Source of the DNA: Marinobacterium sp.
Lineage (GTDB): Bacteria > Pseudomonadota > Gammaproteobacteria > Pseudomonadales > Balneatricaceae
Assembly: GCA_003250495.1 (NCBI GenBank)
Contig: QKGH01000180.1
Span: 1 to 57,296 of the forward strand
Direction: 5' to 3'
DNA length: 57,296 bases
Below the pieces are notes generated by a model. The model made no database searches. It was not told where the DNA came from and was given only the letters and a program-made list of their open reading frames with translations. Of this stretch, positions 1-57,296 are shown in pieces (position 1 is the stretch's first letter; each line of letters opens with the position of its first letter). The position numbers and the translations under genes were made by a program.

Positions 1-113
1 TCCTGGAACTGAGCCAGAGCTTCGACCTTACCGTACAGAGTAGCATCAGCCTGAGCAACGACCGGAGCGGCCATAACGCCAGCAACTGCCAGAGCAATCA
101 GTGACTTTTTCAT
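1..113 (-). CDS. Gram-negative porin, N-terminal fragment (cut by window edge)
   Basis: The first 37 codons of a gene whose remainder lies beyond base 1. The peptide opens with MKKSLIALAVAGVMAAPVVA, a classic Sec signal peptide with a basic start, hydrophobic core and small residues before the cleavage site. It continues QADATLYGKVEALAQFQ, and the ATLYGKVE segment is the usual first beta-strand of general (16-stranded) porins of beta- and gammaproteobacteria. A strong ribosome binding site (GAAGGGGA) lies 7-8 bases before the ATG. The product would be an outer-membrane trimeric channel for small solutes. Only the start is visible, so the porin subtype and its selectivity cannot be judged. Confidence 0.8.
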   Translation of the reverse strand, partial: MKKSLIALAVAGVMAAPVVAQADATLYGKVEALAQFQ

Positions 114-554
114 CAATTTTCCCCTTCAATATTCAACTTACTAGTAGTGAATTTCTAGTTTTTCTTAGCACACCGGAGTGCTACTAGGAAAATACTATAA
201 ATCATGAATATTTCAAACCAGTGAATGAACTTTTTTGGTTCCGTCAAACCCTGGTTTCTGACGCATTATCACCTGCTACGCCGTTGAACATTCGGAGACC
301 GGCCCTTCACTCGCCTTGCACTCCCTTGTTTCTTATTCTTTGTAGCTGTTCAGGAACAGACGCCCTGTGGCCCTGCGACCTAAATTGTGCGCATTACAAC
401 ATAGGGCATATTCCTGTGCAACCCTTTGTTATCGCTACACAGAGATGCGATGCGCCACACGCCTTGAGCCTTTGACTTGCATCAGGAGAGGCTGCAACTT
501 TTGTCTTCGTGTGGCCACGAAACCGCCCGATACCGGTTATTTTTCAGCCATCTA
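114..554. other. Intergenic region with porin promoter and leader
   Basis: This 441-base stretch separates the porin start from the hrpA stop; both genes are on the minus strand. It is AT-rich next to the porin. On the minus strand a TATAGT hexamer (plus 194-199) is a possible -10 box without a convincing -35. An inverted repeat, TAGCAC/GTGCTA with a 6-base loop (166-183), lies downstream of it in the presumed porin leader. Short ORFs in both frames from 221 to 758 have no recognisable content and run into hrpA on the other strand. I see no gene in 250-554. Confidence 0.4.
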
Positions 555-3500
555 TCAGACTATTTCCTTGAGTCTCTGTCGCAGCCGCTTCTCCGATACG
601 GTAAACCGCGTGCCGAGCTGCTGCGCGAACAGCGATACTCGATACTCTTCCAGCCACCAGCGAAACTCGCTCATCTCCGGACTGACACACCCATGGGCTT
701 TAGCGGCGTTCAGCGCTTGCTGATAACTGGCCTGGAGCGCCTGCAATTGCTCCGATAGCAAACATTGCTGACGTAACTCTCTTTTATATTTTTCCAACCG
801 TATCTCGATCGCCTGCAGATAACGCGGGAACTGATCCAACCAATCAGACGGCACCTCAGTCAGGTAATGCCTATTAATCAGGTTACTGAGTTGCGACTTT
901 ATATCATTAAGAACGGTCACCGCCTGTAGATCGATTTTTCCACCCAATTGCCGATCGATAGCATGCACACGTTGATGACAACGGATAACGAAAGCGCTGA
1001 CCTGCTCGGCCTGCGCCGTCAAGTCTGCACGTACCCGTTCAAGCCGCTCGACAAACTCGGCGCCGTTACGGACCAGCGTGCAACTCGACGCTCGCCAGGC
1101 GGCCAATAGCAGCACCTCATCCTCCAACGCCTTGCGGTCGAAGCGCTTGCCCGCCAACATCAGCGCCTTGTTAATATCCTTCAGGTTACGCCGTACATAT
1201 TTGACCTGCTCCGGGATCGCCAACAGATAGAGCCGGCTGATGCCACGCTGCGTCATCCGCCCGGCCTCTTCGGCGGAGGAGAACAAGCGCAACTCCACGC
1301 TATCGCCATGATCCAGCATTCCCGGCCAGGCCTCGACCTCGAGCCCGCCGGCCTGCTTGATCTTCAGCGACGGCGGCAGATCGCCGAAATCCCACTGCGA
1401 GATCCCCTCACGCCCCCAGCGCTGTGAAGGCTCCGCCTGTAACGCCGCATCGGCCTGGGCACCAAAACGACGATTGAGCTCCTCCCAGCTGCGCCCCTCC
1501 CCGAGCACCTTGCCGTCGGCGTCCAACAGTCGGATATTGACCTGCAGATGGCTGGCAAGCTCGCTGTCCCGCAGTTGTTGCGCCTCCACCCGATAGCCGG
1601 TCATCCGCAACAGCTGATGTCCCAGCACCTCATACAGATCCCCTTCGCCGAACGCGACCGCCTCGCAAAACGCATCGGCATACGAGGGGACCGGTACGAA
1701 ATGCTTGCGTAACTGCTTGGGCAACCCCTTGATGAGAGCCACGACCTTCTCATTGAGCATGCCCGGCACCAGCCACTCCAACCGGGTCCGCGGCAGCCCT
1801 CGCAGCAATCCCAGAGGACACGCCAGCGTGACGCCGTCGTCGCTCGCCCCGGGACTGAAATGGTAATCCAGCGCCAACTTCACACCGTCGATGAGCAGTT
1901 GATCCGGGTACTGGTTGCTGCTCACATGGGCAGCCGAGCGCTGCAGGATATCCTGCTCGGTCATGAACAGCGCCTGAGGGTTCTGCTGTTCCACCTGTTT
2001 GCGCCAATGTTCGAACCCGGCACCGTTGACGACACCTTCGCCACCGAGCTGCTCGCAACGCTCGGCGTAAAACTGGTACAACGTCTCCTCGTCGACCAGC
2101 AGATCCCGGCGCCGGGACTTATCCTCCAGCGACTCGACACTCAGCAGCAGCGCCCGGTTATGCGCAAAGAACGGGGCGTTGGTACGGAATTGCCCCTCCA
2201 CCAGCGCGCCCCGGATAAAGATCTCATGGGCGGCAACGGGATCGATACTGCCGTAGTGCACGCGGCGTTTGGGCACGATCACCAGGCCGAACAGCGTCAC
2301 CTGCTCGATCGCCACCACCTGGGCCCTCTTCTGCTCCCAGTGCGGCTCGGACCAGCTGCGCTTGACCAGATGTGCAGCTGGCTCCTCGATCCACTCCGGC
2401 TCTATCCGCGCCACCTGATGCGCGTAGAGCCGGCTGGTCTCGAGCAGCTCCGCCGCCATGACCCATTTCGGACTCTTCTTGAACAGGCCGGAACCGGGGA
2501 AGATACGAAAACGACGATTGCGCGCTCCGAGATACTCCCCCTTCTCCTGCAGAAAGCCGATTTGGCTGAGCAAACCGGCCAGCAACGACTGGTGGATCGG
2601 CGCGTACTCCGCCGCTTCGCGATTCTCCACCAACTGCAGCTCCTTCGCGCTCAAGTGCAGCTGGCGATGCACATCGCGCCACTCGCGCATCCGCATGAAC
2701 GAGATGAACTGCTTCTGACACCAGTTGCGCAGCTGGTTCTGGCTCAGCGCCTCGCGCTGCTGTTCGTATAGCTGCCACAGGTTCAGCAGGGTCAGGAAGT
2801 CGGAGTGCTCATCGGCATACTGCTTATGTTTCTCGTCCGCCTGCTGGCGTTTGTCGTGGGGCCGTTCGCGCGGATCCTGCACGCTCAACGCACTGGCGAT
2901 GACCAGCACTTCGGCCAGCGCATCGCGCCGGGCCGCTTCGACGATCATGCGGCCGATGCGCGGGTCCACCGGCAATCGCGCCAGTGTGCGGCCGATATCG
3001 GTCAACCGCCGCTTGGCGTCGACCGCGCGCAACTCCTCCAGCAGCTTGAAGCCATCATTGATATAACGGCTGTCGGGCGGATCGACGAACGGAAAATCGG
3101 CGATATCGCCCAGTTTCAGCTGCAGCATCTGCAGGATGACCGCCGCCAGGTTGGTGCGGCGAATTTCGGCGTCGGTGAACTCCGCACGCCCGAGAAAATC
3201 CTCTTCGGAATAGAGGCGGATGCAGGTCCCGGGCGCGACGCGCCCACAGCGACCGGCGCGCTGATTAGCGCTCGCCTGCGACACCGCCTCAACCGGCAGA
3301 CGCTGTACTTTTGAGCGATAGCTGTAACGCGAGATCCGCGCCAAGCCGGGGTCGATCACATAGCGGATGCCCGGCACCGTCAACGAGGTTTCCGCCACGT
3401 TGGTCGACAGCACGATGCGGCGACCCGCACCGCGGGCGCCATGGAACACCCGATTCTGTTCGGCCAACGACAGGCGGGCGTATAGCGGTATGACCTCAGT

Positions 3501-4454
3501 GTCGCGCAGCTGCGCACGGCGCAACGTTTCCGCCGTTTCACGGATCTCCCGCTCGCCGGGCAGAAACACCAGGATATCCCCCGGACCGCCGGAGCGGTTC
3601 TGCCGATCCAGTGTCATCAGCTCGTCGACGGCCGCCAGGATTCCCTGCTGCAGATCCAACGCCCGCACATCCTCCTCATCCGTCTCATGCAGCGGACGGT
3701 AGAGAATGTCGACCGGATAGGTACGCCCCGACACCTCGATGACGGGCGCGTGATCGAAATGCGCAGAAAAACGCTCCAGATCGATGGTCGCGGAGGTGAT
3801 GATCAGCTTCAGATCGGGCCGTTGCGGCAGGATGCGTTTCAGGTAGCCGAGCAGGAAATCGATATTGAGGCTGCGCTCGTGCGCTTCATCGATGATCAGG
3901 ACTTCGTACTGTTCGAGAAAACGATCGCGCTGTGTCTCGGCCAGCAGGATACCGTCCGTCATCAGCTTGATCTGGGTATTGTCCGATACCTGGTCGTGGA
4001 AGCGGACCTGATAGCCGACCCGCTCCCCCAGCGCACTATTCAGCTCCTCCGCGATGCGGCTGGCTACGGTGCGTGCCGCCAGTCGCCGCGGCTGGGTATG
4101 GCCGATCATGCCGCGACAGCCGTACCCCAGCTCCAGACACAGCTTGGGTATCTGCGTCGTTTTGCCGGAACCGGTCTCGCCGGCAATCACCACCACCTGG
4201 TGGTCACGGATCGCCGCCAGCAGCTCATCGCGCCGGGCCGACACCGGCAGATCGGGATAGACGATCTCCCGCCCCAGGGCCGCGCGCCGCTCGACCCATG
4301 CGCAGGAGTGCTGTAGCGCCTCCAGCACCGCCTCACTGCTCCCTTCGCGCTCGAGCTTGCGCTGCAAGCGAAAACGCTCGGAGATCCGACACCGATCCAA
4401 GAGGGGATAGAGGGATTCACGCGACTGAGTCAAAACCGGTACCGCCTGTGTCAT
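555..4454 (-). CDS. hrpA: ATP-dependent RNA helicase HrpA (DEAH box)
   Basis: A 1299-residue protein, the size of E. coli HrpA (1300). The N-terminal third carries the DEAH helicase core: Walker A GETGSGKTTQIPKLCLELG, motif Ia TQPRR, DEAH box IIDEAHERSLNIDFLLGYL, motif III SATID, and motif VI QRAGRCGRVAPG. HA2 and OB-fold domains follow, then the long C-terminal region (DUF3418) specific to HrpA. In E. coli HrpA is a 3'-5' helicase that helps resolve stalled ribosomes and acts in fimbrial mRNA processing. The ATG at 4454 is preferred over an upstream TTG, although no strong ribosome binding site precedes either. It follows the acyl-CoA ligase by 58 bases on the same strand. Confidence 0.95.
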   Translation of the reverse strand: MTQAVPVLTQSRESLYPLLDRCRISERFRLQRKLEREGSSEAVLEALQHSCAWVERRAALGREIVYPDLPVSARRDELLAAIRDHQVVVIAGETGSGKTTQIPKLCLELGYGCRGMIGHTQPRRLAARTVASRIAEELNSALGERVGYQVRFHDQVSDNTQIKLMTDGILLAETQRDRFLEQYEVLIIDEAHERSLNIDFLLGYLKRILPQRPDLKLIITSATIDLERFSAHFDHAPVIEVSGRTYPVDILYRPLHETDEEDVRALDLQQGILAAVDELMTLDRQNRSGGPGDILVFLPGEREIRETAETLRRAQLRDTEVIPLYARLSLAEQNRVFHGARGAGRRIVLSTNVAETSLTVPGIRYVIDPGLARISRYSYRSKVQRLPVEAVSQASANQRAGRCGRVAPGTCIRLYSEEDFLGRAEFTDAEIRRTNLAAVILQMLQLKLGDIADFPFVDPPDSRYINDGFKLLEELRAVDAKRRLTDIGRTLARLPVDPRIGRMIVEAARRDALAEVLVIASALSVQDPRERPHDKRQQADEKHKQYADEHSDFLTLLNLWQLYEQQREALSQNQLRNWCQKQFISFMRMREWRDVHRQLHLSAKELQLVENREAAEYAPIHQSLLAGLLSQIGFLQEKGEYLGARNRRFRIFPGSGLFKKSPKWVMAAELLETSRLYAHQVARIEPEWIEEPAAHLVKRSWSEPHWEQKRAQVVAIEQVTLFGLVIVPKRRVHYGSIDPVAAHEIFIRGALVEGQFRTNAPFFAHNRALLLSVESLEDKSRRRDLLVDEETLYQFYAERCEQLGGEGVVNGAGFEHWRKQVEQQNPQALFMTEQDILQRSAAHVSSNQYPDQLLIDGVKLALDYHFSPGASDDGVTLACPLGLLRGLPRTRLEWLVPGMLNEKVVALIKGLPKQLRKHFVPVPSYADAFCEAVAFGEGDLYEVLGHQLLRMTGYRVEAQQLRDSELASHLQVNIRLLDADGKVLGEGRSWEELNRRFGAQADAALQAEPSQRWGREGISQWDFGDLPPSLKIKQAGGLEVEAWPGMLDHGDSVELRLFSSAEEAGRMTQRGISRLYLLAIPEQVKYVRRNLKDINKALMLAGKRFDRKALEDEVLLLAAWRASSCTLVRNGAEFVERLERVRADLTAQAEQVSAFVIRCHQRVHAIDRQLGGKIDLQAVTVLNDIKSQLSNLINRHYLTEVPSDWLDQFPRYLQAIEIRLEKYKRELRQQCLLSEQLQALQASYQQALNAAKAHGCVSPEMSEFRWWLEEYRVSLFAQQLGTRFTVSEKRLRQRLKEIV

Positions 4455-4512
4455 CTGCAAAGGGGCGGATTTTAGCCGATCGGCCCGGCATTCTCACCCA
4501 TCGGCCACGGCG

Positions 4513-6123
4513 CTAGTGCTGCAGCTCCTGCAACGCGCGCTCGTGCAACTGGCGCCGCTGCACCTTGCCGATCGCGTTGCGCGGCAGATCGTCACAGAAC
4601 TCGACGCTGCGCGGCACCTTGTAGGAGGTCAGTCGTTCGCGACAATACTCCCGGACCTCGCGCGCCGACAGGCGCGGGTTGTTGGACACCACGTAGAGCT
4701 TGATCGCCTCGCCACTGCTCTCATCCGGAACCCCGATCACGGCGCACTCCAGGATATCCGGATGCGCGCTGATTACGTTCTCCAGCTCGCTCGGATAGAC
4801 CTTGAAACCGGAAACATTGATCATCTCCTTACGCCGGTCGATGATCTTGACCGCGCCATCCTCGTCGAGCTGACCGATATCGCCGGTGCGCAGCCAACCG
4901 TCGCTAAAGGCCTGCTCGCTCTGTTCCGGATTGTGCCAGTAGCCCAGCATCAGTTGCGGCCCGCGCACCTGAATCTCCCCGCTCTCGCCAAACGGCAGCA
5001 CCTCCCCCTCATCGCCGACGATCCGCACCTCGGTCCCCGGCAACGGCATCCCGGTCGTGCCCGGGCGGTTGGCGCCGGGACGGTTGACGCTGACCACCGG
5101 CGAGCACTCGGTCAAGCCGTAGCCCTCGATCACCTCGGACCCGGTCACCTCCTGCCAACGCCGGGCCGCCGACTCGGTCAGCGCCATGCCACCGGAGATC
5201 GTCAGTCGCAACGAGCCGAAATCGAGCTGGGTAAACTCCGCATGCTGGCACAGGGAGATGAATAACGGATTGATGCCCGCAAACAGCGTCGGCCGGACCC
5301 GTTCGAACGCGCGCGACAACTGCCGGAGATTGCGGGGATCCGGGATCAGTTCGATATAGCTGCCGGTCGCCAGCAGCGCCAGCACCAGGGTGAAGGAGTA
5401 GATATGGTAGAGCGGCAACGGCTGCATCACCCGCTGCGGACCGTCCAGCCCCGCCTCTTCGAGGCGCTGGCGCAACTGCGTCACATTGGCCAGCAGGGAG
5501 GCGTGGCTGAGCATCGCCCCCTTCGCCGGCCCGGTCGTCCCACCGGTATATTGCAACAGCGCCAGGTCGGTCGGCTGCCCGCCGGGGCGGCGCCAATAGT
5601 GGCCGCTATCCGGCTGCAACACCTGCCGCAACGACCAGACGCGTCGCGCCGGCACGGATGGCCGGGCAGCGGGAGCGCCCTTCAACGCCGCCACGGCGTT
5701 GAGCAGAAAGCGGCGCCAGCCGGTATGCAGATCGGCCACCTTGGTGGAGATCACCCAATCCAGGCGCCGCCCCATCGCGCTACTCAGGGCCCGTCCGGCG
5801 ATCGGCTCGTACACCACCAGGGCACGGACGCCGGCGTCGCTGAACTGGTTTTGAATCTCTTCGACGGTATACAGCGGGTTGGTGTTGACTACCACCAACC
5901 CCGCCCGTAACGCCCCGAACAGCACGACGGGGTACTGCATCAGGTTGGGGAGTTGGATAGCGATGCGGTCGCCGGCCTGCAGATCGGTCCGGTGCTGCAG
6001 CCAACCGGCAAAGCGACGCGACAGCACGTCGAGCTCGGTAAAACTGATGCTCGACCCCAGATGACCAAAGGCCGGACGGTCGCCGTAACGGCGCGCCAGA
6101 TCGGTGACCAGATCGGTCAGCAC
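4513..6123 (-). CDS. Long-chain fatty acid-CoA ligase (FadD-like AMP-binding enzyme)
   Basis: An acyl-adenylate-forming enzyme predicted to activate fatty acids with ATP and CoA for beta-oxidation or phospholipid recycling. The AMP-binding signature YTGGTTGPAKGAMLSH, the A5 motif GYGLTECSPVVSVN, the A7 motif GWLRTGDIGQLDEDG and the A8/A10 region (IDRRKEMINVSGFKVYPSELE, then NAIGKVQRR with the catalytic Lys) are all intact. The open frame reaches 6219, but residues before the GTG at 6123 (RRGRIASGIGQRSG) are an out-of-frame reading of the upstream gene. I therefore start at GTG 6123, five bases after that gene's stop, giving 536 residues; FadD proteins are usually near 550-560. Chain-length preference cannot be read from the sequence. 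Confidence 0.85.
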   Translation of the reverse strand: MLTDLVTDLARRYGDRPAFGHLGSSISFTELDVLSRRFAGWLQHRTDLQAGDRIAIQLPNLMQYPVVLFGALRAGLVVVNTNPLYTVEEIQNQFSDAGVRALVVYEPIAGRALSSAMGRRLDWVISTKVADLHTGWRRFLLNAVAALKGAPAARPSVPARRVWSLRQVLQPDSGHYWRRPGGQPTDLALLQYTGGTTGPAKGAMLSHASLLANVTQLRQRLEEAGLDGPQRVMQPLPLYHIYSFTLVLALLATGSYIELIPDPRNLRQLSRAFERVRPTLFAGINPLFISLCQHAEFTQLDFGSLRLTISGGMALTESAARRWQEVTGSEVIEGYGLTECSPVVSVNRPGANRPGTTGMPLPGTEVRIVGDEGEVLPFGESGEIQVRGPQLMLGYWHNPEQSEQAFSDGWLRTGDIGQLDEDGAVKIIDRRKEMINVSGFKVYPSELENVISAHPDILECAVIGVPDESSGEAIKLYVVSNNPRLSAREVREYCRERLTSYKVPRSVEFCDDLPRNAIGKVQRRQLHERALQELQH

Positions 6124-6128
6124 CGCGC

Positions 6129-6929
6129 TCAGGATCCCGCTCCGCTGGCCGATACCAGACGCGATTCGACCTCGCCGTCGTGAAATACCACCAGCTCCCC
6201 CGGGGCGATGCGCTGCCATTGCTCGTTTGCCGTCAGCGGCTCCGTCGCCACCACCGTGACGACGTCATCGGGCGTGGTTTCACGGTAGAAATCGACCGTC
6301 AGGTCCCGGTCCCGCAGGCGCGCCTCGCCGAACGGCGCCCGCCGCGTGATCCACCACAGCTTGGTGGTGCAGTAACTGAACAGCCGCGTCGACTCACTCA
6401 ACAGCATGTTGTAAACGCCGATTCCGCGCAGTTGCTCGCAGCACTGGTGTATCACCGCGGCCAGCGCCGCCGGGTCCTCCGGCCTCTGTTCGAAACGCTG
6501 ATGGATCTGGTCGAGCAGCCAGCAGAACGCATACTCGCTGTCGGTGTTGCCGATCGGCTTGAAATGCCGCAGCGGCCAGTTGAACAGCACCGGATCGAGC
6601 TGTCCGTTATGGGCAAAACACCAGGCGTAGCCCCACAACTCGCGGGTAAACGGGTGGGTGTTGGGCAAGCCCACCGCCCCGACATTGGCCTGGCGGATAT
6701 GGCTGATAACCACCCGGCTTTTGATCGGATAGACGCACAACAACTCGGCGATACGGGAGTCGACACTGGCCTGGGGGTCGTGAAACGCCCGCAGCCCCTT
6801 ACCCTCGTAAAACGCGATACCCCAACCATCGCGATGCGGCCCGGTACCGCCGCCGCGCTGCATCAGGCCGGCAAAGCTGAAACAGATATCGGTGGGCACA
6901 TTGGCACTCATGCCTAGCAGTTCGCACAT
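6129..6929 (-). CDS. Class II glutamine amidotransferase (YafJ-like)
   Basis: A 266-residue protein starting MCELLGM. After removal of Met the exposed Cys2 would be the N-terminal nucleophile of class II (Ntn) glutamine amidotransferases. Other family features follow: GGGTGPHRDGWGIAFYEG, the RQANVGAVGLPNTHPF segment, and AHNGQLD, which binds glutamine. There is no synthetase domain, so it matches the stand-alone YafJ/Gn-AT-II group, whose ammonia acceptor is unknown. A strong AAGGGGTGG site precedes the ATG. It lies 10 bases downstream of the bactofilin gene and 5 bases upstream of the acyl-CoA ligase start, so the M23-bactofilin-amidotransferase-ligase genes probably share a transcript. Confidence 0.85.
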   Translation of the reverse strand: MCELLGMSANVPTDICFSFAGLMQRGGGTGPHRDGWGIAFYEGKGLRAFHDPQASVDSRIAELLCVYPIKSRVVISHIRQANVGAVGLPNTHPFTRELWGYAWCFAHNGQLDPVLFNWPLRHFKPIGNTDSEYAFCWLLDQIHQRFEQRPEDPAALAAVIHQCCEQLRGIGVYNMLLSESTRLFSYCTTKLWWITRRAPFGEARLRDRDLTVDFYRETTPDDVVTVVATEPLTANEQWQRIAPGELVVFHDGEVESRLVSASGAGS

Positions 6930-6939
6930 AATCCACCCC

Positions 6940-7416
6940 TTAGCCCTTGCGTGACAGGGTGATCCGATCCGGCAGGGAATCGATCAGGTCCACCTCCGGC
7001 GACAGACACACCTCGGTTACCGCCGTCTCCGCCGCGACCTGGCCATCCCAGGTCAGGCGCTGTTCGCCCGGCAGGCGCCGTTCACCGACAAAGCATCCAT
7101 CCGGATCGATCGACAGCGTGGCACAGTAGATGTTGCCGCGCACCCGCCCGCCCTTCTCTATATGCAGCGAATCGCAGATCAGATCGCCCTCGAACAGACC
7201 GCTGACGTTCACCGCATGGGCCCGGACCTGACCGCGAATCTGTCCGGCCCGACCGATGGAGATATCGTCGCTGGAGTCGATACGGCCATCGAAGCGGCCA
7301 TCGACATGCATTTTCCCGGAGATAGTGGTTTCACCGTGGAAGCGGTTACCTTCGGCGATGATCGTTACTGCAGATCGCCCTGATTTAGCGGATACATTGC
7401 GCTTAATGATTCCCAC
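6940..7416 (-). CDS. Bactofilin (DUF583 polymer-forming cytoskeletal protein)
   Basis: A 158-residue protein with the glycine- and hydrophobic-rich six-residue periodicity of the bactofilin beta-helix, for example GKMHVDGRFDGRI, VNVSGLFEGDLICDS and IEKGGRVRGNIYCATL. Bactofilins polymerise without nucleotide and scaffold cell-wall enzymes at the membrane. The short N-terminal segment MGIIKRN before the core may help membrane binding. The start is GTG at 7416, preceded by GGGGAGATACA; this places the first 52 bases inside the 3' end of the M23 peptidase gene. That arrangement is the common bactofilin-endopeptidase pair (compare CcmA/Csd1 of Helicobacter), in which the bactofilin positions the peptidase. 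Confidence 0.93.
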   Translation of the reverse strand: MGIIKRNVSAKSGRSAVTIIAEGNRFHGETTISGKMHVDGRFDGRIDSSDDISIGRAGQIRGQVRAHAVNVSGLFEGDLICDSLHIEKGGRVRGNIYCATLSIDPDGCFVGERRLPGEQRLTWDGQVAAETAVTEVCLSPEVDLIDSLPDRITLSRKG

Positions 7417-8360
7417 TGTATCTCCCCTACTGCACTGAATATCGACTCAAAATTATCCAACCCCCACTTCACGAAGGGCTCTGGGTCCAGTGGTGTATAC
7501 AGGTAACGCACCTCGTAGTGCAGATGCGGCCCGGTCGAGCGGCCGCTATTGCCGCTCAACCCGATCTGCTGCCCCTTGTGGACAAACTGCCCCGTTTTCA
7601 CCTGCACCTTGTCGAGGTGGCCGTAATAGGTCTTGAACCCCAGGTTATGCTGCAACCTGACCAGATAGCCGTAGCCGCTGCTCTTGCTGTAGCCGGCAAA
7701 CTCGACGACACCGTCCGCCGTCGCATAAACCGGCGTCCCGGTCGCGGCCTTGAAGTCCAGCCCCGTATGCATCACGCGCTTTTTCAACACCGGGTGCATG
7801 CGCATGCCGAAACGGTCGTTGATACGCTCGCTCTGGATCGGCACCCCGTTGGGAATACTGTAGAGCAGGAACAGGCGCTGACGTGCCGCCGTCTTGGCGA
7901 TAGTGGCTCGCTGCTCCAGGCTCTGCTCGACACCGCCCTCCTCTATCCCCAACATCGACTCCAGATTGCCGAGATCAGTTCCCATCTGCTCGTTCTGTTG
8001 TGCCAGTTGATCGCGTTCCGAAGAGAGTTGCGACAGCGCTTCCCCCAGCGAATCGAGCTCGCTCTTATACAGCTGCTGGGTACCCAGCATCAGTTCGAAC
8101 TGATCCGAGAGCTGCTCGTGCTCATCCTCCAGCACCGACAGGTCGTCGGTCGTCTTGACCAGCAACAGGTTGGAGACAAAAAAGCTGAGTCCCGACAAGA
8201 CGATAAACAGCGCGACGAGATACTTTGCCAGCTGGTTGAGTGTGTACTGCCGCGATCCATGCACAGTTGTCAGCGTTACTACTAATTTACGTCGCAATCT
8301 GGATACCCGCTGATGAACTGAAAATCGCGTTAATATAACGTCATTGCACGAAGATGTCAT
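7365..8360 (-). CDS. Membrane-anchored M23 (LytM-type) peptidoglycan endopeptidase
   Basis: A 331-residue protein with a cytoplasmic N-terminus, one membrane segment (about residues 46-68, AKYLVALFIVLSGLSFFVSN), a periplasmic coiled coil rich in Glu, Gln and Leu (about 72-150), and a C-terminal M23 domain. Zinc and catalytic motifs are present: HTGLDF (HxxxD), a central YYGHL, and HLHYEV (HxH). It should cut peptide cross-links in peptidoglycan. Its 3' end overlaps the bactofilin gene by 52 bases, so the two are probably translationally coupled and act together on cell shape. The ATG at 8360 has only a weak ribosome binding site, and a later start before the membrane segment is possible. Confidence 0.9.
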   Translation of the reverse strand: MTSSCNDVILTRFSVHQRVSRLRRKLVVTLTTVHGSRQYTLNQLAKYLVALFIVLSGLSFFVSNLLLVKTTDDLSVLEDEHEQLSDQFELMLGTQQLYKSELDSLGEALSQLSSERDQLAQQNEQMGTDLGNLESMLGIEEGGVEQSLEQRATIAKTAARQRLFLLYSIPNGVPIQSERINDRFGMRMHPVLKKRVMHTGLDFKAATGTPVYATADGVVEFAGYSKSSGYGYLVRLQHNLGFKTYYGHLDKVQVKTGQFVHKGQQIGLSGNSGRSTGPHLHYEVRYLYTPLDPEPFVKWGLDNFESIFSAVGEIQWESLSAMYPLNQGDLQ

Positions 8361-8417
8361 AGATCACTGACAGCTTATCCCGCCGCGGCCTAGGCATCGG
8401 CAACGCCCCGTCAGCAC

Positions 8418-8441
8418 GGCGGTACGGACCGCCCGTTTTTT
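8418..8441 (+). terminator. Possible leader (attenuator-type) terminator before the PutA-like gene
   Basis: GGCGGT-ACGG-ACCGCC forms a perfect 6-bp stem with a 4-base loop, followed by CG and six T. It faces the plus strand in the divergent gap between the M23 gene and the PutA-like gene, with no plus-strand gene just upstream. It could therefore end transcripts starting in or before 8361-8415 ahead of the PutA-like start. The stem is short, so a chance origin is possible. Confidence 0.45.
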
Positions 8442-8527
8442 GCGTCCGCCCGCCAAACTAGTACTCGCATCGACTAACGATTTCGATAGACTACGGCGAT
8501 GCAGTACAACAATGACAGGGAATGACA

Positions 8528-10972
8528 ATGCTACCGCTGCAGCTCTACTTCTCGGACGAGTACAAGTTACTGACGGCCGCCCAGCTCCTGACCGGGGTCC
8601 AGCAAGCGACGCTGTGCGACGACCGGCTGCTGCTTGAGGGGATGCAGAAACTTGGCTTCCTGCAGGCGACGGATCTGCCGAAGGAGAGTCTGACCGCCAT
8701 CAAAGATGGCAAGCTTCCCCGCTTTACCCCGCCCGCACCAACGCCGGCCATCCTGACGCTCGAGCAGGCCAACCGCCAGTTCAACATCTACCTGAAACAG
8801 ATCGACACCCTGGCGGAACACCACTCGGACGGCGAGCCGGGCTATCTGACCGTCGATCCCTTTACCCTGCATCCCGCCTGCTCGCCGCTGTCCGGCGGAA
8901 CGGTAATCGACATGCTGACACGCAAGTTGGTGGCATTGGCGCAGATCGCCGAAGATCACGCACTGATCCTGGAGCTGGCACAACCCACCGAGGAGCAGCT
9001 GGAAAGCTGGCTGCAGATTCTTGAGCTGCTGATGCAGGAGCCCGCACTGCGCCACATTCCGGTCGCTATCTGCCTGAGCGCCACCTCCAAACGCCTGCTC
9101 CCGACCCTCGGTTACCTCGAGCGTCTGTGCCGGGATCGCACGCTGCAGCTCAGGATCAGGCTGACAGAGCACCCCTATCGAACCGGCGCCAGCTGGCCCT
9201 TCGCCTACACCACGCCGGTACTGGAGCATCCGCTCGCCATTGCCATGCACTTCGCCACCGCCTGCGCCTTCCTGGCCAGCGCGAATAACCAGCACCTGCT
9301 CCCCGAGTTGATACTGCACAGCCGCGGCCTGCTGGAGCTGACCCAGCCGCTGACCGGCAACCGCTGGCGCATCCGGCTGCAGGAAGCCAACCCGCCCACC
9401 CGGCCCAACGACAACAACGGCCCCGAAGGCCCCTGCCTGCTGCCGGGACTGGCGCCGGTCAGCCACCAGATCCATGAAACCCTGCACCAGCTCAACCAGA
9501 CCGCCAAGCGGGCGGTACCCATCATCGGCGGCCAGCGCAGCCCGGAAAACGCGGAGAAGATCCGCTACCGACCCGCCGAAATCGACCTGCCCGCCGGCAA
9601 CGTCGTGCCCGCCAGCGAACACCAGGTACGCCAGGCATTCGCGGTCTGTAGCGAGGCCCAGCGCGCCTGGGGCGAACTGTCGTTGTATGAACGCCGTGAC
9701 ATCATTCAGACCTTCGCCAACACACTGGCCGCCGAACAGGTCGAACTGGCGCTGCTGTGTGCCCAGGAAACCGGCATCCCTCTCAACGACTGTCTGCAGG
9801 AGATCCAGGAAGCGCTACGCCTGATCCACTGCCATCTGCAGCAGGCGGTCGACGTCATGGCCACCCAACCGCTGCCGTCGCGCGGCGACAGCACCTGCAT
9901 GCACCCGCTGCCGCGCGGCACCCTGCTCGGCCTGTTGCCCTGGAACCAGCCCTTAGCACCGTTCGCCACCATCGCCAGTGCCGTGCTGCTGACCGGCAAC
10001 GCCCTGCTGATCCGGCCCGCCTGCCCCGCCGCGCTGACCGCGACCCGGCTGTTCGACCTGCTGCTCAAAGCCGGCGTGCCCGGCGACCTGATCGCCCTGC
10101 TGCCCGGCGACATGGATGCGATCGGCAGCCACCTGCTGGACGACTACCGCCTGGAGGGGGTGCTGTTCAATGGCACCCCGGTCGCCGCCAACACGGTGCA
10201 GCAGTACATGGCCCGGCGCGTGGGGGCGCCGCCACTGCCGTTTTTGACCGATACCGGCGGGCGGCATGCGGTCATCGTCGATCGTGATTCCGACCCGGAA
10301 GTGCTGTTGCCCGTTTTGTTACGCGCCGCCCTGGCGCGCAACGGCCAGCACCCCGCCGCGCTACGGGTGCTGTATGTCGAGGAGGGGATCGCCGAGCAGA
10401 TGGAGGAGTTGCTAACGCAGGCGCTGCAATGGGTCCACATGGGCGCCCCGGAGGCACGCCAGACCGAACTCGGCCCGCTGATCAGCCGCGAGCAGATGGA
10501 TCGTACCTACCTGCATATAGAGCGCTTTCGCAGCAAAGGCCGCGTGGTGGCGCAACCGGTGCTGCCCGCCGAGTGGCACGAGAGCTATTTCGTCCCGCCC
10601 ACCCTGCTGCGGCTCTATTCGCTCGACGAACTGCAGGAAGCGATCGAGGCCCCGGTCATCCATCTGATCCGGTTCGACCGGGAGCAGATCGACCGCACCA
10701 TCGATGAGATCAACCGCTCCGGATTCGCCATGGCACTGACGCTCTACTCCGGTGACAGCGAACTCACCGAACGCCTTGGCCGCGAGGCCCGGGTCAGCGA
10801 GCTGAATCTGAACCCGAGCCAGCTCTACCCGGTCAGCGGCTATTGCCCCGGCTCCGGCAGCGGACTGTCGGGCACCGCCGCCAGACCCGGCACCGCCGAC
10901 TACCTGAAAGCGCTGGTACGCTATCAGATAGTCACCCGGGATGAGGGCTGCCGTAACACGCTGTTCAATTGA
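8528..10972 (+). CDS. PutA-like proline dehydrogenase/P5C dehydrogenase homologue, probable double pseudoenzyme
   Basis: The architecture follows bifunctional PutA: an N-terminal proline-dehydrogenase-like half (about residues 80-300) and a C-terminal aldehyde-dehydrogenase half (about 355-800). It is short at 814 residues against 1000-1300 for PutA. The barrel half keeps only traces (YLERLCRDRTLQLRIRLTEH where PutA has the RLVKGAYWD strand), and the ATHNA and RRLxEN motifs are absent. The dehydrogenase half aligns well (GLLPWNQPLAPFATIASAVL; SGLSGTAARPG), but the catalytic Cys motif GQxCxAL reads GQHPAAL (Pro609) and the ETGG glutamate is Asp575. Both active sites therefore look lost. The second ATG (8528) is preferred because an AGGGA site sits at the right distance. 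It converges with ppnN, with stops overlapping by 8 bases. A regulatory or scaffold role is inference. Confidence 0.75.
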   Translation: MLPLQLYFSDEYKLLTAAQLLTGVQQATLCDDRLLLEGMQKLGFLQATDLPKESLTAIKDGKLPRFTPPAPTPAILTLEQANRQFNIYLKQIDTLAEHHSDGEPGYLTVDPFTLHPACSPLSGGTVIDMLTRKLVALAQIAEDHALILELAQPTEEQLESWLQILELLMQEPALRHIPVAICLSATSKRLLPTLGYLERLCRDRTLQLRIRLTEHPYRTGASWPFAYTTPVLEHPLAIAMHFATACAFLASANNQHLLPELILHSRGLLELTQPLTGNRWRIRLQEANPPTRPNDNNGPEGPCLLPGLAPVSHQIHETLHQLNQTAKRAVPIIGGQRSPENAEKIRYRPAEIDLPAGNVVPASEHQVRQAFAVCSEAQRAWGELSLYERRDIIQTFANTLAAEQVELALLCAQETGIPLNDCLQEIQEALRLIHCHLQQAVDVMATQPLPSRGDSTCMHPLPRGTLLGLLPWNQPLAPFATIASAVLLTGNALLIRPACPAALTATRLFDLLLKAGVPGDLIALLPGDMDAIGSHLLDDYRLEGVLFNGTPVAANTVQQYMARRVGAPPLPFLTDTGGRHAVIVDRDSDPEVLLPVLLRAALARNGQHPAALRVLYVEEGIAEQMEELLTQALQWVHMGAPEARQTELGPLISREQMDRTYLHIERFRSKGRVVAQPVLPAEWHESYFVPPTLLRLYSLDELQEAIEAPVIHLIRFDREQIDRTIDEINRSGFAMALTLYSGDSELTERLGREARVSELNLNPSQLYPVSGYCPGSGSGLSGTAARPGTADYLKALVRYQIVTRDEGCRNTLFN

Positions 10973-12356
10973 CCGCGGCCGGCTCCGGCCGCGCCAGCCT
11001 GAAGCAGGGCGTGTACTCTTCGTAGTTGATCTTCATCCGGCGCTGCTCGACGAAGGCGGTAAGCAGACGATCGAGTGCGCCCATCACCTCGGCCTCGCCC
11101 TGTAACTCGAACGGGCCATGCTCCTCGATGGCCCGAATCCCCGGCTCCTTGACGTTCCCCGCCACGATACCGGACAGCGCGCAGCGCAACTGCGCGGCCA
11201 GCTCATGGTCGGGCAGACTGCGTGACAGGCACAGCCCGGCCATATTGGCATGGGTCGGTTCGAACGGCCGCTGCAGCTGCAGCGGGATATGCAGCTGCCA
11301 GTTGTAATGGTAGGACTCGCCCACCGCCTTGCGGTGCAGCGTCACCTGATCGAGCAGCACGCGGGAACGCTCGGCGACGCGGTGCGGATCGTCGATGATG
11401 ATCTCGTACAGTCCACGCGCCCGCTCCCCCAACGTATCGCGGATAAAGGCATCCACGGTGTCGAAATAGGCCTCGCTGCCCGCCGGGCCGGTAAAGATGA
11501 ACGGGAAGGGTATGTCGCGGTTCTCCTCCCGCAGCAGGATACCGAGCATATAGAGGATCTCCTCGGCAGTCCCCGCGCCGCCCGGAAATACCACGATACC
11601 ATGCCCCAGGCGAACGAACGCCTCGAGACGCTTCTCGATATCCGGCATGATGATCAGCTCGTTGACGATCGGGTTGGGTGACTCCGCCGCGATGATGCCC
11701 GGCTCGGTGACACCCACATAGCGCGCCTGCTGGATACGCTGTTTGGCATGCGCGATCGTGGCCCCCTTCATCGGCCCCTTCATCGCACCGGGGCCGCAAC
11801 CGGTACAGATATTCATGCCCCGCAGGCCGAGCTCGTAACCGACCTTCTTGGTGTAGTCATATTCATGCCGGCTGATCGAGTGGCCGCCCCAGCACACCAT
11901 CAGGTTGGGTTTGATATGCGGGCGCAACGCGTTGGCGTGGCGCAGGATATGGAACACCATGTTCGTCGCCATCGCCGAGCCCTGCAGGCTGTCGCAGCAT
12001 TTATCGAACTCGTCCTCGACATAGAGCAGGTCGCGCAGCACCGCAAACAGATGCTCGCGTATCCCCTGGATGATCCGACCATCGACGAATGCCGAGGCCG
12101 GTGCGTTGATCAGGTCGAGCTGGACGCCCCGATGCTTCTGACTGATCTGGACATCGAAACCGCTGAACCGCTCCAGCACCGTACGGGTACTATCCAACTC
12201 GCTCCCGCAGTTCAGCACCGCCAGCGCACATTGACGCAGTAACCGGTACAGGCCGCCCTGGCTTTTATCCTGGAGTTTGGCAACTTCATAAGGCGAGAGC
12301 ATGTCGAGGCTCTCGAGCGGTGTGACGCTGGCGTTGACAAAGGCTTCGGTCATCAT
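10965..12356 (-). CDS. ppnN: Nucleotide 5'-monophosphate nucleosidase PpnN (YgdH family)
   Basis: A 463-residue member of the large LOG-type family to which E. coli PpnN belongs; PpnN hydrolyses purine and pyrimidine nucleoside monophosphates to base and ribose phosphate and is stimulated by (p)ppGpp. Motifs visible are VCWGGHSISRHEYDY, NICTGCGPGAMKGPMKGA, TEPGIIAAESPNPIVNELI, the LOG core PGGAGTAEEILYMLG, and the C-terminal GIVAGNVKEPGIRAIEEHGP. The frame extends to 12428, but an ideal AAGGAGG site lies just before two adjacent ATGs at 12356 and 12353, so the start is there. The 225-base gap to the divergent PhoH gene should hold promoters for both. Confidence 0.93.
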   Translation of the reverse strand: MMTEAFVNASVTPLESLDMLSPYEVAKLQDKSQGGLYRLLRQCALAVLNCGSELDSTRTVLERFSGFDVQISQKHRGVQLDLINAPASAFVDGRIIQGIREHLFAVLRDLLYVEDEFDKCCDSLQGSAMATNMVFHILRHANALRPHIKPNLMVCWGGHSISRHEYDYTKKVGYELGLRGMNICTGCGPGAMKGPMKGATIAHAKQRIQQARYVGVTEPGIIAAESPNPIVNELIIMPDIEKRLEAFVRLGHGIVVFPGGAGTAEEILYMLGILLREENRDIPFPFIFTGPAGSEAYFDTVDAFIRDTLGERARGLYEIIIDDPHRVAERSRVLLDQVTLHRKAVGESYHYNWQLHIPLQLQRPFEPTHANMAGLCLSRSLPDHELAAQLRCALSGIVAGNVKEPGIRAIEEHGPFELQGEAEVMGALDRLLTAFVEQRRMKINYEEYTPCFRLARPEPAAVN

Positions 12357-12581
12357 GACCACCTCCTTGCTCAGGCAGATAAAAACAGCTCCCGGCCGGC
12401 GGCGCTGACCGGGGTCAACCGCCTTCAATATGAACTGATATCGGCGGTTTGGCTACTATCACTTATAAAAAACAGCAACTTGCAGATAGGCAGACAGGAA
12501 ATCTCCGGGCCAAATTAGATTGTAAATAGCGCGGCCATGAATTAGTTTGAACCCAGAGCCCTCCGCAGAAGGAACCACCCG

Positions 12582-13970
12582 ATGACTGCGTCTAAGCTGT
12601 ATCTCCTCGACACCAACGTGCTGCTGCACGACCCCAAGTGCCTATACGAGTTCAAGGAGCAGGATATCGCGATACCGATGACCGTGCTCGAAGAGCTCGA
12701 TGACATCAAGGATCGCAAGAAGAATGTGGCCGCCGAGGCTCGCCATGCCATCCGAGCTATCGACGACATCCTCAGTACCGCCACCAACTCCAGCCAGATC
12801 ACCAAAGGGGTGCAGATCAAACTCGAGGGCAAGGAGCGCACGATCAAGCTCGGCCATCTCTCCATCTTCCCCGACCATGAGTTGACCGCCCGCCAGGGAT
12901 TCCTGCCCGACGAGCGCAACAAGGACAACAAGATCATCAACTGCGCGCTGCACCTGCAGGCCACCTATCCGCACCGCCAGGTGATCCTGGTCACCAAGGA
13001 CATCAACATGCGCCTGAAGGCGCTCGGTGCCGGCCTGCAGCGCGTCGAGGATTACCGCACCGACCAGCTGGTCTCCGACATCGAGTTGCTGCCGGCCGGT
13101 CATCAGCACCTGGACAAGCCGTTCTGGGAGGGGGTGGAGCAGGTAGAGAGTTTTCAGGAGGACGGCAAGACCTACCACAAGGTCGACCGCGCCCTGCTGC
13201 CCGACACCTACCCCAACGAATATATCTACGATGACAGCCGCGATTTCGCCGCCCGTACCGTCCGGACCGAGGGCGACAAGGTCACCCTGCTCGATTTGGG
13301 CTATGAGCACCTGATGCAGCAGAGCTGCTGGGGTATCCAGCCGGTCAACATTCAGCAGGCGTTCGCCATGCAGTCGCTGCTGGATCCGAACATCGACCTC
13401 AGCATCTTGCTCGGCGCCGCCGGCTCCGGTAAGACCCTGATCGCCCTGGCCTGCGCGCTGGAGATGGTGATCGAGGAGCGCCGTTACAACAAGATCATCG
13501 TCACCCGCTCGACCCCGCCGGTGGCCGAGGATATCGGCTTCCTGCCCGGTACCGAGGAGGAGAAGATGACCCCCTGGCTCAGCTCCATCAACGACAACCT
13601 GGAAGCGATGCACGAGCACGACGAGCGTCCGCAGAGCAGCGTCAAATACGCCATCGAGAAAGCCAACATCCAGTTCAAGTCGCTGAACTTCATCCGCGGC
13701 CGCAGCATCCAGAACGCGATCGTGCTGATCGACGAGTCGCAGAACCTGACCCCGCAGCAGCTGAAGACGATCCTGACCCGCTGCGGCAAGAACACCAAGA
13801 TGGTCTGCCTCGGCAACCTGGCGCAGATCGACTCCAACTACCTGACCGCGCTGACCTCGGGCCTGACCTACATCGTCGAGCGCTTCCGCAACTTCGAAGG
13901 CTCCGCCAGCATCCACTTCGAGGGGATCTTCCGTTCCCGCCTGGCCGAGTACGCCGAAGAGCAGCTCTGA
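12582..13970 (+). CDS. PIN-PhoH family ATPase
   Basis: A 462-residue fusion of an N-terminal PIN ribonuclease-like domain (LDTNVLLHDP at residues 9-18, acidic TKDINMR near 140) and a C-terminal PhoH ATPase (Walker A GAAGSGKTLIA near 278, Walker B IVLIDESQNL near 385). This is the long PhoH2-type form, for which related proteins show RNA-unwinding and RNase activity. The PIN acidic residues (Asp9 and the later Asp/Glu pairs) appear intact. It stands alone, divergent from ppnN, with a GC-rich hairpin after its stop. It should not be confused with the short PhoH of the ybeY/ybeZ locus, which lacks PIN. Confidence 0.92.
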   Translation: MTASKLYLLDTNVLLHDPKCLYEFKEQDIAIPMTVLEELDDIKDRKKNVAAEARHAIRAIDDILSTATNSSQITKGVQIKLEGKERTIKLGHLSIFPDHELTARQGFLPDERNKDNKIINCALHLQATYPHRQVILVTKDINMRLKALGAGLQRVEDYRTDQLVSDIELLPAGHQHLDKPFWEGVEQVESFQEDGKTYHKVDRALLPDTYPNEYIYDDSRDFAARTVRTEGDKVTLLDLGYEHLMQQSCWGIQPVNIQQAFAMQSLLDPNIDLSILLGAAGSGKTLIALACALEMVIEERRYNKIIVTRSTPPVAEDIGFLPGTEEEKMTPWLSSINDNLEAMHEHDERPQSSVKYAIEKANIQFKSLNFIRGRSIQNAIVLIDESQNLTPQQLKTILTRCGKNTKMVCLGNLAQIDSNYLTALTSGLTYIVERFRNFEGSASIHFEGIFRSRLAEYAEEQL

Positions 13971-13984
13971 CCCTCTGCGCACCC

Positions 13985-14010
13985 GGGGTGGCCCTGCCGC
14001 GGGCCGCCCC
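13985..14010 (+). terminator. GC-rich hairpin after the PhoH-family gene
   Basis: GGGGTGGCCC and GGGCCGCCCC pair over 10 positions (one G-U) around the loop TGCCGC, 15 bases after the stop codon. No T-run follows, so it may stabilise the 3' end or assist Rho rather than act as an intrinsic terminator. Confidence 0.45.
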
Positions 14011-14182
14011 AGGTGCGCCGCACAATGCTTCCTGCCCCCTATCGCCTTTCAACTTTGGTCATTCCGACGAAAGTCTTAAACCAGGGCAAAAACCCATATA
14101 TCATGCGGGTTACAGGCTGATGAAGCGGCCCCCGCCCGAATACCCACACTACAAGCACGGTTTTAATCCATTGCCACTTGCC

Positions 14183-14188
14183 TATAAT
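14183..14188 (+). promoter_or_regulatory. Candidate -10 box (TATAAT), distal mqo promoter
   Basis: A perfect consensus TATAAT in a plus-strand gap before mqo. The hexamer 17 bases upstream (14160-14165, GTTTTA) is a poor -35, so activator dependence or chance are both possible. Confidence 0.35.
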
Positions 14189-14279
14189 GCGGCGCAGCAG
14201 AATACCTATAACGGCGTCCCACGCGAATCCGGCTTTCCATACCCCCACCTCCGGTATGAGCTCCGGTCGCTACGGACCT

Positions 14280-14285
14280 TATAAT
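14280..14285 (+). promoter_or_regulatory. Candidate -10 box (TATAAT), proximal mqo promoter
   Basis: A second perfect TATAAT, 97 bases downstream of the first. The 17-bp-spaced upstream hexamer (14257-14262, TGAGCT) matches -35 poorly. It would give an mqo leader of about 185 bases. Confidence 0.35.
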
Positions 14286-14477
14286 TTCCGTCTGTTTTTT
14301 CCATGCGCTTGAAACAGACCTTCCCGATCGCTTGAAGGGGCAAAAGTGCGCCCGACCCGAACCTGGGCGAACGATACGGGGCACCGTCGGTGGAGTAGCA
14401 ACGATGCTATCCAGGCCAAAAGCCGTTTTCCGCCGCCGGGACATATCCCATTGTTTATTATCAATTGGCGAACTCCT

Positions 14478-15983
14478 ATGACCACCAAATCTGTCGACGT
14501 GTTGCTAGTCGGGGCGGGCGCGATGAGCACCACCCTCGGGATGCTGCTCAAACAGCTCGATCCCTCACTGAAGATCTGCATGGCTGAACGTCTCAGCCAA
14601 GTTGCCCACGAAAGTACCGATGGCTGGAACAATGCCGGTACCGGGCACGCCGCCTACTGCGAACTGAACTACACCCCCCAGCAACCCGACGGCAGTATCA
14701 ACACCAGCAAAGCTTTCTCCATCAACTCCGCGTTCGAAATCAGCCTGCAGTTCTGGAGCTGGCTGGTGGAACACAGCGTTCTTCCGACACCGCACCAGTT
14801 CATCAACCCCACCCCGCACATGAGTTTTGTCTGGGGCGAGGAGAACGTGCAGTTCCTGCGTAAGCGCTACGAAGCCCTCTCCGCCACGCCGGCCTTCTCC
14901 GCCATGGAGTACAGCGAAGACCCCGAGGTGCTGCGTCAGTGGATGCCGCTGGTGATGCAGGACCGTGACCCGGCCGAGAAGATCGCCGCCACCCGCGTAC
15001 GCTACGGCTCCGACGTCAACTTCGGCGCCCTGGCCCGCCTGATGACCGAATACCTGCGCGAACAGCCGGAGTTCGACCTGCTGCTGAGCCGCATCGTCAC
15101 CGATCTGGACAAGCAGGCCGACGGCAGCTGGATCGTGACGCTGAAAAACACCGAAAGCGGCGCCAAAGAGCAGGTCAAAGCCAACTTCGTCTTCCTCGGT
15201 GCCGGTGGTGGCGCACTGCCGCTGCTGCAGAAATCCGGCATCAGCGAAGGCAAGGGGTACGGCGGTTTCCCGGTCAGCGGCCAATGGCTGGTCTGCCGCA
15301 AGCCGGAGATCGTCTCCAAGCACCTGGCCAAGGTGTACGGCAAAGCCGCTATCGGCGCGCCGCCCATGTCCGTGCCGCACCTGGACACCCGCATCATCGA
15401 CGGCGAGAAAGCGCTGCTGTTCGGGCCCTTCGCCGGTTTCACCACCAAGTTCCTGAAACAGGGCTCGCTGCTCGATCTGCCGCTCAGCATCCGTCCCAGC
15501 AACATCGCCCCGATGCTGTCCGTCGCCGTGCATAACATGGACCTGACCCGCTACCTGATCAGCGAAGTGATGCAGTCGCACAAATCCCGTGTCGAGGCCC
15601 TGCGCTACTACTTCCCGGACGTCAAGGACGAGGATTGGGAGCTCGCCTACGCCGGCCAGCGCGTGCAGATCATCAAGAAGGACCAGAGCTCATCGCGCCT
15701 CGGCAAGCTGGAGTTCGGCACCGAGGTCATCACCGCCGGTGACTGCTCTCTCGCCGCGCTGCTGGGCGCGTCGCCCGGCGCCTCCACCTCGGTCAACACC
15801 ATGATCGGCATTATCGAGCAGTGCTTTATCCAGCACCTCGGCAAAGAGGAGTGGAAGGAGCGCCTGAAGGAGATCATCCCCTCCTACGGCCAGTCGCTGA
15901 ACGACAACCCGGAGCTGCTGCACCAGGTCCGCGAACGTACCCTGCGCGTGCTGGAGCTGGATCAGCAACACACGCCCGCCTGA
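14478..15983 (+). CDS. mqo: Malate:quinone oxidoreductase
   Basis: A 501-residue FAD enzyme that oxidises L-malate to oxaloacetate and passes electrons to quinone at the membrane, replacing or supplementing soluble malate dehydrogenase in the TCA cycle. The N-terminal dinucleotide-binding fold ([19 protein letters not shown]) is followed by family-typical stretches: [77 protein letters not shown], and [19 protein letters not shown] near the C-terminus. The frame is open to 14346, but [12 protein letters not shown] is the homologous start. It is monocistronic to all appearance, with a long leader upstream and a 34-bp perfect palindrome 7 bases after the stop. Confidence 0.95.
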
Positions 15984-15989
15984 CCGCAA

Positions 15990-16023
15990 CCGGGAGGAGG
16001 CGCTGGCCAGCGCCTCCTCCCGG
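15990..16023. repeat. 34-bp perfect palindrome between mqo and yidD
   Basis: CCGGGAGGAGGCGCTGG is followed at once by its exact reverse complement (17+17 bases). It lies between the mqo stop (15983) and the yidD ATG (16028). As RNA it would form a very stable hairpin; no T-run follows. It may act as a 3'-end stabiliser or a Rho-type terminator, or limit yidD expression, since its GGAGG sequences would be paired and yidD has no other obvious ribosome binding site. Confidence 0.7.
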
Positions 16024-16027
16024 CGTT

Positions 16028-16333
16028 ATGCTTGCCGCCATGAACCGCCTTAGCCACTACCTTTCGCGCACCTTGACGCTGGTGTTCAGATTCCTGATCA
16101 AAGCGTACCAATACCTGATCAGTCCGCTGCTCGGCAGCAACTGCCGCTTTTACCCCAGCTGTTCCGCCTACACCCTGGAGGCGATCGAACGGCACGGTCC
16201 GCTGCGCGGCTGCTGGCTGGGATTGCGTCGAATTCTGCGCTGCCATCCCTTCAGCGCCGGCGGTATCGACCCGGTACCGGCCCCCAAACAGCGTTGCCAA
16301 CATGACCACGAGCACGGTTTGAAGCGGGACTGA
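16028..16333 (+). CDS. yidD: Membrane protein insertion efficiency factor YidD
   Basis: A small (101-residue) amphipathic protein with the family hallmark [20 protein letters not shown] followed by [20 protein letters not shown]. YidD assists the YidC/Sec route of inner-membrane protein insertion. The N-terminal segment [20 protein letters not shown] is the predicted membrane-binding helix. The usual place of yidD is between rnpA and yidC near rpmH; here it lies between mqo and an SLC5-type gene, so it is displaced or a second copy. Two ATGs (16028, 16040) are possible and neither has a good ribosome binding site; homologues usually begin shortly before the helix. Confidence 0.9.
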
Positions 16334-16393
16334 GCGGGGGTTTACATCCACCGCTCCGGCCGGCAATACTGACAGCAAAAACAGGGCCGACCG

Positions 16394-18580
16394 ATGTTTT
16401 CACCCGTCACCGCACTGCTCGCCGTACTCATCTACATGGGGATCTTGTTCGCCCTGGCGCAGTGGGTCGAAAAACGGATCAGCAGCGGCCGTTCGCGCTT
16501 CAGCTCGAGCTGGATCTACGCCCTGTCGCAAGCGGTCTTTTTTACCTCCTGGACCTTCTACGGCAGCGTCGGTTTTGCGGTCGAGAAAGGTTTGCAGTTT
16601 TTCGGCATCTATGTCGGAGCGATGCTCGGCATGGCCTTCTCCGGGGTCATACTCAAACGCATGGTCAGGGCCAAGGAAGCCTTCCATATCACCAGCATCG
16701 CCGACTTTATCGCGACCCGTTACAACCACTCCCAGCGCATCGCCGCGCTGGTCACGCTGATCGCCCTGCTGGGCCTGCTGCCCTATCTGGCACTGCAACT
16801 GACCGCCATCGTCAACGCCTTTGCCGTGATCAGCGGCACACCGGGACAACACGACTGGAACCTGACCGGCACGCTGGTCACGCTGGTGATGATCCTGTTC
16901 ACCATCATCTTCGGCGTGCGCCGCCTGGACCCCACCGAGCGCCACCAGGGGATGATCTCGGCACTGGTGGCCGAATGCATCGTCAAGTTGGTGGCATTCT
17001 TGATCCTGGGGTTCTTCACCACCTACACCCTGTTCGACGGCCCCGCCGATCTGCTGGCGCGGATGCGTGACCGCGACCTGCTCTACCTGCTGCAACTGCA
17101 CAACGGCGCCAATAGCGGCGTCGAGTGGTTGACGCTGATCGCGCTCGGCTTCGGCGCCATCTTCTGCCTGCCGCGCCAATTCCACGTCGGTGTCGTCGAA
17201 AACGGCAACCGCAAGCACATCCGCCAACTGTTCTGGACCTTCCCGCTCTACACGATACTGATCAGCCTGTTCGTGATACCGATTACCGCCGCCGGCCTGC
17301 TTCTCGGCCTGCCCGGCGAACGCGGCGACCAGTTCATGCTGCTGATCCCGCAGATCGCCAACAGCCCCAGCATGACCCTGCTGTCGTTCCTCGGCGGTTT
17401 CGCCGCGGCCACCGGCATGCTGCTGATCACGACGATGACCCTCGCCACCATGGCCTCCAACCACCTGATCCTGCCGTTCTGCCGGATCGCGCTACCGTCG
17501 CTTGGCATCGGCGGTTGGCTGCTACAACTGCGCTGGACCCTGGTCGCACTGATCCTCGCCTCCGGTTACCTGATGGCCCGCATCCTCGGCGAATCCTACG
17601 TGCTGGTATCGATCGGCCTGATCTCTTTCGCCGCCGTGCTGCAATTCGCGCCGGCCCTGCTGCTGGGGATGTTCTGGCGCCACGGCAACAGCACCGGCGC
17701 CCTCCTGGGGTTGGGATCGGGTTTCCTGATCTGGGCCTATACCCTGGTGATACCGGCCTGGGTTCAACAGGGCTGGCTCCCCGCCCACTGGTTGCAGAAC
17801 GGTCCGTTCGGGATCGGCTGGCTGCACCCGGAGCAGCTGTTCGGCATCGCCGGCATGTCGCCGCTGACTCACAGCGTGTTCTGGTCACTGATCTTCAATA
17901 GCAGCTTCTATATCCTCGCCAGCCTGCTCTTTCGCCCCTCCAAATCCGAGCGCAGCCTGACCCGGGAGATGCTGACCTGCCTGCGCGGCGGCGCCAGACC
18001 CCGCGCCGGGGCAACCGGGCTGAACAACTATATCGAGCTCAAACCCAAGCTCAGCGAAGCGGAGACGGTGCTGCGAAAATACCTGCACCCGGAAAAGGTC
18101 AGCGCCCTGCTGGGACAGATGGGCGACGATCTGCAGATTAGCGGCAAGGAGCGCATCACCATCATCGAGCTGATGGAGCTGCACCGCATGCTCGAGCACC
18201 TGTTGGCGGGATCCATCGGCGCCGCCGCGGCGCATGCGGCCATGAGCGACGGCATCCACTACTCCGAACGCGAATCCTCCGACCTCAAGGCGCTGTACAG
18301 CCATCTGATCTGCGAACTCAACCCTCAGGTCGAGAAGCCGCCACAGAGCGGCGCGCCGCAAAATGGCGCCGGCTACGACCTGCTGGTCGAACTGCAGCAA
18401 ACCATCGAGGAGCTTAAACGCCGCAGCGCCGAACAGCAGCAGCTGATCGACAAGCTGGAGGCACGGGCGGAAAACCAGTATCAGCAGATCTTCGACCTGC
18501 GCATGGATGCGCAACGCTTGCGCACTGAGAATGAACAGCTGCGGAGCCGCCTGCTCGACACCGAAAGCGACCAGGCTTAA
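16394..18580 (+). CDS. SLC5 (sodium:solute symporter)-STAC protein with coiled-coil tail, no kinase
   Basis: A 728-residue protein. Residues 1-520 hold about 13 membrane helices of the SLC5 type as found at the N-terminus of CbrA-like sensor kinases (SSWIYALSQAVFFTSWTFYG, FHITSIADFIATRYNHSQRI, LGFGAIFCLPRQFHVGVVEN). Residues about 545-630 look like the STAC domain (ending MLEHLLAGSIGAAAAHAAM), which joins such transporters to histidine kinases. In place of PAS, HisKA and HATPase domains there is a Gln/Glu/Leu-rich coiled coil of about 60 residues ending at 728. It may transport or sense an organic solute and signal through a partner. The stop sits at a natural hairpin, so truncation by sequencing error seems unlikely. 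The substrate is unknown. Confidence 0.8.
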   Translation: MFSPVTALLAVLIYMGILFALAQWVEKRISSGRSRFSSSWIYALSQAVFFTSWTFYGSVGFAVEKGLQFFGIYVGAMLGMAFSGVILKRMVRAKEAFHITSIADFIATRYNHSQRIAALVTLIALLGLLPYLALQLTAIVNAFAVISGTPGQHDWNLTGTLVTLVMILFTIIFGVRRLDPTERHQGMISALVAECIVKLVAFLILGFFTTYTLFDGPADLLARMRDRDLLYLLQLHNGANSGVEWLTLIALGFGAIFCLPRQFHVGVVENGNRKHIRQLFWTFPLYTILISLFVIPITAAGLLLGLPGERGDQFMLLIPQIANSPSMTLLSFLGGFAAATGMLLITTMTLATMASNHLILPFCRIALPSLGIGGWLLQLRWTLVALILASGYLMARILGESYVLVSIGLISFAAVLQFAPALLLGMFWRHGNSTGALLGLGSGFLIWAYTLVIPAWVQQGWLPAHWLQNGPFGIGWLHPEQLFGIAGMSPLTHSVFWSLIFNSSFYILASLLFRPSKSERSLTREMLTCLRGGARPRAGATGLNNYIELKPKLSEAETVLRKYLHPEKVSALLGQMGDDLQISGKERITIIELMELHRMLEHLLAGSIGAAAAHAAMSDGIHYSERESSDLKALYSHLICELNPQVEKPPQSGAPQNGAGYDLLVELQQTIEELKRRSAEQQQLIDKLEARAENQYQQIFDLRMDAQRLRTENEQLRSRLLDTESDQA

Positions 18581-18584
18581 GAAT

Positions 18585-18606
18585 GGCCGCCCCGAATGGG
18601 GCAGCC
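18585..18606. terminator. Hairpin between convergent genes
   Basis: GGCCGCCCC-GAAT-GGGGCAGCC pairs over 9 positions with one mismatch, in the 36-base gap between the stops of the SLC5-STAC gene (plus) and mscS (minus). It could serve both strands. No T-run is present. Confidence 0.4.
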
Positions 18607-18616
18607 AGGGGAAGGA

Positions 18617-19423
18617 TCAGCCGGCATCGACCCGGTGATTGTGAATATCCATCTGCGGGAAGGGGATGCTGATACCCTCTTCATCGAAACGCAGCTTGAC
18701 CTTCTCCGTGGTATCCCACAGGACGGCCCAGTAGTCGCCGGTCTTCACCCAGGGGCGCACCACGAAATTGACGCTGCTATCGGCCAGCTCGGAAACCGCC
18801 ACCACGGCGGCAGGCTCTGCCAACACCCGCTCGTCGGCCGCCAGGATTTCGTTCAGCACCCGCTTCACCTTCAGCAGATCGTCGCCGTAGGAGACACCGA
18901 ACACCATGTCGACACGGCGTGTTTCGCGCTTGGAGTAGTTGGTGATCACGCCGGAGTAGATCGCCCCGTTCGGCACGATCACCTCCCGGTTATCGCCGGT
19001 ACGCAGCACGGTGTTGAAGATCGAAACATGCTCGACGACGCCGGCGATACCCGCCACCTCGACGAAGTCACCGTCCTTGAACGGACGGAATACGACCAGC
19101 AGCACGCCGGCGGCAAAATTCTTCAACGAATCCTGCAACGCCAGGCCAATGGCCAGGCCGGCGGCACCGACCAGCGCGATCAGCGATGTCGTGTCGACTC
19201 CCAACTGCCCCAGTGCGGCAACGATGATGAACAACAACAGCAATACGTTGACGATAGAGGTCACGAAGTTGACCAGCATATCGTCCACTTTGGCGCGCCG
19301 CATCACGCGCGCCGTCAGATTCACGATCTGCTTGGCGATCCAGCGACCGACCACGAAGATCGCGATGGCCATCGCGATATTGATGATCCAGGGCAAGATG
19401 TAGAGATCCCAGAAGCCTTCCAT
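18617..19423 (-). CDS. mscS: Small-conductance mechanosensitive channel MscS
   Basis: A 268-residue inner-membrane channel (E. coli MscS 286) that opens under membrane tension to release solutes during osmotic down-shock. Three transmembrane helices occupy residues about 8-30, 55-80 and 84-110. TM3 has the pore-lining Gly/Ala pattern ALVGAAGLAIGLALQDSL, followed by FAAGVLLVVFRPFKDGDFV and the beta domain (IFNTVLRTGDNREVIVPNG). The C-terminal cytoplasmic cage domain ends near FPQMDIHNH. It is convergent with the SLC5-STAC gene and divergent from the SH3-domain gene, with a 241-base gap upstream. Confidence 0.93.
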   Translation of the reverse strand: MEGFWDLYILPWIINIAMAIAIFVVGRWIAKQIVNLTARVMRRAKVDDMLVNFVTSIVNVLLLLFIIVAALGQLGVDTTSLIALVGAAGLAIGLALQDSLKNFAAGVLLVVFRPFKDGDFVEVAGIAGVVEHVSIFNTVLRTGDNREVIVPNGAIYSGVITNYSKRETRRVDMVFGVSYGDDLLKVKRVLNEILAADERVLAEPAAVVAVSELADSSVNFVVRPWVKTGDYWAVLWDTTEKVKLRFDEEGISIPFPQMDIHNHRVDAG

Positions 19424-19664
19424 TTTTAATCCTCGAGTCCATTATCCGTAGCCGGGTACGGAGCCTGATGGTGGGTGAACGGTCGAACTCCGCTAGTTGA
19501 CCAAAACTGCATCCAGATTAAAAGTATACAAATAAAGTTCTAGCGATTAGCCTTCACCTTCCCTGTTTATTGAACTCGAACGAAGATGAAGTGTCTTTGA
19601 TACATGATTTCATCCTTGATCGACCTCCAGTCTAGCCAGTGTTGCAATACCACCGGACAGTTGA

Positions 19665-20231
19665 ATGAATAAAGCGCTTATCATCACACTCGCCCTCAGC
19701 CTATCACCCGCCGCTTTCGCCGAGCAGGCTCACATTGCCGACGATGTCTATGTCTTCATGAATAGCGGCCCGAGCAACCAGTACCGAATCAGCGGGCGCG
19801 TCAGCAGTGGCGAGACGGTCACCGTGCTCGAGCGCAGAGATGAGTATGTACAGATTCGCACCAAGAGCGGTCGCTCCGGTTGGGTACCCGCCCCCTACGT
19901 CGCCAGTGGCATCAGCCAACTCAGCGAAATGCCCGAACTGAAACAGGCACTGGAGAGTAGCCAGAAGCAGATCGAGGCCCAGAAACAGGAGATCGATGTC
20001 CTCAAACACTCGGCCCAGTCCCGGCAGGCGGAGAGCGAAAACAGCCAGGCCCAGGTGGAGACGCTGCAAAATGAGATCGCCGATCTGAAGGCCCGCATCG
20101 CCAATATGGACCAGTCAAACCTGATCCGCTGGCTGACCCACGGCGGCCTGGTTGCGCTGGGCGGCGTGCTGTTAGGCTTGTTGGTCCCCTATCTCCCGAA
20201 AAAGCGTAAAGCCCGTAACGACTGGTTCTGA
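19665..20231 (+). CDS. YgiM-like SH3-domain membrane protein (TIGR04211 type)
   Basis: A 188-residue protein: signal peptide (about residues 1-19, ending AFA), a bacterial SH3 domain (about 25-82: DDVYVFMNSGPSNQYRISGR, then RTKSGRSGWVPAPYV), a coiled coil (about 90-150, rich in Gln and Glu), and a C-terminal membrane helix (GGLVALGGVLLGLLVPYL) with a basic tail KKRKARNDW. E. coli YgiM has the same layout. The SH3 domain should lie in the periplasm and may bind peptidoglycan or a wall protein; its exact role is not known. Promoter-like sequence lies within the 241-base gap before it, but no clear -10/-35 pair is seen. Confidence 0.85.
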   Translation: MNKALIITLALSLSPAAFAEQAHIADDVYVFMNSGPSNQYRISGRVSSGETVTVLERRDEYVQIRTKSGRSGWVPAPYVASGISQLSEMPELKQALESSQKQIEAQKQEIDVLKHSAQSRQAESENSQAQVETLQNEIADLKARIANMDQSNLIRWLTHGGLVALGGVLLGLLVPYLPKKRKARNDWF

Positions 20232-20344
20232 TAGCTTACGCCAATAGCCTTTATTGATCCTTCTCATTGGCACCTATCAGTCTAATCGCGCTTCAATAAC
20301 CCCATCGCAGTGATATCCGAACCAATGCAAACCGGGAGAAGCAG

Positions 20345-20587
20345 ATGGAACGAGTAACGATTTTCGGCCGCGAAGGCTGTGGCTACTGTCGTCGCGCTAA
20401 AGAACTTTGTGAGATGAAGGCGCTCGATTTCCGCTACATCGACATCCATGTGGAGGGGATCAGCAAAGCCGATCTGGAAAAAACCATCGGCCGACCGGTT
20501 GAGACCGTCCCGCAGATTTTCTGCGGTACCGAATATATTGGCGGCTACACCGAGTTCGCCGCCCACGTGGCCAAAACCCTGGCCTGA
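20345..20587 (+). CDS. Glutaredoxin (GrxC type)
   Basis: An 80-residue dithiol glutaredoxin that reduces disulfides or glutathione mixed disulfides using glutathione. Motifs are FGREGCGYCRRAKELC with the CGYC active site (usual CPYC; the second residue is Gly), TVPQIF with the cis-proline, and GGYTEFAAHV for glutathione binding. A GGGAGAAG ribosome site precedes the ATG. It is a short, stand-alone gene. The CGYC variant suits either dithiol or monothiol chemistry. Confidence 0.92.
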   Translation: MERVTIFGREGCGYCRRAKELCEMKALDFRYIDIHVEGISKADLEKTIGRPVETVPQIFCGTEYIGGYTEFAAHVAKTLA

Positions 20588-20705
20588 ACCCGACACCAGG
20601 GCGGCATTATCGGCCGCGGATACGAGTTGTCTAGTCCGGTTTCGGCTTTTGGGTTTATGATTGACGACACGTCGTGATTAGATTCGCCCACCATGAGGAT
20701 CAAGC

Positions 20706-20855
20706 ATGTTGACGACCTTGATGATTCTACTGGCCTTCACTTCAGCACTGGCCTTGGCACTGGTCATGCTGAAAACCCGCAACGAGAAGCCCGTACCGCG
20801 CCTTATCCCCATCCGCATCGTCGCGGATCAACGCCCCTATCGACGCCGTCGCTAA
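20706..20855 (+). CDS. Small single-pass membrane protein, 49 residues, unknown
   Basis: A 49-codon frame with an ATG preceded by GAGG at 7-8 bases. The first 21 residues are a hydrophobic helix (TTLMILLAFTSALALALVML). A basic tail follows (KTRNEKPVPRLIPIRIV, then DQRPYRRRR), which would hold the C-terminus in the cytoplasm by the positive-inside rule. It matches no family I recognise. The gene lies between glutaredoxin (plus) and a minus-strand terminator. The same frame continues past the TAA stop into a lysine- and glutamine-rich stretch (20856-20987). Confidence 0.5.
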   Translation: MLTTLMILLAFTSALALALVMLKTRNEKPVPRLIPIRIVADQRPYRRRR

Positions 20856-20987
20856 TGCCCGCGCCAGCCTCTACCCCGCCATAACGGGCCTGCGGCATGG
20901 AACAGCGCCGCAACCAAGGTAGCGGCGGCAAAAGCAAAAGGCGATGCGCAGAAGCAGCAGCAGAAGAAAAAGCAACGTAAAAAATAA
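20856..20987 (+). other. Lys/Gln-rich reading frame after the 49-codon gene, no start of its own
   Basis: The frame of the 49-residue gene continues after its stop for 43 codons, ending ...KAKGDAQKQQQKKKQRKK before a TAA at 20985-20987. Its composition resembles a basic nucleic-acid-binding tail. In the preceding frame an ATG at 20897 gives 27 codons (MEQRRNQGSGGKSK...) that would join this tail after a +1 shift near the A-rich run at 20931-20940. It may be a broken, frameshifted or simply non-coding A-rich stretch. Confidence 0.25.
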
Positions 20988-20990
20988 CGC

Positions 20991-21021
20991 AAAAAAAAGC
21001 CGCGACCTTGACGGTCGCGGC
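20991..21021 (-). terminator. Rho-independent terminator, minus strand
   Basis: Read on the minus strand, GCCGCGACC and GGTCGCGGC form a perfect 9-bp stem with a 5-base loop, followed by eight T (the A-run 20991-20998 on the plus strand). It lies downstream of the 72-residue gene and the GGDEF-EAL gene and should end their transcript. Confidence 0.85.
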
Positions 21022-21163
21022 TTCAACAATCCACTTGCTAATTGAAGTCAAATTGCTGCTGGATACAGGAAGGGGGATCCAGCTGCCGCGGCGCTCGCTA
21101 ATCCTCAGCAGCCGCGGTTAAGGGGGCGCCGATTATATCGGTTTCCAGTAACAAATGTCACCC

Positions 21164-21382
21164 TTAAGTTACAGCTGACGACTCCGCCAGCACCTCCTCG
21201 ACCGGCCGCGGAGAAAACACGCCAAACCCCTCCTCTTCGGTCCACAACTGCAGCCCCTGCTCAACACGCACCACGTTGGTGAAACGGTTACGCAAGTAGG
21301 GCACCGCCTCCTCCAGCGTATCGATATTGCACAGGATCACGCCGCCACGGCCATCGCCCGTTGTAAACAGAAAGCTTTTCAT
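21164..21382 (-). CDS. Small protein coupled to the c-di-GMP enzyme, unknown
   Basis: A 72-residue soluble protein beginning MKSFLFTTGDGRGGVILCN. Its ATG overlaps the TAA stop of the CBS-PAS-GGDEF-EAL gene by one base (TAATG), so translation should be coupled. The sequence is mixed alpha/beta: a beta-hairpin-like start with GDGRGG, a helix with EEAVPYLRNRF, and an acidic C-terminus (TEEEGFGVF, VEEVLAESSA). There is no membrane segment and no family I recognise. An upstream start in this frame (21502) would lie wholly inside the upstream gene. It may be a partner or small regulator of the c-di-GMP enzyme; this is inference from position. Confidence 0.7.
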   Translation of the reverse strand: MKSFLFTTGDGRGGVILCNIDTLEEAVPYLRNRFTNVVRVEQGLQLWTEEEGFGVFSPRPVEEVLAESSAVT

Positions 21383-23928
21383 TAATTTGCCACCTTTTCC
21401 CAGGCTTCCGAGGAGATGCGAAGCTGCCATTGCCGATGCCAGAGCACCAGCTCGTCCGTCGGCAGCGGCCGGCAGAACAGGTATCCCTGCGCCTGGTCGC
21501 ACCCCAGCTCACGCAGCACCTGTAACTGCGCTTCGGTTTCGACACCTTCGGCCACGACACTGAGTCCCAATGCCTGGCTCATCGCAATGATTGCACTGAC
21601 CAACTGCCGATCACGGTCGGAGTCGGTAATGTTGTTAACGAAACTACGATCGATCTTCAGCTGATCCAGGGACATGGTGCGGATATAACTGAGGCTCGAG
21701 TAACCGGTACCGAAGTCATCGATCGCGACATCGACCCCCAGGCTATGCAACTGCATCAACGCCTCGGCGGTCTTCTCCGCACTGTGCAGAAAACTGGTCT
21801 CGGTCAGCTCGATGTTCAGGGCCGAGGCCGGTAAGCGGTAGCGCTCCAATGCGGTACTGACGAAGCGCGCGACATCGATATGCTGAAACTGCCGCGCCGA
21901 CAGGTTGACCGCAATCGGCAACACCAGCCCCTGGTCCAACCAGCGCCGCGCCTGCCGCGCCGCCTCCTGCATCACCCAGGCCCCGATCTCGTCGATCATA
22001 CCGGTATCTTCGGCGACCGGGATGAACCGCTCCGGCGACACCGAGCCCAGCTCCGCACTGAACCAGCGCAACAGTGCCTCGACGCCGACCACCTGTCCGT
22101 TTTCCAGCGCGATCTTGGGTTGGTAATAGAGCTGAAACTCGCCGTTGCCAAGCGCATGATGCAGGTGAGCCGTCATCAGGTAACGCGACTGCCGCTGCTG
22201 GTGCAGCTCGGGCGAAAAGAAGCTGAAGGCGTTGCGCCCCTCCTCCTTCGCCTGATGCAACGCTGTCTCGGCGGCCTGTACCAGCCCCTCCCCGTCGCCG
22301 ACATCATCCGGATAGATCGCCACGCCGACGCTGGCGGTGATCCGCATCTCAGTGGCATCGATCAGCACCGGGGTCGAGATGACCCGGGCCAGATGCTCGA
22401 GCCGCCGGTTCAGCTGCTCGGCATCGATATCGTTCAAGATCACCAGGAACTCATCGCCGCCGGGACGGGCCGCGGTATCGGTCGATCCCAGACTTTCCTC
22501 GATCCGCTGCGCCAGCGTCCGCAGCACCTCGTCACCGCAGGCATGCCCGAAACGGTCGTTGATACGCTTGAACATATCGAGATCCAGCGCCAGCACCGCG
22601 CAGCGACTGCGCTGCTCCCTGGCGTAGTGGATCGCCAGCGCCAGGCGATCGTTGAACAGCTTACGATTGGCAAGGCAGGTCACGTCGTCGAAATGGGCCA
22701 TCTGCCGGATCCGCGCTTCCGAACGCTTGACCTCGGTCAGATCGTGAAAGATCGCCGCATAACGGGCAACTTCACCGTCATCGTCGTTGATCGCGGTGAT
22801 ACTGAGCCACTCGGGATACACCGTCCCCGCCTTGGTACGGTTCCAGATCTCGCCCTGCCACTGCCCATCGCGCTTGAGGCGGGCCCACATCTGCACGTAG
22901 AACTGGCGATCATGGCGCCCGGAGCTGAGCAGACTCGGGTTACGCCCGATCACCTCCTGCGCCGGATATCCGGTAATCGCCGTAAACGCGGGATTCACGC
23001 TCTGGATCAAACCGTCGGTATCGGTGATGATCACCCCCTCCATCGAGGCGTTGATCACCTTCTCGATCAAGTGCAGGTTGTGCATCGACCGCTGCAGCGC
23101 CTCGCTGCGATGATCCAGCATCTCCTTCAGACGCGTGACGTAATCGCGCTCGACGCTATGCAAAATATCGGAATAGGACAACAGGCGGGTAACCTGCCCG
23201 TCGGCGTCCCGCACGCCCAGATGACGAAAACCGTGACGACGGAAGATCTTGCGCGCCGTAAACAGGCTCATCCCGCCATCGACCGCCATCAACTCCGACA
23301 GTACAAACTGCGCCGCGGGACGATCGATATCCGCCCCCCCGGCGAGGAAGCGGATCACATCGGTTTCAGTCAGGATAGCGTGCCGCCCATCATGCAGGAC
23401 CAGTGCCGCACTGTTCCCGGTGCTGCGCAGGCGGTCGATGATGTCGCGCATGGACACGCCGGCATCGATGCGCAGCGAAATTTTCGGCGCGATATCGGCA
23501 ACACTGCGCAGAAACAGATCGTGTTCGAGCCCCTGGTGATTGACGATATCGCGCTCACTGACGATGCCAACCAGGCGTCCCTCAGCATCGACGACGACGG
23601 CATGGCGCTGGCGTTGCCTCAGCATCTCGACACCGACCTCGTCGATAGAGGTCGACGCCGACACCAATAGCAGCCGTGGCGACATCACCTCGCGCAGACA
23701 GGGGGAGGCATGTGGATACGCCGAGCTCAGGCAACTGCTCATCGCCTCGGCACGGCTCAAGATCCCCACCGGCACCTGCCCTTCGCAGACCAGCACCGAC
23801 CCGATAGCGCGCGCCGCCATCAGCTGCAACGCCTCATCCAGGCGAGCCTCGGGAGCACAACAGACGATGTCAGTTTGACAGATTTTCTCTACCTGCACTC
23901 CCTGACTGAACGCTACTTCCTGACTCAT
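21382..23928 (-). CDS. CBS-CBS-PAS-GGDEF-EAL cyclic di-GMP enzyme
   Basis: An 848-residue cytoplasmic signalling protein. Four CBS motifs form two Bateman modules (about residues 12-130 and 140-265), followed by a coiled segment, a PAS domain (about 285-400; VNPAFTAITGYPAQEVIGRN), GGDEF (about 410-570) and EAL (about 585-830). The GGDEF signature RPGGDEFLVIL is intact, and so are the EAL motif VEALLRW and the later DDFGTGYSSLSY loop, so it may both make and degrade cyclic di-GMP. CBS modules usually bind adenine nucleotides, suggesting energy-state control. The frame is open to a TTG at 24093; MSQEVAFSQGVQ at 23928 is preferred, though its ribosome site is weak. Confidence 0.9.
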   Translation of the reverse strand: MSQEVAFSQGVQVEKICQTDIVCCAPEARLDEALQLMAARAIGSVLVCEGQVPVGILSRAEAMSSCLSSAYPHASPCLREVMSPRLLLVSASTSIDEVGVEMLRQRQRHAVVVDAEGRLVGIVSERDIVNHQGLEHDLFLRSVADIAPKISLRIDAGVSMRDIIDRLRSTGNSAALVLHDGRHAILTETDVIRFLAGGADIDRPAAQFVLSELMAVDGGMSLFTARKIFRRHGFRHLGVRDADGQVTRLLSYSDILHSVERDYVTRLKEMLDHRSEALQRSMHNLHLIEKVINASMEGVIITDTDGLIQSVNPAFTAITGYPAQEVIGRNPSLLSSGRHDRQFYVQMWARLKRDGQWQGEIWNRTKAGTVYPEWLSITAINDDDGEVARYAAIFHDLTEVKRSEARIRQMAHFDDVTCLANRKLFNDRLALAIHYAREQRSRCAVLALDLDMFKRINDRFGHACGDEVLRTLAQRIEESLGSTDTAARPGGDEFLVILNDIDAEQLNRRLEHLARVISTPVLIDATEMRITASVGVAIYPDDVGDGEGLVQAAETALHQAKEEGRNAFSFFSPELHQQRQSRYLMTAHLHHALGNGEFQLYYQPKIALENGQVVGVEALLRWFSAELGSVSPERFIPVAEDTGMIDEIGAWVMQEAARQARRWLDQGLVLPIAVNLSARQFQHIDVARFVSTALERYRLPASALNIELTETSFLHSAEKTAEALMQLHSLGVDVAIDDFGTGYSSLSYIRTMSLDQLKIDRSFVNNITDSDRDRQLVSAIIAMSQALGLSVVAEGVETEAQLQVLRELGCDQAQGYLFCRPLPTDELVLWHRQWQLRISSEAWEKVAN

Positions 23929-24116
23929 GAAACGGCTGCTGAAACCCTGCTCGAAATTCCCCGCAGTGTAGCAGCTATCCGGTTCTGGCTGAATAACCGC
24001 AAACCGCCGCCCGCGCCAAGAAAAAAACGCCCGATAGGCCCAGCGCTGCAGTCCCCGCTGGTGCAAATGCTGTATCATTGGCAGATTCGTCAATGCTCGC
24101 CAGGAGAGCCCCTGCC

Positions 24117-26444
24117 ATGCCCCATCCCCTTAGTACGCTGACCGCACTTGTGGAGCAGATCGCGCGTACCCAGGATCCCACAGCGATGATGGCAACCATA
24201 GTGCAGCGCTTGAGCGAGATCCTCGATGTCGACGTGTGCAGCATCTACCTGTGCACGCCGGAGCGGGACGCCCTGATTCTGGCCGCCAACAAGGGCCTGG
24301 CACCGAATGCCGTGGGACATGTCCGTCTGGCCATAACCGAAGGGCTGGTCGGCCATATCGCCTCGACGCTGAGTGCGGTCAACCTCGCCGACGCCCCGTC
24401 CGACGACCGTTTTGTCTTTATCCCGGCCGCACACGAGATGGCTTACCACCGCTTTCTCGGCGTACCACTGCTGCATCTGCGCAAGCTGGTCGGGGTGCTC
24501 GTCGTGCAGGGGCAACAGAGCGAACCGTTCAGCCAGGAGGATGAAGCCTTCCTGATCACCGTCGCGTCGCAGCTCGGCAGCACGCTGTACCAGTTGCACC
24601 GCGATGGTAACTGGATGTCGGAGGTGCGGGAGTCGGTGCCCTATCGCCGCCATAGCGGGCTCAAGGGCGCCCCGGGCGTCGGCTGCGGACGGCTCTGGTT
24701 GATCCATCCGCACATGGCACTGGAGCAGGTCAAAGCCGCCTACCACAGCGATCCGATCCAGGAAGCCGCGACCTTCGACGACGCCATGCAACTGGTGCAG
24801 GAGGAGCTGGAATCCGGTTCCGGCAAGCTCGGCAGCCAACTGCCGGCAGACCTCAGCGCCCTGTTCAACGTCTACCAGATGATGCTGCAGAGCAACGAGC
24901 TCAGTGACGGCGTCAAAAAGCTGATCGCCCACGGCGACTCCGCGGAGTGGGCGCTCAAGCAAACCATCGACAGTATCGCGTCGGTGTTCGAGCAGGCCGA
25001 AGACCCCTATATGCGGGCGCGCAGCGAAGATATCCGCAATATCGGCCAGCGCGTGCTGAACAAACTGTTCGAACGCGACCAGCACGTCATCGAAGCACCG
25101 GACGAGGAGCTGATCCTGGGCGGTGGACTGATCAGTATCGCCGACCTGGCCGGCTTCCCGCTGGAACGGATCAAGGGCCTGGTGTGCACCGGCGGCTCGA
25201 CACTGTCACACACCGCGATCCTGGCCAACGCACTCGGTATCCCCGCCGTCATGGGGGTGGAAAATCTGGAGCTGGAGTACTATCGCGCCGCCCGGGTCAT
25301 CGTCGACGGCAACCGCGCCGAGTGTATCTTCAACCCACCGGCGCCGCTGCTTACCGAATACCGGCGCATGATCGACGAGGAGATGCGCTTCATGCGCGGC
25401 CTCGACCGCCTGCGCGACCAGCCGGCCGAGACGCTGGACGGCATGCGCGTAACCCTGCTCACCAACACCGGCCTGTTGGCCGATGCGACGCCGGGGTTAC
25501 AGCGCGGCGCGGAGGGGGTCGGCCTGTACCGCTCCGAAATTCCGTTCATGCTGCATGACAGCTTCCCGACCGAACAGGAGCAGTACCGGATCTACCACGG
25601 CGTGCTGAAGGCCTACGCGCCGCGCCCGGTATCGATGCGTACGCTCGACATCGGCGGCGACAAGCAGCTGCCCTACTTCGAGATCAACGAGAGCAACCCC
25701 TACCTCGGCTGGCGCGGGATCCGCTTCACGCTGGACAACACCCAGCTGCTGGTGGGGCAGATCCGCGCCATGCTGAAGGCCCACGCCGAACACGGCAACT
25801 TGAAGCTGCTGGTGCCGATGATCAGTCGCGTCGACGAGATCAGCACCTTCCGCGAACTGGTCGAAAAATCGGTGGCGGCGTTGAAGCGCGACGGGATCGA
25901 ATGCTCGATGCCGGAGATCGGCATGATGATCGAGGTGCCTTCGGCCATGCTGCTGCTGCCGAAAATGTCCCCCTACGTCGACTTCGTTTCGGTCGGCTCC
26001 AACGACCTGACCCAGTATCTGCTCGCGGTGGATCGCAACAACCCCCGCGTTTCCGGCCTGTTCGACCACATGCATCCGGCGATGCTGGTGGCACTGGAAC
26101 AGATCGTCGAGCAGTGCGATCGGCTCGGCCTGCCGGTGTCGCTGTGCGGCGAGATGGCCTCCGATCCAATCGCGGTGTTGATGCTGCTGGCCCTGGGCTA
26201 CCGCTGCCTGAGCCTGAGCGCCTACAATATTCCCAAGATCAAGCTGCTGATCCGTTCGGTCCGGCGTGACGATCTACGCCCGCTGCTGGAACAGGCCAAG
26301 GCATGCAGCGACGAAACCTCGATCCGGGCCCTGTTCACCCCGGTGCTCGAAGCGCTCGGCTGGAGCGCCGACGGCCGCTACCTGCCCGCCGAAATGGCCC
26401 GCCTGCAGGACAACGCCGCCGAGCACAAAAACGTTGCGGAATAA
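24117..26444 (+). CDS. ptsP: PtsP, nitrogen-type phosphoenolpyruvate-protein phosphotransferase
   Basis: A 775-residue enzyme I(Ntr), which passes phosphate from phosphoenolpyruvate to NPr in the nitrogen-related PTS. An N-terminal GAF domain (about 1-165) precedes the enzyme I body. The phospho-His is in GGSTLSHTAILANALGIPAV (His365). PEP-binding motifs follow: GLYRSEIPFML, RTLDIGGDKQLPYF, GWRGIRFTLD and FVSVGSNDLTQYLLA, with the catalytic Cys in SLCGEMASDP. The ATG at 24117 follows an AGGAGA site. It is divergent from the c-di-GMP gene; no npr or ptsN is in the window. Confidence 0.95.
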   Translation: MPHPLSTLTALVEQIARTQDPTAMMATIVQRLSEILDVDVCSIYLCTPERDALILAANKGLAPNAVGHVRLAITEGLVGHIASTLSAVNLADAPSDDRFVFIPAAHEMAYHRFLGVPLLHLRKLVGVLVVQGQQSEPFSQEDEAFLITVASQLGSTLYQLHRDGNWMSEVRESVPYRRHSGLKGAPGVGCGRLWLIHPHMALEQVKAAYHSDPIQEAATFDDAMQLVQEELESGSGKLGSQLPADLSALFNVYQMMLQSNELSDGVKKLIAHGDSAEWALKQTIDSIASVFEQAEDPYMRARSEDIRNIGQRVLNKLFERDQHVIEAPDEELILGGGLISIADLAGFPLERIKGLVCTGGSTLSHTAILANALGIPAVMGVENLELEYYRAARVIVDGNRAECIFNPPAPLLTEYRRMIDEEMRFMRGLDRLRDQPAETLDGMRVTLLTNTGLLADATPGLQRGAEGVGLYRSEIPFMLHDSFPTEQEQYRIYHGVLKAYAPRPVSMRTLDIGGDKQLPYFEINESNPYLGWRGIRFTLDNTQLLVGQIRAMLKAHAEHGNLKLLVPMISRVDEISTFRELVEKSVAALKRDGIECSMPEIGMMIEVPSAMLLLPKMSPYVDFVSVGSNDLTQYLLAVDRNNPRVSGLFDHMHPAMLVALEQIVEQCDRLGLPVSLCGEMASDPIAVLMLLALGYRCLSLSAYNIPKIKLLIRSVRRDDLRPLLEQAKACSDETSIRALFTPVLEALGWSADGRYLPAEMARLQDNAAEHKNVAE

Positions 26445-26644
26445 CCTGCGCAAGGCTGAAAAAATTTCGTCGTTGCGCTGAAAATTTCGCTTGCCCGGGC
26501 CGCGCTTTTTACGTCCAATTGCGCGGCTTCATTCGCTGGCTGCTATCCTGCAGCACAGCCGTTTTCCCGATCAGTTGATTTCCCGGTGCCCTTCCCCGTC
26601 AGCCTCCACAGAGAGGCTGCGGCCGCACCTGTTGGAGCCTTTGC

Positions 26645-27682
26645 ATGAAAATCTGCTTTCTGATGTACCCTTGGGAACAGGTCAAGCCCGATACCGATAC
26701 CACGCTGCGCATGGTCCATGAGGCGGTGCTACGGGGCCACACCGTCGCGATCACTTCGCCGGCCAACCTGACCATCCGCGATAATATCGCCAGCGCGTTC
26801 TGCAACGTTTTTACCCGGGGTAAGAAAGTCTCTGAGAACTTCGGCACCTTCTATCGCAGCGCCGAGTTCCGCCGCAACCGCCTGCCGCTGGCCGGGTTCG
26901 ATGCGATCATCGTGCGCCTGAACCCGCCGCTGGACACCATCATCCTGAACTTCCTCGACTCGGTGCAGGAAGATGTGTTCATCATGAACGACATCAACGG
27001 CATGCGGATCGCCAACAACAAGCTGTACACCGCGGCATTCGCCGGTCCCGCTGCCAAGTATCTGCCGGTGACCCACGTCTCGAAGAACCGCGATTACCTG
27101 GAGAAGGTGCTGCAGGAGTCCCCCGGCGACCGCATGATCCTGAAACCGCTGAACGGCTTTGGCGGCAAGGGAGTCATCGTGGTCGAGAAGAGCGCGCGCC
27201 AGAGTTTCCGCTCCCTGCTCGACTTCTATGTCGGCTCGGGCTCCACCAGCAACTACGTCATCCTGCAGGAGTATGTCGAGGGCGCCGAAAACGGCGATGT
27301 GCGGATCCTGATGCTGAACGGCGAGCCGATCGGCGCCATGCGCCGGATCCCGGATGAAAACGACGTCCGCTCCAACGTCCATGCCGGCGGTCGGGTGGTC
27401 AAGCACACGCTGACCAAGGAGGATCGCGAACTGTGCCGGGCGATCGGCCCCAAACTGGTACGCGACGGGCTCTACTTCACCGGCCTCGATGTCATCAACG
27501 GCAAACTGATCGAGGTCAACGTGATGGCCCCCGGCGGCATCGTGCGTATCAACAAGCTGAACCGGGTCCGCCTGCAACGCCAGGTGATCGACTTTGTCGA
27601 GAACGTGGTCGAGGCCCGGGCCGTCGTGGAGCGCCAGAAGAACGCCTTCCGCAAGCTGATCGACGATGCAAACGCTCACTGA
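26645..27682 (+). CDS. gshB: Glutathione synthetase-like ATP-grasp ligase
   Basis: A 345-residue ATP-grasp protein that aligns along its length with GshB. Motifs are NPPLDT, LKPLNGFGGKGVIVVE (glycine-rich lid), LQEYVEGAENGDVRILML, GEPIGAMRRIPDENDVRSN, HAGG, and GLDVINGKLIEVNVMAPGG with the Mg ligands. GshB joins gamma-glutamylcysteine to glycine. It is about 30 residues longer than E. coli GshB (315), and no gshA lies nearby. It overlaps the next gene by 17 bases; neighbours of the DUF1704 family often include such a GshB paralogue. It could thus be true glutathione synthetase or a peptide ligase working with the downstream enzyme. The 200-base gap before it holds a possible weak stem (26499-26527). 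Confidence 0.85.
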   Translation: MKICFLMYPWEQVKPDTDTTLRMVHEAVLRGHTVAITSPANLTIRDNIASAFCNVFTRGKKVSENFGTFYRSAEFRRNRLPLAGFDAIIVRLNPPLDTIILNFLDSVQEDVFIMNDINGMRIANNKLYTAAFAGPAAKYLPVTHVSKNRDYLEKVLQESPGDRMILKPLNGFGGKGVIVVEKSARQSFRSLLDFYVGSGSTSNYVILQEYVEGAENGDVRILMLNGEPIGAMRRIPDENDVRSNVHAGGRVVKHTLTKEDRELCRAIGPKLVRDGLYFTGLDVINGKLIEVNVMAPGGIVRINKLNRVRLQRQVIDFVENVVEARAVVERQKNAFRKLIDDANAH

Positions 27683-29660
27683 GACGCAGATAGTCGACCT
27701 GATCACCCGCCGCCAGCCGCTGCATGCGCGGCTGCGCGGCGGGGGATTGCGCATCCGTATCGACGAATACCTGCCGCTGGTCTGCACCGTGCTGCATGGC
27801 GGCACCCGCCTCACGGCACCGGTGCAGCAGCGCCTCGCCCTGAACGAAGACCAGCGGCGCCAGCTGGAGGAGCGCGGCAGCGACTGGCTGGCCGAACTGA
27901 TGCCGGTCGCGCTGATCGTCGACGACTCGCGGCTGGAGTACGACCTGAACCAGCCGGCGGCCCACGCCGTCAGGCAGCAAATCGGTTCGCTGCCGCTGTG
28001 GCGGCGCCCCCCGACGCAACGCATCCTGCAACGCAGTCACGCCGCCTATCGCCGCTTTTACCGTATCCTCGACGCCCTGATCCAGGCCCTGGAGGGCGAC
28101 CACGGCCAGTGTCTGCTAGTCGACCTGCATACCAATCCCGCCTCGCGGAATGGCTGCGGGCTGTTCCATATCGTCACCGAACCGGCGACCAGCAACTGCC
28201 CCGCCAACGTCATCGACACCCTGCAGCGGGCGCTTGCCGAGATCGACCTGCCCCACCTCCAGGTCAGCACCAGCCGGGGCCCCCTGTTCGAGGACGGCGA
28301 GCAGTTGATCAACCATATCGAGACCAGCCACGACCACACGGCGGCGGTTGCCATCGCCGTGGCGCCGGTCTATATCGATGCGCCGAGCGGCGCCCCGTTC
28401 CCGATCCTGGTGGACGCCATCGCCAGCGGCCTGCACGCCACCCTGCTCAAGGTCGCCGCGCGTTACGCCGGCCAGGCCAGCGGCCGACCGGTACATGTCC
28501 GCGACCTGTTGCCCAGACAGATACCCGCCGAGGTACTGCATATCGACCGGGCCCTGAAGCAACTCGCCTCCGGGCTGGAAACCCTGCTCTACATCAACCC
28601 GATCAACCTGGCCGCCGAGGAGCGCCAGTTCCTGCGCAATCAAGGCCGCCAACCGCCCAACTTCCGCTACCGCCAGCTGCGTATCGACCCCTACGCCCAC
28701 CGCGAGCAGCTCTACCGCCTGCCGGTCGATACCATCCGCGAACCGGCCCTGCGTCAGCTCTATCGCGAGGTGATCGACGCCCTGGCGCAGCGCATCGACC
28801 TGCTGGTCAGCATCGGTTCAGAACGCTTTCTGTATAACTCGCTGCGCTACTACGGCGAACCGGACGAGAATGATCTGGCCAACGCCCGTTTCCTGTTGCA
28901 CGCCGCCGAGCGTCCGCAGGAGCACGATCAACCGCTGTACGGCGCCAAGGAGATGCTGACGTTTTTCGCCAACTGTGCACAGCAGTGGGGACTGAACTGC
29001 AAGACCGAACTGTCGGATCGCATCCTCGCCGCGGCGATGGTCACCAGCGGTCGCAAGGCGCTGCTGGTACGGCGTACCGCCAGTGCCAGCGAGACCGAGA
29101 TGCATGCGCTGGCGCACCATGAACTGGGCGTCCACATGACCACCTCCTTGAATGCCCGCCTGCAACCGCTGCGTCTGTTTACCCTCGGACTGCCCGGCAA
29201 CACCCACGCCCAGGAGGGGCTGGCGATTCTCAGCGAGTACCTGTCCGGGAATATGACGCTGAAACGGCTGAAGGCGCTTGCCCTGCGCGTCGTCGCGGTG
29301 CACCAGATGCTGCACCACAACGATTTCCGCCGCACCTGGCGCACCCTGGTGGAGGATTACCAGTGCACGCCGAACGAAGCGTTCAAGATCAGTGCTCGGG
29401 TGCATCGCGGCGGCGGATTCACCAAGGACCACCTCTACCTGAGCGGCTTCCGCGAAGCATTGACGATCTATCGCGACGCGGATAAAACCCGCGACATCCG
29501 CGGTCTGCTGATCGGCAAGACCGGCTTCCACTACCTGCCCCTGCTGAACGAACTGCTGGCACGGGAGCTGGTCGTGCCGCCACGTTACCTGCCGCCAGCC
29601 CTGCAGAACCCCAGCCCCAGCAGCGCCGAGATCGACTATCTGGTGCGCAGCATCCGTTGA
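27666..29660 (+). CDS. N-formylglutamate amidohydrolase-like/DUF1704 (QEGLA) metallopeptidase fusion
   Basis: A 664-residue two-part protein. Residues about 20-290 resemble N-formylglutamate amidohydrolase (LLVDLHTNPASRNG, with Asp153 and His155 in the DLH motif). Residues about 310-640 are a DUF1704 domain (TIGR02421, named flavohemoglobin expression-modulating QEGLA protein): HELGVH (His485, Glu486, His490; an HExxxH zinc site) and THAQEGLAILSEYLSG (Glu517). The animal relative MATCAP, with the same motifs, is a tubulin tyrosine carboxypeptidase. All metal and catalytic residues look intact in the second domain. The start codon lies inside the ATP-grasp gene, so the two are co-expressed. 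The substrate is unknown; a C-terminal peptide-trimming role is inference. Confidence 0.85.
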   Translation: MQTLTETQIVDLITRRQPLHARLRGGGLRIRIDEYLPLVCTVLHGGTRLTAPVQQRLALNEDQRRQLEERGSDWLAELMPVALIVDDSRLEYDLNQPAAHAVRQQIGSLPLWRRPPTQRILQRSHAAYRRFYRILDALIQALEGDHGQCLLVDLHTNPASRNGCGLFHIVTEPATSNCPANVIDTLQRALAEIDLPHLQVSTSRGPLFEDGEQLINHIETSHDHTAAVAIAVAPVYIDAPSGAPFPILVDAIASGLHATLLKVAARYAGQASGRPVHVRDLLPRQIPAEVLHIDRALKQLASGLETLLYINPINLAAEERQFLRNQGRQPPNFRYRQLRIDPYAHREQLYRLPVDTIREPALRQLYREVIDALAQRIDLLVSIGSERFLYNSLRYYGEPDENDLANARFLLHAAERPQEHDQPLYGAKEMLTFFANCAQQWGLNCKTELSDRILAAAMVTSGRKALLVRRTASASETEMHALAHHELGVHMTTSLNARLQPLRLFTLGLPGNTHAQEGLAILSEYLSGNMTLKRLKALALRVVAVHQMLHHNDFRRTWRTLVEDYQCTPNEAFKISARVHRGGGFTKDHLYLSGFREALTIYRDADKTRDIRGLLIGKTGFHYLPLLNELLARELVVPPRYLPPALQNPSPSSAEIDYLVRSIR

Positions 29661-30066
29661 ATCCGCGCCACGCGGGCAAAGAAAAAGGCCGCCTGGGCGA
29701 CCTCGGGAAGAATAAAACGAAAATCGATGAGTTACTGTCGGGAGAATATCCTTACCCAGTTGTACCGTTAGCAACGCCGAAAAACTCCGGCCGCTCCTCT
29801 CCCGACCTGCAGCGGATACATCCGGTCCGGTCCGGACAAGCTGCGCGGAGGATCAGTTAACACCGACAAACATGAACCTTAGCTGAACAAAACCGCGGTT
29901 CCGTTCAGCCAAGCATACCACACCCCACCAGACAGCACAAAAATGCAAATAGATAGAGACACTTATCGCCTGATCCCAACCTGGACCCATGCTAGAATAT
30001 TCTCTATCGTGCCATCGGCAGCCCGCCCGGACGGCTGCGACAACCCCCAATCAGGATTGGCTGCTT
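29661..30066. other. 406-base intergenic region before the response regulator
   Basis: Just after the QEGLA gene a short CCGCG-CCA-CGCGG stem (29663-29675) is followed by an A-rich run, then GGCCGCC-TG-GGCGACC with one mismatch (29688-29703). Neither has a proper T-run. A TAGAAT hexamer (29993-29998) is a possible -10 for the response regulator, with a poor -35 (29970-29975). The middle, 29720-29960, shows no convincing ORF, repeat or known RNA motif to me. Confidence 0.4.
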
Positions 30067-30864
30067 ATGACTATCGATGAACTTCTGGTACTGGTGATCG
30101 AGCCCTCGCGGGTACAGCGACACATTATTGTCGATGCCCTACGCGCATTGGGGATCACCGATATCGAGGAGTTCGACTCGGCCACACCGGCGCTGACGCG
30201 CATGCGCCAGGTGCGCCCCGATGTGGTGATGTCGTCGATGCACCTGCCCGACATGACCGGCACCGCACTGGTCTCCCGCATGCGGGAGAGTCCCGAGCTG
30301 GCCGATATCACCTTCCTGCTGGTCTCCTCGGAAACCCACTACCGCTACCTGGAGCCGATCCGCCAGGCCGGCGCCATCGCCATCCTGCCGAAACCGTTCA
30401 ACCGCACCGATCTGCAGCGGGCGCTGCAGAGCACCATGACCTATATCCGCGATAGCCAGGATGGCGGCGACGACGAGCTGTTCGAGGATATGAGTGTCCT
30501 GCTGGTCGACGACAGCGTCCTATCGCGCAAGTTTGTCCGCCAGATCCTGCAGGCAGTCGGTATTCTCCGTGTCATCGAGGCCAACGATGGCGCCGACGCA
30601 CTGCAGGCGCTGCAGCGGCAGAAATTCGATCTGGTGATCTCCGACTACAACATGCCCAACATCGACGGCCTGGAGTTGGTAGAGCATATCCGTCAGCATA
30701 GCGACCAGCCGACGGTGCCGGTAATGATGATCACCTCGGAGCAGAACGACAGCCGGCTGGCGGCGATCCAGAGTGCCGGGGTCTCCGCCCTGTGCAGCAA
30801 ACCCCTCTCCTACGAAATGCTCAAACAGCTGATCCAGCAGCTGGTTGCCGATCACGAGCTGTAA
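30067..30864 (+). CDS. Tandem two-receiver response regulator with degenerate first receiver
   Basis: A 265-residue protein of two receiver domains and no output domain. In receiver 1 (about 1-125) the segment [16 protein letters not shown] has Ser57 where the phospho-acceptor Asp belongs, and the acidic pair is reduced to VIEPS; the Lys near ILPKPFN is kept. Receiver 2 (about 140-263) is normal: [31 protein letters not shown] with Asp193, SEQ and the Lys of CSKPLSY. Only receiver 2 should be phosphorylated. CheY-like receivers of this sort act by docking. It converges with an MCP gene, overlapping its end by 13 bases, so a chemosensory link is plausible. The frame is open upstream, but [12 protein letters not shown] at 30067 is the natural start. 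Confidence 0.88.
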
Positions 30865-32666
30865 GCGGCAACCGCTGCGCAGTCTGCCTCCAGCAGGTAC
30901 TGCGGATCGAAGCCCATGATCAGCGCGCCCCAGTGCCGCCCGTTCAGATAGAGCGGGATCGACAGATCGTTCAGCACCTCGCCGGTATCGCGGATAAAGG
31001 TCTGCAGCAGGAAGGGAGCCGTATGGCTGGCACGGCGCTGCTCCGCCCGGTTACCGGCAAAGATACGGCGATGGCGACTGTGCAGATTATCGACCGCGAA
31101 GTCGCCGGTCAGCGCCTTGGACACCTTGGAGTGGTGCGCCGCGGCATAACCCTTACTGTCCACCGCGATGGCGTAGATGAACTCGGGGCGCTGTTCGATA
31201 AAACTGTCGAACAGCGGTCGTAGCCGCCGCTCGTAGGCCTCGGTATAACCGGTGACATATTGCTCCGGCAGCTGGCCGGCGTTGACCCGCCGGTAATTCT
31301 GATCGAACAGATTGAGCCCCTGGGCCTGCAGCTCCTCCAGCGCCTGTACGGTCTGCTGCGCCCAGTGGCGCCCGGTCAGGATCATGTTCTCGAAGCCACC
31401 GAAACCGATGATGAAGCGGGTCAGCAGCTCCTGGGTCTCTTCGGTGGAGAGCTCCAGCTGTTCGGAGTAGGCCCGCGAGCGCGTCATCTCCTCCTGGATC
31501 CCCGCCGAGAGCTCGGTGATCTCCGCCACATGCGCATGCGACTCCCGGTTGGTGTGCGACAGCTCATCGATCGCCGCGCTGATGCCGGCGAGCTGCGAAT
31601 TGACCTCCTCGAACTCATGTACCAGGCGCTGGAACTGCCCGCTGGTATCGCCAATGAAGCGCTCGGTATCTTCGATATAGGTCAGAATATGCCGGGCGCT
31701 GTCGTGGGTCTGGTGCACCAGATCGTTCATCTCACCGATATTGCGGTCGATCTCGCCGGTCGCCTTGCTCACCTGCTGCGACAGGTTACGCACCTCGTCC
31801 GCCACCACCGCAAACCCCCGCCCGGCCTCGCCGGCGCGCGCAGCCTCTATCGAGGCGTTCAGCGCCAGCAGGTTAGTCTGATCGGAGAACTCCCGTACCA
31901 TCGACAGGATACGGGTGACCGTATCGGAGTTGTGGCTGAGTCGCTCGACGGTACCCTGGAAATTGCTGACCAGCTCGCGGATCGCCCCCACCTGCTCGAG
32001 GACGCGCTGCATCTCATCGCTGGAGCTGCGCACCTCGTCCATGTTGGCGTTGTTCTGTTCGTTGATCCTCAGCGTCACACCGGCGATCTCGTCGATCGCC
32101 TGCGTCGCTTCGCTGCTCGACTGGAACACCTGCTGCGCCTGCCCCTCCTGGCTCGTGGCCGAGCGCTGGGCCGCCAACACCACCTTCTGCAGCCGGGTGG
32201 CACTCAGCGCTACATTGACCGAGCGCCGACGGGTTTCGGCGATCATCCGTTTCAGGCTGCTGGAGAACTGGTTATAGGCCCGTGCCAGCTCCGAGATCTC
32301 ATCGTGGGTGTAGTCCGGCAACGTGGCGGAGATATCGCCGTCCTTATCGCGGATCGCGCTCAGCACGCCGGTGATCTCGCGAATCGGGCGCAGGAACAGG
32401 TGACGCATGAAGAAGATGGTGCCGATACCGGCTCCGAGCGCGAACAGGATCAGCAGGGCGCCATAGCGCCAAAGTTCGTCGAGCAGTTCGCTGAGTTGTT
32501 GCGGGGAGAGCTGCGATGCCTGGAGCGCGTCGGCGAGACGTCCGGAGAAGTAGAACCCGAGCGCCCCCAACAGCAGGTAGGGAAGCAGCAGGAACAACAC
32601 ATTGCCAACGATTTTACGCGTCAATGTGTTGAACAGCGTCCGTTCGATCGCGGTATATAGACCCAT
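30852..32666 (-). CDS. Methyl-accepting chemotaxis protein with C-terminal sensory-like domain
   Basis: A 604-residue chemoreceptor. Two membrane helices (about 20-42 and 69-90) flank a periplasmic loop of only about 25 residues, followed by HAMP (about 92-145), a signalling coiled coil with the hairpin tip [20 protein letters not shown] (near residue 262) and [17 protein letters not shown]. After the coiled coil, from about residue 415, there are some 190 further residues ([37 protein letters not shown]) that read like a Cache/PAS-type sensor fold in the cytoplasm. Sensing may therefore be cytoplasmic rather than periplasmic. The tail lacks a CheR-docking pentapeptide. No CheA or CheW lies in the window; the convergent double-receiver gene is the nearest partner. 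Confidence 0.9.
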
Positions 32667-32810
32667 ATTATTCTCATTATCGTCGTTTTAACGCTGTCTC
32701 CGGAAAGCAACAGCGCCGATCAGCCCAAATAGTGTCCGCTTCGCCTGCGAAGCGACAACCCTCCGTTAGTCTAGCTCCAGACCTACCAAAGTCGCCGGCG
32801 CCCCGTCCAC

Positions 32811-33509
32811 TCACCAACCCAGGTAGGGATAGGCCAGCTGAATCTCCTGTCGCCGCTGCCGGTAGTCGGGACAATGGCCCGCCACCAAGGCCCAGAAGGC
32901 CGGGCTGTGATTCATCTGCTGCAGATGGCACAGCTCATGGATCAGCACGTAATCGCGCAGCGCCGGTGCCAGGTGCATCAGGCGCCAGTTCAGCGTGATC
33001 TGACCGCGGCTGCTGCACTGCCCCCACTTGCGGCGATAATCGCGGACCTTCACCTGTTGCGGCAACAGCCCGCTGGCAGCGCCCAGCTCCCGACAACGGG
33101 CGGGCAACTCGGCTTGCGCCCGGCGCACCATCCACTGCTTCAGTAGTTCAGTGACCGCCTCCGGTTCCGCACGACTGACCCGTGTCGAGACACTGACGAC
33201 GATCGCCGTCCCCTCCAGCTCGACCCCACTGCGCGGCGCCCGCTGCCAGCGCAGGCGATAACAGCTGCCGCCGAACCAGAACCGGGCGCCCTCTTCGATC
33301 CTGACCCCATGCTGCTCCAGCGCCTGGGTCTGGCGTTGCAACCGCGGCACTATCCAGTCGCGCTTGGTCTGCACCCACTGCTCGATCCAGTGGCCATCGG
33401 TCAACGCCGGCACCCGGACCTCGACCTGCCCCTTGTCGATCGATAACGACGCCGTACGCCGACGTCGGCTACGCACCACTCTATAGGTGAACGGTAACTC
33501 GCTACTCAT
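32811..33509 (-). CDS. YgjP/WSS1-like zinc metalloprotease (DUF45)
   Basis: A 232-residue protein with the DUF45 signature: the YGRRRT-like variant VVRSRRRRTASLSIDKGQVE at the N-terminus, then RKWGQCSSRGQITLNWRL, LIHELCHLQQMNHSPAFWAL with the HExxH zinc motif, and a third His. The family is predicted to be metal-dependent peptidases related to SprT/WSS1. Its start overlaps the stop of the transglutaminase gene by 8 bases, so it is the last gene of the MoxR-DUF58-transglutaminase operon. The substrate is unknown. Confidence 0.9.
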   Translation of the reverse strand: MSSELPFTYRVVRSRRRRTASLSIDKGQVEVRVPALTDGHWIEQWVQTKRDWIVPRLQRQTQALEQHGVRIEEGARFWFGGSCYRLRWQRAPRSGVELEGTAIVVSVSTRVSRAEPEAVTELLKQWMVRRAQAELPARCRELGAASGLLPQQVKVRDYRRKWGQCSSRGQITLNWRLMHLAPALRDYVLIHELCHLQQMNHSPAFWALVAGHCPDYRQRRQEIQLAYPYLGW

Positions 33510-35508
33510 CTACGGATCTACTCTCTCCTCGGCGACGACGAACCCGCCGCAGCCGTCGCCGGCACAGAATTATCGCATCCAGCAACTGCTGGCGCTGCTC
33601 ATCCCTGGCCGCGTAACGCACCGCTGCATCGGCGCGCGCCACAGCCGCCAATTCTGCCGCCAATGACGGGTTGCGCTCGCCCAGCCGCCCGGCGTAAGCC
33701 TGGATCGACTCGTTCGGCCGGCGTACGTCGACCTCGCGCGCCAGCAGCTCAAGCAAACGCTGCAGCGCACGCTCGACTGGATCGCGAGGGCGCCGCCGCC
33801 CTCCCCGTAACTGCTGCCAGGCCACCAGCCCCAACACCAGGGCCGAGGGTAACAGCAGGGCCAGAACGATTTTCCAGCCACTCACCGCGCCGAACCAGCC
33901 GCTGAGCACGCCCAACTGCCGCGCCTGATAGTTCAACACCCAACGGTGCCAGACAAAATTGGCCGCGTCGAGCTGCTGGCGCAGGCCCTGCAGCCAGCCG
34001 CTACGGCCCAGGCGCAGCGGCGACCAGGGCGAGTCGGACAGGAAGGCCGGATCGTCCGCGTAGGCGGCGCTGGCACTCTCCAGCACCCGTTCCGGCGCCA
34101 CCGCCGCGGTCGGATCGACGCGCAGCCAGCCGGCGCCCTCGACCCAGTATTCGGTCCAGGCGTGGGCATCGTACTGGCGTACGGTCAGGTACTGCTCGTA
34201 GGGGTTCCACTCGCCCCCCTGATAGCCCGCCACGACCCGTGCGGGGACCCCGACGCTACGCAACAGGAAACTGAGCGCACCGGCATAGTGGCCGCAGAAC
34301 CCCTGCTGCGTATCGAACAGGAACTGGTCGACGGCGTCCGCCCCCAGCCGCGCCGGCGTCAGTGTGTAACTGAATGCGGCATTGAACTCCCCCAGCACCC
34401 GGTTGACGAAACGCTGCGGATCGGCCCCGCTTTGCTGCCACCAGCGCGCGGCTTGCGCACGGCTGCGCGCATTGCCAAAGGCGGGCAACTGCAGGTAGCG
34501 CACCCTCGCCCGCTGGGGCAGATAGGGTTGCAGGCGGTAGCTGGCATAGGAGCGCGCGCGATAACTGAGGCGCCGGTCCACTGGGCGCAGGGAAAGCAGC
34601 GTGTGTCCCTCCGCCAGGCGCATCCGGTCCGGTGCGCCTGCGGGCAGATCCAGCGCCACCAGCCAGTTGCGATTGGACGGCTCAAAGATGATCTCGTAAT
34701 CGATCGCCCCGCCTTGGCCCTGCAGCAACCCGCTCTCCTCCCGCTCGTCACCGGAGCGGGCGCGGCGCCAGGTACGCCCGTCGAATTCGCTGTAGATCAT
34801 CGAGCGCCAGTAGCGCTGCGCCGGAGCCGGGGCCGCCGCGTCGAAGCTGACCCGGAACGCGGTGGCGCCGGAGCGGATCAGTTGCGAGATATCGCCCGGC
34901 GACATCGAGTCGGCCAGGCCGGAGCGCGCCACCTGCCGGTCCAGAGGCACCGACCAGAGCGGGCCGATCCGTGGAAACAGCAGGAACAGCACCAGCATCA
35001 ACGGCAGCGCGAACAGCAACAACCGCAACGCCCGGCGCAGCGGCCGCAGCAGGTCGGCACGCATCGGGTCCTGCTGGATACTGTTCAGCGCCGCGACGAT
35101 CACCGTGGTGGCGAGCAGCGCATACAGCGCCACCGCTATGGTCTGGTAGAAGAGAAAGCTGGTCGCCAATACAAACAGCGAGACATACAACATCACCAGC
35201 GCATCGCGCCGATGGTAGATCTCCAGTAACTTCAGCGCCAACGCGCCGATCAGCAGCGCCACCATGCCACGCATCCCGGTGGCACGGCTGTAGGTCAGAA
35301 TCAAACCGCCGGCGACGGCCAGAACCAGCACCAGCTTCACCGACCAGTGCGGCAACGACCAGCGCCCGCCATGGATCATCAGCCGTACGCCCGGCGTCAT
35401 CAGACAGATGCCGATCAACCACAGCGGCAGCCAGGCCAGATGGGGCAGCAACACCACGCCAAATGCCAGTAGCTGCCAGACCACGGCGGCACGACTGATC
35501 TGCTTCAT
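33502..35508 (-). CDS. TgpA-type membrane transglutaminase (DUF3488)
   Basis: A 668-residue membrane protein: about six N-terminal helices (residues about 10-170), a periplasmic region, a transglutaminase-like core, one further helix (about 560-580, IVLALLLPSALVLGLVAW) and a cytoplasmic C-terminal DUF4129-type segment. The Cys-His-Asp triad is present in GFCGHYAGALSFLL, YDAHAWTEYW and RVDPTAAVAP. Pseudomonas TgpA of this layout is essential. The frame runs up to 35745, but MKQISRAAVVWQ at 35508 overlaps the DUF58 stop as ATGA, the true coupled start. The role is thought to be in envelope protein cross-linking or proteolysis; the substrate is unknown. Confidence 0.92.
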   Translation of the reverse strand: MKQISRAAVVWQLLAFGVVLLPHLAWLPLWLIGICLMTPGVRLMIHGGRWSLPHWSVKLVLVLAVAGGLILTYSRATGMRGMVALLIGALALKLLEIYHRRDALVMLYVSLFVLATSFLFYQTIAVALYALLATTVIVAALNSIQQDPMRADLLRPLRRALRLLLFALPLMLVLFLLFPRIGPLWSVPLDRQVARSGLADSMSPGDISQLIRSGATAFRVSFDAAAPAPAQRYWRSMIYSEFDGRTWRRARSGDEREESGLLQGQGGAIDYEIIFEPSNRNWLVALDLPAGAPDRMRLAEGHTLLSLRPVDRRLSYRARSYASYRLQPYLPQRARVRYLQLPAFGNARSRAQAARWWQQSGADPQRFVNRVLGEFNAAFSYTLTPARLGADAVDQFLFDTQQGFCGHYAGALSFLLRSVGVPARVVAGYQGGEWNPYEQYLTVRQYDAHAWTEYWVEGAGWLRVDPTAAVAPERVLESASAAYADDPAFLSDSPWSPLRLGRSGWLQGLRQQLDAANFVWHRWVLNYQARQLGVLSGWFGAVSGWKIVLALLLPSALVLGLVAWQQLRGGRRRPRDPVERALQRLLELLAREVDVRRPNESIQAYAGRLGERNPSLAAELAAVARADAAVRYAARDEQRQQLLDAIILCRRRLRRVRRRRGESRSVDE

Positions 35509-36524
35509 CGCCCCTCCCGCCACATTTTCGACCGCGGTGGCTCCGTCGCGGGGGACTGGCCATAGAGCGCCAGCGCCCGCAGCACCGCCCGCCGGTGTCC
35601 CTCTCCCCAGTCCGGCTCGATACAGACGCCCGGCAAGCGGAGCCCATAGGGTTGCTGCCCCTGCGCCAGCTCCAGCGCCCAGAAACACAGCCGCGACAGC
35701 CGCGTTTCGGTATCGACACCGGGCCAGCTGTCCCACTCCAGCCACAACGCCTCGGCGACCGGGCTGGCGTACTCCTTGGTGAACAGCCCCTGCCCCCGGG
35801 CATAGGTTTTCCAGGCGATCTGGCGCACCGAGGCGCCGCGCTGATAGCGCGCCAGGCCCTGAAATTCGTCGTGCTCCAGGCTCTTCAGCAGCGCCGTGCC
35901 GCTGTCCCCCGGCTCGGCACGCCGCTGCGGCAAACGACAGGGCTGCGGTTGCGGATAGACCAGTGCGGTGAGACCGGTATCGATCCAGGTCCAGGCGCGG
36001 AAAAAACCCAGCGGGAACGAGGTTTCCAGCCGCAGCGGACCGGGATCGAGCGGACCGCGGCTGTCGGTTGGCAGCGCCAGCTCGATCTGACGCTCGCGCT
36101 CATCGGTCAGATCGAGCAGCCGCGGCGTCCCGCGGTCCCAGCTGAGACGCAGTTGCTCATGCTCACGCCCCGGCGCGGCGCGCAACTGCAGCGCGAAGCC
36201 GGCGGCCTCACCACAAAAGCAGTCGTGTCCCGCGACCGCACTCAGCTCCAGGCCCGCCAGGTTGCCATAGGTATGCAGGATCGACACGACGAACAGCCCC
36301 GCCAACAGGAAGGTCAATCCATATACCAGGTTGTTCTCGTAGTTGATCGCCAGCAGCAGCAACAGCACCAGCAGCAGCAAAAAGCCGAACCCGGCGGCGC
36401 TCGGCAGGATATAGATCCGCTTCTGGGTCAGGGTGATCGTGCGTTGCCGCGGATGCCGGCGCAGGCTCCAGCGCCGCACCCGCATCCCCAGCACGTCGAA
36501 CAGTGCGTTCAGCCTCTGTCGCAT
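35505..36524 (-). CDS. DUF58 protein (MoxR-associated)
   Basis: A 339-residue protein with a pair of hydrophobic segments near the N-terminus (about 38-85, FGFLLLLVLLLLLAINYENN) and a DUF58 core with the family motif HDEFQGLARYQRGASVRQIA followed by GLFTKEYA. DUF58 proteins are usually encoded with MoxR ATPases and resemble von Willebrand factor A folds. It starts 3 bases after the MoxR stop and ends as ATGA over the transglutaminase start, so it is the middle gene of a tight operon. Confidence 0.9.
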   Translation of the reverse strand: MRQRLNALFDVLGMRVRRWSLRRHPRQRTITLTQKRIYILPSAAGFGFLLLLVLLLLLAINYENNLVYGLTFLLAGLFVVSILHTYGNLAGLELSAVAGHDCFCGEAAGFALQLRAAPGREHEQLRLSWDRGTPRLLDLTDERERQIELALPTDSRGPLDPGPLRLETSFPLGFFRAWTWIDTGLTALVYPQPQPCRLPQRRAEPGDSGTALLKSLEHDEFQGLARYQRGASVRQIAWKTYARGQGLFTKEYASPVAEALWLEWDSWPGVDTETRLSRLCFWALELAQGQQPYGLRLPGVCIEPDWGEGHRRAVLRALALYGQSPATEPPRSKMWREGR

Positions 36525-36527
36525 CCG

Positions 36528-37460
36528 CTACCCCAGCACATCGACCCGTGTCAGCAGCTCGTTGACCAGCCGCGTGCCGGCGTACCCGCCCACATCCTCG
36601 GCGGCACGCATGCGATGTCCGAGCACCGGCTCCAGTACCTGCTGCACATCCTCCGGCAACAGATGGCTGCGGCCATCGAGCCAGGCCCAGGTTCTGGCAC
36701 ACCGCAGTAGTGCCAGCGCGCCGCGCGGCGAGACGCCGTAGCTGAACTGCTCGCTGTCGCGGGTGTACTGGACCAGGCGCTGTACATAGTCGATAACGCT
36801 GCTGGAGGCGTGGACCGCAGCACACTGCTGCTGCACCTCGAGCAGGGCGCCCGGCGTCAGACAGCAGGGCAACCCCTGCAACTCACTGCGGGTGCCGCCA
36901 CCGGCCAGCAGGCGACGCTCGACCTCCGGTGCCGGATAACCCAGGGCGATACGCATCAGGAAGCGGTCGAGCTGGGATTCCGGCAACGGGAAAGTACCGT
37001 ATTGGGTCACCGGGTTCTGTGTCGCGATAACAAAGAAGGGTTGTGGCAGCTTGTAGCTATGCCCGTCGACTGTCACCTGCCCCTCCTCCATCGCCTCGAG
37101 CAGCGCGCTCTGGGTTTTGGGAGTGGTGCGGTTGATCTCGTCTGCCAGCAGCAGTTGGGAAAACAGCGGACCGGCGTGGAAGCGGAACTCGCCCTGGGTT
37201 TGGTCGAAGATGGACACCCCGATAATGTCCGCCGGCAGCATGTCGGAAGTGAACTGCACGCGCTGATCTTCCAGCCCCAGTACCCGGGCCAGGCCGTGCG
37301 CCAACGTGGTCTTGCCCATCCCCGGCAGATCCTCGATCAGCAGGTGCCCCTGGGACAGCAGGCAGGTCAGCGCCAGTTTCACCTGCAACTGCTTGCCCAG
37401 CAGCACCCTGTCCAGCGCCGTTAGCGCATCCCCGACCGACTGCAACAGTGGATTGGACAC
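36528..37460 (-). CDS. MoxR-type AAA+ ATPase
   Basis: A 310-residue AAA+ protein. Walker A is GMGKTTLA (in LIEDLPGMGKTTLAHGLARV), Walker B LLADEINR, sensor 1 FVIATQNPVTQYGTFPLPE, and the arginine-finger/lid region LDRFLMRI, which together define MoxR. Such ATPases work as chaperones with the DUF58 and transglutaminase partners encoded downstream. It begins at a GTG with an AAGGAGAT site and heads a four-gene operon (MoxR, DUF58, transglutaminase, metalloprotease). Confidence 0.93.
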   Translation of the reverse strand: MSNPLLQSVGDALTALDRVLLGKQLQVKLALTCLLSQGHLLIEDLPGMGKTTLAHGLARVLGLEDQRVQFTSDMLPADIIGVSIFDQTQGEFRFHAGPLFSQLLLADEINRTTPKTQSALLEAMEEGQVTVDGHSYKLPQPFFVIATQNPVTQYGTFPLPESQLDRFLMRIALGYPAPEVERRLLAGGGTRSELQGLPCCLTPGALLEVQQQCAAVHASSSVIDYVQRLVQYTRDSEQFSYGVSPRGALALLRCARTWAWLDGRSHLLPEDVQQVLEPVLGHRMRAAEDVGGYAGTRLVNELLTRVDVLG

Positions 37461-37773
37461 TGTATCTCCTTAACCTTGATAGCTGGATGGGTTGACCGCC
37501 ACTGTGCCAGAGAGGCGCGAGTCCAGGCAACCCGGACAGCAAAGCGGCTCTCGGCTATCGAGCACCGGCGCTATAGGTTACACTGGCGACCCCCGGGCCC
37601 GAAGGGGCCTGAAAATCTAATAACCCCCAATGATGGGAGCCCTGCACGCCACTCAGTCAGCCCCTGCCGCGTCGCCTTCCGCCCCTGCCTTGCTTAGCCA
37701 AGACAAGCGGAGCCGTTATCCCGAGCAGGCCGTCTGTGCGGTCACGCACCTCCGATACAGCAGGAGACTACTG
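37461..37773. other. Divergent intergenic region, MoxR operon and SlyD-like gene
   Basis: A 313-base gap between two divergent starts. Near 37580 the plus strand reads TATAGGTTACACT, which could supply a -10 box (TACACT) for the isomerase gene, but without a clear -35. An upstream extension of the isomerase frame to 37630 (48 codons rich in Ala, Ser and Pro) lacks homology to the family. No repeat or RNA gene is seen. Confidence 0.4.
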
Positions 37774-38256
37774 ATGCAGATTGCAGCGAACAGCGTTGTA
37801 CTCTTCCACTACACCCTGACCAACGCCGCTGGCGAACAGCTCGACAGCTCTGCCGGCCAGGAACCCCTGGGCTACCTGCACGGTGCCGGCAATATCATCC
37901 CCGGGCTGGAAAACGCCCTGGCCGGCAAAAGCGTTGGCGATAAACTGAATGTCACCGTCGCTCCCGAAGAAGCCTACGGCACGATCAAGGATGAGCTGAT
38001 CCAGGAGGTCGATCGCGCCAACTTCGAAGGCATTGACGAGATCGAACCCGGCATGCAGTTCATGGCCCAGACCCCCTGGGGCCAGCAGCCGGTCACCGTG
38101 GTCAAGGTCGAAGGCGATGTCATCACGCTGGATGGCAACCACCCGCTGGCCGGCGAGACCCTGACCTTCGACGTTGAAGTGGTTGAAGTTCGTGCGGCAA
38201 GCGAAGAGGAACTGTCGCACGGCCACGTGCACGGCGACGGTGGTCACCACCACTAA
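37774..38256 (+). CDS. FKBP-type peptidyl-prolyl isomerase, SlyD-like
   Basis: A 160-residue protein of the SlyD layout: an FKBP fold (VLFHYTLTNAAGEQLDSS, GYLHGAGNIIPGLENALAGK, VTVAPEEAYG) split by an inserted chaperone (IF) domain (about 70-125), and a His-rich tail (SHGHVHGDGGHHH) that can bind nickel or other metals. SlyD assists folding and delivers metal to hydrogenases. E. coli SlyD is 196 residues with a longer tail. An AGGAG site lies before the ATG, and a strong terminator follows. Confidence 0.93.
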   Translation: MQIAANSVVLFHYTLTNAAGEQLDSSAGQEPLGYLHGAGNIIPGLENALAGKSVGDKLNVTVAPEEAYGTIKDELIQEVDRANFEGIDEIEPGMQFMAQTPWGQQPVTVVKVEGDVITLDGNHPLAGETLTFDVEVVEVRAASEEELSHGHVHGDGGHHH

Positions 38257-38284
38257 CGAGCGCTCGTCACCGACGCTGATGCAC

Positions 38285-38315
38285 AAAAAAGGCCCGCAGC
38301 AGCGGGCCTTTTTTT
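38285..38315. terminator. Bidirectional rho-independent terminator
   Basis: AAAAAAGGCCCGC, a four-base loop AGCA, and GCGGGCC followed by seven T. The stem is perfect, with an A-tract on one side and a T-tract on the other, so it can end both the isomerase transcript (plus) and the ammonium transporter transcript (minus, stop at 38363). Confidence 0.93.
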
Positions 38316-38362
38316 GTCGGCACGCTCGGTTAGACGCCGAGCTTCTTATTGATCGCCGTCGC

Positions 38363-39580
38363 TCAGATCTGCCGATCCTCGGCGCTGGCTTCGATACGAT
38401 GAATACTGAGATCGGCACCGTTGTACTCCTCCTCCTCGCTGAGGCGCAGTCCGACCACGGCCTTGACACCGCCGTAGACCAACAGGGCACCGCACAACGC
38501 CACCAGGATCCCGGCCAGTGTGCCGACAACCTGCGCAGCCAGGCTGACGCCCCCCATCCCGCCGAGCGTTTCGGAGCCGAAGATCCCCGCCGCCACGCCG
38601 CCCCAGGCTCCGCACAGTCCGTGCAGCGGCCAGACGCCGAGAACGTCATCGATCTTCCAGCGATTCTGCACCAGGGTGAAGATCCACACGAACAGCGCTC
38701 CAGCGATGGCGCCGATCGCCAACGCTCCGATCGGATGGACCAGATCCGAGCCGGCACAGATCGCCACCAGCCCCGCCAACGGGCCGTTATGGATGAACCC
38801 CGGGTCGTTCCTACCCAGCAGCGTCGCCGCAACGATGCCACCGACCATCGCCATCAGGCTATTGACGGCCACCAGTCCCGAGATGCCATCCAGCGTCTGC
38901 GCCGACATCACGTTAAAGCCGAACCAGCCGATGCAGAGGATCCAGGCTCCCAGTGCCAGAAACGGGATATTGGAGGGCGGAAACGCCACCAGTTTGCCGC
39001 TGCGATAACGTCCGCGACGCACGCCGAGCAGGAGCACCGCCACCAGCGCGATCCAGCCACCCACACTGTGTACCACCACGGATCCGGCAAAATCGTGGAA
39101 GGGCGCGCCCAGGTTCTGCTCCAGCCAGCGCTGTAGCCCGAAGTTGCCATTCCAGATCATCCCTTCGAACAGCGGGTAGATTAGCGCCACGGAAAGCGCC
39201 GAACAGGCCAGCAACGGCCAAAATCGCGCCCGCTCCGCGATTCCCCCCGACACGATAGCCGGGATCGCCGCGGCAAAGGTCATCAGAAAGAAAAATTTGA
39301 CCAGCTCGTAGCCGTTACGCTCGGCCAGGGTTGCAGCGTCATCGAAGAAGGTTACGCCGTAGGCGATCCAGTAACCGACAAAAAAATAGGCCAGTGCCGA
39401 AAAGCCAAAATCGGTCATGATCTTGACCAGCGCGTTGACCTGGTTCTTGTGCCGGACCGTACCAACCTCCAGAAAAGCGAAGCCGGCATGCATGGCGAAT
39501 ACCATGATCGCCCCCATCAAGATGAAAAGCGTATTGGCGCTTTGCATCAGCGCTTCGACCGCACTGTTTACTGTTTCCAC
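38363..39580 (-). CDS. amt: Ammonium transporter (Amt)
   Basis: A 405-residue channel protein with about 11 membrane helices. The twin histidines of the conduction pore lie in HDFAGSVVVHSVGGW and HGLCGAWGGVAAGIFG; the family FLMTFAAAIPAIVSGGIAER segment (after TM3) is present. The C-terminus ends with a short cytoplasmic tail (EEEEYNGADLSIHRIEA) that contacts GlnK in homologues. No glnK is adjacent, which is unusual for amt. On the minus strand the 260-base upstream gap carries AT-rich sequence but no good sigma-54 promoter. It moves ammonium or ammonia across the inner membrane. Confidence 0.95.
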   Translation of the reverse strand: METVNSAVEALMQSANTLFILMGAIMVFAMHAGFAFLEVGTVRHKNQVNALVKIMTDFGFSALAYFFVGYWIAYGVTFFDDAATLAERNGYELVKFFFLMTFAAAIPAIVSGGIAERARFWPLLACSALSVALIYPLFEGMIWNGNFGLQRWLEQNLGAPFHDFAGSVVVHSVGGWIALVAVLLLGVRRGRYRSGKLVAFPPSNIPFLALGAWILCIGWFGFNVMSAQTLDGISGLVAVNSLMAMVGGIVAATLLGRNDPGFIHNGPLAGLVAICAGSDLVHPIGALAIGAIAGALFVWIFTLVQNRWKIDDVLGVWPLHGLCGAWGGVAAGIFGSETLGGMGGVSLAAQVVGTLAGILVALCGALLVYGGVKAVVGLRLSEEEEYNGADLSIHRIEASAEDRQI

Positions 39581-39628
39581 TCTCGCTCCCGCTTACTTTT
39601 TTGCACACTAAAGAGGCATTTATAAATA

Positions 39629-39651
39629 CAGCGCACAAATAATGAGCGCTG
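39629..39651. repeat. Inverted repeat in amt upstream region
   Basis: CAGCGC, 11 bases, GCGCTG forms an inverted repeat about 50 bases before the amt start. Nearby, TGCACCATTAAAAGGCA (39738-39754) half-matches an NtrC site (TGCAC-N7-GTGCA), and TGGTGCA occurs at 39801-39807. An operator is possible, but none is convincing alone. Confidence 0.3.
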
Positions 39652-39840
39652 CAAATTTTTTATAGGCGTGCTCAAGTCCGGGGATCGCTCCGTGATCATG
39701 CCAATATTGATCACAAATTAATCAAACTATCGACAAATGCACCATTAAAAGGCATAGACGAACTTGAAGCGTAAAACACGCAGCAAGAAACGGGCCGATA
39801 TGGTGCAGTCGACAATCAAATAATGCCTTTTGTCGGTGCG

Positions 39841-41970
39841 TCACCCCTTATGTCGAATCTCGAAACAGCAGTGGATGCGACCGTTACGCTTGAAGTCGGG
39901 ATCGATAGTGCGCGCCGTGATATCACGCACCTGATAATCGCTCAGCGCCTCGTAGTCGAGAACGAAACGGCGAAAGTTGTTGGAAAAGATCAGTAGTCCA
40001 TCGGCGCTTAGTAGCTGCATCGCGGCCCGGATCAGCCGCACGTGGTCACGCTGTACGTCCAGCACCTCCCGCATCCGCTTGGAGTTGGAAAAGGTCGGCG
40101 GATCCATGAAGATCAGGTCAAATTTTTGCTTCTGCGGCCGCGCCAACCACTTAAAGCAATCCTCCTGAATCAGCAGGTGCTGTTTGGGATCGGCCCCGTT
40201 CAGGTCCAGATTGCGTCGGGCCCAGTCCAGGTAGGTGGCCGACATGTCGACACTGGTCGTCGCGCGGGCCCCGCCGACGGCGGCATGCACGCTGGCCGCC
40301 GCCGTGTAGCAGAACAGGTTCAGAAAGCTCTTGCCCGCGGCCTGCTGCTGGATCATGTGCCGCACCGGCCGGTGATCCAGAAACAGTCCGGTATCGAGAT
40401 AGTCATGCAGGTTAACCCGCAGCCGGCAGCCATGCTCGAGTACGCTAAAGAAATGGCCGGTTTCGCCCTGGCGCGTATACTGCTCGTCACCCTGCTGGCG
40501 CTTGCGCTGTTTCAACACGACCTGCTCGGGAGTCAGCTCAAACACCCGCTGAACCACGGCAACCACATCCTGCAGACGCGAGAACGCCTTGACCCGGTCA
40601 ACACTGGCCGGCGGCGCGTACTCCTGCACCATCAGCAAGCCATCGTAGTAATCCACGGCGACCGCATACTCGGGAATATCGGCATCGTAGACCCGGTAGG
40701 CGCTGATCTCCTCGCGCTTGACCCACTTCGCGAGCTGCTTGAGATTCTTGCGCAAGCGGTTCTCGAACATCTCCGCCTGCGCCGACAGCGGCGGCGCCGC
40801 CGCCTCATCCTGCGGCTCGCGCGCATGTACATCGAACATCAGCAGTTGTACTGGCAAGGCGCCGTTGAACAGGCGATATTGCTTATCGGCACGTAGCTTC
40901 ATCACCTTGCACAGCTCGGGATTGCCGGTAAACACGCCGACTCGCCAGCCACTGAAATGCTGGCGCAGCAACTGACCGAACAGGCGATAGAGGAACATCA
41001 GTTCGGACTCCTCGCCCAGCCGTTCGCCATAGGGGGGATTGGTGATCAACAGCCCCGCCGGCGCATCCTCGGGACGCCGCAGCTTGGCCAGATCGGCCTG
41101 CGTAAAGCCGACCCGGTCGGCGACGCCGGCCATACGCGCATTTTCCCGTGCCCGCTCCAGCACCTTCGGATCGGCGTCGAACCCCAGATAGCGCACGCCA
41201 GCGCTCTCCAGCCCACGCCGGCGCCGCTCCTGCGCCTCCGCCAACAGCGGCTCCCACAGCGCCGGACGGTGCCCCAGCCAGTAGCTGAAACCGAACTGGC
41301 GTCTGAACAGGCCCGGCGCGATATCCGCCGCCATCAGTGCCGCTTCGATCAGCAGGGTGCCGGATCCGCACATCGGATCCAGGACCACCGGCCAGTCGGC
41401 ACTGGCCTGGGGCCATCCGGCGCGCAGCAGCACTGCCGCCGCCAGGTTCTCTTTCATCGGCGCGGCACCGGCCTGGCGCCGATAACCGCGACGATGCAGG
41501 CTGTCGCCGGAGAGGTCGAGCGCCACGGTGATGCGTCCCTTGGCGAGATGGGCATTGATCCGCAGATCCGGCGCCTGGCGCTCGACGATCGGCCGCTTGC
41601 CGGTCGCCGTACGGATCTGATCGACGATGGCATCCTTGACCTTCAGGGCGCCGAAGTGGGTATTGACGATCGCCTCGCTACGACCGCTGAAGTCAACCAC
41701 GAAGGTACCGCTCGGGCGCAGGTGTTCGAGCCAATCGACCTCCTGCACCACCCGATACAACTGCTCAGCGTCCGCCGCCTCGGCGTCCACCAGCGGCAGC
41801 AACACACGGTTGGCGAGGCGCGACCACAGACAGATCCGATAGGCGTCGACCAACTCGACATCACAACCGACACCGGCCACCGTCTGCCGGGTCTCCGTGG
41901 CGCCCAGTTCAACCAGCTCCTGCTCCAGCAGTTGCTCTATCCCTTTCGGGCAGGTCACGAATAACTTCAT
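39841..41970 (-). CDS. rlmL: Bifunctional 23S rRNA methyltransferase RlmKL
   Basis: A 709-residue fusion of two methyltransferases. The N-terminal half has a THUMP RNA-binding domain (about 40-155) and the RlmL m2G2445 domain (LDPMCGSGTLLIEAALMAA, NPPYGERLG). The C-terminal RlmK m7G2069 half has FLNLFCYTAAASVHAAVGGA and FDLIFMDPPTFSNSKRM. Both S-adenosylmethionine sites look intact. The frame opens with a GTG at 41988, but MKLFVTCPKGIEQLL from 41970 is the homologous start. It is divergent from rmf, with a 317-base region between. Confidence 0.95.
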   Translation of the reverse strand: MKLFVTCPKGIEQLLEQELVELGATETRQTVAGVGCDVELVDAYRICLWSRLANRVLLPLVDAEAADAEQLYRVVQEVDWLEHLRPSGTFVVDFSGRSEAIVNTHFGALKVKDAIVDQIRTATGKRPIVERQAPDLRINAHLAKGRITVALDLSGDSLHRRGYRRQAGAAPMKENLAAAVLLRAGWPQASADWPVVLDPMCGSGTLLIEAALMAADIAPGLFRRQFGFSYWLGHRPALWEPLLAEAQERRRRGLESAGVRYLGFDADPKVLERARENARMAGVADRVGFTQADLAKLRRPEDAPAGLLITNPPYGERLGEESELMFLYRLFGQLLRQHFSGWRVGVFTGNPELCKVMKLRADKQYRLFNGALPVQLLMFDVHAREPQDEAAAPPLSAQAEMFENRLRKNLKQLAKWVKREEISAYRVYDADIPEYAVAVDYYDGLLMVQEYAPPASVDRVKAFSRLQDVVAVVQRVFELTPEQVVLKQRKRQQGDEQYTRQGETGHFFSVLEHGCRLRVNLHDYLDTGLFLDHRPVRHMIQQQAAGKSFLNLFCYTAAASVHAAVGGARATTSVDMSATYLDWARRNLDLNGADPKQHLLIQEDCFKWLARPQKQKFDLIFMDPPTFSNSKRMREVLDVQRDHVRLIRAAMQLLSADGLLIFSNNFRRFVLDYEALSDYQVRDITARTIDPDFKRNGRIHCCFEIRHKG

Positions 41971-42287
41971 TTTACTTAGGTACTCCACTGGGACGCGGCG
42001 ATCTCTGTCGCCAGACCCCTTCAGCTAGGTAGCGCTATGAAAAAATTTCACCCAGCACATTAAGTTTGCATTCAGATTACAAGCTACTGATAAACAGCTA
42101 TTTTTTGCAAATGCGTGACAATATTTACTATCACCAACACCAGAATTTATAGGTTTTTTAAATTACCTGTCGCAACGATTTTCGGTATCTATGGAGGGGA
42201 GACGACATCCACCGCTCGTCTCAACGCGTCAGGCGCCGCGTATTCCCGTGGCGTTAATATGAAGATTAGAACAATGTGAGGCGCACT
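41971..42287. other. Divergent rlmL-rmf intergenic region
   Basis: A 317-base region, AT-rich from 42040 to 42185 and GC-rich closer to rmf. The AT-rich part should hold promoters for both genes; no clean pair of -35 and -10 boxes stands out. The GC-rich part is a structured rmf leader with at least one perfect hairpin (42199-42222) and a GCCGCG/CGTGGC stem around 42234-42252. No ORF is supported. Confidence 0.45.
42199..42222 (+). promoter_or_regulatory. Hairpin in rmf leader
   Basis: GAGACGA, 10-base loop, TCGTCTC gives a perfect 7-bp stem about 65 bases before the rmf ATG. Its lower arm overlaps the sequence GGAGGGGAGACGA. It may affect rmf mRNA stability, which is important for growth-phase control of rmf in E. 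coli. Confidence 0.4.
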
Positions 42288-42494
42288 ATGAGAAAACAGA
42301 AACGAGATCGTACCTCTACTCTGTTCAACCGTGGATTCCAGGCCGGCTTGCTGGGTAAATCCCAACATGAATGTCCGGTACTACTCACCGAGTTGCGTAG
42401 CCACTGGATGAGCGGCTGGCGTGAAGGACGAGAGGCTCACTGGAGCGGGATGTCCGGCGTTTCTGCAATTCAGTCCAACCCATCACTTCACTAA
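42288..42494 (+). CDS. rmf: Ribosome modulation factor
   Basis: A 68-residue basic protein starting MRKQKRDRTSTLFNRGFQAG, followed by CPVLLTELRSHWMSGWREGRE, the core motifs of Rmf. In stationary phase Rmf binds the 30S subunit and pairs ribosomes into inactive 100S dimers. The C-terminus extends about 13 residues beyond the 55-residue E. coli protein. GTGAGG lies just before the ATG as ribosome site; a GTG at 42276 is a less likely start. A perfect GC-rich hairpin follows. Confidence 0.93.
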   Translation: MRKQKRDRTSTLFNRGFQAGLLGKSQHECPVLLTELRSHWMSGWREGREAHWSGMSGVSAIQSNPSLH

Positions 42495-42553
42495 CGTACG
42501 CAAGGTCACAGCTGTACGGCCTGATAGGCTCTAATCCATATAACACCGGGTCG

Positions 42554-42573
42554 GGCTCCCGCTAGCGGGAGCC
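42554..42573. terminator. Palindromic terminator-like hairpin between rmf and pyrD
   Basis: GGCTCCCGCTAGCGGGAGCC is a perfect 20-bp palindrome 60 bases after the rmf stop and 30 bases beyond the pyrD stop on the other strand. It is followed by TTAGAAAA on the plus strand, not a clear T-run, so it may work mainly as a 3'-end stabiliser for both. Confidence 0.6.
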
Positions 42574-42603
42574 TTAGAAAAGGCGGACCCTTCTCCACGC
42601 TGC

Positions 42604-43638
42604 TCAGCGCGTTGCGCTGTGCAGCATCGAAATCTCTTTCAGCGCATCACGAATCAACGCCGGCCCATGGTAGATAAAGCCGGTATAGATCTGTACCAGA
42701 CTGGCACCCGCCTCTATCTTCTCGGCCGCATCGAAGCCTTCGCAGATACCACCGACACCGATGATCGGCAGTGCCCCGTTGAGCTCCCGCGCCAGCACCC
42801 GAATCGCCGTCGTCGAACGACTGCGCACCGGCTTACCGCTCAACCCGCCCGCCTCGGCGGCAACCGGGGAGTCCTCCACCCCGTCGCGGGACAGCGTGGT
42901 ATTGGTGGCGATCACGGCATCCATCTCGTAGGTTTTCAGCGAAGAGGCCACCAGGGCGAACTCCTCCTCCTCCATGTCCGGCGCAATCTTGACCGCGATC
43001 GGCACGTAACGGCCATGCAGTTTCGCCAACCGTGCCTGCTCGGTTTTCAGCGCGTCGAGTAGGCTGTTTAACGACTCGCCAAACTGCAGCGTCCGTAACC
43101 CCGGGGTGTTCGGAGAGGAGACGTTCACCGTGATATAGCTGGCACGGGCGTAGACCTTGCGCAGACAGAGCAGGTAATCGTCGTTGGCCCGATTGTTGGG
43201 GGTATCCTTGTTCTTACCGATATTGATCCCCAACACCCCCTTGTAGCGGCTCTGTTGCAGATTCACCAGCAACTGATCGACCCCGGCGTTATTGAACCCC
43301 ATGCGGTTGATGATCGCCTGATGCTCGGGGATACGGAACAGACGCGGCTTGGGATTGCCCGGTTGCGGGCGCGGCGTGACAGTGCCGACCTCGATGAAGC
43401 CGAACCCCATCGCCGCCAAACCATCGACGGCGATACCGTTCTTATCGAGCCCGGCGGCCAAGCCCACCGGATTGGGGAAACGTATCCCCATCACGTCGAC
43501 GGGATGCGACCACTCGGGCGAACTGAGCAGACGGTCCAACCCCAGCGAAGCGGCGATGGAAAGGCTGTTCAGGGTCAGCTCATGTGCCGTCTCCGCGTTC
43601 AGGCGGAACATCAGTGTACGGGCAAGATCGTAGAGCAT
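42604..43638 (-). CDS. pyrD: Dihydroorotate dehydrogenase (quinone), class 2
   Basis: A 344-residue flavin enzyme of de novo pyrimidine synthesis that oxidises dihydroorotate to orotate with quinone as acceptor. Motifs: [20 protein letters not shown] (flavin site), [22 protein letters not shown] with the class 2 catalytic Ser, [10 protein letters not shown], and [20 protein letters not shown]. The first 20 residues ([20 protein letters not shown]) form the amphipathic membrane-binding helices of class 2. It is followed on the same strand by nothing close; DUF2835 lies 74 bases upstream. Confidence 0.96.
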
Positions 43639-43712
43639 GGTGTCTCTTCAGGCGAAAAATGATGCAGTATTATAACGGGCACGGACCGCGATAGCACCTC
43701 GGCCCGCCACAC

Positions 43713-43931
43713 TCATAGCGCCACGATCTCCTGCAAGCGTCCATTCTGGTCGTAGCGGATACGAAAACTGCCCTGAATACCGTCATGGGTGACGAAGCGC
43801 CGCAGACTAGCCGCCGGAAAACGCACCCGACGTCCATCCCGCGCCCGAACCAACACCGTGGCGGCGGTACCGCGGTATAGCCGCTGATATTCCAGCGCAT
43901 CGATATGCAGATCCACTATCAACTCATTCAT
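43713..43931 (-). CDS. DUF2835 family protein
   Basis: A 72-residue protein with the family pattern: EYQRLYRGTAATVLVRARDG, RRVRFPAASLRRFVTHDGI, then GSFRIRYDQNGR. DUF2835 is small and found in gammaproteobacteria; its function is not known. The predicted fold is all-beta with several Arg residues in a row, which may suit nucleic-acid contact, but that is a guess. An AAGGTGAG site precedes the ATG. Confidence 0.85.
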   Translation of the reverse strand: MNELIVDLHIDALEYQRLYRGTAATVLVRARDGRRVRFPAASLRRFVTHDGIQGSFRIRYDQNGRLQEIVAL

Positions 43932-44104
43932 TACTCACCTTGCCGTCACCCGCTAGCAGCATCTCTCCGACCCGGCCGCCATCCGGCTGCCAAAAATGGC
44001 CCGCAAAACCGCCTTTTAATGCAGTTGCGATGAATTTTACCTTAGCTGATAATGAGTTGAGTCATCATCGGGGATGGCCGCCAAGGATTTTTCCGGATAG
44101 CTGA

Positions 44105-45742
44105 ATGCGAGTACTTCTAGCACTTATTTTGCTGGGGTTTGCCACAACCGCACTTGCGGAGGCAAAAGCGACGCTGGACCGGAACACTATCACCATCCTC
44201 GACAACCTGACCCTCACGCTGGAGGTCGATCAACGGATCGACGAGCGTCCCGATTTCTCCCCCCTGCATCGTGATTTCCGCGTCCTCGGCAGCAAACGTA
44301 CGCTGATCTCCAGCCACAGCAGCGAAGGCCGGGCCGAACGCACCCGCTGGCGGATCACGCTGCGCCCACGCAGCTCGGGACAACTGCAGATCCCGGCACT
44401 GCTGCTGGCCGGCGAGCTGACCGGCGCCATCCCGGTTGAGGTTGCCGACGTCCGCCCAGCCAGCAATGGCGGCGCTGGCGCCTTGGCATTCTTCGACAGC
44501 TACCTGAACAGCACCGATGTCTATGCCGGCGCCCAACTACTCTACACCGCGCGCCTTTATCATCGCGATCCGCTGCCCAGTGCAGCATCGATAGAACCGC
44601 CGGCCGCCAGCAACACCGAAATCCGCGAGCTGGGCGAGCGGCGCCAGTACCAGGGCGAGTTTCGTGGCCAACGTTATCTGGTGACCGAACAGCAGTATGC
44701 CCTGTTCCCGCTCCAGAGCGGGCCGATGATGATCGAGGGACCGTTGCTCGAACTGCCCTCCGACGACGGCACGACGATCGAGCTACAGGGTGAAACGCTG
44801 GAGGTCGAGGTACTGGAGCCGGCACACCGCAGCAGTCTGGGAATCTGGCTGCCCGCCGACCGCCTGACCCTGACCGACAACTGGAACCCTCCCGACCAGA
44901 TCCACCCCGGCGACCGCTTTACCCGTGAACTGACCCTGACCGTAACCGGCGTCCCCGCCGAGCGTTTGCCGCCGTTGATGCCGACCCAGAGCGACGACAG
45001 CTATATCGAGGTGCAAAACGTCAGCCTCAGCGAAAACTTCTCCCAGTTCGGTCTGGTCAGCACGCGCCGGGAGACGGTGACAATCGAACCCCTGGGGGCC
45101 GGCGATTTCACACTGCAGCCCATCGATCTGAACTGGTGGGATGTGGGTGCCGATCGTGGCCGCCACGCCTCGCTGCCGGCGCGCCAGTTCCACGTTGCAC
45201 CGCCGCCGCTGATCGAACTGCCCGCCGCGGCCGGCACAACGCTGGAAGCGCCTGCCGATCTCGCCCGGCCACCGCTGCTCCTGCTGCTGTTAACCTTGAG
45301 CACGCTGATCAGCTCGCTGGGGTGGCTCTACACCTGGCAGCGCCTGCGCCGCCTGCAGGCCGTCGACAGCGCGGAACAGAAGCAGGAGGAGATTCGCCGC
45401 CAGCATAAGCTGTTGCTGGCCAACGACCGTGCCGAACGCAACACCTTCCAGGCCCTGGCGATCGCCTGCCAGCAGAACAGCGCACCGCTGGCCAAGGCCC
45501 GGCTGATCGAATGGGCGCAGAACTTCTGGCCCGAACACAGTATCGACAGCCTGGAAACGCTGTCTGACGTCGCCCGCAACCAAACCCTGGATTTTCTGGT
45601 CATCGACCTGGAACAGCAGCTGCGCGGGCAACCCGAACTCTGGCAGGGCGACCTGCTGCTGGAGACGCTGGACAGCATTCGCCGCCGGCGCCAGCCCCGA
45701 AGCGAGAGTCCCCGGGACGGGGAGTTGCTGCAGGCCTCCTGA
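44105..45742 (+). CDS. batD: BatD-like protein (Bacteroides aerotolerance type)
   Basis: A 545-residue envelope protein. A signal peptide (MRVLLALILLGFATTALA) is followed by repeated immunoglobulin-like beta-sandwich stretches (residues about 20-380; for example RWRITLRPRSSGQLQIPALL and RYLVTEQQYALFPLQSGPMM), a single transmembrane helix (about 388-412, LLLLLLTLSTLISSLGWLY), and a cytoplasmic tail of about 130 residues. This is the BatD layout. Bat genes usually sit together with moxR and batA/B; here it stands alone, and the MoxR cluster at 33-37 kb has no BatA or BatB. Its function is not established. Confidence 0.82.
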   Translation: MRVLLALILLGFATTALAEAKATLDRNTITILDNLTLTLEVDQRIDERPDFSPLHRDFRVLGSKRTLISSHSSEGRAERTRWRITLRPRSSGQLQIPALLLAGELTGAIPVEVADVRPASNGGAGALAFFDSYLNSTDVYAGAQLLYTARLYHRDPLPSAASIEPPAASNTEIRELGERRQYQGEFRGQRYLVTEQQYALFPLQSGPMMIEGPLLELPSDDGTTIELQGETLEVEVLEPAHRSSLGIWLPADRLTLTDNWNPPDQIHPGDRFTRELTLTVTGVPAERLPPLMPTQSDDSYIEVQNVSLSENFSQFGLVSTRRETVTIEPLGAGDFTLQPIDLNWWDVGADRGRHASLPARQFHVAPPPLIELPAAAGTTLEAPADLARPPLLLLLLTLSTLISSLGWLYTWQRLRRLQAVDSAEQKQEEIRRQHKLLLANDRAERNTFQALAIACQQNSAPLAKARLIEWAQNFWPEHSIDSLETLSDVARNQTLDFLVIDLEQQLRGQPELWQGDLLLETLDSIRRRRQPRSESPRDGELLQAS

Positions 45743-45745
45743 GCG

Positions 45746-46624
45746 TCACAGCACTGAGCGTAGCGCCGGCTCCAACTCCGGATGTTTGAAACGATAGCCG
45801 CTCTGCAACAGCTTGCGCGGCACGACCCGCTGCCCCTTCAGCAGCAGCTCACTGGCCTCTCCCAACATCAACTCCAACAGCGGTGCCGGCATGCGCAGGA
45901 AGGCAGGCCGCCGCAGCGCGGCGGCAAGCGTCTGCGAGAACAGCTCGTTGGTCACCGGTGCCGGTGCGGTGAGGTTGAACGCGCCGGCCAGCGTATTGTG
46001 GTCGAGCAGATGCAGGATGGCGCCCACCTCGTCGTCGATATGGATCCACGACATCCACTGCCGGCCGCTGCCGATGGGGCCTCCGAGGCCGAGCCGAAAC
46101 AGCGGCAGCAGCTTGGCCAGCGCACCGCCTTTACCGATCACGACCCCGGTACGGATACAGCAGACCCGGACCCCCTGGTCGGAGGCCCGCTGCGCCTGGG
46201 CCTCCCAGTCGGCACAGAGCTGATGGGCGAAGCCGGGGCGACACTCCGCCTCCTCATCCAGCTCCCGATCCCCCTGGCTGCCGTAGTAACCCACCGCCGA
46301 ACCGCTCACCAGTACCGACGGCGGCGACACGCGCTGGGCGATCCAGTCGATCAGTTGCTCGGTCAGGTGGATCCGGCTCTCGCGCAGCAAACGCTTGCGC
46401 CCCTGGCTCCAGCGCTTATCGGCAATGGGCGCACCGGCAAGATTGACCACGGCATTGACCGGCCCTTCGATCTGCGCCAGTTCGGAGCAGAGCGCCACCC
46501 GTGCATCCAGCTCCGCCGATTGCGGGCGCCGGCTTAACACCACCACGCGGTCGCCCCGCGCCAACAGCGCCGTGATCAGCTTACGCCCGATAAAGCCCGT
46601 CCCACCTGTGATCAGCACTCGCAT
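45746..46624 (-). CDS. TIGR01777 family NAD(P)-dependent oxidoreductase (YfcH/SulA type)
   Basis: A 292-residue short-chain-dehydrogenase-like (extended SDR) protein. Begins MRVLITGGTGFIGRKLITAL, the Rossmann glycine motif, then AVVNLAGAPIADKRWSQGRK, VLVSGSAVGYYGSQGDRELD, and a C-terminal FNLTAPAPVTNELFSQTLA and RVVPRKLLQSGYRFKHPELE (DUF1731). The ATG at 46624 has a GGGAG site; the frame is open a little further. It converges with BatD, the two stops being 3 bases apart. Family members are called cell-division inhibitors, on weak evidence. Confidence 0.9.
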   Translation of the reverse strand: MRVLITGGTGFIGRKLITALLARGDRVVVLSRRPQSAELDARVALCSELAQIEGPVNAVVNLAGAPIADKRWSQGRKRLLRESRIHLTEQLIDWIAQRVSPPSVLVSGSAVGYYGSQGDRELDEEAECRPGFAHQLCADWEAQAQRASDQGVRVCCIRTGVVIGKGGALAKLLPLFRLGLGGPIGSGRQWMSWIHIDDEVGAILHLLDHNTLAGAFNLTAPAPVTNELFSQTLAAALRRPAFLRMPAPLLELMLGEASELLLKGQRVVPRKLLQSGYRFKHPELEPALRSVL

Positions 46625-46727
46625 TATTGTTCTCCCAGTCGCTGTTTCCGGTACACTGGTATTTTGGCGAGAACGCACCGCCGCTATCGATCACCACCGG
46701 TGCGCCTATCTGGAGAGTAGCACAGCT

Positions 46728-47348
46728 ATGTTTACCGGAATTGTTCAGGGCACCGCCGAGGTGCGCGAAATCGAACGCCGTGACGCCTTCATGCGCCTGA
46801 CGCTGGCCCTGCCGGCCGAGCGCTGCGAGCGGTTGCAGCTCGGGGCCAGCATCGCGATCAACGGCACCTGTCTCACGGTAACCGCCGTTGACGGCAACCT
46901 CGTCAGTTTCGACCTGATCGCCGCCACGCTGAACACCACCAACCTGGGCGGACTGAGCGTGGGAGGTCAGGTCAATTTCGAGCGCGCGGCACGCATTGGC
47001 GATGAGATCGGCGGCCACAACATGTCCGGCCACGTCTATGCCACCCTGGCAATACTGGCCGTAGAGGCGCAGGGCGATAACCGGATTCTCTGGTTTGAAC
47101 GCCCCGCCGCCCTGGCCCGTTACCTGCTGCCAAAAGGTTTCGTCGGCCTGAACGGCTGCAGCCTGACGCTGGCCGATGTCGAGGCGGAACGCTTCAATGT
47201 CTACCTGATTCCGGAAACCCTGCGGCTTACCACGTTCGGCTCTCTGCAGGCGGGCGATCGGGTCAATGTCGAGATCGACCCGCAGACCCAGGCGATCGTC
47301 GATACCGTGGAGCGTTATCTGCAGTCACGGGAAACGACTCCCGCATGA
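46728..47348 (+). CDS. ribE: Riboflavin synthase, alpha subunit
   Basis: A 206-residue enzyme that dismutates two 6,7-dimethyl-8-ribityllumazine molecules into riboflavin and a pyrimidine. Two lumazine-binding repeats: first MFTGIVQGTAEVREIERR, INGTCLTVTAVDG and SFDLIAATLNTTNLG; second EIGGHNMSGHVYATLAI, GLNGCSLTLADVE and YLIPETLRLTTFGSLQAGD, ending VDTVERYL. No other rib genes adjoin it. The long upstream open frame to 46395 is the antisense of the oxidoreductase gene; ATG 46728 matches the family start. Confidence 0.95.
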   Translation: MFTGIVQGTAEVREIERRDAFMRLTLALPAERCERLQLGASIAINGTCLTVTAVDGNLVSFDLIAATLNTTNLGGLSVGGQVNFERAARIGDEIGGHNMSGHVYATLAILAVEAQGDNRILWFERPAALARYLLPKGFVGLNGCSLTLADVEAERFNVYLIPETLRLTTFGSLQAGDRVNVEIDPQTQAIVDTVERYLQSRETTPA

Positions 47349-47374
47349 GGGGGAGCCGTTGCCTGGGTTAGCGG

Positions 47375-47923
47375 TTATTGATTGTCCTCGAGCAGGGCAC
47401 GATAAAGATCGCGGTACTCGTCGGCCTGCTTGAGACCGAACAGCGGATCGGCCGGCGCCGGATTCTCGGCATCGACCTGCTGCCAATCCTGCTCTGTCGC
47501 GACCGACTCGATTTTCGGAAAGATATCGCCCTCTTCGAGGTTGAGGTGGTTCGTTTCCAGCGTAACGAACTGGTCCAGTTGCTCGACCAGCTGCTCCATC
47601 GGTATCACCGACGCGTCATGCAACACCCCCTCGATGGCGTCGAACAGCGCGGTGGAAACCTTTTTCAACTCGACATGCTCCTGTTCGGACTGCGTCAGCT
47701 TGGCATCGAGCCCGGCATCGCGTCCACGGAAGTGGGCATACATGCGGTCTTCGCGCGGATGATGATGGAGATCGGCATATCCCCCCACGTAACTGACCAC
47801 ATCGGACATCAACTGAAAATTGGGATGGGTGCCGGAGCGGAACCTTTCGACTTTACGCTCGAGCATGTCCAGCAGGCGCTTCAGGTTCATATGCTCCTGA
47901 TGCAGTTCAGCCAGAATTGCCAT
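47375..47923 (-). CDS. Hemerythrin-domain (HHE) protein
   Basis: A 182-residue helical protein with the HHE pattern of a di-iron site: HQEHMNLKRLLDMLE, DLHHHPREDRMY, QSEQEHVELKK and ETNHLNLEEGDIFPKIE, which provide several His and Glu ligands. Bacterial proteins of this type are used for oxygen or NO sensing or for iron-sulfur repair; this one is not YtfE, as it lacks the N-terminal Cys-rich DUF542 domain. The ATG at 47923 has a GGAGG site before it; an upstream GTG is less likely. It converges with ribE. Confidence 0.88.
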   Translation of the reverse strand: MAILAELHQEHMNLKRLLDMLERKVERFRSGTHPNFQLMSDVVSYVGGYADLHHHPREDRMYAHFRGRDAGLDAKLTQSEQEHVELKKVSTALFDAIEGVLHDASVIPMEQLVEQLDQFVTLETNHLNLEEGDIFPKIESVATEQDWQQVDAENPAPADPLFGLKQADEYRDLYRALLEDNQ

Positions 47924-48011
47924 ATTGGAGTCCTCCACATTGGGAAAAGGTCGTGATGCTTGAATTCACTATAGACAACTATGGCACGAATCCAGCGCGG
48001 ACCTAATTAAC

Positions 48012-48608
48012 TCAGATCAGCATCTCGAGCAGTTGCGCCAGCGACGTCACCCGCAGATCCGTCAGCTCAGGCCAGCCCGGATGCACCCCGTGATCGAGGT
48101 GGATGGTCGCCGTACCGCAGGCCCGGCCCGCCTCCAGATCGTAGCGAAAATCCCCCACCATCACCGCCTGCTGCGGCCGCGCGCGCCAGCACTGCAACAG
48201 TTGCTCTATCCCCTGTGGGTCCGGCTTGGGACGTGCCTCGTCGCGCCCGAGCACATTGCCCGGCGCGAAAAACCGCCCGGCACCGATCGCCTCCAGCGAG
48301 CGCAGGGCGACGGCACGACTGTTGCGGGTCAGGATCCCGAGCCGGCAGCCGCGCTCGCTCAGCAGCGCCAGCAACTCGACCACCGCCGGGGCCGGCTGGG
48401 TTCGCGCCGCATACAGCAACTCCAGCTCATCGAGACGGGCATATTGGTGCGCCTTCTCCGGCTCTGGCAGCCGCGCCAGCGTGGTCAGGATATCGGCGCC
48501 GGAGGGCAACCCCAACTCGGCCCGGATATGTTCGAAATCATGAACCGGTAACGTCAGCGTGCCGTCGAGATCGAAGACCCAATAACGCCGCTGCAAAAAC
48601 TCAGGCAT
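48012..48608 (-). CDS. HAD-superfamily hydrolase (phosphoglycolate phosphatase-like)
   Basis: A 198-residue HAD phosphatase: motif I FDLDGTLTLP with the nucleophile Asp and acid/base Asp, motif II ILTRNSR, the Lys of motif III in KPDPQGIEQLL, and motif IV VGDFRYDLEAG. A short alpha-helical cap (about residues 18-75) marks subfamily I. The substrate cannot be read. Its start overlaps the stop of the AlbA_2 gene by 8 bases. Confidence 0.88.
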   Translation of the reverse strand: MPEFLQRRYWVFDLDGTLTLPVHDFEHIRAELGLPSGADILTTLARLPEPEKAHQYARLDELELLYAARTQPAPAVVELLALLSERGCRLGILTRNSRAVALRSLEAIGAGRFFAPGNVLGRDEARPKPDPQGIEQLLQCWRARPQQAVMVGDFRYDLEAGRACGTATIHLDHGVHPGWPELTDLRVTSLAQLLEMLI

Positions 48609-49431
48609 CCTTACGCTCTCTGTCCGCGCTCCCGTTCTCGGCTTCGCTATCGGCCAGATCCAGCAGCATTCCCAGTTTGTGTTCTATATCCTGCAGCAGG
48701 GTGATGCCATCGGCATCGATCCGCGGCACCACGGCCTGCTCCAACTGCACGATGCTCTGCTGACTCTCCCGCAGCGCCTGTAACAGGTTGCGCGAGCGCT
48801 TCTTGTTACTGTCGGTCAACTGTTCGATCCGATGCAGGGTATGGCGCAACTGGTCGTCCAGATCCTCCAGGTGCTGGCTGACCGCCAGTATCCCCCGCGC
48901 CAGCGAGTGGTTGATCTCTTCCATCTGGTGTTCCAGTTGAAATACCGCATGACGGAAGCGCGACAGAAACTGCTCCCCCTCCCGGTCCATGTAGATCGCC
49001 AGCAGCTCCTCCGGCAACAGCGCGCGGTTACGACCGTCGGTACGGATACGGTATTCACCGCCATGGGTGCTGTAGGGCTTGCAATGGCCGCTGGGTATCT
49101 CGACTCGCAGAATCGGGCGGGACTGGGACAGGTTCTCGGTGTAGATCCGCAGTTCGACATTGGGGATGCACTCGGTCGCCTTGTTGACCAGCAGCAGGCG
49201 CGCCTTGTCATCGACGTCGCAGCCCACGATGCGGCCGCGCTGCACCCCATCGGGACTGGTGAACTCATCGATGCCGATCAGCAGGGTGCCACCCAGCGGG
49301 GAGTTGGCGAAGGCGACCAGATCGCTACTGCGCACGGCCTGCACTTCGCGCTTGAAGTCGACGTTGACCCCTTCCGGGGCTTCCAGCAGGAGGCGGGTAC
49401 GTCGGCTCAGACGCCGGTATTCACGTTGCAC
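48601..49431 (-). CDS. AlbA_2 (Schlafen-like) domain protein with coiled-coil tail
   Basis: A 276-residue protein. Residues about 15-155 show the AlbA_2 / divergent AAA-4 pattern: LLEAPEGVNVDFKREVQAV, SSDLVAFANSPLGGTLLIGI, IVGCDVDDKARLL, and SGHCKPYSTHGGEYRIRTDG. Residues about 170-260 are predicted helical coiled coil (EHQMEEINHSLARGI, ESQQSIVQLEQ). The family binds nucleic acids or nucleotides in transcription-linked proteins and in some defence genes, but no nuclease partner is present. Start chosen at GTG 49431, with a GGGAGG site; the frame reaches 49494 but overlaps the upstream stop. Confidence 0.75.
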   Translation of the reverse strand: MQREYRRLSRRTRLLLEAPEGVNVDFKREVQAVRSSDLVAFANSPLGGTLLIGIDEFTSPDGVQRGRIVGCDVDDKARLLLVNKATECIPNVELRIYTENLSQSRPILRVEIPSGHCKPYSTHGGEYRIRTDGRNRALLPEELLAIYMDREGEQFLSRFRHAVFQLEHQMEEINHSLARGILAVSQHLEDLDDQLRHTLHRIEQLTDSNKKRSRNLLQALRESQQSIVQLEQAVVPRIDADGITLLQDIEHKLGMLLDLADSEAENGSADRERKDA

Positions 49432-49456
49432 CGCACACCTCCCGGATAGTGGCGCG

Positions 49457-49843
49457 TTACTGGTAGAGGGCGTCGTCGAACGGGTCGATGGCACGCTCCA
49501 GCATCTCGTCGTCGCGATAGTAGAGGATACGGCCCTGGAACTTCAGCCCCTTGCCGGCGAACCAGCGCTCGGTCTGCTCACACCCCTCTTCCGCCTGCGT
49601 GCAGTGGTACCAGGCCAACGCCACGCGGTAGAAATAGAGCCCGAACAGCGCCGCGGACGCCCCGAGAAAGAAGTCCGACGCCAGTGCGAACAGTAACATG
49701 ACCAGTGCGGCGATCCAGACCCGGCTGGCGCGCGCCTCCTTCAGCGCATCATTGGACAGCGTGAACTGTTCCTGATACTTGAGGAAACGGCGGTAGTTCT
49801 GCTGCAGATCGAACTTGTCGCTCGCACTGAGATATCTATCCAT
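49457..49843 (-). CDS. Two-helix membrane protein, unknown
   Basis: A 128-residue protein: a charged N-terminal helical region (about 1-42), two adjacent transmembrane segments (about 43-59 and 61-78, VWIAALVMLLFALASDFF and AALFGLYFYRVALAWYHC), and a cytoplasmic C-terminal segment with EEGCEQTERWFAGKG and ERAIDPFDDALYQ. I do not recognise a family. The start is taken at MDRYLSASDKFD (49843); an earlier ATG at 49921 lacks homology-like content. It lies 25 bases upstream of the AlbA_2 gene and probably is co-transcribed with it. Confidence 0.72.
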   Translation of the reverse strand: MDRYLSASDKFDLQQNYRRFLKYQEQFTLSNDALKEARASRVWIAALVMLLFALASDFFLGASAALFGLYFYRVALAWYHCTQAEEGCEQTERWFAGKGLKFQGRILYYRDDEMLERAIDPFDDALYQ

Positions 49844-49930
49844 TGTGTTACATCCCATCGTTTTATAATTCCACGCATTCAAGTGCAGATCGGGGCGTGG
49901 CGTCAACACCGTCGCCCCCATCCTTTAGCC

Positions 49931-52567
49931 TCAGGCCAGGCTCTTGCTCACCACTTCGTAAACATCCTTGGACAGCTCGCCGCTCGCCATGATGCGCTGC
50001 AACTGCGCCCGCATCTGCCGCTGGGCCGCCTCCGGATAACGCCGCCAACGGGTCAACGGCGTCAGCATACGCGAGGCGATCTGCGGATTCTGCACGTTCA
50101 AGCGCAGGATCCAGTCCGCCAGGTAGCGATAGCCGCTGCCGTCCGCCGCATGGAAGCTGACCGCGTTCTGCGCGCAGAAGGCACCGATCAGCGAACGCAG
50201 TTTGTTCGGGTTGCGGCTATCGAACAGTGGGTGCTCCGCCAGCTGCTGTACCCGCTCCAGCGCGCCGGGCCAGGGATCGGCGGCCTGAATCGCGAACCAC
50301 TGGTTCATCACCAGCGCCTCGTGTTGCCACTGGTCATGGAATGCGCCCAGCAGACGCTCGGCGGCGGCACGAAACTCCGAGTGCACCACCAGCGCCAGCA
50401 CCGCCTGCTGGTCGGTCATGTTGTCGGCGCTCTCGAACTGCTGTTCCGCCAGAGCCAGACAGGTATCGTCACCGCTGGCCAACAGGTAGCCGAGGCTCAG
50501 GTTCTTCAGGCTGCGTTGCGCACAGGAAGCCGCATCCGGGCTATACGCCTGTTCGCTGCTGCAGCGCTGGTAGGCGGCCAACCAGCGCTCCCGCAACGCA
50601 TTACCGAGGGCCTGGCGCAGGAAGCGGCGTACGGCATGAATCGCCTCCACGTCGATCACATCGGCCAGCTCGCTCAGGTAGGCTTCGGAGGGCAGGCTCA
50701 ACACCTGGGCCACCATCGCCGGATCGAGGCCGTCGGCGTCCAGCACCTGGGCCCAGCACTGCACCAGACTCGGCGGTAACACCAGCGGCTGGCCGCTGCG
50801 GTAATCCTGCATCAGCTGCTGCATCAGGCGTACCGCCAGACGCTGGCCGGCATCCCAGCGGTTGAAACCATCCGTATCATGCTGCAACAGCAGCATCAGT
50901 TGCTCGTCGCTGTAGGGATAGCTGAGCTTGACCGGCGCAGAAAAGTTGCGCAGCAGCGACGGCACCGGGCGCTGCGACAGCCCGTCAAAACTGAAGATCT
51001 GCTGCGCCTCGGTCAACTCCAGTACACCGCTCTGCAGTTCGCGCCCGCTGTCGTCCAGCAGCCCGAATGCGATCGGCATATGGAAGGGTTGTTTTTCGTT
51101 CTGGCCCGGTGTCGGCGGGCAGTGCTGGCTGAAGCGCAGCTGGTAACGTCCAAGCGCCTCATCCCACACCTCCTCCACTTCGATCCGCGGCGTTCCGGCC
51201 TGGCTATACCAGCGCTTGAACTGGGTCAGATCGCGCCCCGACACATCGGCCATCGCCTGCACGAAATCGTCGGTGGTGACCGCCTGGCCGTCATGCCGTT
51301 CGAAATAGAGATCGCAGCCCTTACGGAAGCGTTCCGCACCAAGCAGCGTATGCAGCATGCGCACGACCTCGGCCCCCTTCTCATACACGGTCAGGGTGTA
51401 GAAGTTGGAGATCTCGATGAACGACTCCGGCCGCACCGGATGCGCCATCGGACCGGCATCCTCGGCAAACTGCGCAGTACGCAGCACCGCCACGTCGTCG
51501 ATACGCTTGACCGTGCGCGAGTTGACGTCAGCAGAGAACTCGGAGTCCCGGAACACCGTGAACCCCTCCTTCAGACTGAGCTGGAACCAGTCGCGGCAGG
51601 TGACCCGGTTACCGGACCAGTTATGGAAATACTCGTGCGCCACGACCCCCTCGACGCGCTGGAAGCCGGCATCGGTGGTGGTCTTCGGATGCGCCAGCAC
51701 ACAACTGGTGTTGAAGATGTTGAGTCCCTTGTTCTCCATCGCCCCCATGTTGAAGAAATCGACGGCGACGATCATGTAGATATCGAGATCGTACTCCCGC
51801 CCATACACCTCCTCGTCCCAGCGCATGGCCCGCTGCAGCGACGCCATGGCGTGGTCGAGCTTGTCCAGATCCTTGCGCTCGGCATAGATCTGCAGCAGCA
51901 CCTGGCGGCCGGACAGTGTGGTGAAATGATCCTCCAGCACGGCCAGATCGCCGGCCACCAGCGCAAACAGGTAGGCGGGTTTGGGGAACGGATCCTCCCA
52001 GGTGACGAAATGGCGCCCATCGTCCTCATCGCCCCGCTCCACCGGGTTACCGTTGGAAAGCAGGATCGGATAACGCTTGCGGTCGGCGACCACGGTGGTA
52101 CGGAATACCGACATCACATCGGGGCGGTCGGGGTAGAAGGTAATGCGGCGAAAACCCTCCGCTTCGCACTGGGTACAGAACATGCCGTCCGATTTATACA
52201 GCCCCTCCAGCGCGGTGTTGTTCTGCGGCTCGATCCGGGTCAGGCACTCCAGGGTAAAACGTTCCGGCACATCGGGAATGGTCAGCAGCTCGTCGCTGCG
52301 GACGAAATCGCGCCCGGACAGGATTTCACCGTCGATATTGAGCCGACACAGCTTCACCGACTCGTGCCCATGCAGCTGCAACGGCGGGCGGGCCTGGCCG
52401 GATTCGGGGTTGCGGCGGATCTGCAACGTCGCCCGCACCAGGGTTTCCTCCTCGTCGAGCTCGAAACGCAGCTCGGTATGTTCGATGAGGTAAGCCGGGA
52501 CCTGGTAGTCCTTCAGATAGATCGCCTGCGGTTGCTGCTGCGGCGACTGCGAGGTTTGCTGAGGCAT
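49931..52567 (-). CDS. pepN: Aminopeptidase N (M1 family)
   Basis: An 878-residue zinc aminopeptidase, the size of E. coli PepN (870). The N-terminal beta domain is followed by GAMEN (in NMGAMENKGLNIFN, near residue 275), the zinc motif HEYFHNWSGNRVTCRDWFQL with the downstream Glu of SLKEGFTVFRDSEFS, and long C-terminal helical repeats. It removes N-terminal residues from peptides in the cytoplasm. The ATG at 52567 follows AGGAG; 13 bases separate it from the DUF2797 stop, so both genes share a transcript. Confidence 0.96.
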   Translation of the reverse strand: MPQQTSQSPQQQPQAIYLKDYQVPAYLIEHTELRFELDEEETLVRATLQIRRNPESGQARPPLQLHGHESVKLCRLNIDGEILSGRDFVRSDELLTIPDVPERFTLECLTRIEPQNNTALEGLYKSDGMFCTQCEAEGFRRITFYPDRPDVMSVFRTTVVADRKRYPILLSNGNPVERGDEDDGRHFVTWEDPFPKPAYLFALVAGDLAVLEDHFTTLSGRQVLLQIYAERKDLDKLDHAMASLQRAMRWDEEVYGREYDLDIYMIVAVDFFNMGAMENKGLNIFNTSCVLAHPKTTTDAGFQRVEGVVAHEYFHNWSGNRVTCRDWFQLSLKEGFTVFRDSEFSADVNSRTVKRIDDVAVLRTAQFAEDAGPMAHPVRPESFIEISNFYTLTVYEKGAEVVRMLHTLLGAERFRKGCDLYFERHDGQAVTTDDFVQAMADVSGRDLTQFKRWYSQAGTPRIEVEEVWDEALGRYQLRFSQHCPPTPGQNEKQPFHMPIAFGLLDDSGRELQSGVLELTEAQQIFSFDGLSQRPVPSLLRNFSAPVKLSYPYSDEQLMLLLQHDTDGFNRWDAGQRLAVRLMQQLMQDYRSGQPLVLPPSLVQCWAQVLDADGLDPAMVAQVLSLPSEAYLSELADVIDVEAIHAVRRFLRQALGNALRERWLAAYQRCSSEQAYSPDAASCAQRSLKNLSLGYLLASGDDTCLALAEQQFESADNMTDQQAVLALVVHSEFRAAAERLLGAFHDQWQHEALVMNQWFAIQAADPWPGALERVQQLAEHPLFDSRNPNKLRSLIGAFCAQNAVSFHAADGSGYRYLADWILRLNVQNPQIASRMLTPLTRWRRYPEAAQRQMRAQLQRIMASGELSKDVYEVVSKSLA

Positions 52568-52580
52568 CTTGACTCCTGAT

Positions 52581-53411
52581 TCACGCGCGAATACTGACCC
52601 GGTAAGCGCCATATTTGCGAAGATTGATAGCGCCGGTATCCAGTATCAGGTACTGACCTTTGATCCCCATCAGCGTACCCGATACGACCGGATCCTTGTC
52701 CAGATTGAATGTTGAGACTTTGTGCGGATATTCGATAACCGGATACTCGATCGCGAGCGACTCGTACTCCGGCAACGCCCTGATGGCGGCGGCACCGAAC
52801 TGCTCCCGCAGCTGCTGCAAGCCGTCGGCACACAACGCGAACAGCCGGTCGCGCTCCGCCGCCAGGTCGAGCGGCTCGACCTGGCCCTTCAGCATGGCAC
52901 GCCAGTTGGTCTTGTCGCTGACATGGTTGGCGAAGAGCTGTTCCAGCAGCCCGGAATGCAGACGGTTATCGACCTCCAGGATCGGCAGCGCCTGCACCGC
53001 ACCCTGATCGATCCAGCGGGTGGGAATCTGCTGCCCGCGGGTGATGCCGACCTTGAGACCCGAGGAGTTGGCCAGATAGACCACATGGGGAGCGAAGCAG
53101 TTGCGCTCGCCCCAGGCCGGATCGCGGCAGGTCCCTTCGTGATAGTGACACTTTTCCGGTTTGACGATACAGCTGTCGCATTGCGGCAAGCGGGTGAAGC
53201 AGGGGTAGCAATAGCCCTGGTTAAAGCTTTTTTTGGTCTTCCGGCCGCAATGCAGGCAGTGGATACTGCCCTCCCAGACCAACTCGATCGGCTGGCCAAT
53301 CAGCGCGTTCATGTCGACCCGCTGCTCCTCTCCCAACGCCAGTTGATACTGTACCGGCCTGGCCAGCGCCGTCTCCATCTTGCGTAAAATGCCTTGGGCG
53401 AGCAGATCCAT
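52581..53411 (-). CDS. DUF2797 protein with zinc-binding cysteines
   Basis: A 276-residue protein. After a beta-rich start (VQYQLALGEEQRVDMNALIG) come multiple Cys/His: CLHCGRKTKKSFNQGYCYPC, CDSCIVKPEKCHYHEGTC, then ERNC, probably two zinc sites. The next segment, HVVYLANSSGLKVGITRGQQ followed by RWIDQGAVQAL, reads like a GIY-YIG fold (VYL...KVGIT...R). The C-terminal part (about 200-276) has a beta-rich domain. DUF2797 has no assigned function. It begins 8 bases after the DUF1315 gene stop; coordinates of its start assume MDLLAQGILRKM. Confidence 0.8.
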   Translation of the reverse strand: MDLLAQGILRKMETALARPVQYQLALGEEQRVDMNALIGQPIELVWEGSIHCLHCGRKTKKSFNQGYCYPCFTRLPQCDSCIVKPEKCHYHEGTCRDPAWGERNCFAPHVVYLANSSGLKVGITRGQQIPTRWIDQGAVQALPILEVDNRLHSGLLEQLFANHVSDKTNWRAMLKGQVEPLDLAAERDRLFALCADGLQQLREQFGAAAIRALPEYESLAIEYPVIEYPHKVSTFNLDKDPVVSGTLMGIKGQYLILDTGAINLRKYGAYRVSIRA

Positions 53412-53419
53412 CGGTCGTA

Positions 53420-53689
53420 TCACTGCTCCGTCAGGATTTTCAACGTCTGCGGGGCCAGCGGATCGCACCCGTGCTGCGTTCCGTCCGGGCGGGTCCGGTC
53501 GATGAAACCGACCCGCTCCTGCTCCGGCAGGTTGCGCTTGTGCTCATAGGCGATCACCGCCCGCAGGCTGGTTTCGCGCTGTTCCTGGCTGAGACGCTCG
53601 CCATTGGGCCATTTACCCAGCTCAACGGCACGCTTGAGCGCCGCATATACCTCGGGCGTCACCGCCTCGATCATCTGCTCGAAATTCAT
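53420..53689 (-). CDS. DUF1315 protein (YeaC family)
   Basis: An 89-residue protein with the family pattern MNFEQMIEAVTPEVYAALKR, WPNGERLSQEQRETSLRAVI, then AYEHKRNLPEQERVGFIDR. E. coli YeaC (90 residues) is the reference; its function is not known. Predicted mostly helical and soluble. It heads the DUF1315-DUF2797-pepN group. Confidence 0.9.
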   Translation of the reverse strand: MNFEQMIEAVTPEVYAALKRAVELGKWPNGERLSQEQRETSLRAVIAYEHKRNLPEQERVGFIDRTRPDGTQHGCDPLAPQTLKILTEQ

Positions 53690-53750
53690 CGCTACTCCTC
53701 TCTGTTTCTGGCGGCCATCTTACCACAGGCGCCGCCCGTGCGACTTAGCT

Positions 53751-54587
53751 TCAGCGCGGCCCGAACAGGCGTCCCAGCGGCCAATAGGCCAGCCCCGCCA
53801 GCAATCCGGCCAGGTGGGCCGTGTTGGCAATAGCCCCCAGCCCCAACGACTCCAAGGCTCCGGTGTAACCCAACACCAGCCAGAACAGCATGAAGCCCAT
53901 CAGGGCGGACGGCAGACCGAAGCGATAGCGCGGCGCCATCCGGTCCCACAGCCAGGTGTAGCCGAGCAGACCGAAAACGACGCCCGACATCCCCCCGAAC
54001 ATCGGCCCGGAAACCGCGTATTGCGCCAGATTCGACGCCAACCCGCTCAGCAGCACCAACCCGGCCAGGGCCCAAGCGCCCTGTAGCATCTCGATCCGCG
54101 CACCGACGGCCCAGACCATGACCAGGTTGAAGACGATATGCAGAACACTGAAATGCAGAAAGATCGGCGTGATCAGTCGCCACCACTGCCCCGACGTCAG
54201 GGTCCCGCCCAGGTCCGCTGCCCCGGAGGTAAACGGATCGACCAGGATGAACCACTGCAACCAGCCGGTATTGGCGCCGAAACCGATCAGCAACGTCAGC
54301 AACACACTGATCAAGACCAGCGCCAGGGTCACCGGCACCCGGCGCAACTGAATCGCGCCGGCAAGACGCCGCGGCTGGGCCACCTTCAACTCGACCCGGC
54401 CCAGATCGCCGCCCTGTTTCCAGTAGCCATACAGCTGGCGGATGGCGGCGGGGTCGACCCGCGGGGAAACCAGCAGCAACTGATGCCCCGCTTCCTCGAT
54501 CACCCGGTGCGGAATCTGATGCTCCCACAACAACGCGGTGAACGGGGCGAGGTCTTCGTTCAACGGTACTTGCAACACCGGTATCAT
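53751..54587 (-). CDS. Rhomboid family intramembrane serine protease
   Basis: A 278-residue protein. Residues about 1-80 form a soluble N-terminal domain (YYGYWKQ-like DUF3943 segment: RQLYGYWKQGGDLGRVELK), followed by six helices. The catalytic Ser lies in GGMSGVVFGL and the His in NTAHLAGLLAGLAYW; the HxxxxHxxxN motif of TM2 is HFSVLHIVFNLVMVW. The layout resembles E. coli GlpG. ATG 54587 overlaps the upstream stop as ATGA, which is why it is preferred to GTG 54596. It should cut membrane proteins within the bilayer; the substrate is unknown. Confidence 0.9.
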   Translation of the reverse strand: MIPVLQVPLNEDLAPFTALLWEHQIPHRVIEEAGHQLLLVSPRVDPAAIRQLYGYWKQGGDLGRVELKVAQPRRLAGAIQLRRVPVTLALVLISVLLTLLIGFGANTGWLQWFILVDPFTSGAADLGGTLTSGQWWRLITPIFLHFSVLHIVFNLVMVWAVGARIEMLQGAWALAGLVLLSGLASNLAQYAVSGPMFGGMSGVVFGLLGYTWLWDRMAPRYRFGLPSALMGFMLFWLVLGYTGALESLGLGAIANTAHLAGLLAGLAYWPLGRLFGPR

Positions 54588-55567
54588 CCACTCCACTCCG
54601 AATCCAGCCGTCCCACTTCACGGGCCACATCGACCCAGACAAATTTACTCGCCTGCAACTTAGTCTCGTTATCCAGCCGATAGGCCACCAACTTGCCGTA
54701 TTTAACGGCGCTGAAATCGATGCAGGCGATATTCGGGGCGACCGGCTCCGGTCGCCCTTCGCACCAGTAGTGCCCCATGAACAGCAGGCGCTCCTCCGGT
54801 CCGTAGTAGATCAGGTCCGCCCGCTGTTCAGCGGTCAGCAACTGGCGCGCGATATGCTCCGGCAACGGGTCGGGCTGAAACACCACGTCCCCCAGCCGCT
54901 CGGGGTGGCTGGCCCAGAACTTGGTGCGAAAAAAACGCCGCCGAAAACCGTCGCGACTGACGATCACCTCGTCATTGGGTAGACGCAAATGGGTCCCGCG
55001 CAGCAGCCGATCCATCACGTCCCACTCGAACGAATCCTCCACCGCCGAGCGCAGCAGGAAATCGTGATCGATCCGGTTACCGCCCTGTTCGGCCTTGAAT
55101 CGATCGATCAGCCCCTGGTGCCAGCAGGCGTGAACCGCGCGGAAACGCTCGGTTTCGATGAACAGCGGTAACTGTAAAAACCACTGCAGGTAGTCGTCCA
55201 GCTCGCGCGGATGCCCGGCAAACTGGTCCAGCGTCTGCTGCAGGATACGCTGATGTCGAGGGGTGTGTTCGCGCAGGTAACCGGTCCCATCCGGTTTCAG
55301 CGTCAGATAGCACAGCAGGTTGTACTCATGGTTGCCCATGATGATCTGCGCCTGCCCCGCCTCGACCATGGCCCGCACGATATGCAGGGCCTCGCGGATC
55401 ATCGGCCCACGGTCGACGATATCGCCGATGAACAGCGCGCGCCGGCTCGGATGCTGATAAACGCCGCCGATACGACGGTAACCGAGGCGGTCGAGCAGCA
55501 GACACAAGCTGATCGCACAGCCGTGCACATCGCCGATCAGATCAATACCCTGAGAACGCTCGCTCAC
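54584..55567 (-). CDS. Metallophosphoesterase (ApaH/PrpE-like)
   Basis: A 327-residue phosphoesterase with all the metal motifs: LIGDVHGCAISLC, FIGDIVDRGPMIREA, IIMGNHEYNLL, VHACWHQGL and MGHYWCEG. The size and motif spacing fit the PP2A-like/ApaH group of phosphatases (diadenosine tetraphosphatase or protein phosphatase) but not canonical ApaH itself. The start is a GTG with a GGAGGGGG site, 15 bases after the nadK stop. Coupled to the rhomboid gene. Confidence 0.88.
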   Translation of the reverse strand: MSERSQGIDLIGDVHGCAISLCLLLDRLGYRRIGGVYQHPSRRALFIGDIVDRGPMIREALHIVRAMVEAGQAQIIMGNHEYNLLCYLTLKPDGTGYLREHTPRHQRILQQTLDQFAGHPRELDDYLQWFLQLPLFIETERFRAVHACWHQGLIDRFKAEQGGNRIDHDFLLRSAVEDSFEWDVMDRLLRGTHLRLPNDEVIVSRDGFRRRFFRTKFWASHPERLGDVVFQPDPLPEHIARQLLTAEQRADLIYYGPEERLLFMGHYWCEGRPEPVAPNIACIDFSAVKYGKLVAYRLDNETKLQASKFVWVDVAREVGRLDSEWSG

Positions 55568-55582
55568 CTAATCCCCCTCCGT

Positions 55583-56467
55583 TTACTGGCCGCCCGGTTT
55601 GGTGCCCCAACCCAGCTTCTCGCGACAGGTGCGGTAGAAATCATAATTCAGCGGATGCAACAGCTTGAGCTTGTGCGGCTTCTTGTGAATGGTCACCGTA
55701 TCGCCCGGCGCCAGGGCGATATTCATCTGGCCATCGCAGGAGATCGACGGATAGGTCTCGTTGTTGTCGCTGATCACCAGCTTCAGTTCGCTGTTGCCGT
55801 CGACCACGATCGGCCGGCTCGACAGGGTGTGCGGAAACATCGGCACCAACACCAGCGCATCCAGCCGCGGATGCATGATGGGGCCGCCGCCGGACAGGGC
55901 ATAGGCCGTGGAACCGGTCGGCGTGGATACGATCAAGCCGTCGGAGCGCTGGGTATAGACGAACTGCCCCTCGATATAGAGCTCAAACTGGATCATCCGC
56001 GTCGCTTTACCCGGATGCAGCACACAGTCGTTCAGTGCGGTGGACTCGGCGATCGGCTCGCCGTCGCGTTTGACGATGACATCGATCAGGAAGCGGGTAT
56101 CGACCGAGTAGCGCCCGGCCAGCACCTCCCCCACCTTCTCTTCGATCTCCGCCGGTGCAATATCGGTTAGGAACCCCAGATTCCCGCGGTTCACCCCCAG
56201 CACCGGGACATGGCTCTGCGCCAGAGCACGGGCTGCACCGAGCAGACTGCCATCGCCGCCGACGACGATCACCAGATCGCAGCTGTCCCCCATCCGCGAC
56301 TGCTTGGCCACCTGCCGCCCATGCCCCGGCATCACTTCGGCGATCTTTTCATCGAGGATCACATTGAGCCCCTGATCGTCGAGATAACGGATCAGGTGTT
56401 TCAAGGTGTCGATCACCTTCTTGCTGCCGAGCCGCCCGATCAAACCGATATTGCGAAAATTCTCCAT
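55583..56467 (-). CDS. nadK: NAD kinase
   Basis: A 294-residue ATP-NAD kinase that makes NADP. Motifs: IVVGGDGSLLGAARALA (GGDGS), VNRGNLGFLTDIAPAEI, STPTGSTAYALSGGGPI and the C-terminal EGDT-like region ALAPGDTVTIHKKPHK. Length matches E. coli NadK (292). First of the nadK-phosphoesterase-rhomboid group on this strand. Confidence 0.96.
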   Translation of the reverse strand: MENFRNIGLIGRLGSKKVIDTLKHLIRYLDDQGLNVILDEKIAEVMPGHGRQVAKQSRMGDSCDLVIVVGGDGSLLGAARALAQSHVPVLGVNRGNLGFLTDIAPAEIEEKVGEVLAGRYSVDTRFLIDVIVKRDGEPIAESTALNDCVLHPGKATRMIQFELYIEGQFVYTQRSDGLIVSTPTGSTAYALSGGGPIMHPRLDALVLVPMFPHTLSSRPIVVDGNSELKLVISDNNETYPSISCDGQMNIALAPGDTVTIHKKPHKLKLLHPLNYDFYRTCREKLGWGTKPGGQ

Positions 56468-56514
56468 GTCCCGCCCTTAACCAAAATGACTGTACCGATC
56501 GCTGCACCCATGCA

Positions 56515-57296
56515 TTATATGGACAGCGGCCCGACAAAAGCAGCCGCACGTTGCGTTATCCGCTGCTGCATGCCACGCCGCCCCTGCAGCCCCCCGGTGT
56601 GCACCAGCAACACCCGGCTACCCGGCGGGAAATACCCCGCCAACAGTTGCCGATGAAAACTCGCCATCAACTTGGCGGTATAAACCGGATCCAGCGGCAA
56701 CTGCCCGCCGGACTCCATTCGCAGCATGAAGGCCGCCAGCTCGGCAGACAAACGCGCATACCCCCCGTAATCACCGGATACCAACGCCCAGCCGCCGGGA
56801 TCGCCAACCCCCGCCTGGAGCAACAATGTCCGCACCTGGCGTTCTCCCCCCGCCCCCAGCTTCAGCACTGGCACCCCCAGGATCCGCGTTCGCTCCGGTT
56901 TGCCGGCGATCAATCCCGCCAGTGTGCCGCCCGTACCCAGCGCGCACATCAGGTACTCCGGCTGCTCCCAGCCGCTGCCCTGCAGCAGGTTCCAGATCCG
57001 GCGACACCCCAGTACCGCCTGCCGGTTACTACCGCCCTCGGGCACCCACTCCCAATCGGGGTAGCGTTGCCCGAGCCAGCGTTCAAACCCCGGGGTCGCA
57101 CGCAGCGCATACTGCTCACGGGACAGAAATTGAATCTCCATGCCCCAACGCCGGGCATCCGCCAGCATCGCCGTCGGCTGCTGCCCGCCATCTCCCCTGA
57201 CCAGGCCCAGGGTCGCGATCCCGAAGCGCTGCCCCAGGAAGGCCAGCGCGTGCAGATGGTTAGACCAGACACCACCGAAACTCAGTACCCGGGGCC
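56515..57296 (-). CDS. 1-aminocyclopropane-1-carboxylate deaminase/D-cysteine desulfhydrase-like, partial
   Basis: The C-terminal 260 residues of a PLP enzyme; its start lies past the window end. The frame reads PRVLSFGGVWSNHLHALAFL, the PLP-site motif (usually FGGAYSNHL) of the ACC deaminase/D-cysteine desulfhydrase family, but the PLP lysine precedes this motif and is outside the window. Later motifs fit: VPEGGSNRQAVLG, CALGTGGTLAGLIAG and VLLVHTGGLQGRRG. It may be D-cysteine desulfhydrase or a related deaminase; the specificity cannot be told. Confidence 0.85.
   Translation of the reverse strand, partial: PRVLSFGGVWSNHLHALAFLGQRFGIATLGLVRGDGGQQPTAMLADARRWGMEIQFLSREQYALRATPGFERWLGQRYPDWEWVPEGGSNRQAVLGCRRIWNLLQGSGWEQPEYLMCALGTGGTLAGLIAGKPERTRILGVPVLKLGAGGERQVRTLLLQAGVGDPGGWALVSGDYGGYARLSAELAAFMLRMESGGQLPLDPVYTAKLMASFHRQLLAGYFPPGSRVLLVHTGGLQGRRGMQQRITQRAAAFVGPLSI

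Follow-up and report, generated by a model that had tools for sequence, protein, structure and literature searches.

A PutA-like protein of Marinobacterium that lacks both catalytic centres and is maintained by purifying selection

The whole stretch of Marinobacterium sp. DNA that was analysed (57,296 nucleotides; the window) contains a gene of PutA descent, referred to here as pseudo-PutA (8528..10972, + strand), which encodes a protein of 814 aa followed by a stop codon. The open frame at 8522-10972 (+ strand) is uninterrupted and comprises 816 codons when counted from its first ATG, an alternative in-frame start at 8522. The start was set at 8528 ('MLP...'), where all 13 copies of the gene described below have an ATG with Leu and Pro codons directly after it; upstream of this point the open frame runs longer in some copies. 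In the predicted protein, an N-terminal arm is followed by a PRODH part of reduced length and then by an ALDH domain. The gene is flanked by a divergently oriented M23 peptidase gene (7365..8360, - strand) and by the convergent ppnN gene (10965..12428, - strand), which overlaps its 3' end by 8 bases; both neighbours served as markers of the genomic slot. Long open frames antisense to phoH and to several other genes (e.g. window 12642-13982, - strand) are expected at high GC and are probably not genes.

A candidate -10-like element, TAnACT (8487..8492, + strand), begins 41 bases 5' of the ATG. This motif, chosen by eye beforehand, after inspection of the upstream regions, occurs within 150 bases in 10 of the 12 regions counted (G073 set aside), compared with a mean of 1.5 and a maximum of 7 of 12 in 2000 mononucleotide shuffles. 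Its location at -39 to -48 in nine of the 12 regions suggests that pseudo-PutA has its own promoter.

The only Pfam family seen in the window protein is Aldedh (218 bits, above the gathering cut-off of 23), which was also matched by all 10 copies scanned with Pfam. Pfam Pro_dh gave no match in the window protein; five of the 10 copies scanned matched it at E <= 0.01 (best 2.4e-15), and the two copies from the genus designated g4 lie on either side of the 27-bit cut-off, at 29.2 and 25.5 bits. On the NCBIfam profile of PutA (PRK11904) the protein scored 346.6 bits, under the equivalog cut-off of 747, versus 1390.6-1585.7 bits for three full-length PutAs. A profile built from seven copies matched PutA in the PRODH remnant with an i-E of 3.4e-12. 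These three scores exceed chance and confirm the homology to PutA that a preliminary description had assigned to the 814-codon frame.

The ALDH domain (residues 346-805; 9563..10942, + strand) lacks both the catalytic Cys and the catalytic Glu. Pro609 (codon 10352..10354, + strand) is found at the Cys position (GQHPAAL) and Asp575 (codon 10250..10252, + strand) at the position of the general-base Glu (TDTGGRHA). A motif alignment bore out these two replacements and the change of the FGP motif to EAP, all as originally described, and gave no sign of a catalytic residue relocated elsewhere. When a profile of the orthologues was aligned to Sinorhizobium PutA, the two positions corresponded to chain indices 846 and 812, which we take to be Cys844 and Glu810, assuming an offset of two (the chain in the crystal being a Cys variant itself). 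All 20 PutAs compared have the catalytic Cys and Glu, and all 13 pseudo-PutA copies lack both. Orthologues with the same Pro and Asp had been suggested as a check; the loss of Cys and Glu is shared, but Pro and Asp are not conserved signatures, since the copies have P, H or R in place of the Cys and D, H or N in place of the Glu. Within the six copies of genus g1, Asp575 is fixed and His608 is present in five. The C844S change is reported to disable the dehydrogenase of SmPutA (PMC12398946).

The PRODH remnant (residues 79-265; 8762..9322, + strand) is truncated besides being mutated. The ATHNA, RLVKGAYWD and RR..EN motifs are absent from this half, as had been noted before, and the six motif positions checked are replaced or variable. 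The same applies to the barrel positions for FAD and substrate, which sets this half apart from that of a PutA. The 79-residue alpha-domain stretch, which covers the core of the domain, beta7 and RRLLENGANSSF are gone from all 13 copies, as is beta8, save for two of its seven columns in one copy. The resulting length is 814 aa, versus 1039-1049 aa in the PutAs that occupy the same slot in other genera. PMC10211241 defines pseudoenzymes as lacking catalytic motifs that are conserved in the enzyme family to which they belong, and this description applies to pseudo-PutA.

The suggestion that the protein might bind DNA was not upheld. No DNA-binding Pfam family was detected in the window protein or in the 10 copies scanned, nor is there an N-terminal DNA-binding domain as in trifunctional PutA, a regulator. 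Each of three full-length PutAs scanned contains PF14850 ('DNA-binding domain of proline dehydrogenase'), and the same region is deleted in the pseudo copies; DNA binding was rejected on these grounds.

Structure prediction for the full-length protein gave a model of moderate confidence (pLDDT 73.9, pTM 0.57). Its ALDH part matched ALDH structures with Z of ~37-38 and rmsd of ~3 over ~450 residues, e.g. 3prl_D (Z 37.8, rmsd 2.9, 456 residues). The full model also matched PutA, across ~790 columns but at an rmsd of about 12, so that it does not fix how the two halves are arranged. When the N-terminal 300 residues were modelled alone (pLDDT 74.7, pTM 0.78), the matches listed to the PRODH part of PutA had Z of 22.1-23.3 and rmsd of 3.3-4.4 over 261-274 residues, and the best among the matches listed was PutA (Z 23.3, rmsd 3.4, 263 residues). 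This match extends to chain residues 455-496, so the last strand may replace a deleted one. The ALDH fold and a PRODH fold of reduced size are therefore predicted to persist without the catalytic residues. Silence of the VIA or Foldseek results on a family was never counted as absence.

Full-length copies of pseudo-PutA were found in 13 of the 116 genomes of the family that were scanned: six in g1 (the genus of the window, whose own copy is counted), five in g6 and two in g4, three related genera of marine bacteria. The nine carriers identified by name are all Marinobacterium species. An order-wide sample (390 genomes, two candidates scored in each) yielded at least six full-length matches, and those among the matches listed all belong to g1 and g6. 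None of the 13 copies, once extracted and translated, contains an internal stop; single stops in the family-scan matches of G012, G075 and G077 are present neither in these extracted copies nor in the order-wide scan.

The gene order hrpA, fadD, yafJ, bactofilin, M23 peptidase, pseudo-PutA, ppnN, phoH is identical in the window and in 12 other loci, although in G085, where the locus lies on a short contig, only the part from yafJ to phoH is visible. The names hrpA, fadD and yafJ are our own assumption from the Pfam families of these neighbours, unlike those of ppnN, phoH, the M23 peptidase and bactofilin. In all nine outgroup genomes whose slot was inspected (genera g7, g13, g15 and g16), it is occupied by a PutA that is 1039-1049 aa long and has both the catalytic Cys and the Glu; these slots were picked from the PutA hits of the family scan, so that PutA-less slots in the same genera could have been missed. 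A tenth PutA that was fetched (G020, genus g14) is located outside the slot. In four of the outgroup genomes a thiolase-like gene, named by eye, adjoins the slot PutA (L097:6951-8135, L098:6816-8000, L099:12636-13820 and L110:6618-7802); the gap between the M23 peptidase gene and pseudo-PutA in the window is too short to contain it.

The slot is empty in G006, G026, G072 and G076, in which only 51-324 bases separate the M23 match from the ppnN match. Four g4 genomes (G010, G025, G086 and G088) have retained ppnN, phoH and yafJ and lack pseudo-PutA, the M23 peptidase gene and the bactofilin gene, the absence of the last two (loci L123, L124, L125 and L126) referring to the slot only. G007, in which a ppnN match is also missing, was excluded from the slot count. 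A search for scars in seven empty slots returned only matches at chance level. A functional link of pseudo-PutA to the M23 peptidase and bactofilin was considered and found weak, since G006, G026, G072 and G076 lost the pseudo copy alone.

In a tree of the ALDH domain, the 13 pseudo copies form one side of a branch with support of 100/100, and the same copies together with eight slot PutAs of g15, g16 and g7 form one side of a further branch (99/98.9), while the slot PutA of g13 groups with other PutAs, apart from the remaining slot PutAs. A narrower clade of the pseudo copies with g15 is compatible with the data but not demonstrated by them (p-AU 0.39). Five neighbouring genes were used for a quick tree with g13 as the root, in which g1, g6 and g4 (21 genomes) form one clade (SH-aLRT 100). 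On this tree the pseudo state corresponds to one origin and four later losses, on the assumption that a lost gene never returns. Because the ALDH tree has long branches, the single origin leans also on the slot and on the shared deletions. The presence of PutAs with both residues in the outgroup slots, and of 13 copies without them in the same slot, argues for inactivation in place, once. Slot, deletions and tree agree, and their most economical reading is that one inactivation would have taken place before the three genera split. The gene appears to have been deleted at least four times afterwards, which would make it dispensable over time.

Seven pairs of copies were used in attempts to estimate dN/dS, with synonymous sites near saturation in most; two of the pairs gave no value because these sites were saturated. 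In four pairs the whole-gene dN/dS was 0.113 (bootstrap 0.088-0.141), 0.135, 0.217 and 0.063, with upper bootstrap limits of at most 0.27. The window and mangrovicola copies gave 0.386, and the neighbours in that pair 0.05-0.29. Both the PRODH remnant and the ALDH part were below 0.2 in each of the four pairs, and in one pair the linker reached 0.54 and the N-terminus 0.33. The neighbouring genes in the same four pairs gave mostly 0 to 0.12 (single-pair values: bactofilin 0.15, fadD 0.21, hrpA 0.22), so that pseudo-PutA evolves faster than most of them. K-type PutAs (see below), used as a control, gave 0.08, 0.11 and 0.20 in three pairs. Under neutrality, ~37 stops per lineage would be expected since the split of lutimaris and mangrovicola, and none was seen. 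Neither the frame-breaking changes nor the neutral dN/dS expected of a pseudogene was observed. Retention by selection rather than decay, which had been proposed from the intact frame of a single copy, is thus supported by 13 stop-free copies, dN/dS below 1, one clade and one origin.

The distribution of this constraint differs from that in PutA. At 21 ALDH catalytic and cofactor sites the median rate in the pseudo copies was 0.52 versus 0.67 for the domain (p 0.067), and in PutAs 0.06 versus 0.69; the slowness of these sites in PutAs is by construction, because they were taken from motifs conserved in PutAs. Expressed relative to each set (pseudo copies or PutAs), the rate of the whole ALDH domain is about equal (0.67 and 0.62), whereas that of the PRODH remnant is 1.01 in the pseudo copies versus 0.50 in PutAs and that of the N-terminal 45 residues 0.69 versus 1.2. 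The N-terminal arm (residues 1-45; 8528..8662, + strand) and residues 654-704 (10487..10639, + strand), which contain the IERFR and LLRLYSLDELQ stretches, are relatively slower than in PutAs. The clearest gains of constraint, in windows picked after looking at the data, are at residues 1-20, 655-676 and 690-704. The catalytic sites have thus been released from most of their constraint, which is comparatively stronger along two ALDH stretches and at the N-terminus. Some residues of the former site persist: P709, S781, G782 and T783 are invariant in the 13 copies, Asn762 is kept in 11 of them, and the Thr576 position holds T or S. The pseudo copies share 69 invariant residues, only four of which (P111, E155, E618 and Y697) do not occur in any of the 20 PutAs; we know of no catalytic set resembling these four.

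Another PutA match is present in each of the 13 carriers, in G085 only as a fragment at a contig edge. The assembly to which the window belongs (490 contigs, 87.5% complete) also encodes, on contig C446, a full-length PutA (1065 aa) distinct from pseudo-PutA, and proline could therefore be used without the latter. According to our own labels, derived from a tree and from identity, the second PutA is of the K-type only in seven carriers, of the T-type only in two, of both types in two and of a third type in two. Among eight genomes without pseudo-PutA, the corresponding numbers are one, one, two and three, and one genome has none. Obligate pairing with one PutA type was rejected, as the second PutA varies. 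Beside the pseudo copy, G003 and G004 contain only a long T-type PutA (~1207 aa) at E 1e-60, and the K-type is present in nine of the 11 other carriers.

Pseudo-PutA is probably a double pseudoenzyme that has been retained because it binds something, serves as a scaffold or regulates, most likely through regions that include the N-terminal arm and ALDH residues 654-704. In the ancestor of the three genera, a full-length PutA at this locus would have been stripped of its two catalytic centres and of some of the PRODH half, and the remaining shell would have been retained by selection as a non-catalytic protein. A partner or ligand would then be bound through surfaces including the arm and the 654-704 stretch, and the protein would act as a putative scaffold or regulator. 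We infer that PutA activity is absent and that the protein has a binding role, with these two regions as putative surfaces. Slow decay of a remnant on its way out would agree with the four or more independent losses and with evolution faster than that of most neighbours, but we regard it as very unlikely in view of the 13 stop-free copies, whose common origin is older than the split of the three genera, the dN/dS of 0.06-0.22 in four pairs and the shared upstream TAnACT element. A decaying pseudogene was accordingly rejected as the main reading, being at odds with dN/dS, intact frames and age.

Alternatively, the protein might be a non-catalytic partner subunit of a second PutA in the same cell, joined to it via ALDH oligomerisation elements and tuning its activity. 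Such pairing would be consistent with the PutA match in every carrier, with the predicted intact ALDH fold and with a fairly constrained C-terminal strand at residues 788-806 (0.54; PutAs 0.68), and it would have an analogue in an inactive ALDH2 variant, which is reported to inhibit wild-type ALDH2 in mixed tetramers (PMC10211241). We nevertheless consider it unlikely: species vary in the type of their second PutA, which speaks against a single constant PutA partner. The fast flap stretch at residues 442-463 (1.11) is not decisive, as PutAs show an even higher rate there (1.7). A remodelled pocket with new chemistry appears improbable as well. What stands at the former Cys and Glu positions varies from genus to genus, which speaks against a new chemistry common to all copies, the 21 sites evolve near the domain average and so few invariant residues are foreign to PutA, even though Asp575 and His608 are fixed or nearly so in g1, a few residues of the former site are still invariant and both folds are predicted to persist. 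Returning to a non-catalytic binding protein as the preferred reading, we suggest, tentatively, that the locus may record the change of an entire bifunctional metabolic enzyme into a regulatory or scaffold protein in a bacterial lineage, in which a single ancestor would have lost both sites, the shell would have lasted for as long as the three genera have existed and selection would have moved to new elements.

Pseudo-PutA belongs to the PutA family by common descent, according to trees and profile alignment, and also by fold in the predicted model. It resembles bifunctional PutA (PRK11904) in domain order, in homology over most of its length and in the slot occupied in related genera, but is shorter and has lost the catalytic residues of both halves as well as the alpha-domain core, beta7 and beta8. 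Long PutAs carry a C-terminal ALDH superfamily domain, a non-catalytic ALDH-like domain; this is likewise found within the PutA family, but as an extra domain of an active PutA, whereas pseudo-PutA is encoded by a gene of its own and retains the domain order of PutA. Human ALDH16, described as a pseudoenzyme and proposed to be a binding protein (PMC8160307), also has an ALDH fold without the catalytic Cys. This human protein differs in architecture and is not known to have a PRODH remnant. Pseudoenzymes and catalytically dead ALDHs are thus already known, with non-catalytic ALDH precedents in two publications (PMC8160307, PMC10211241). A literature search, the coverage of which mostly leaves out subscription journals, found no title reporting a PutA without both centres. 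A PutA without either centre, a full-length slot PutA in sister genera, several losses and a second PutA in the cell together constitute a natural experiment in the transition from enzyme to non-enzyme. The gene is also a likely annotation trap, since homology alone points to PutA or ALDH.
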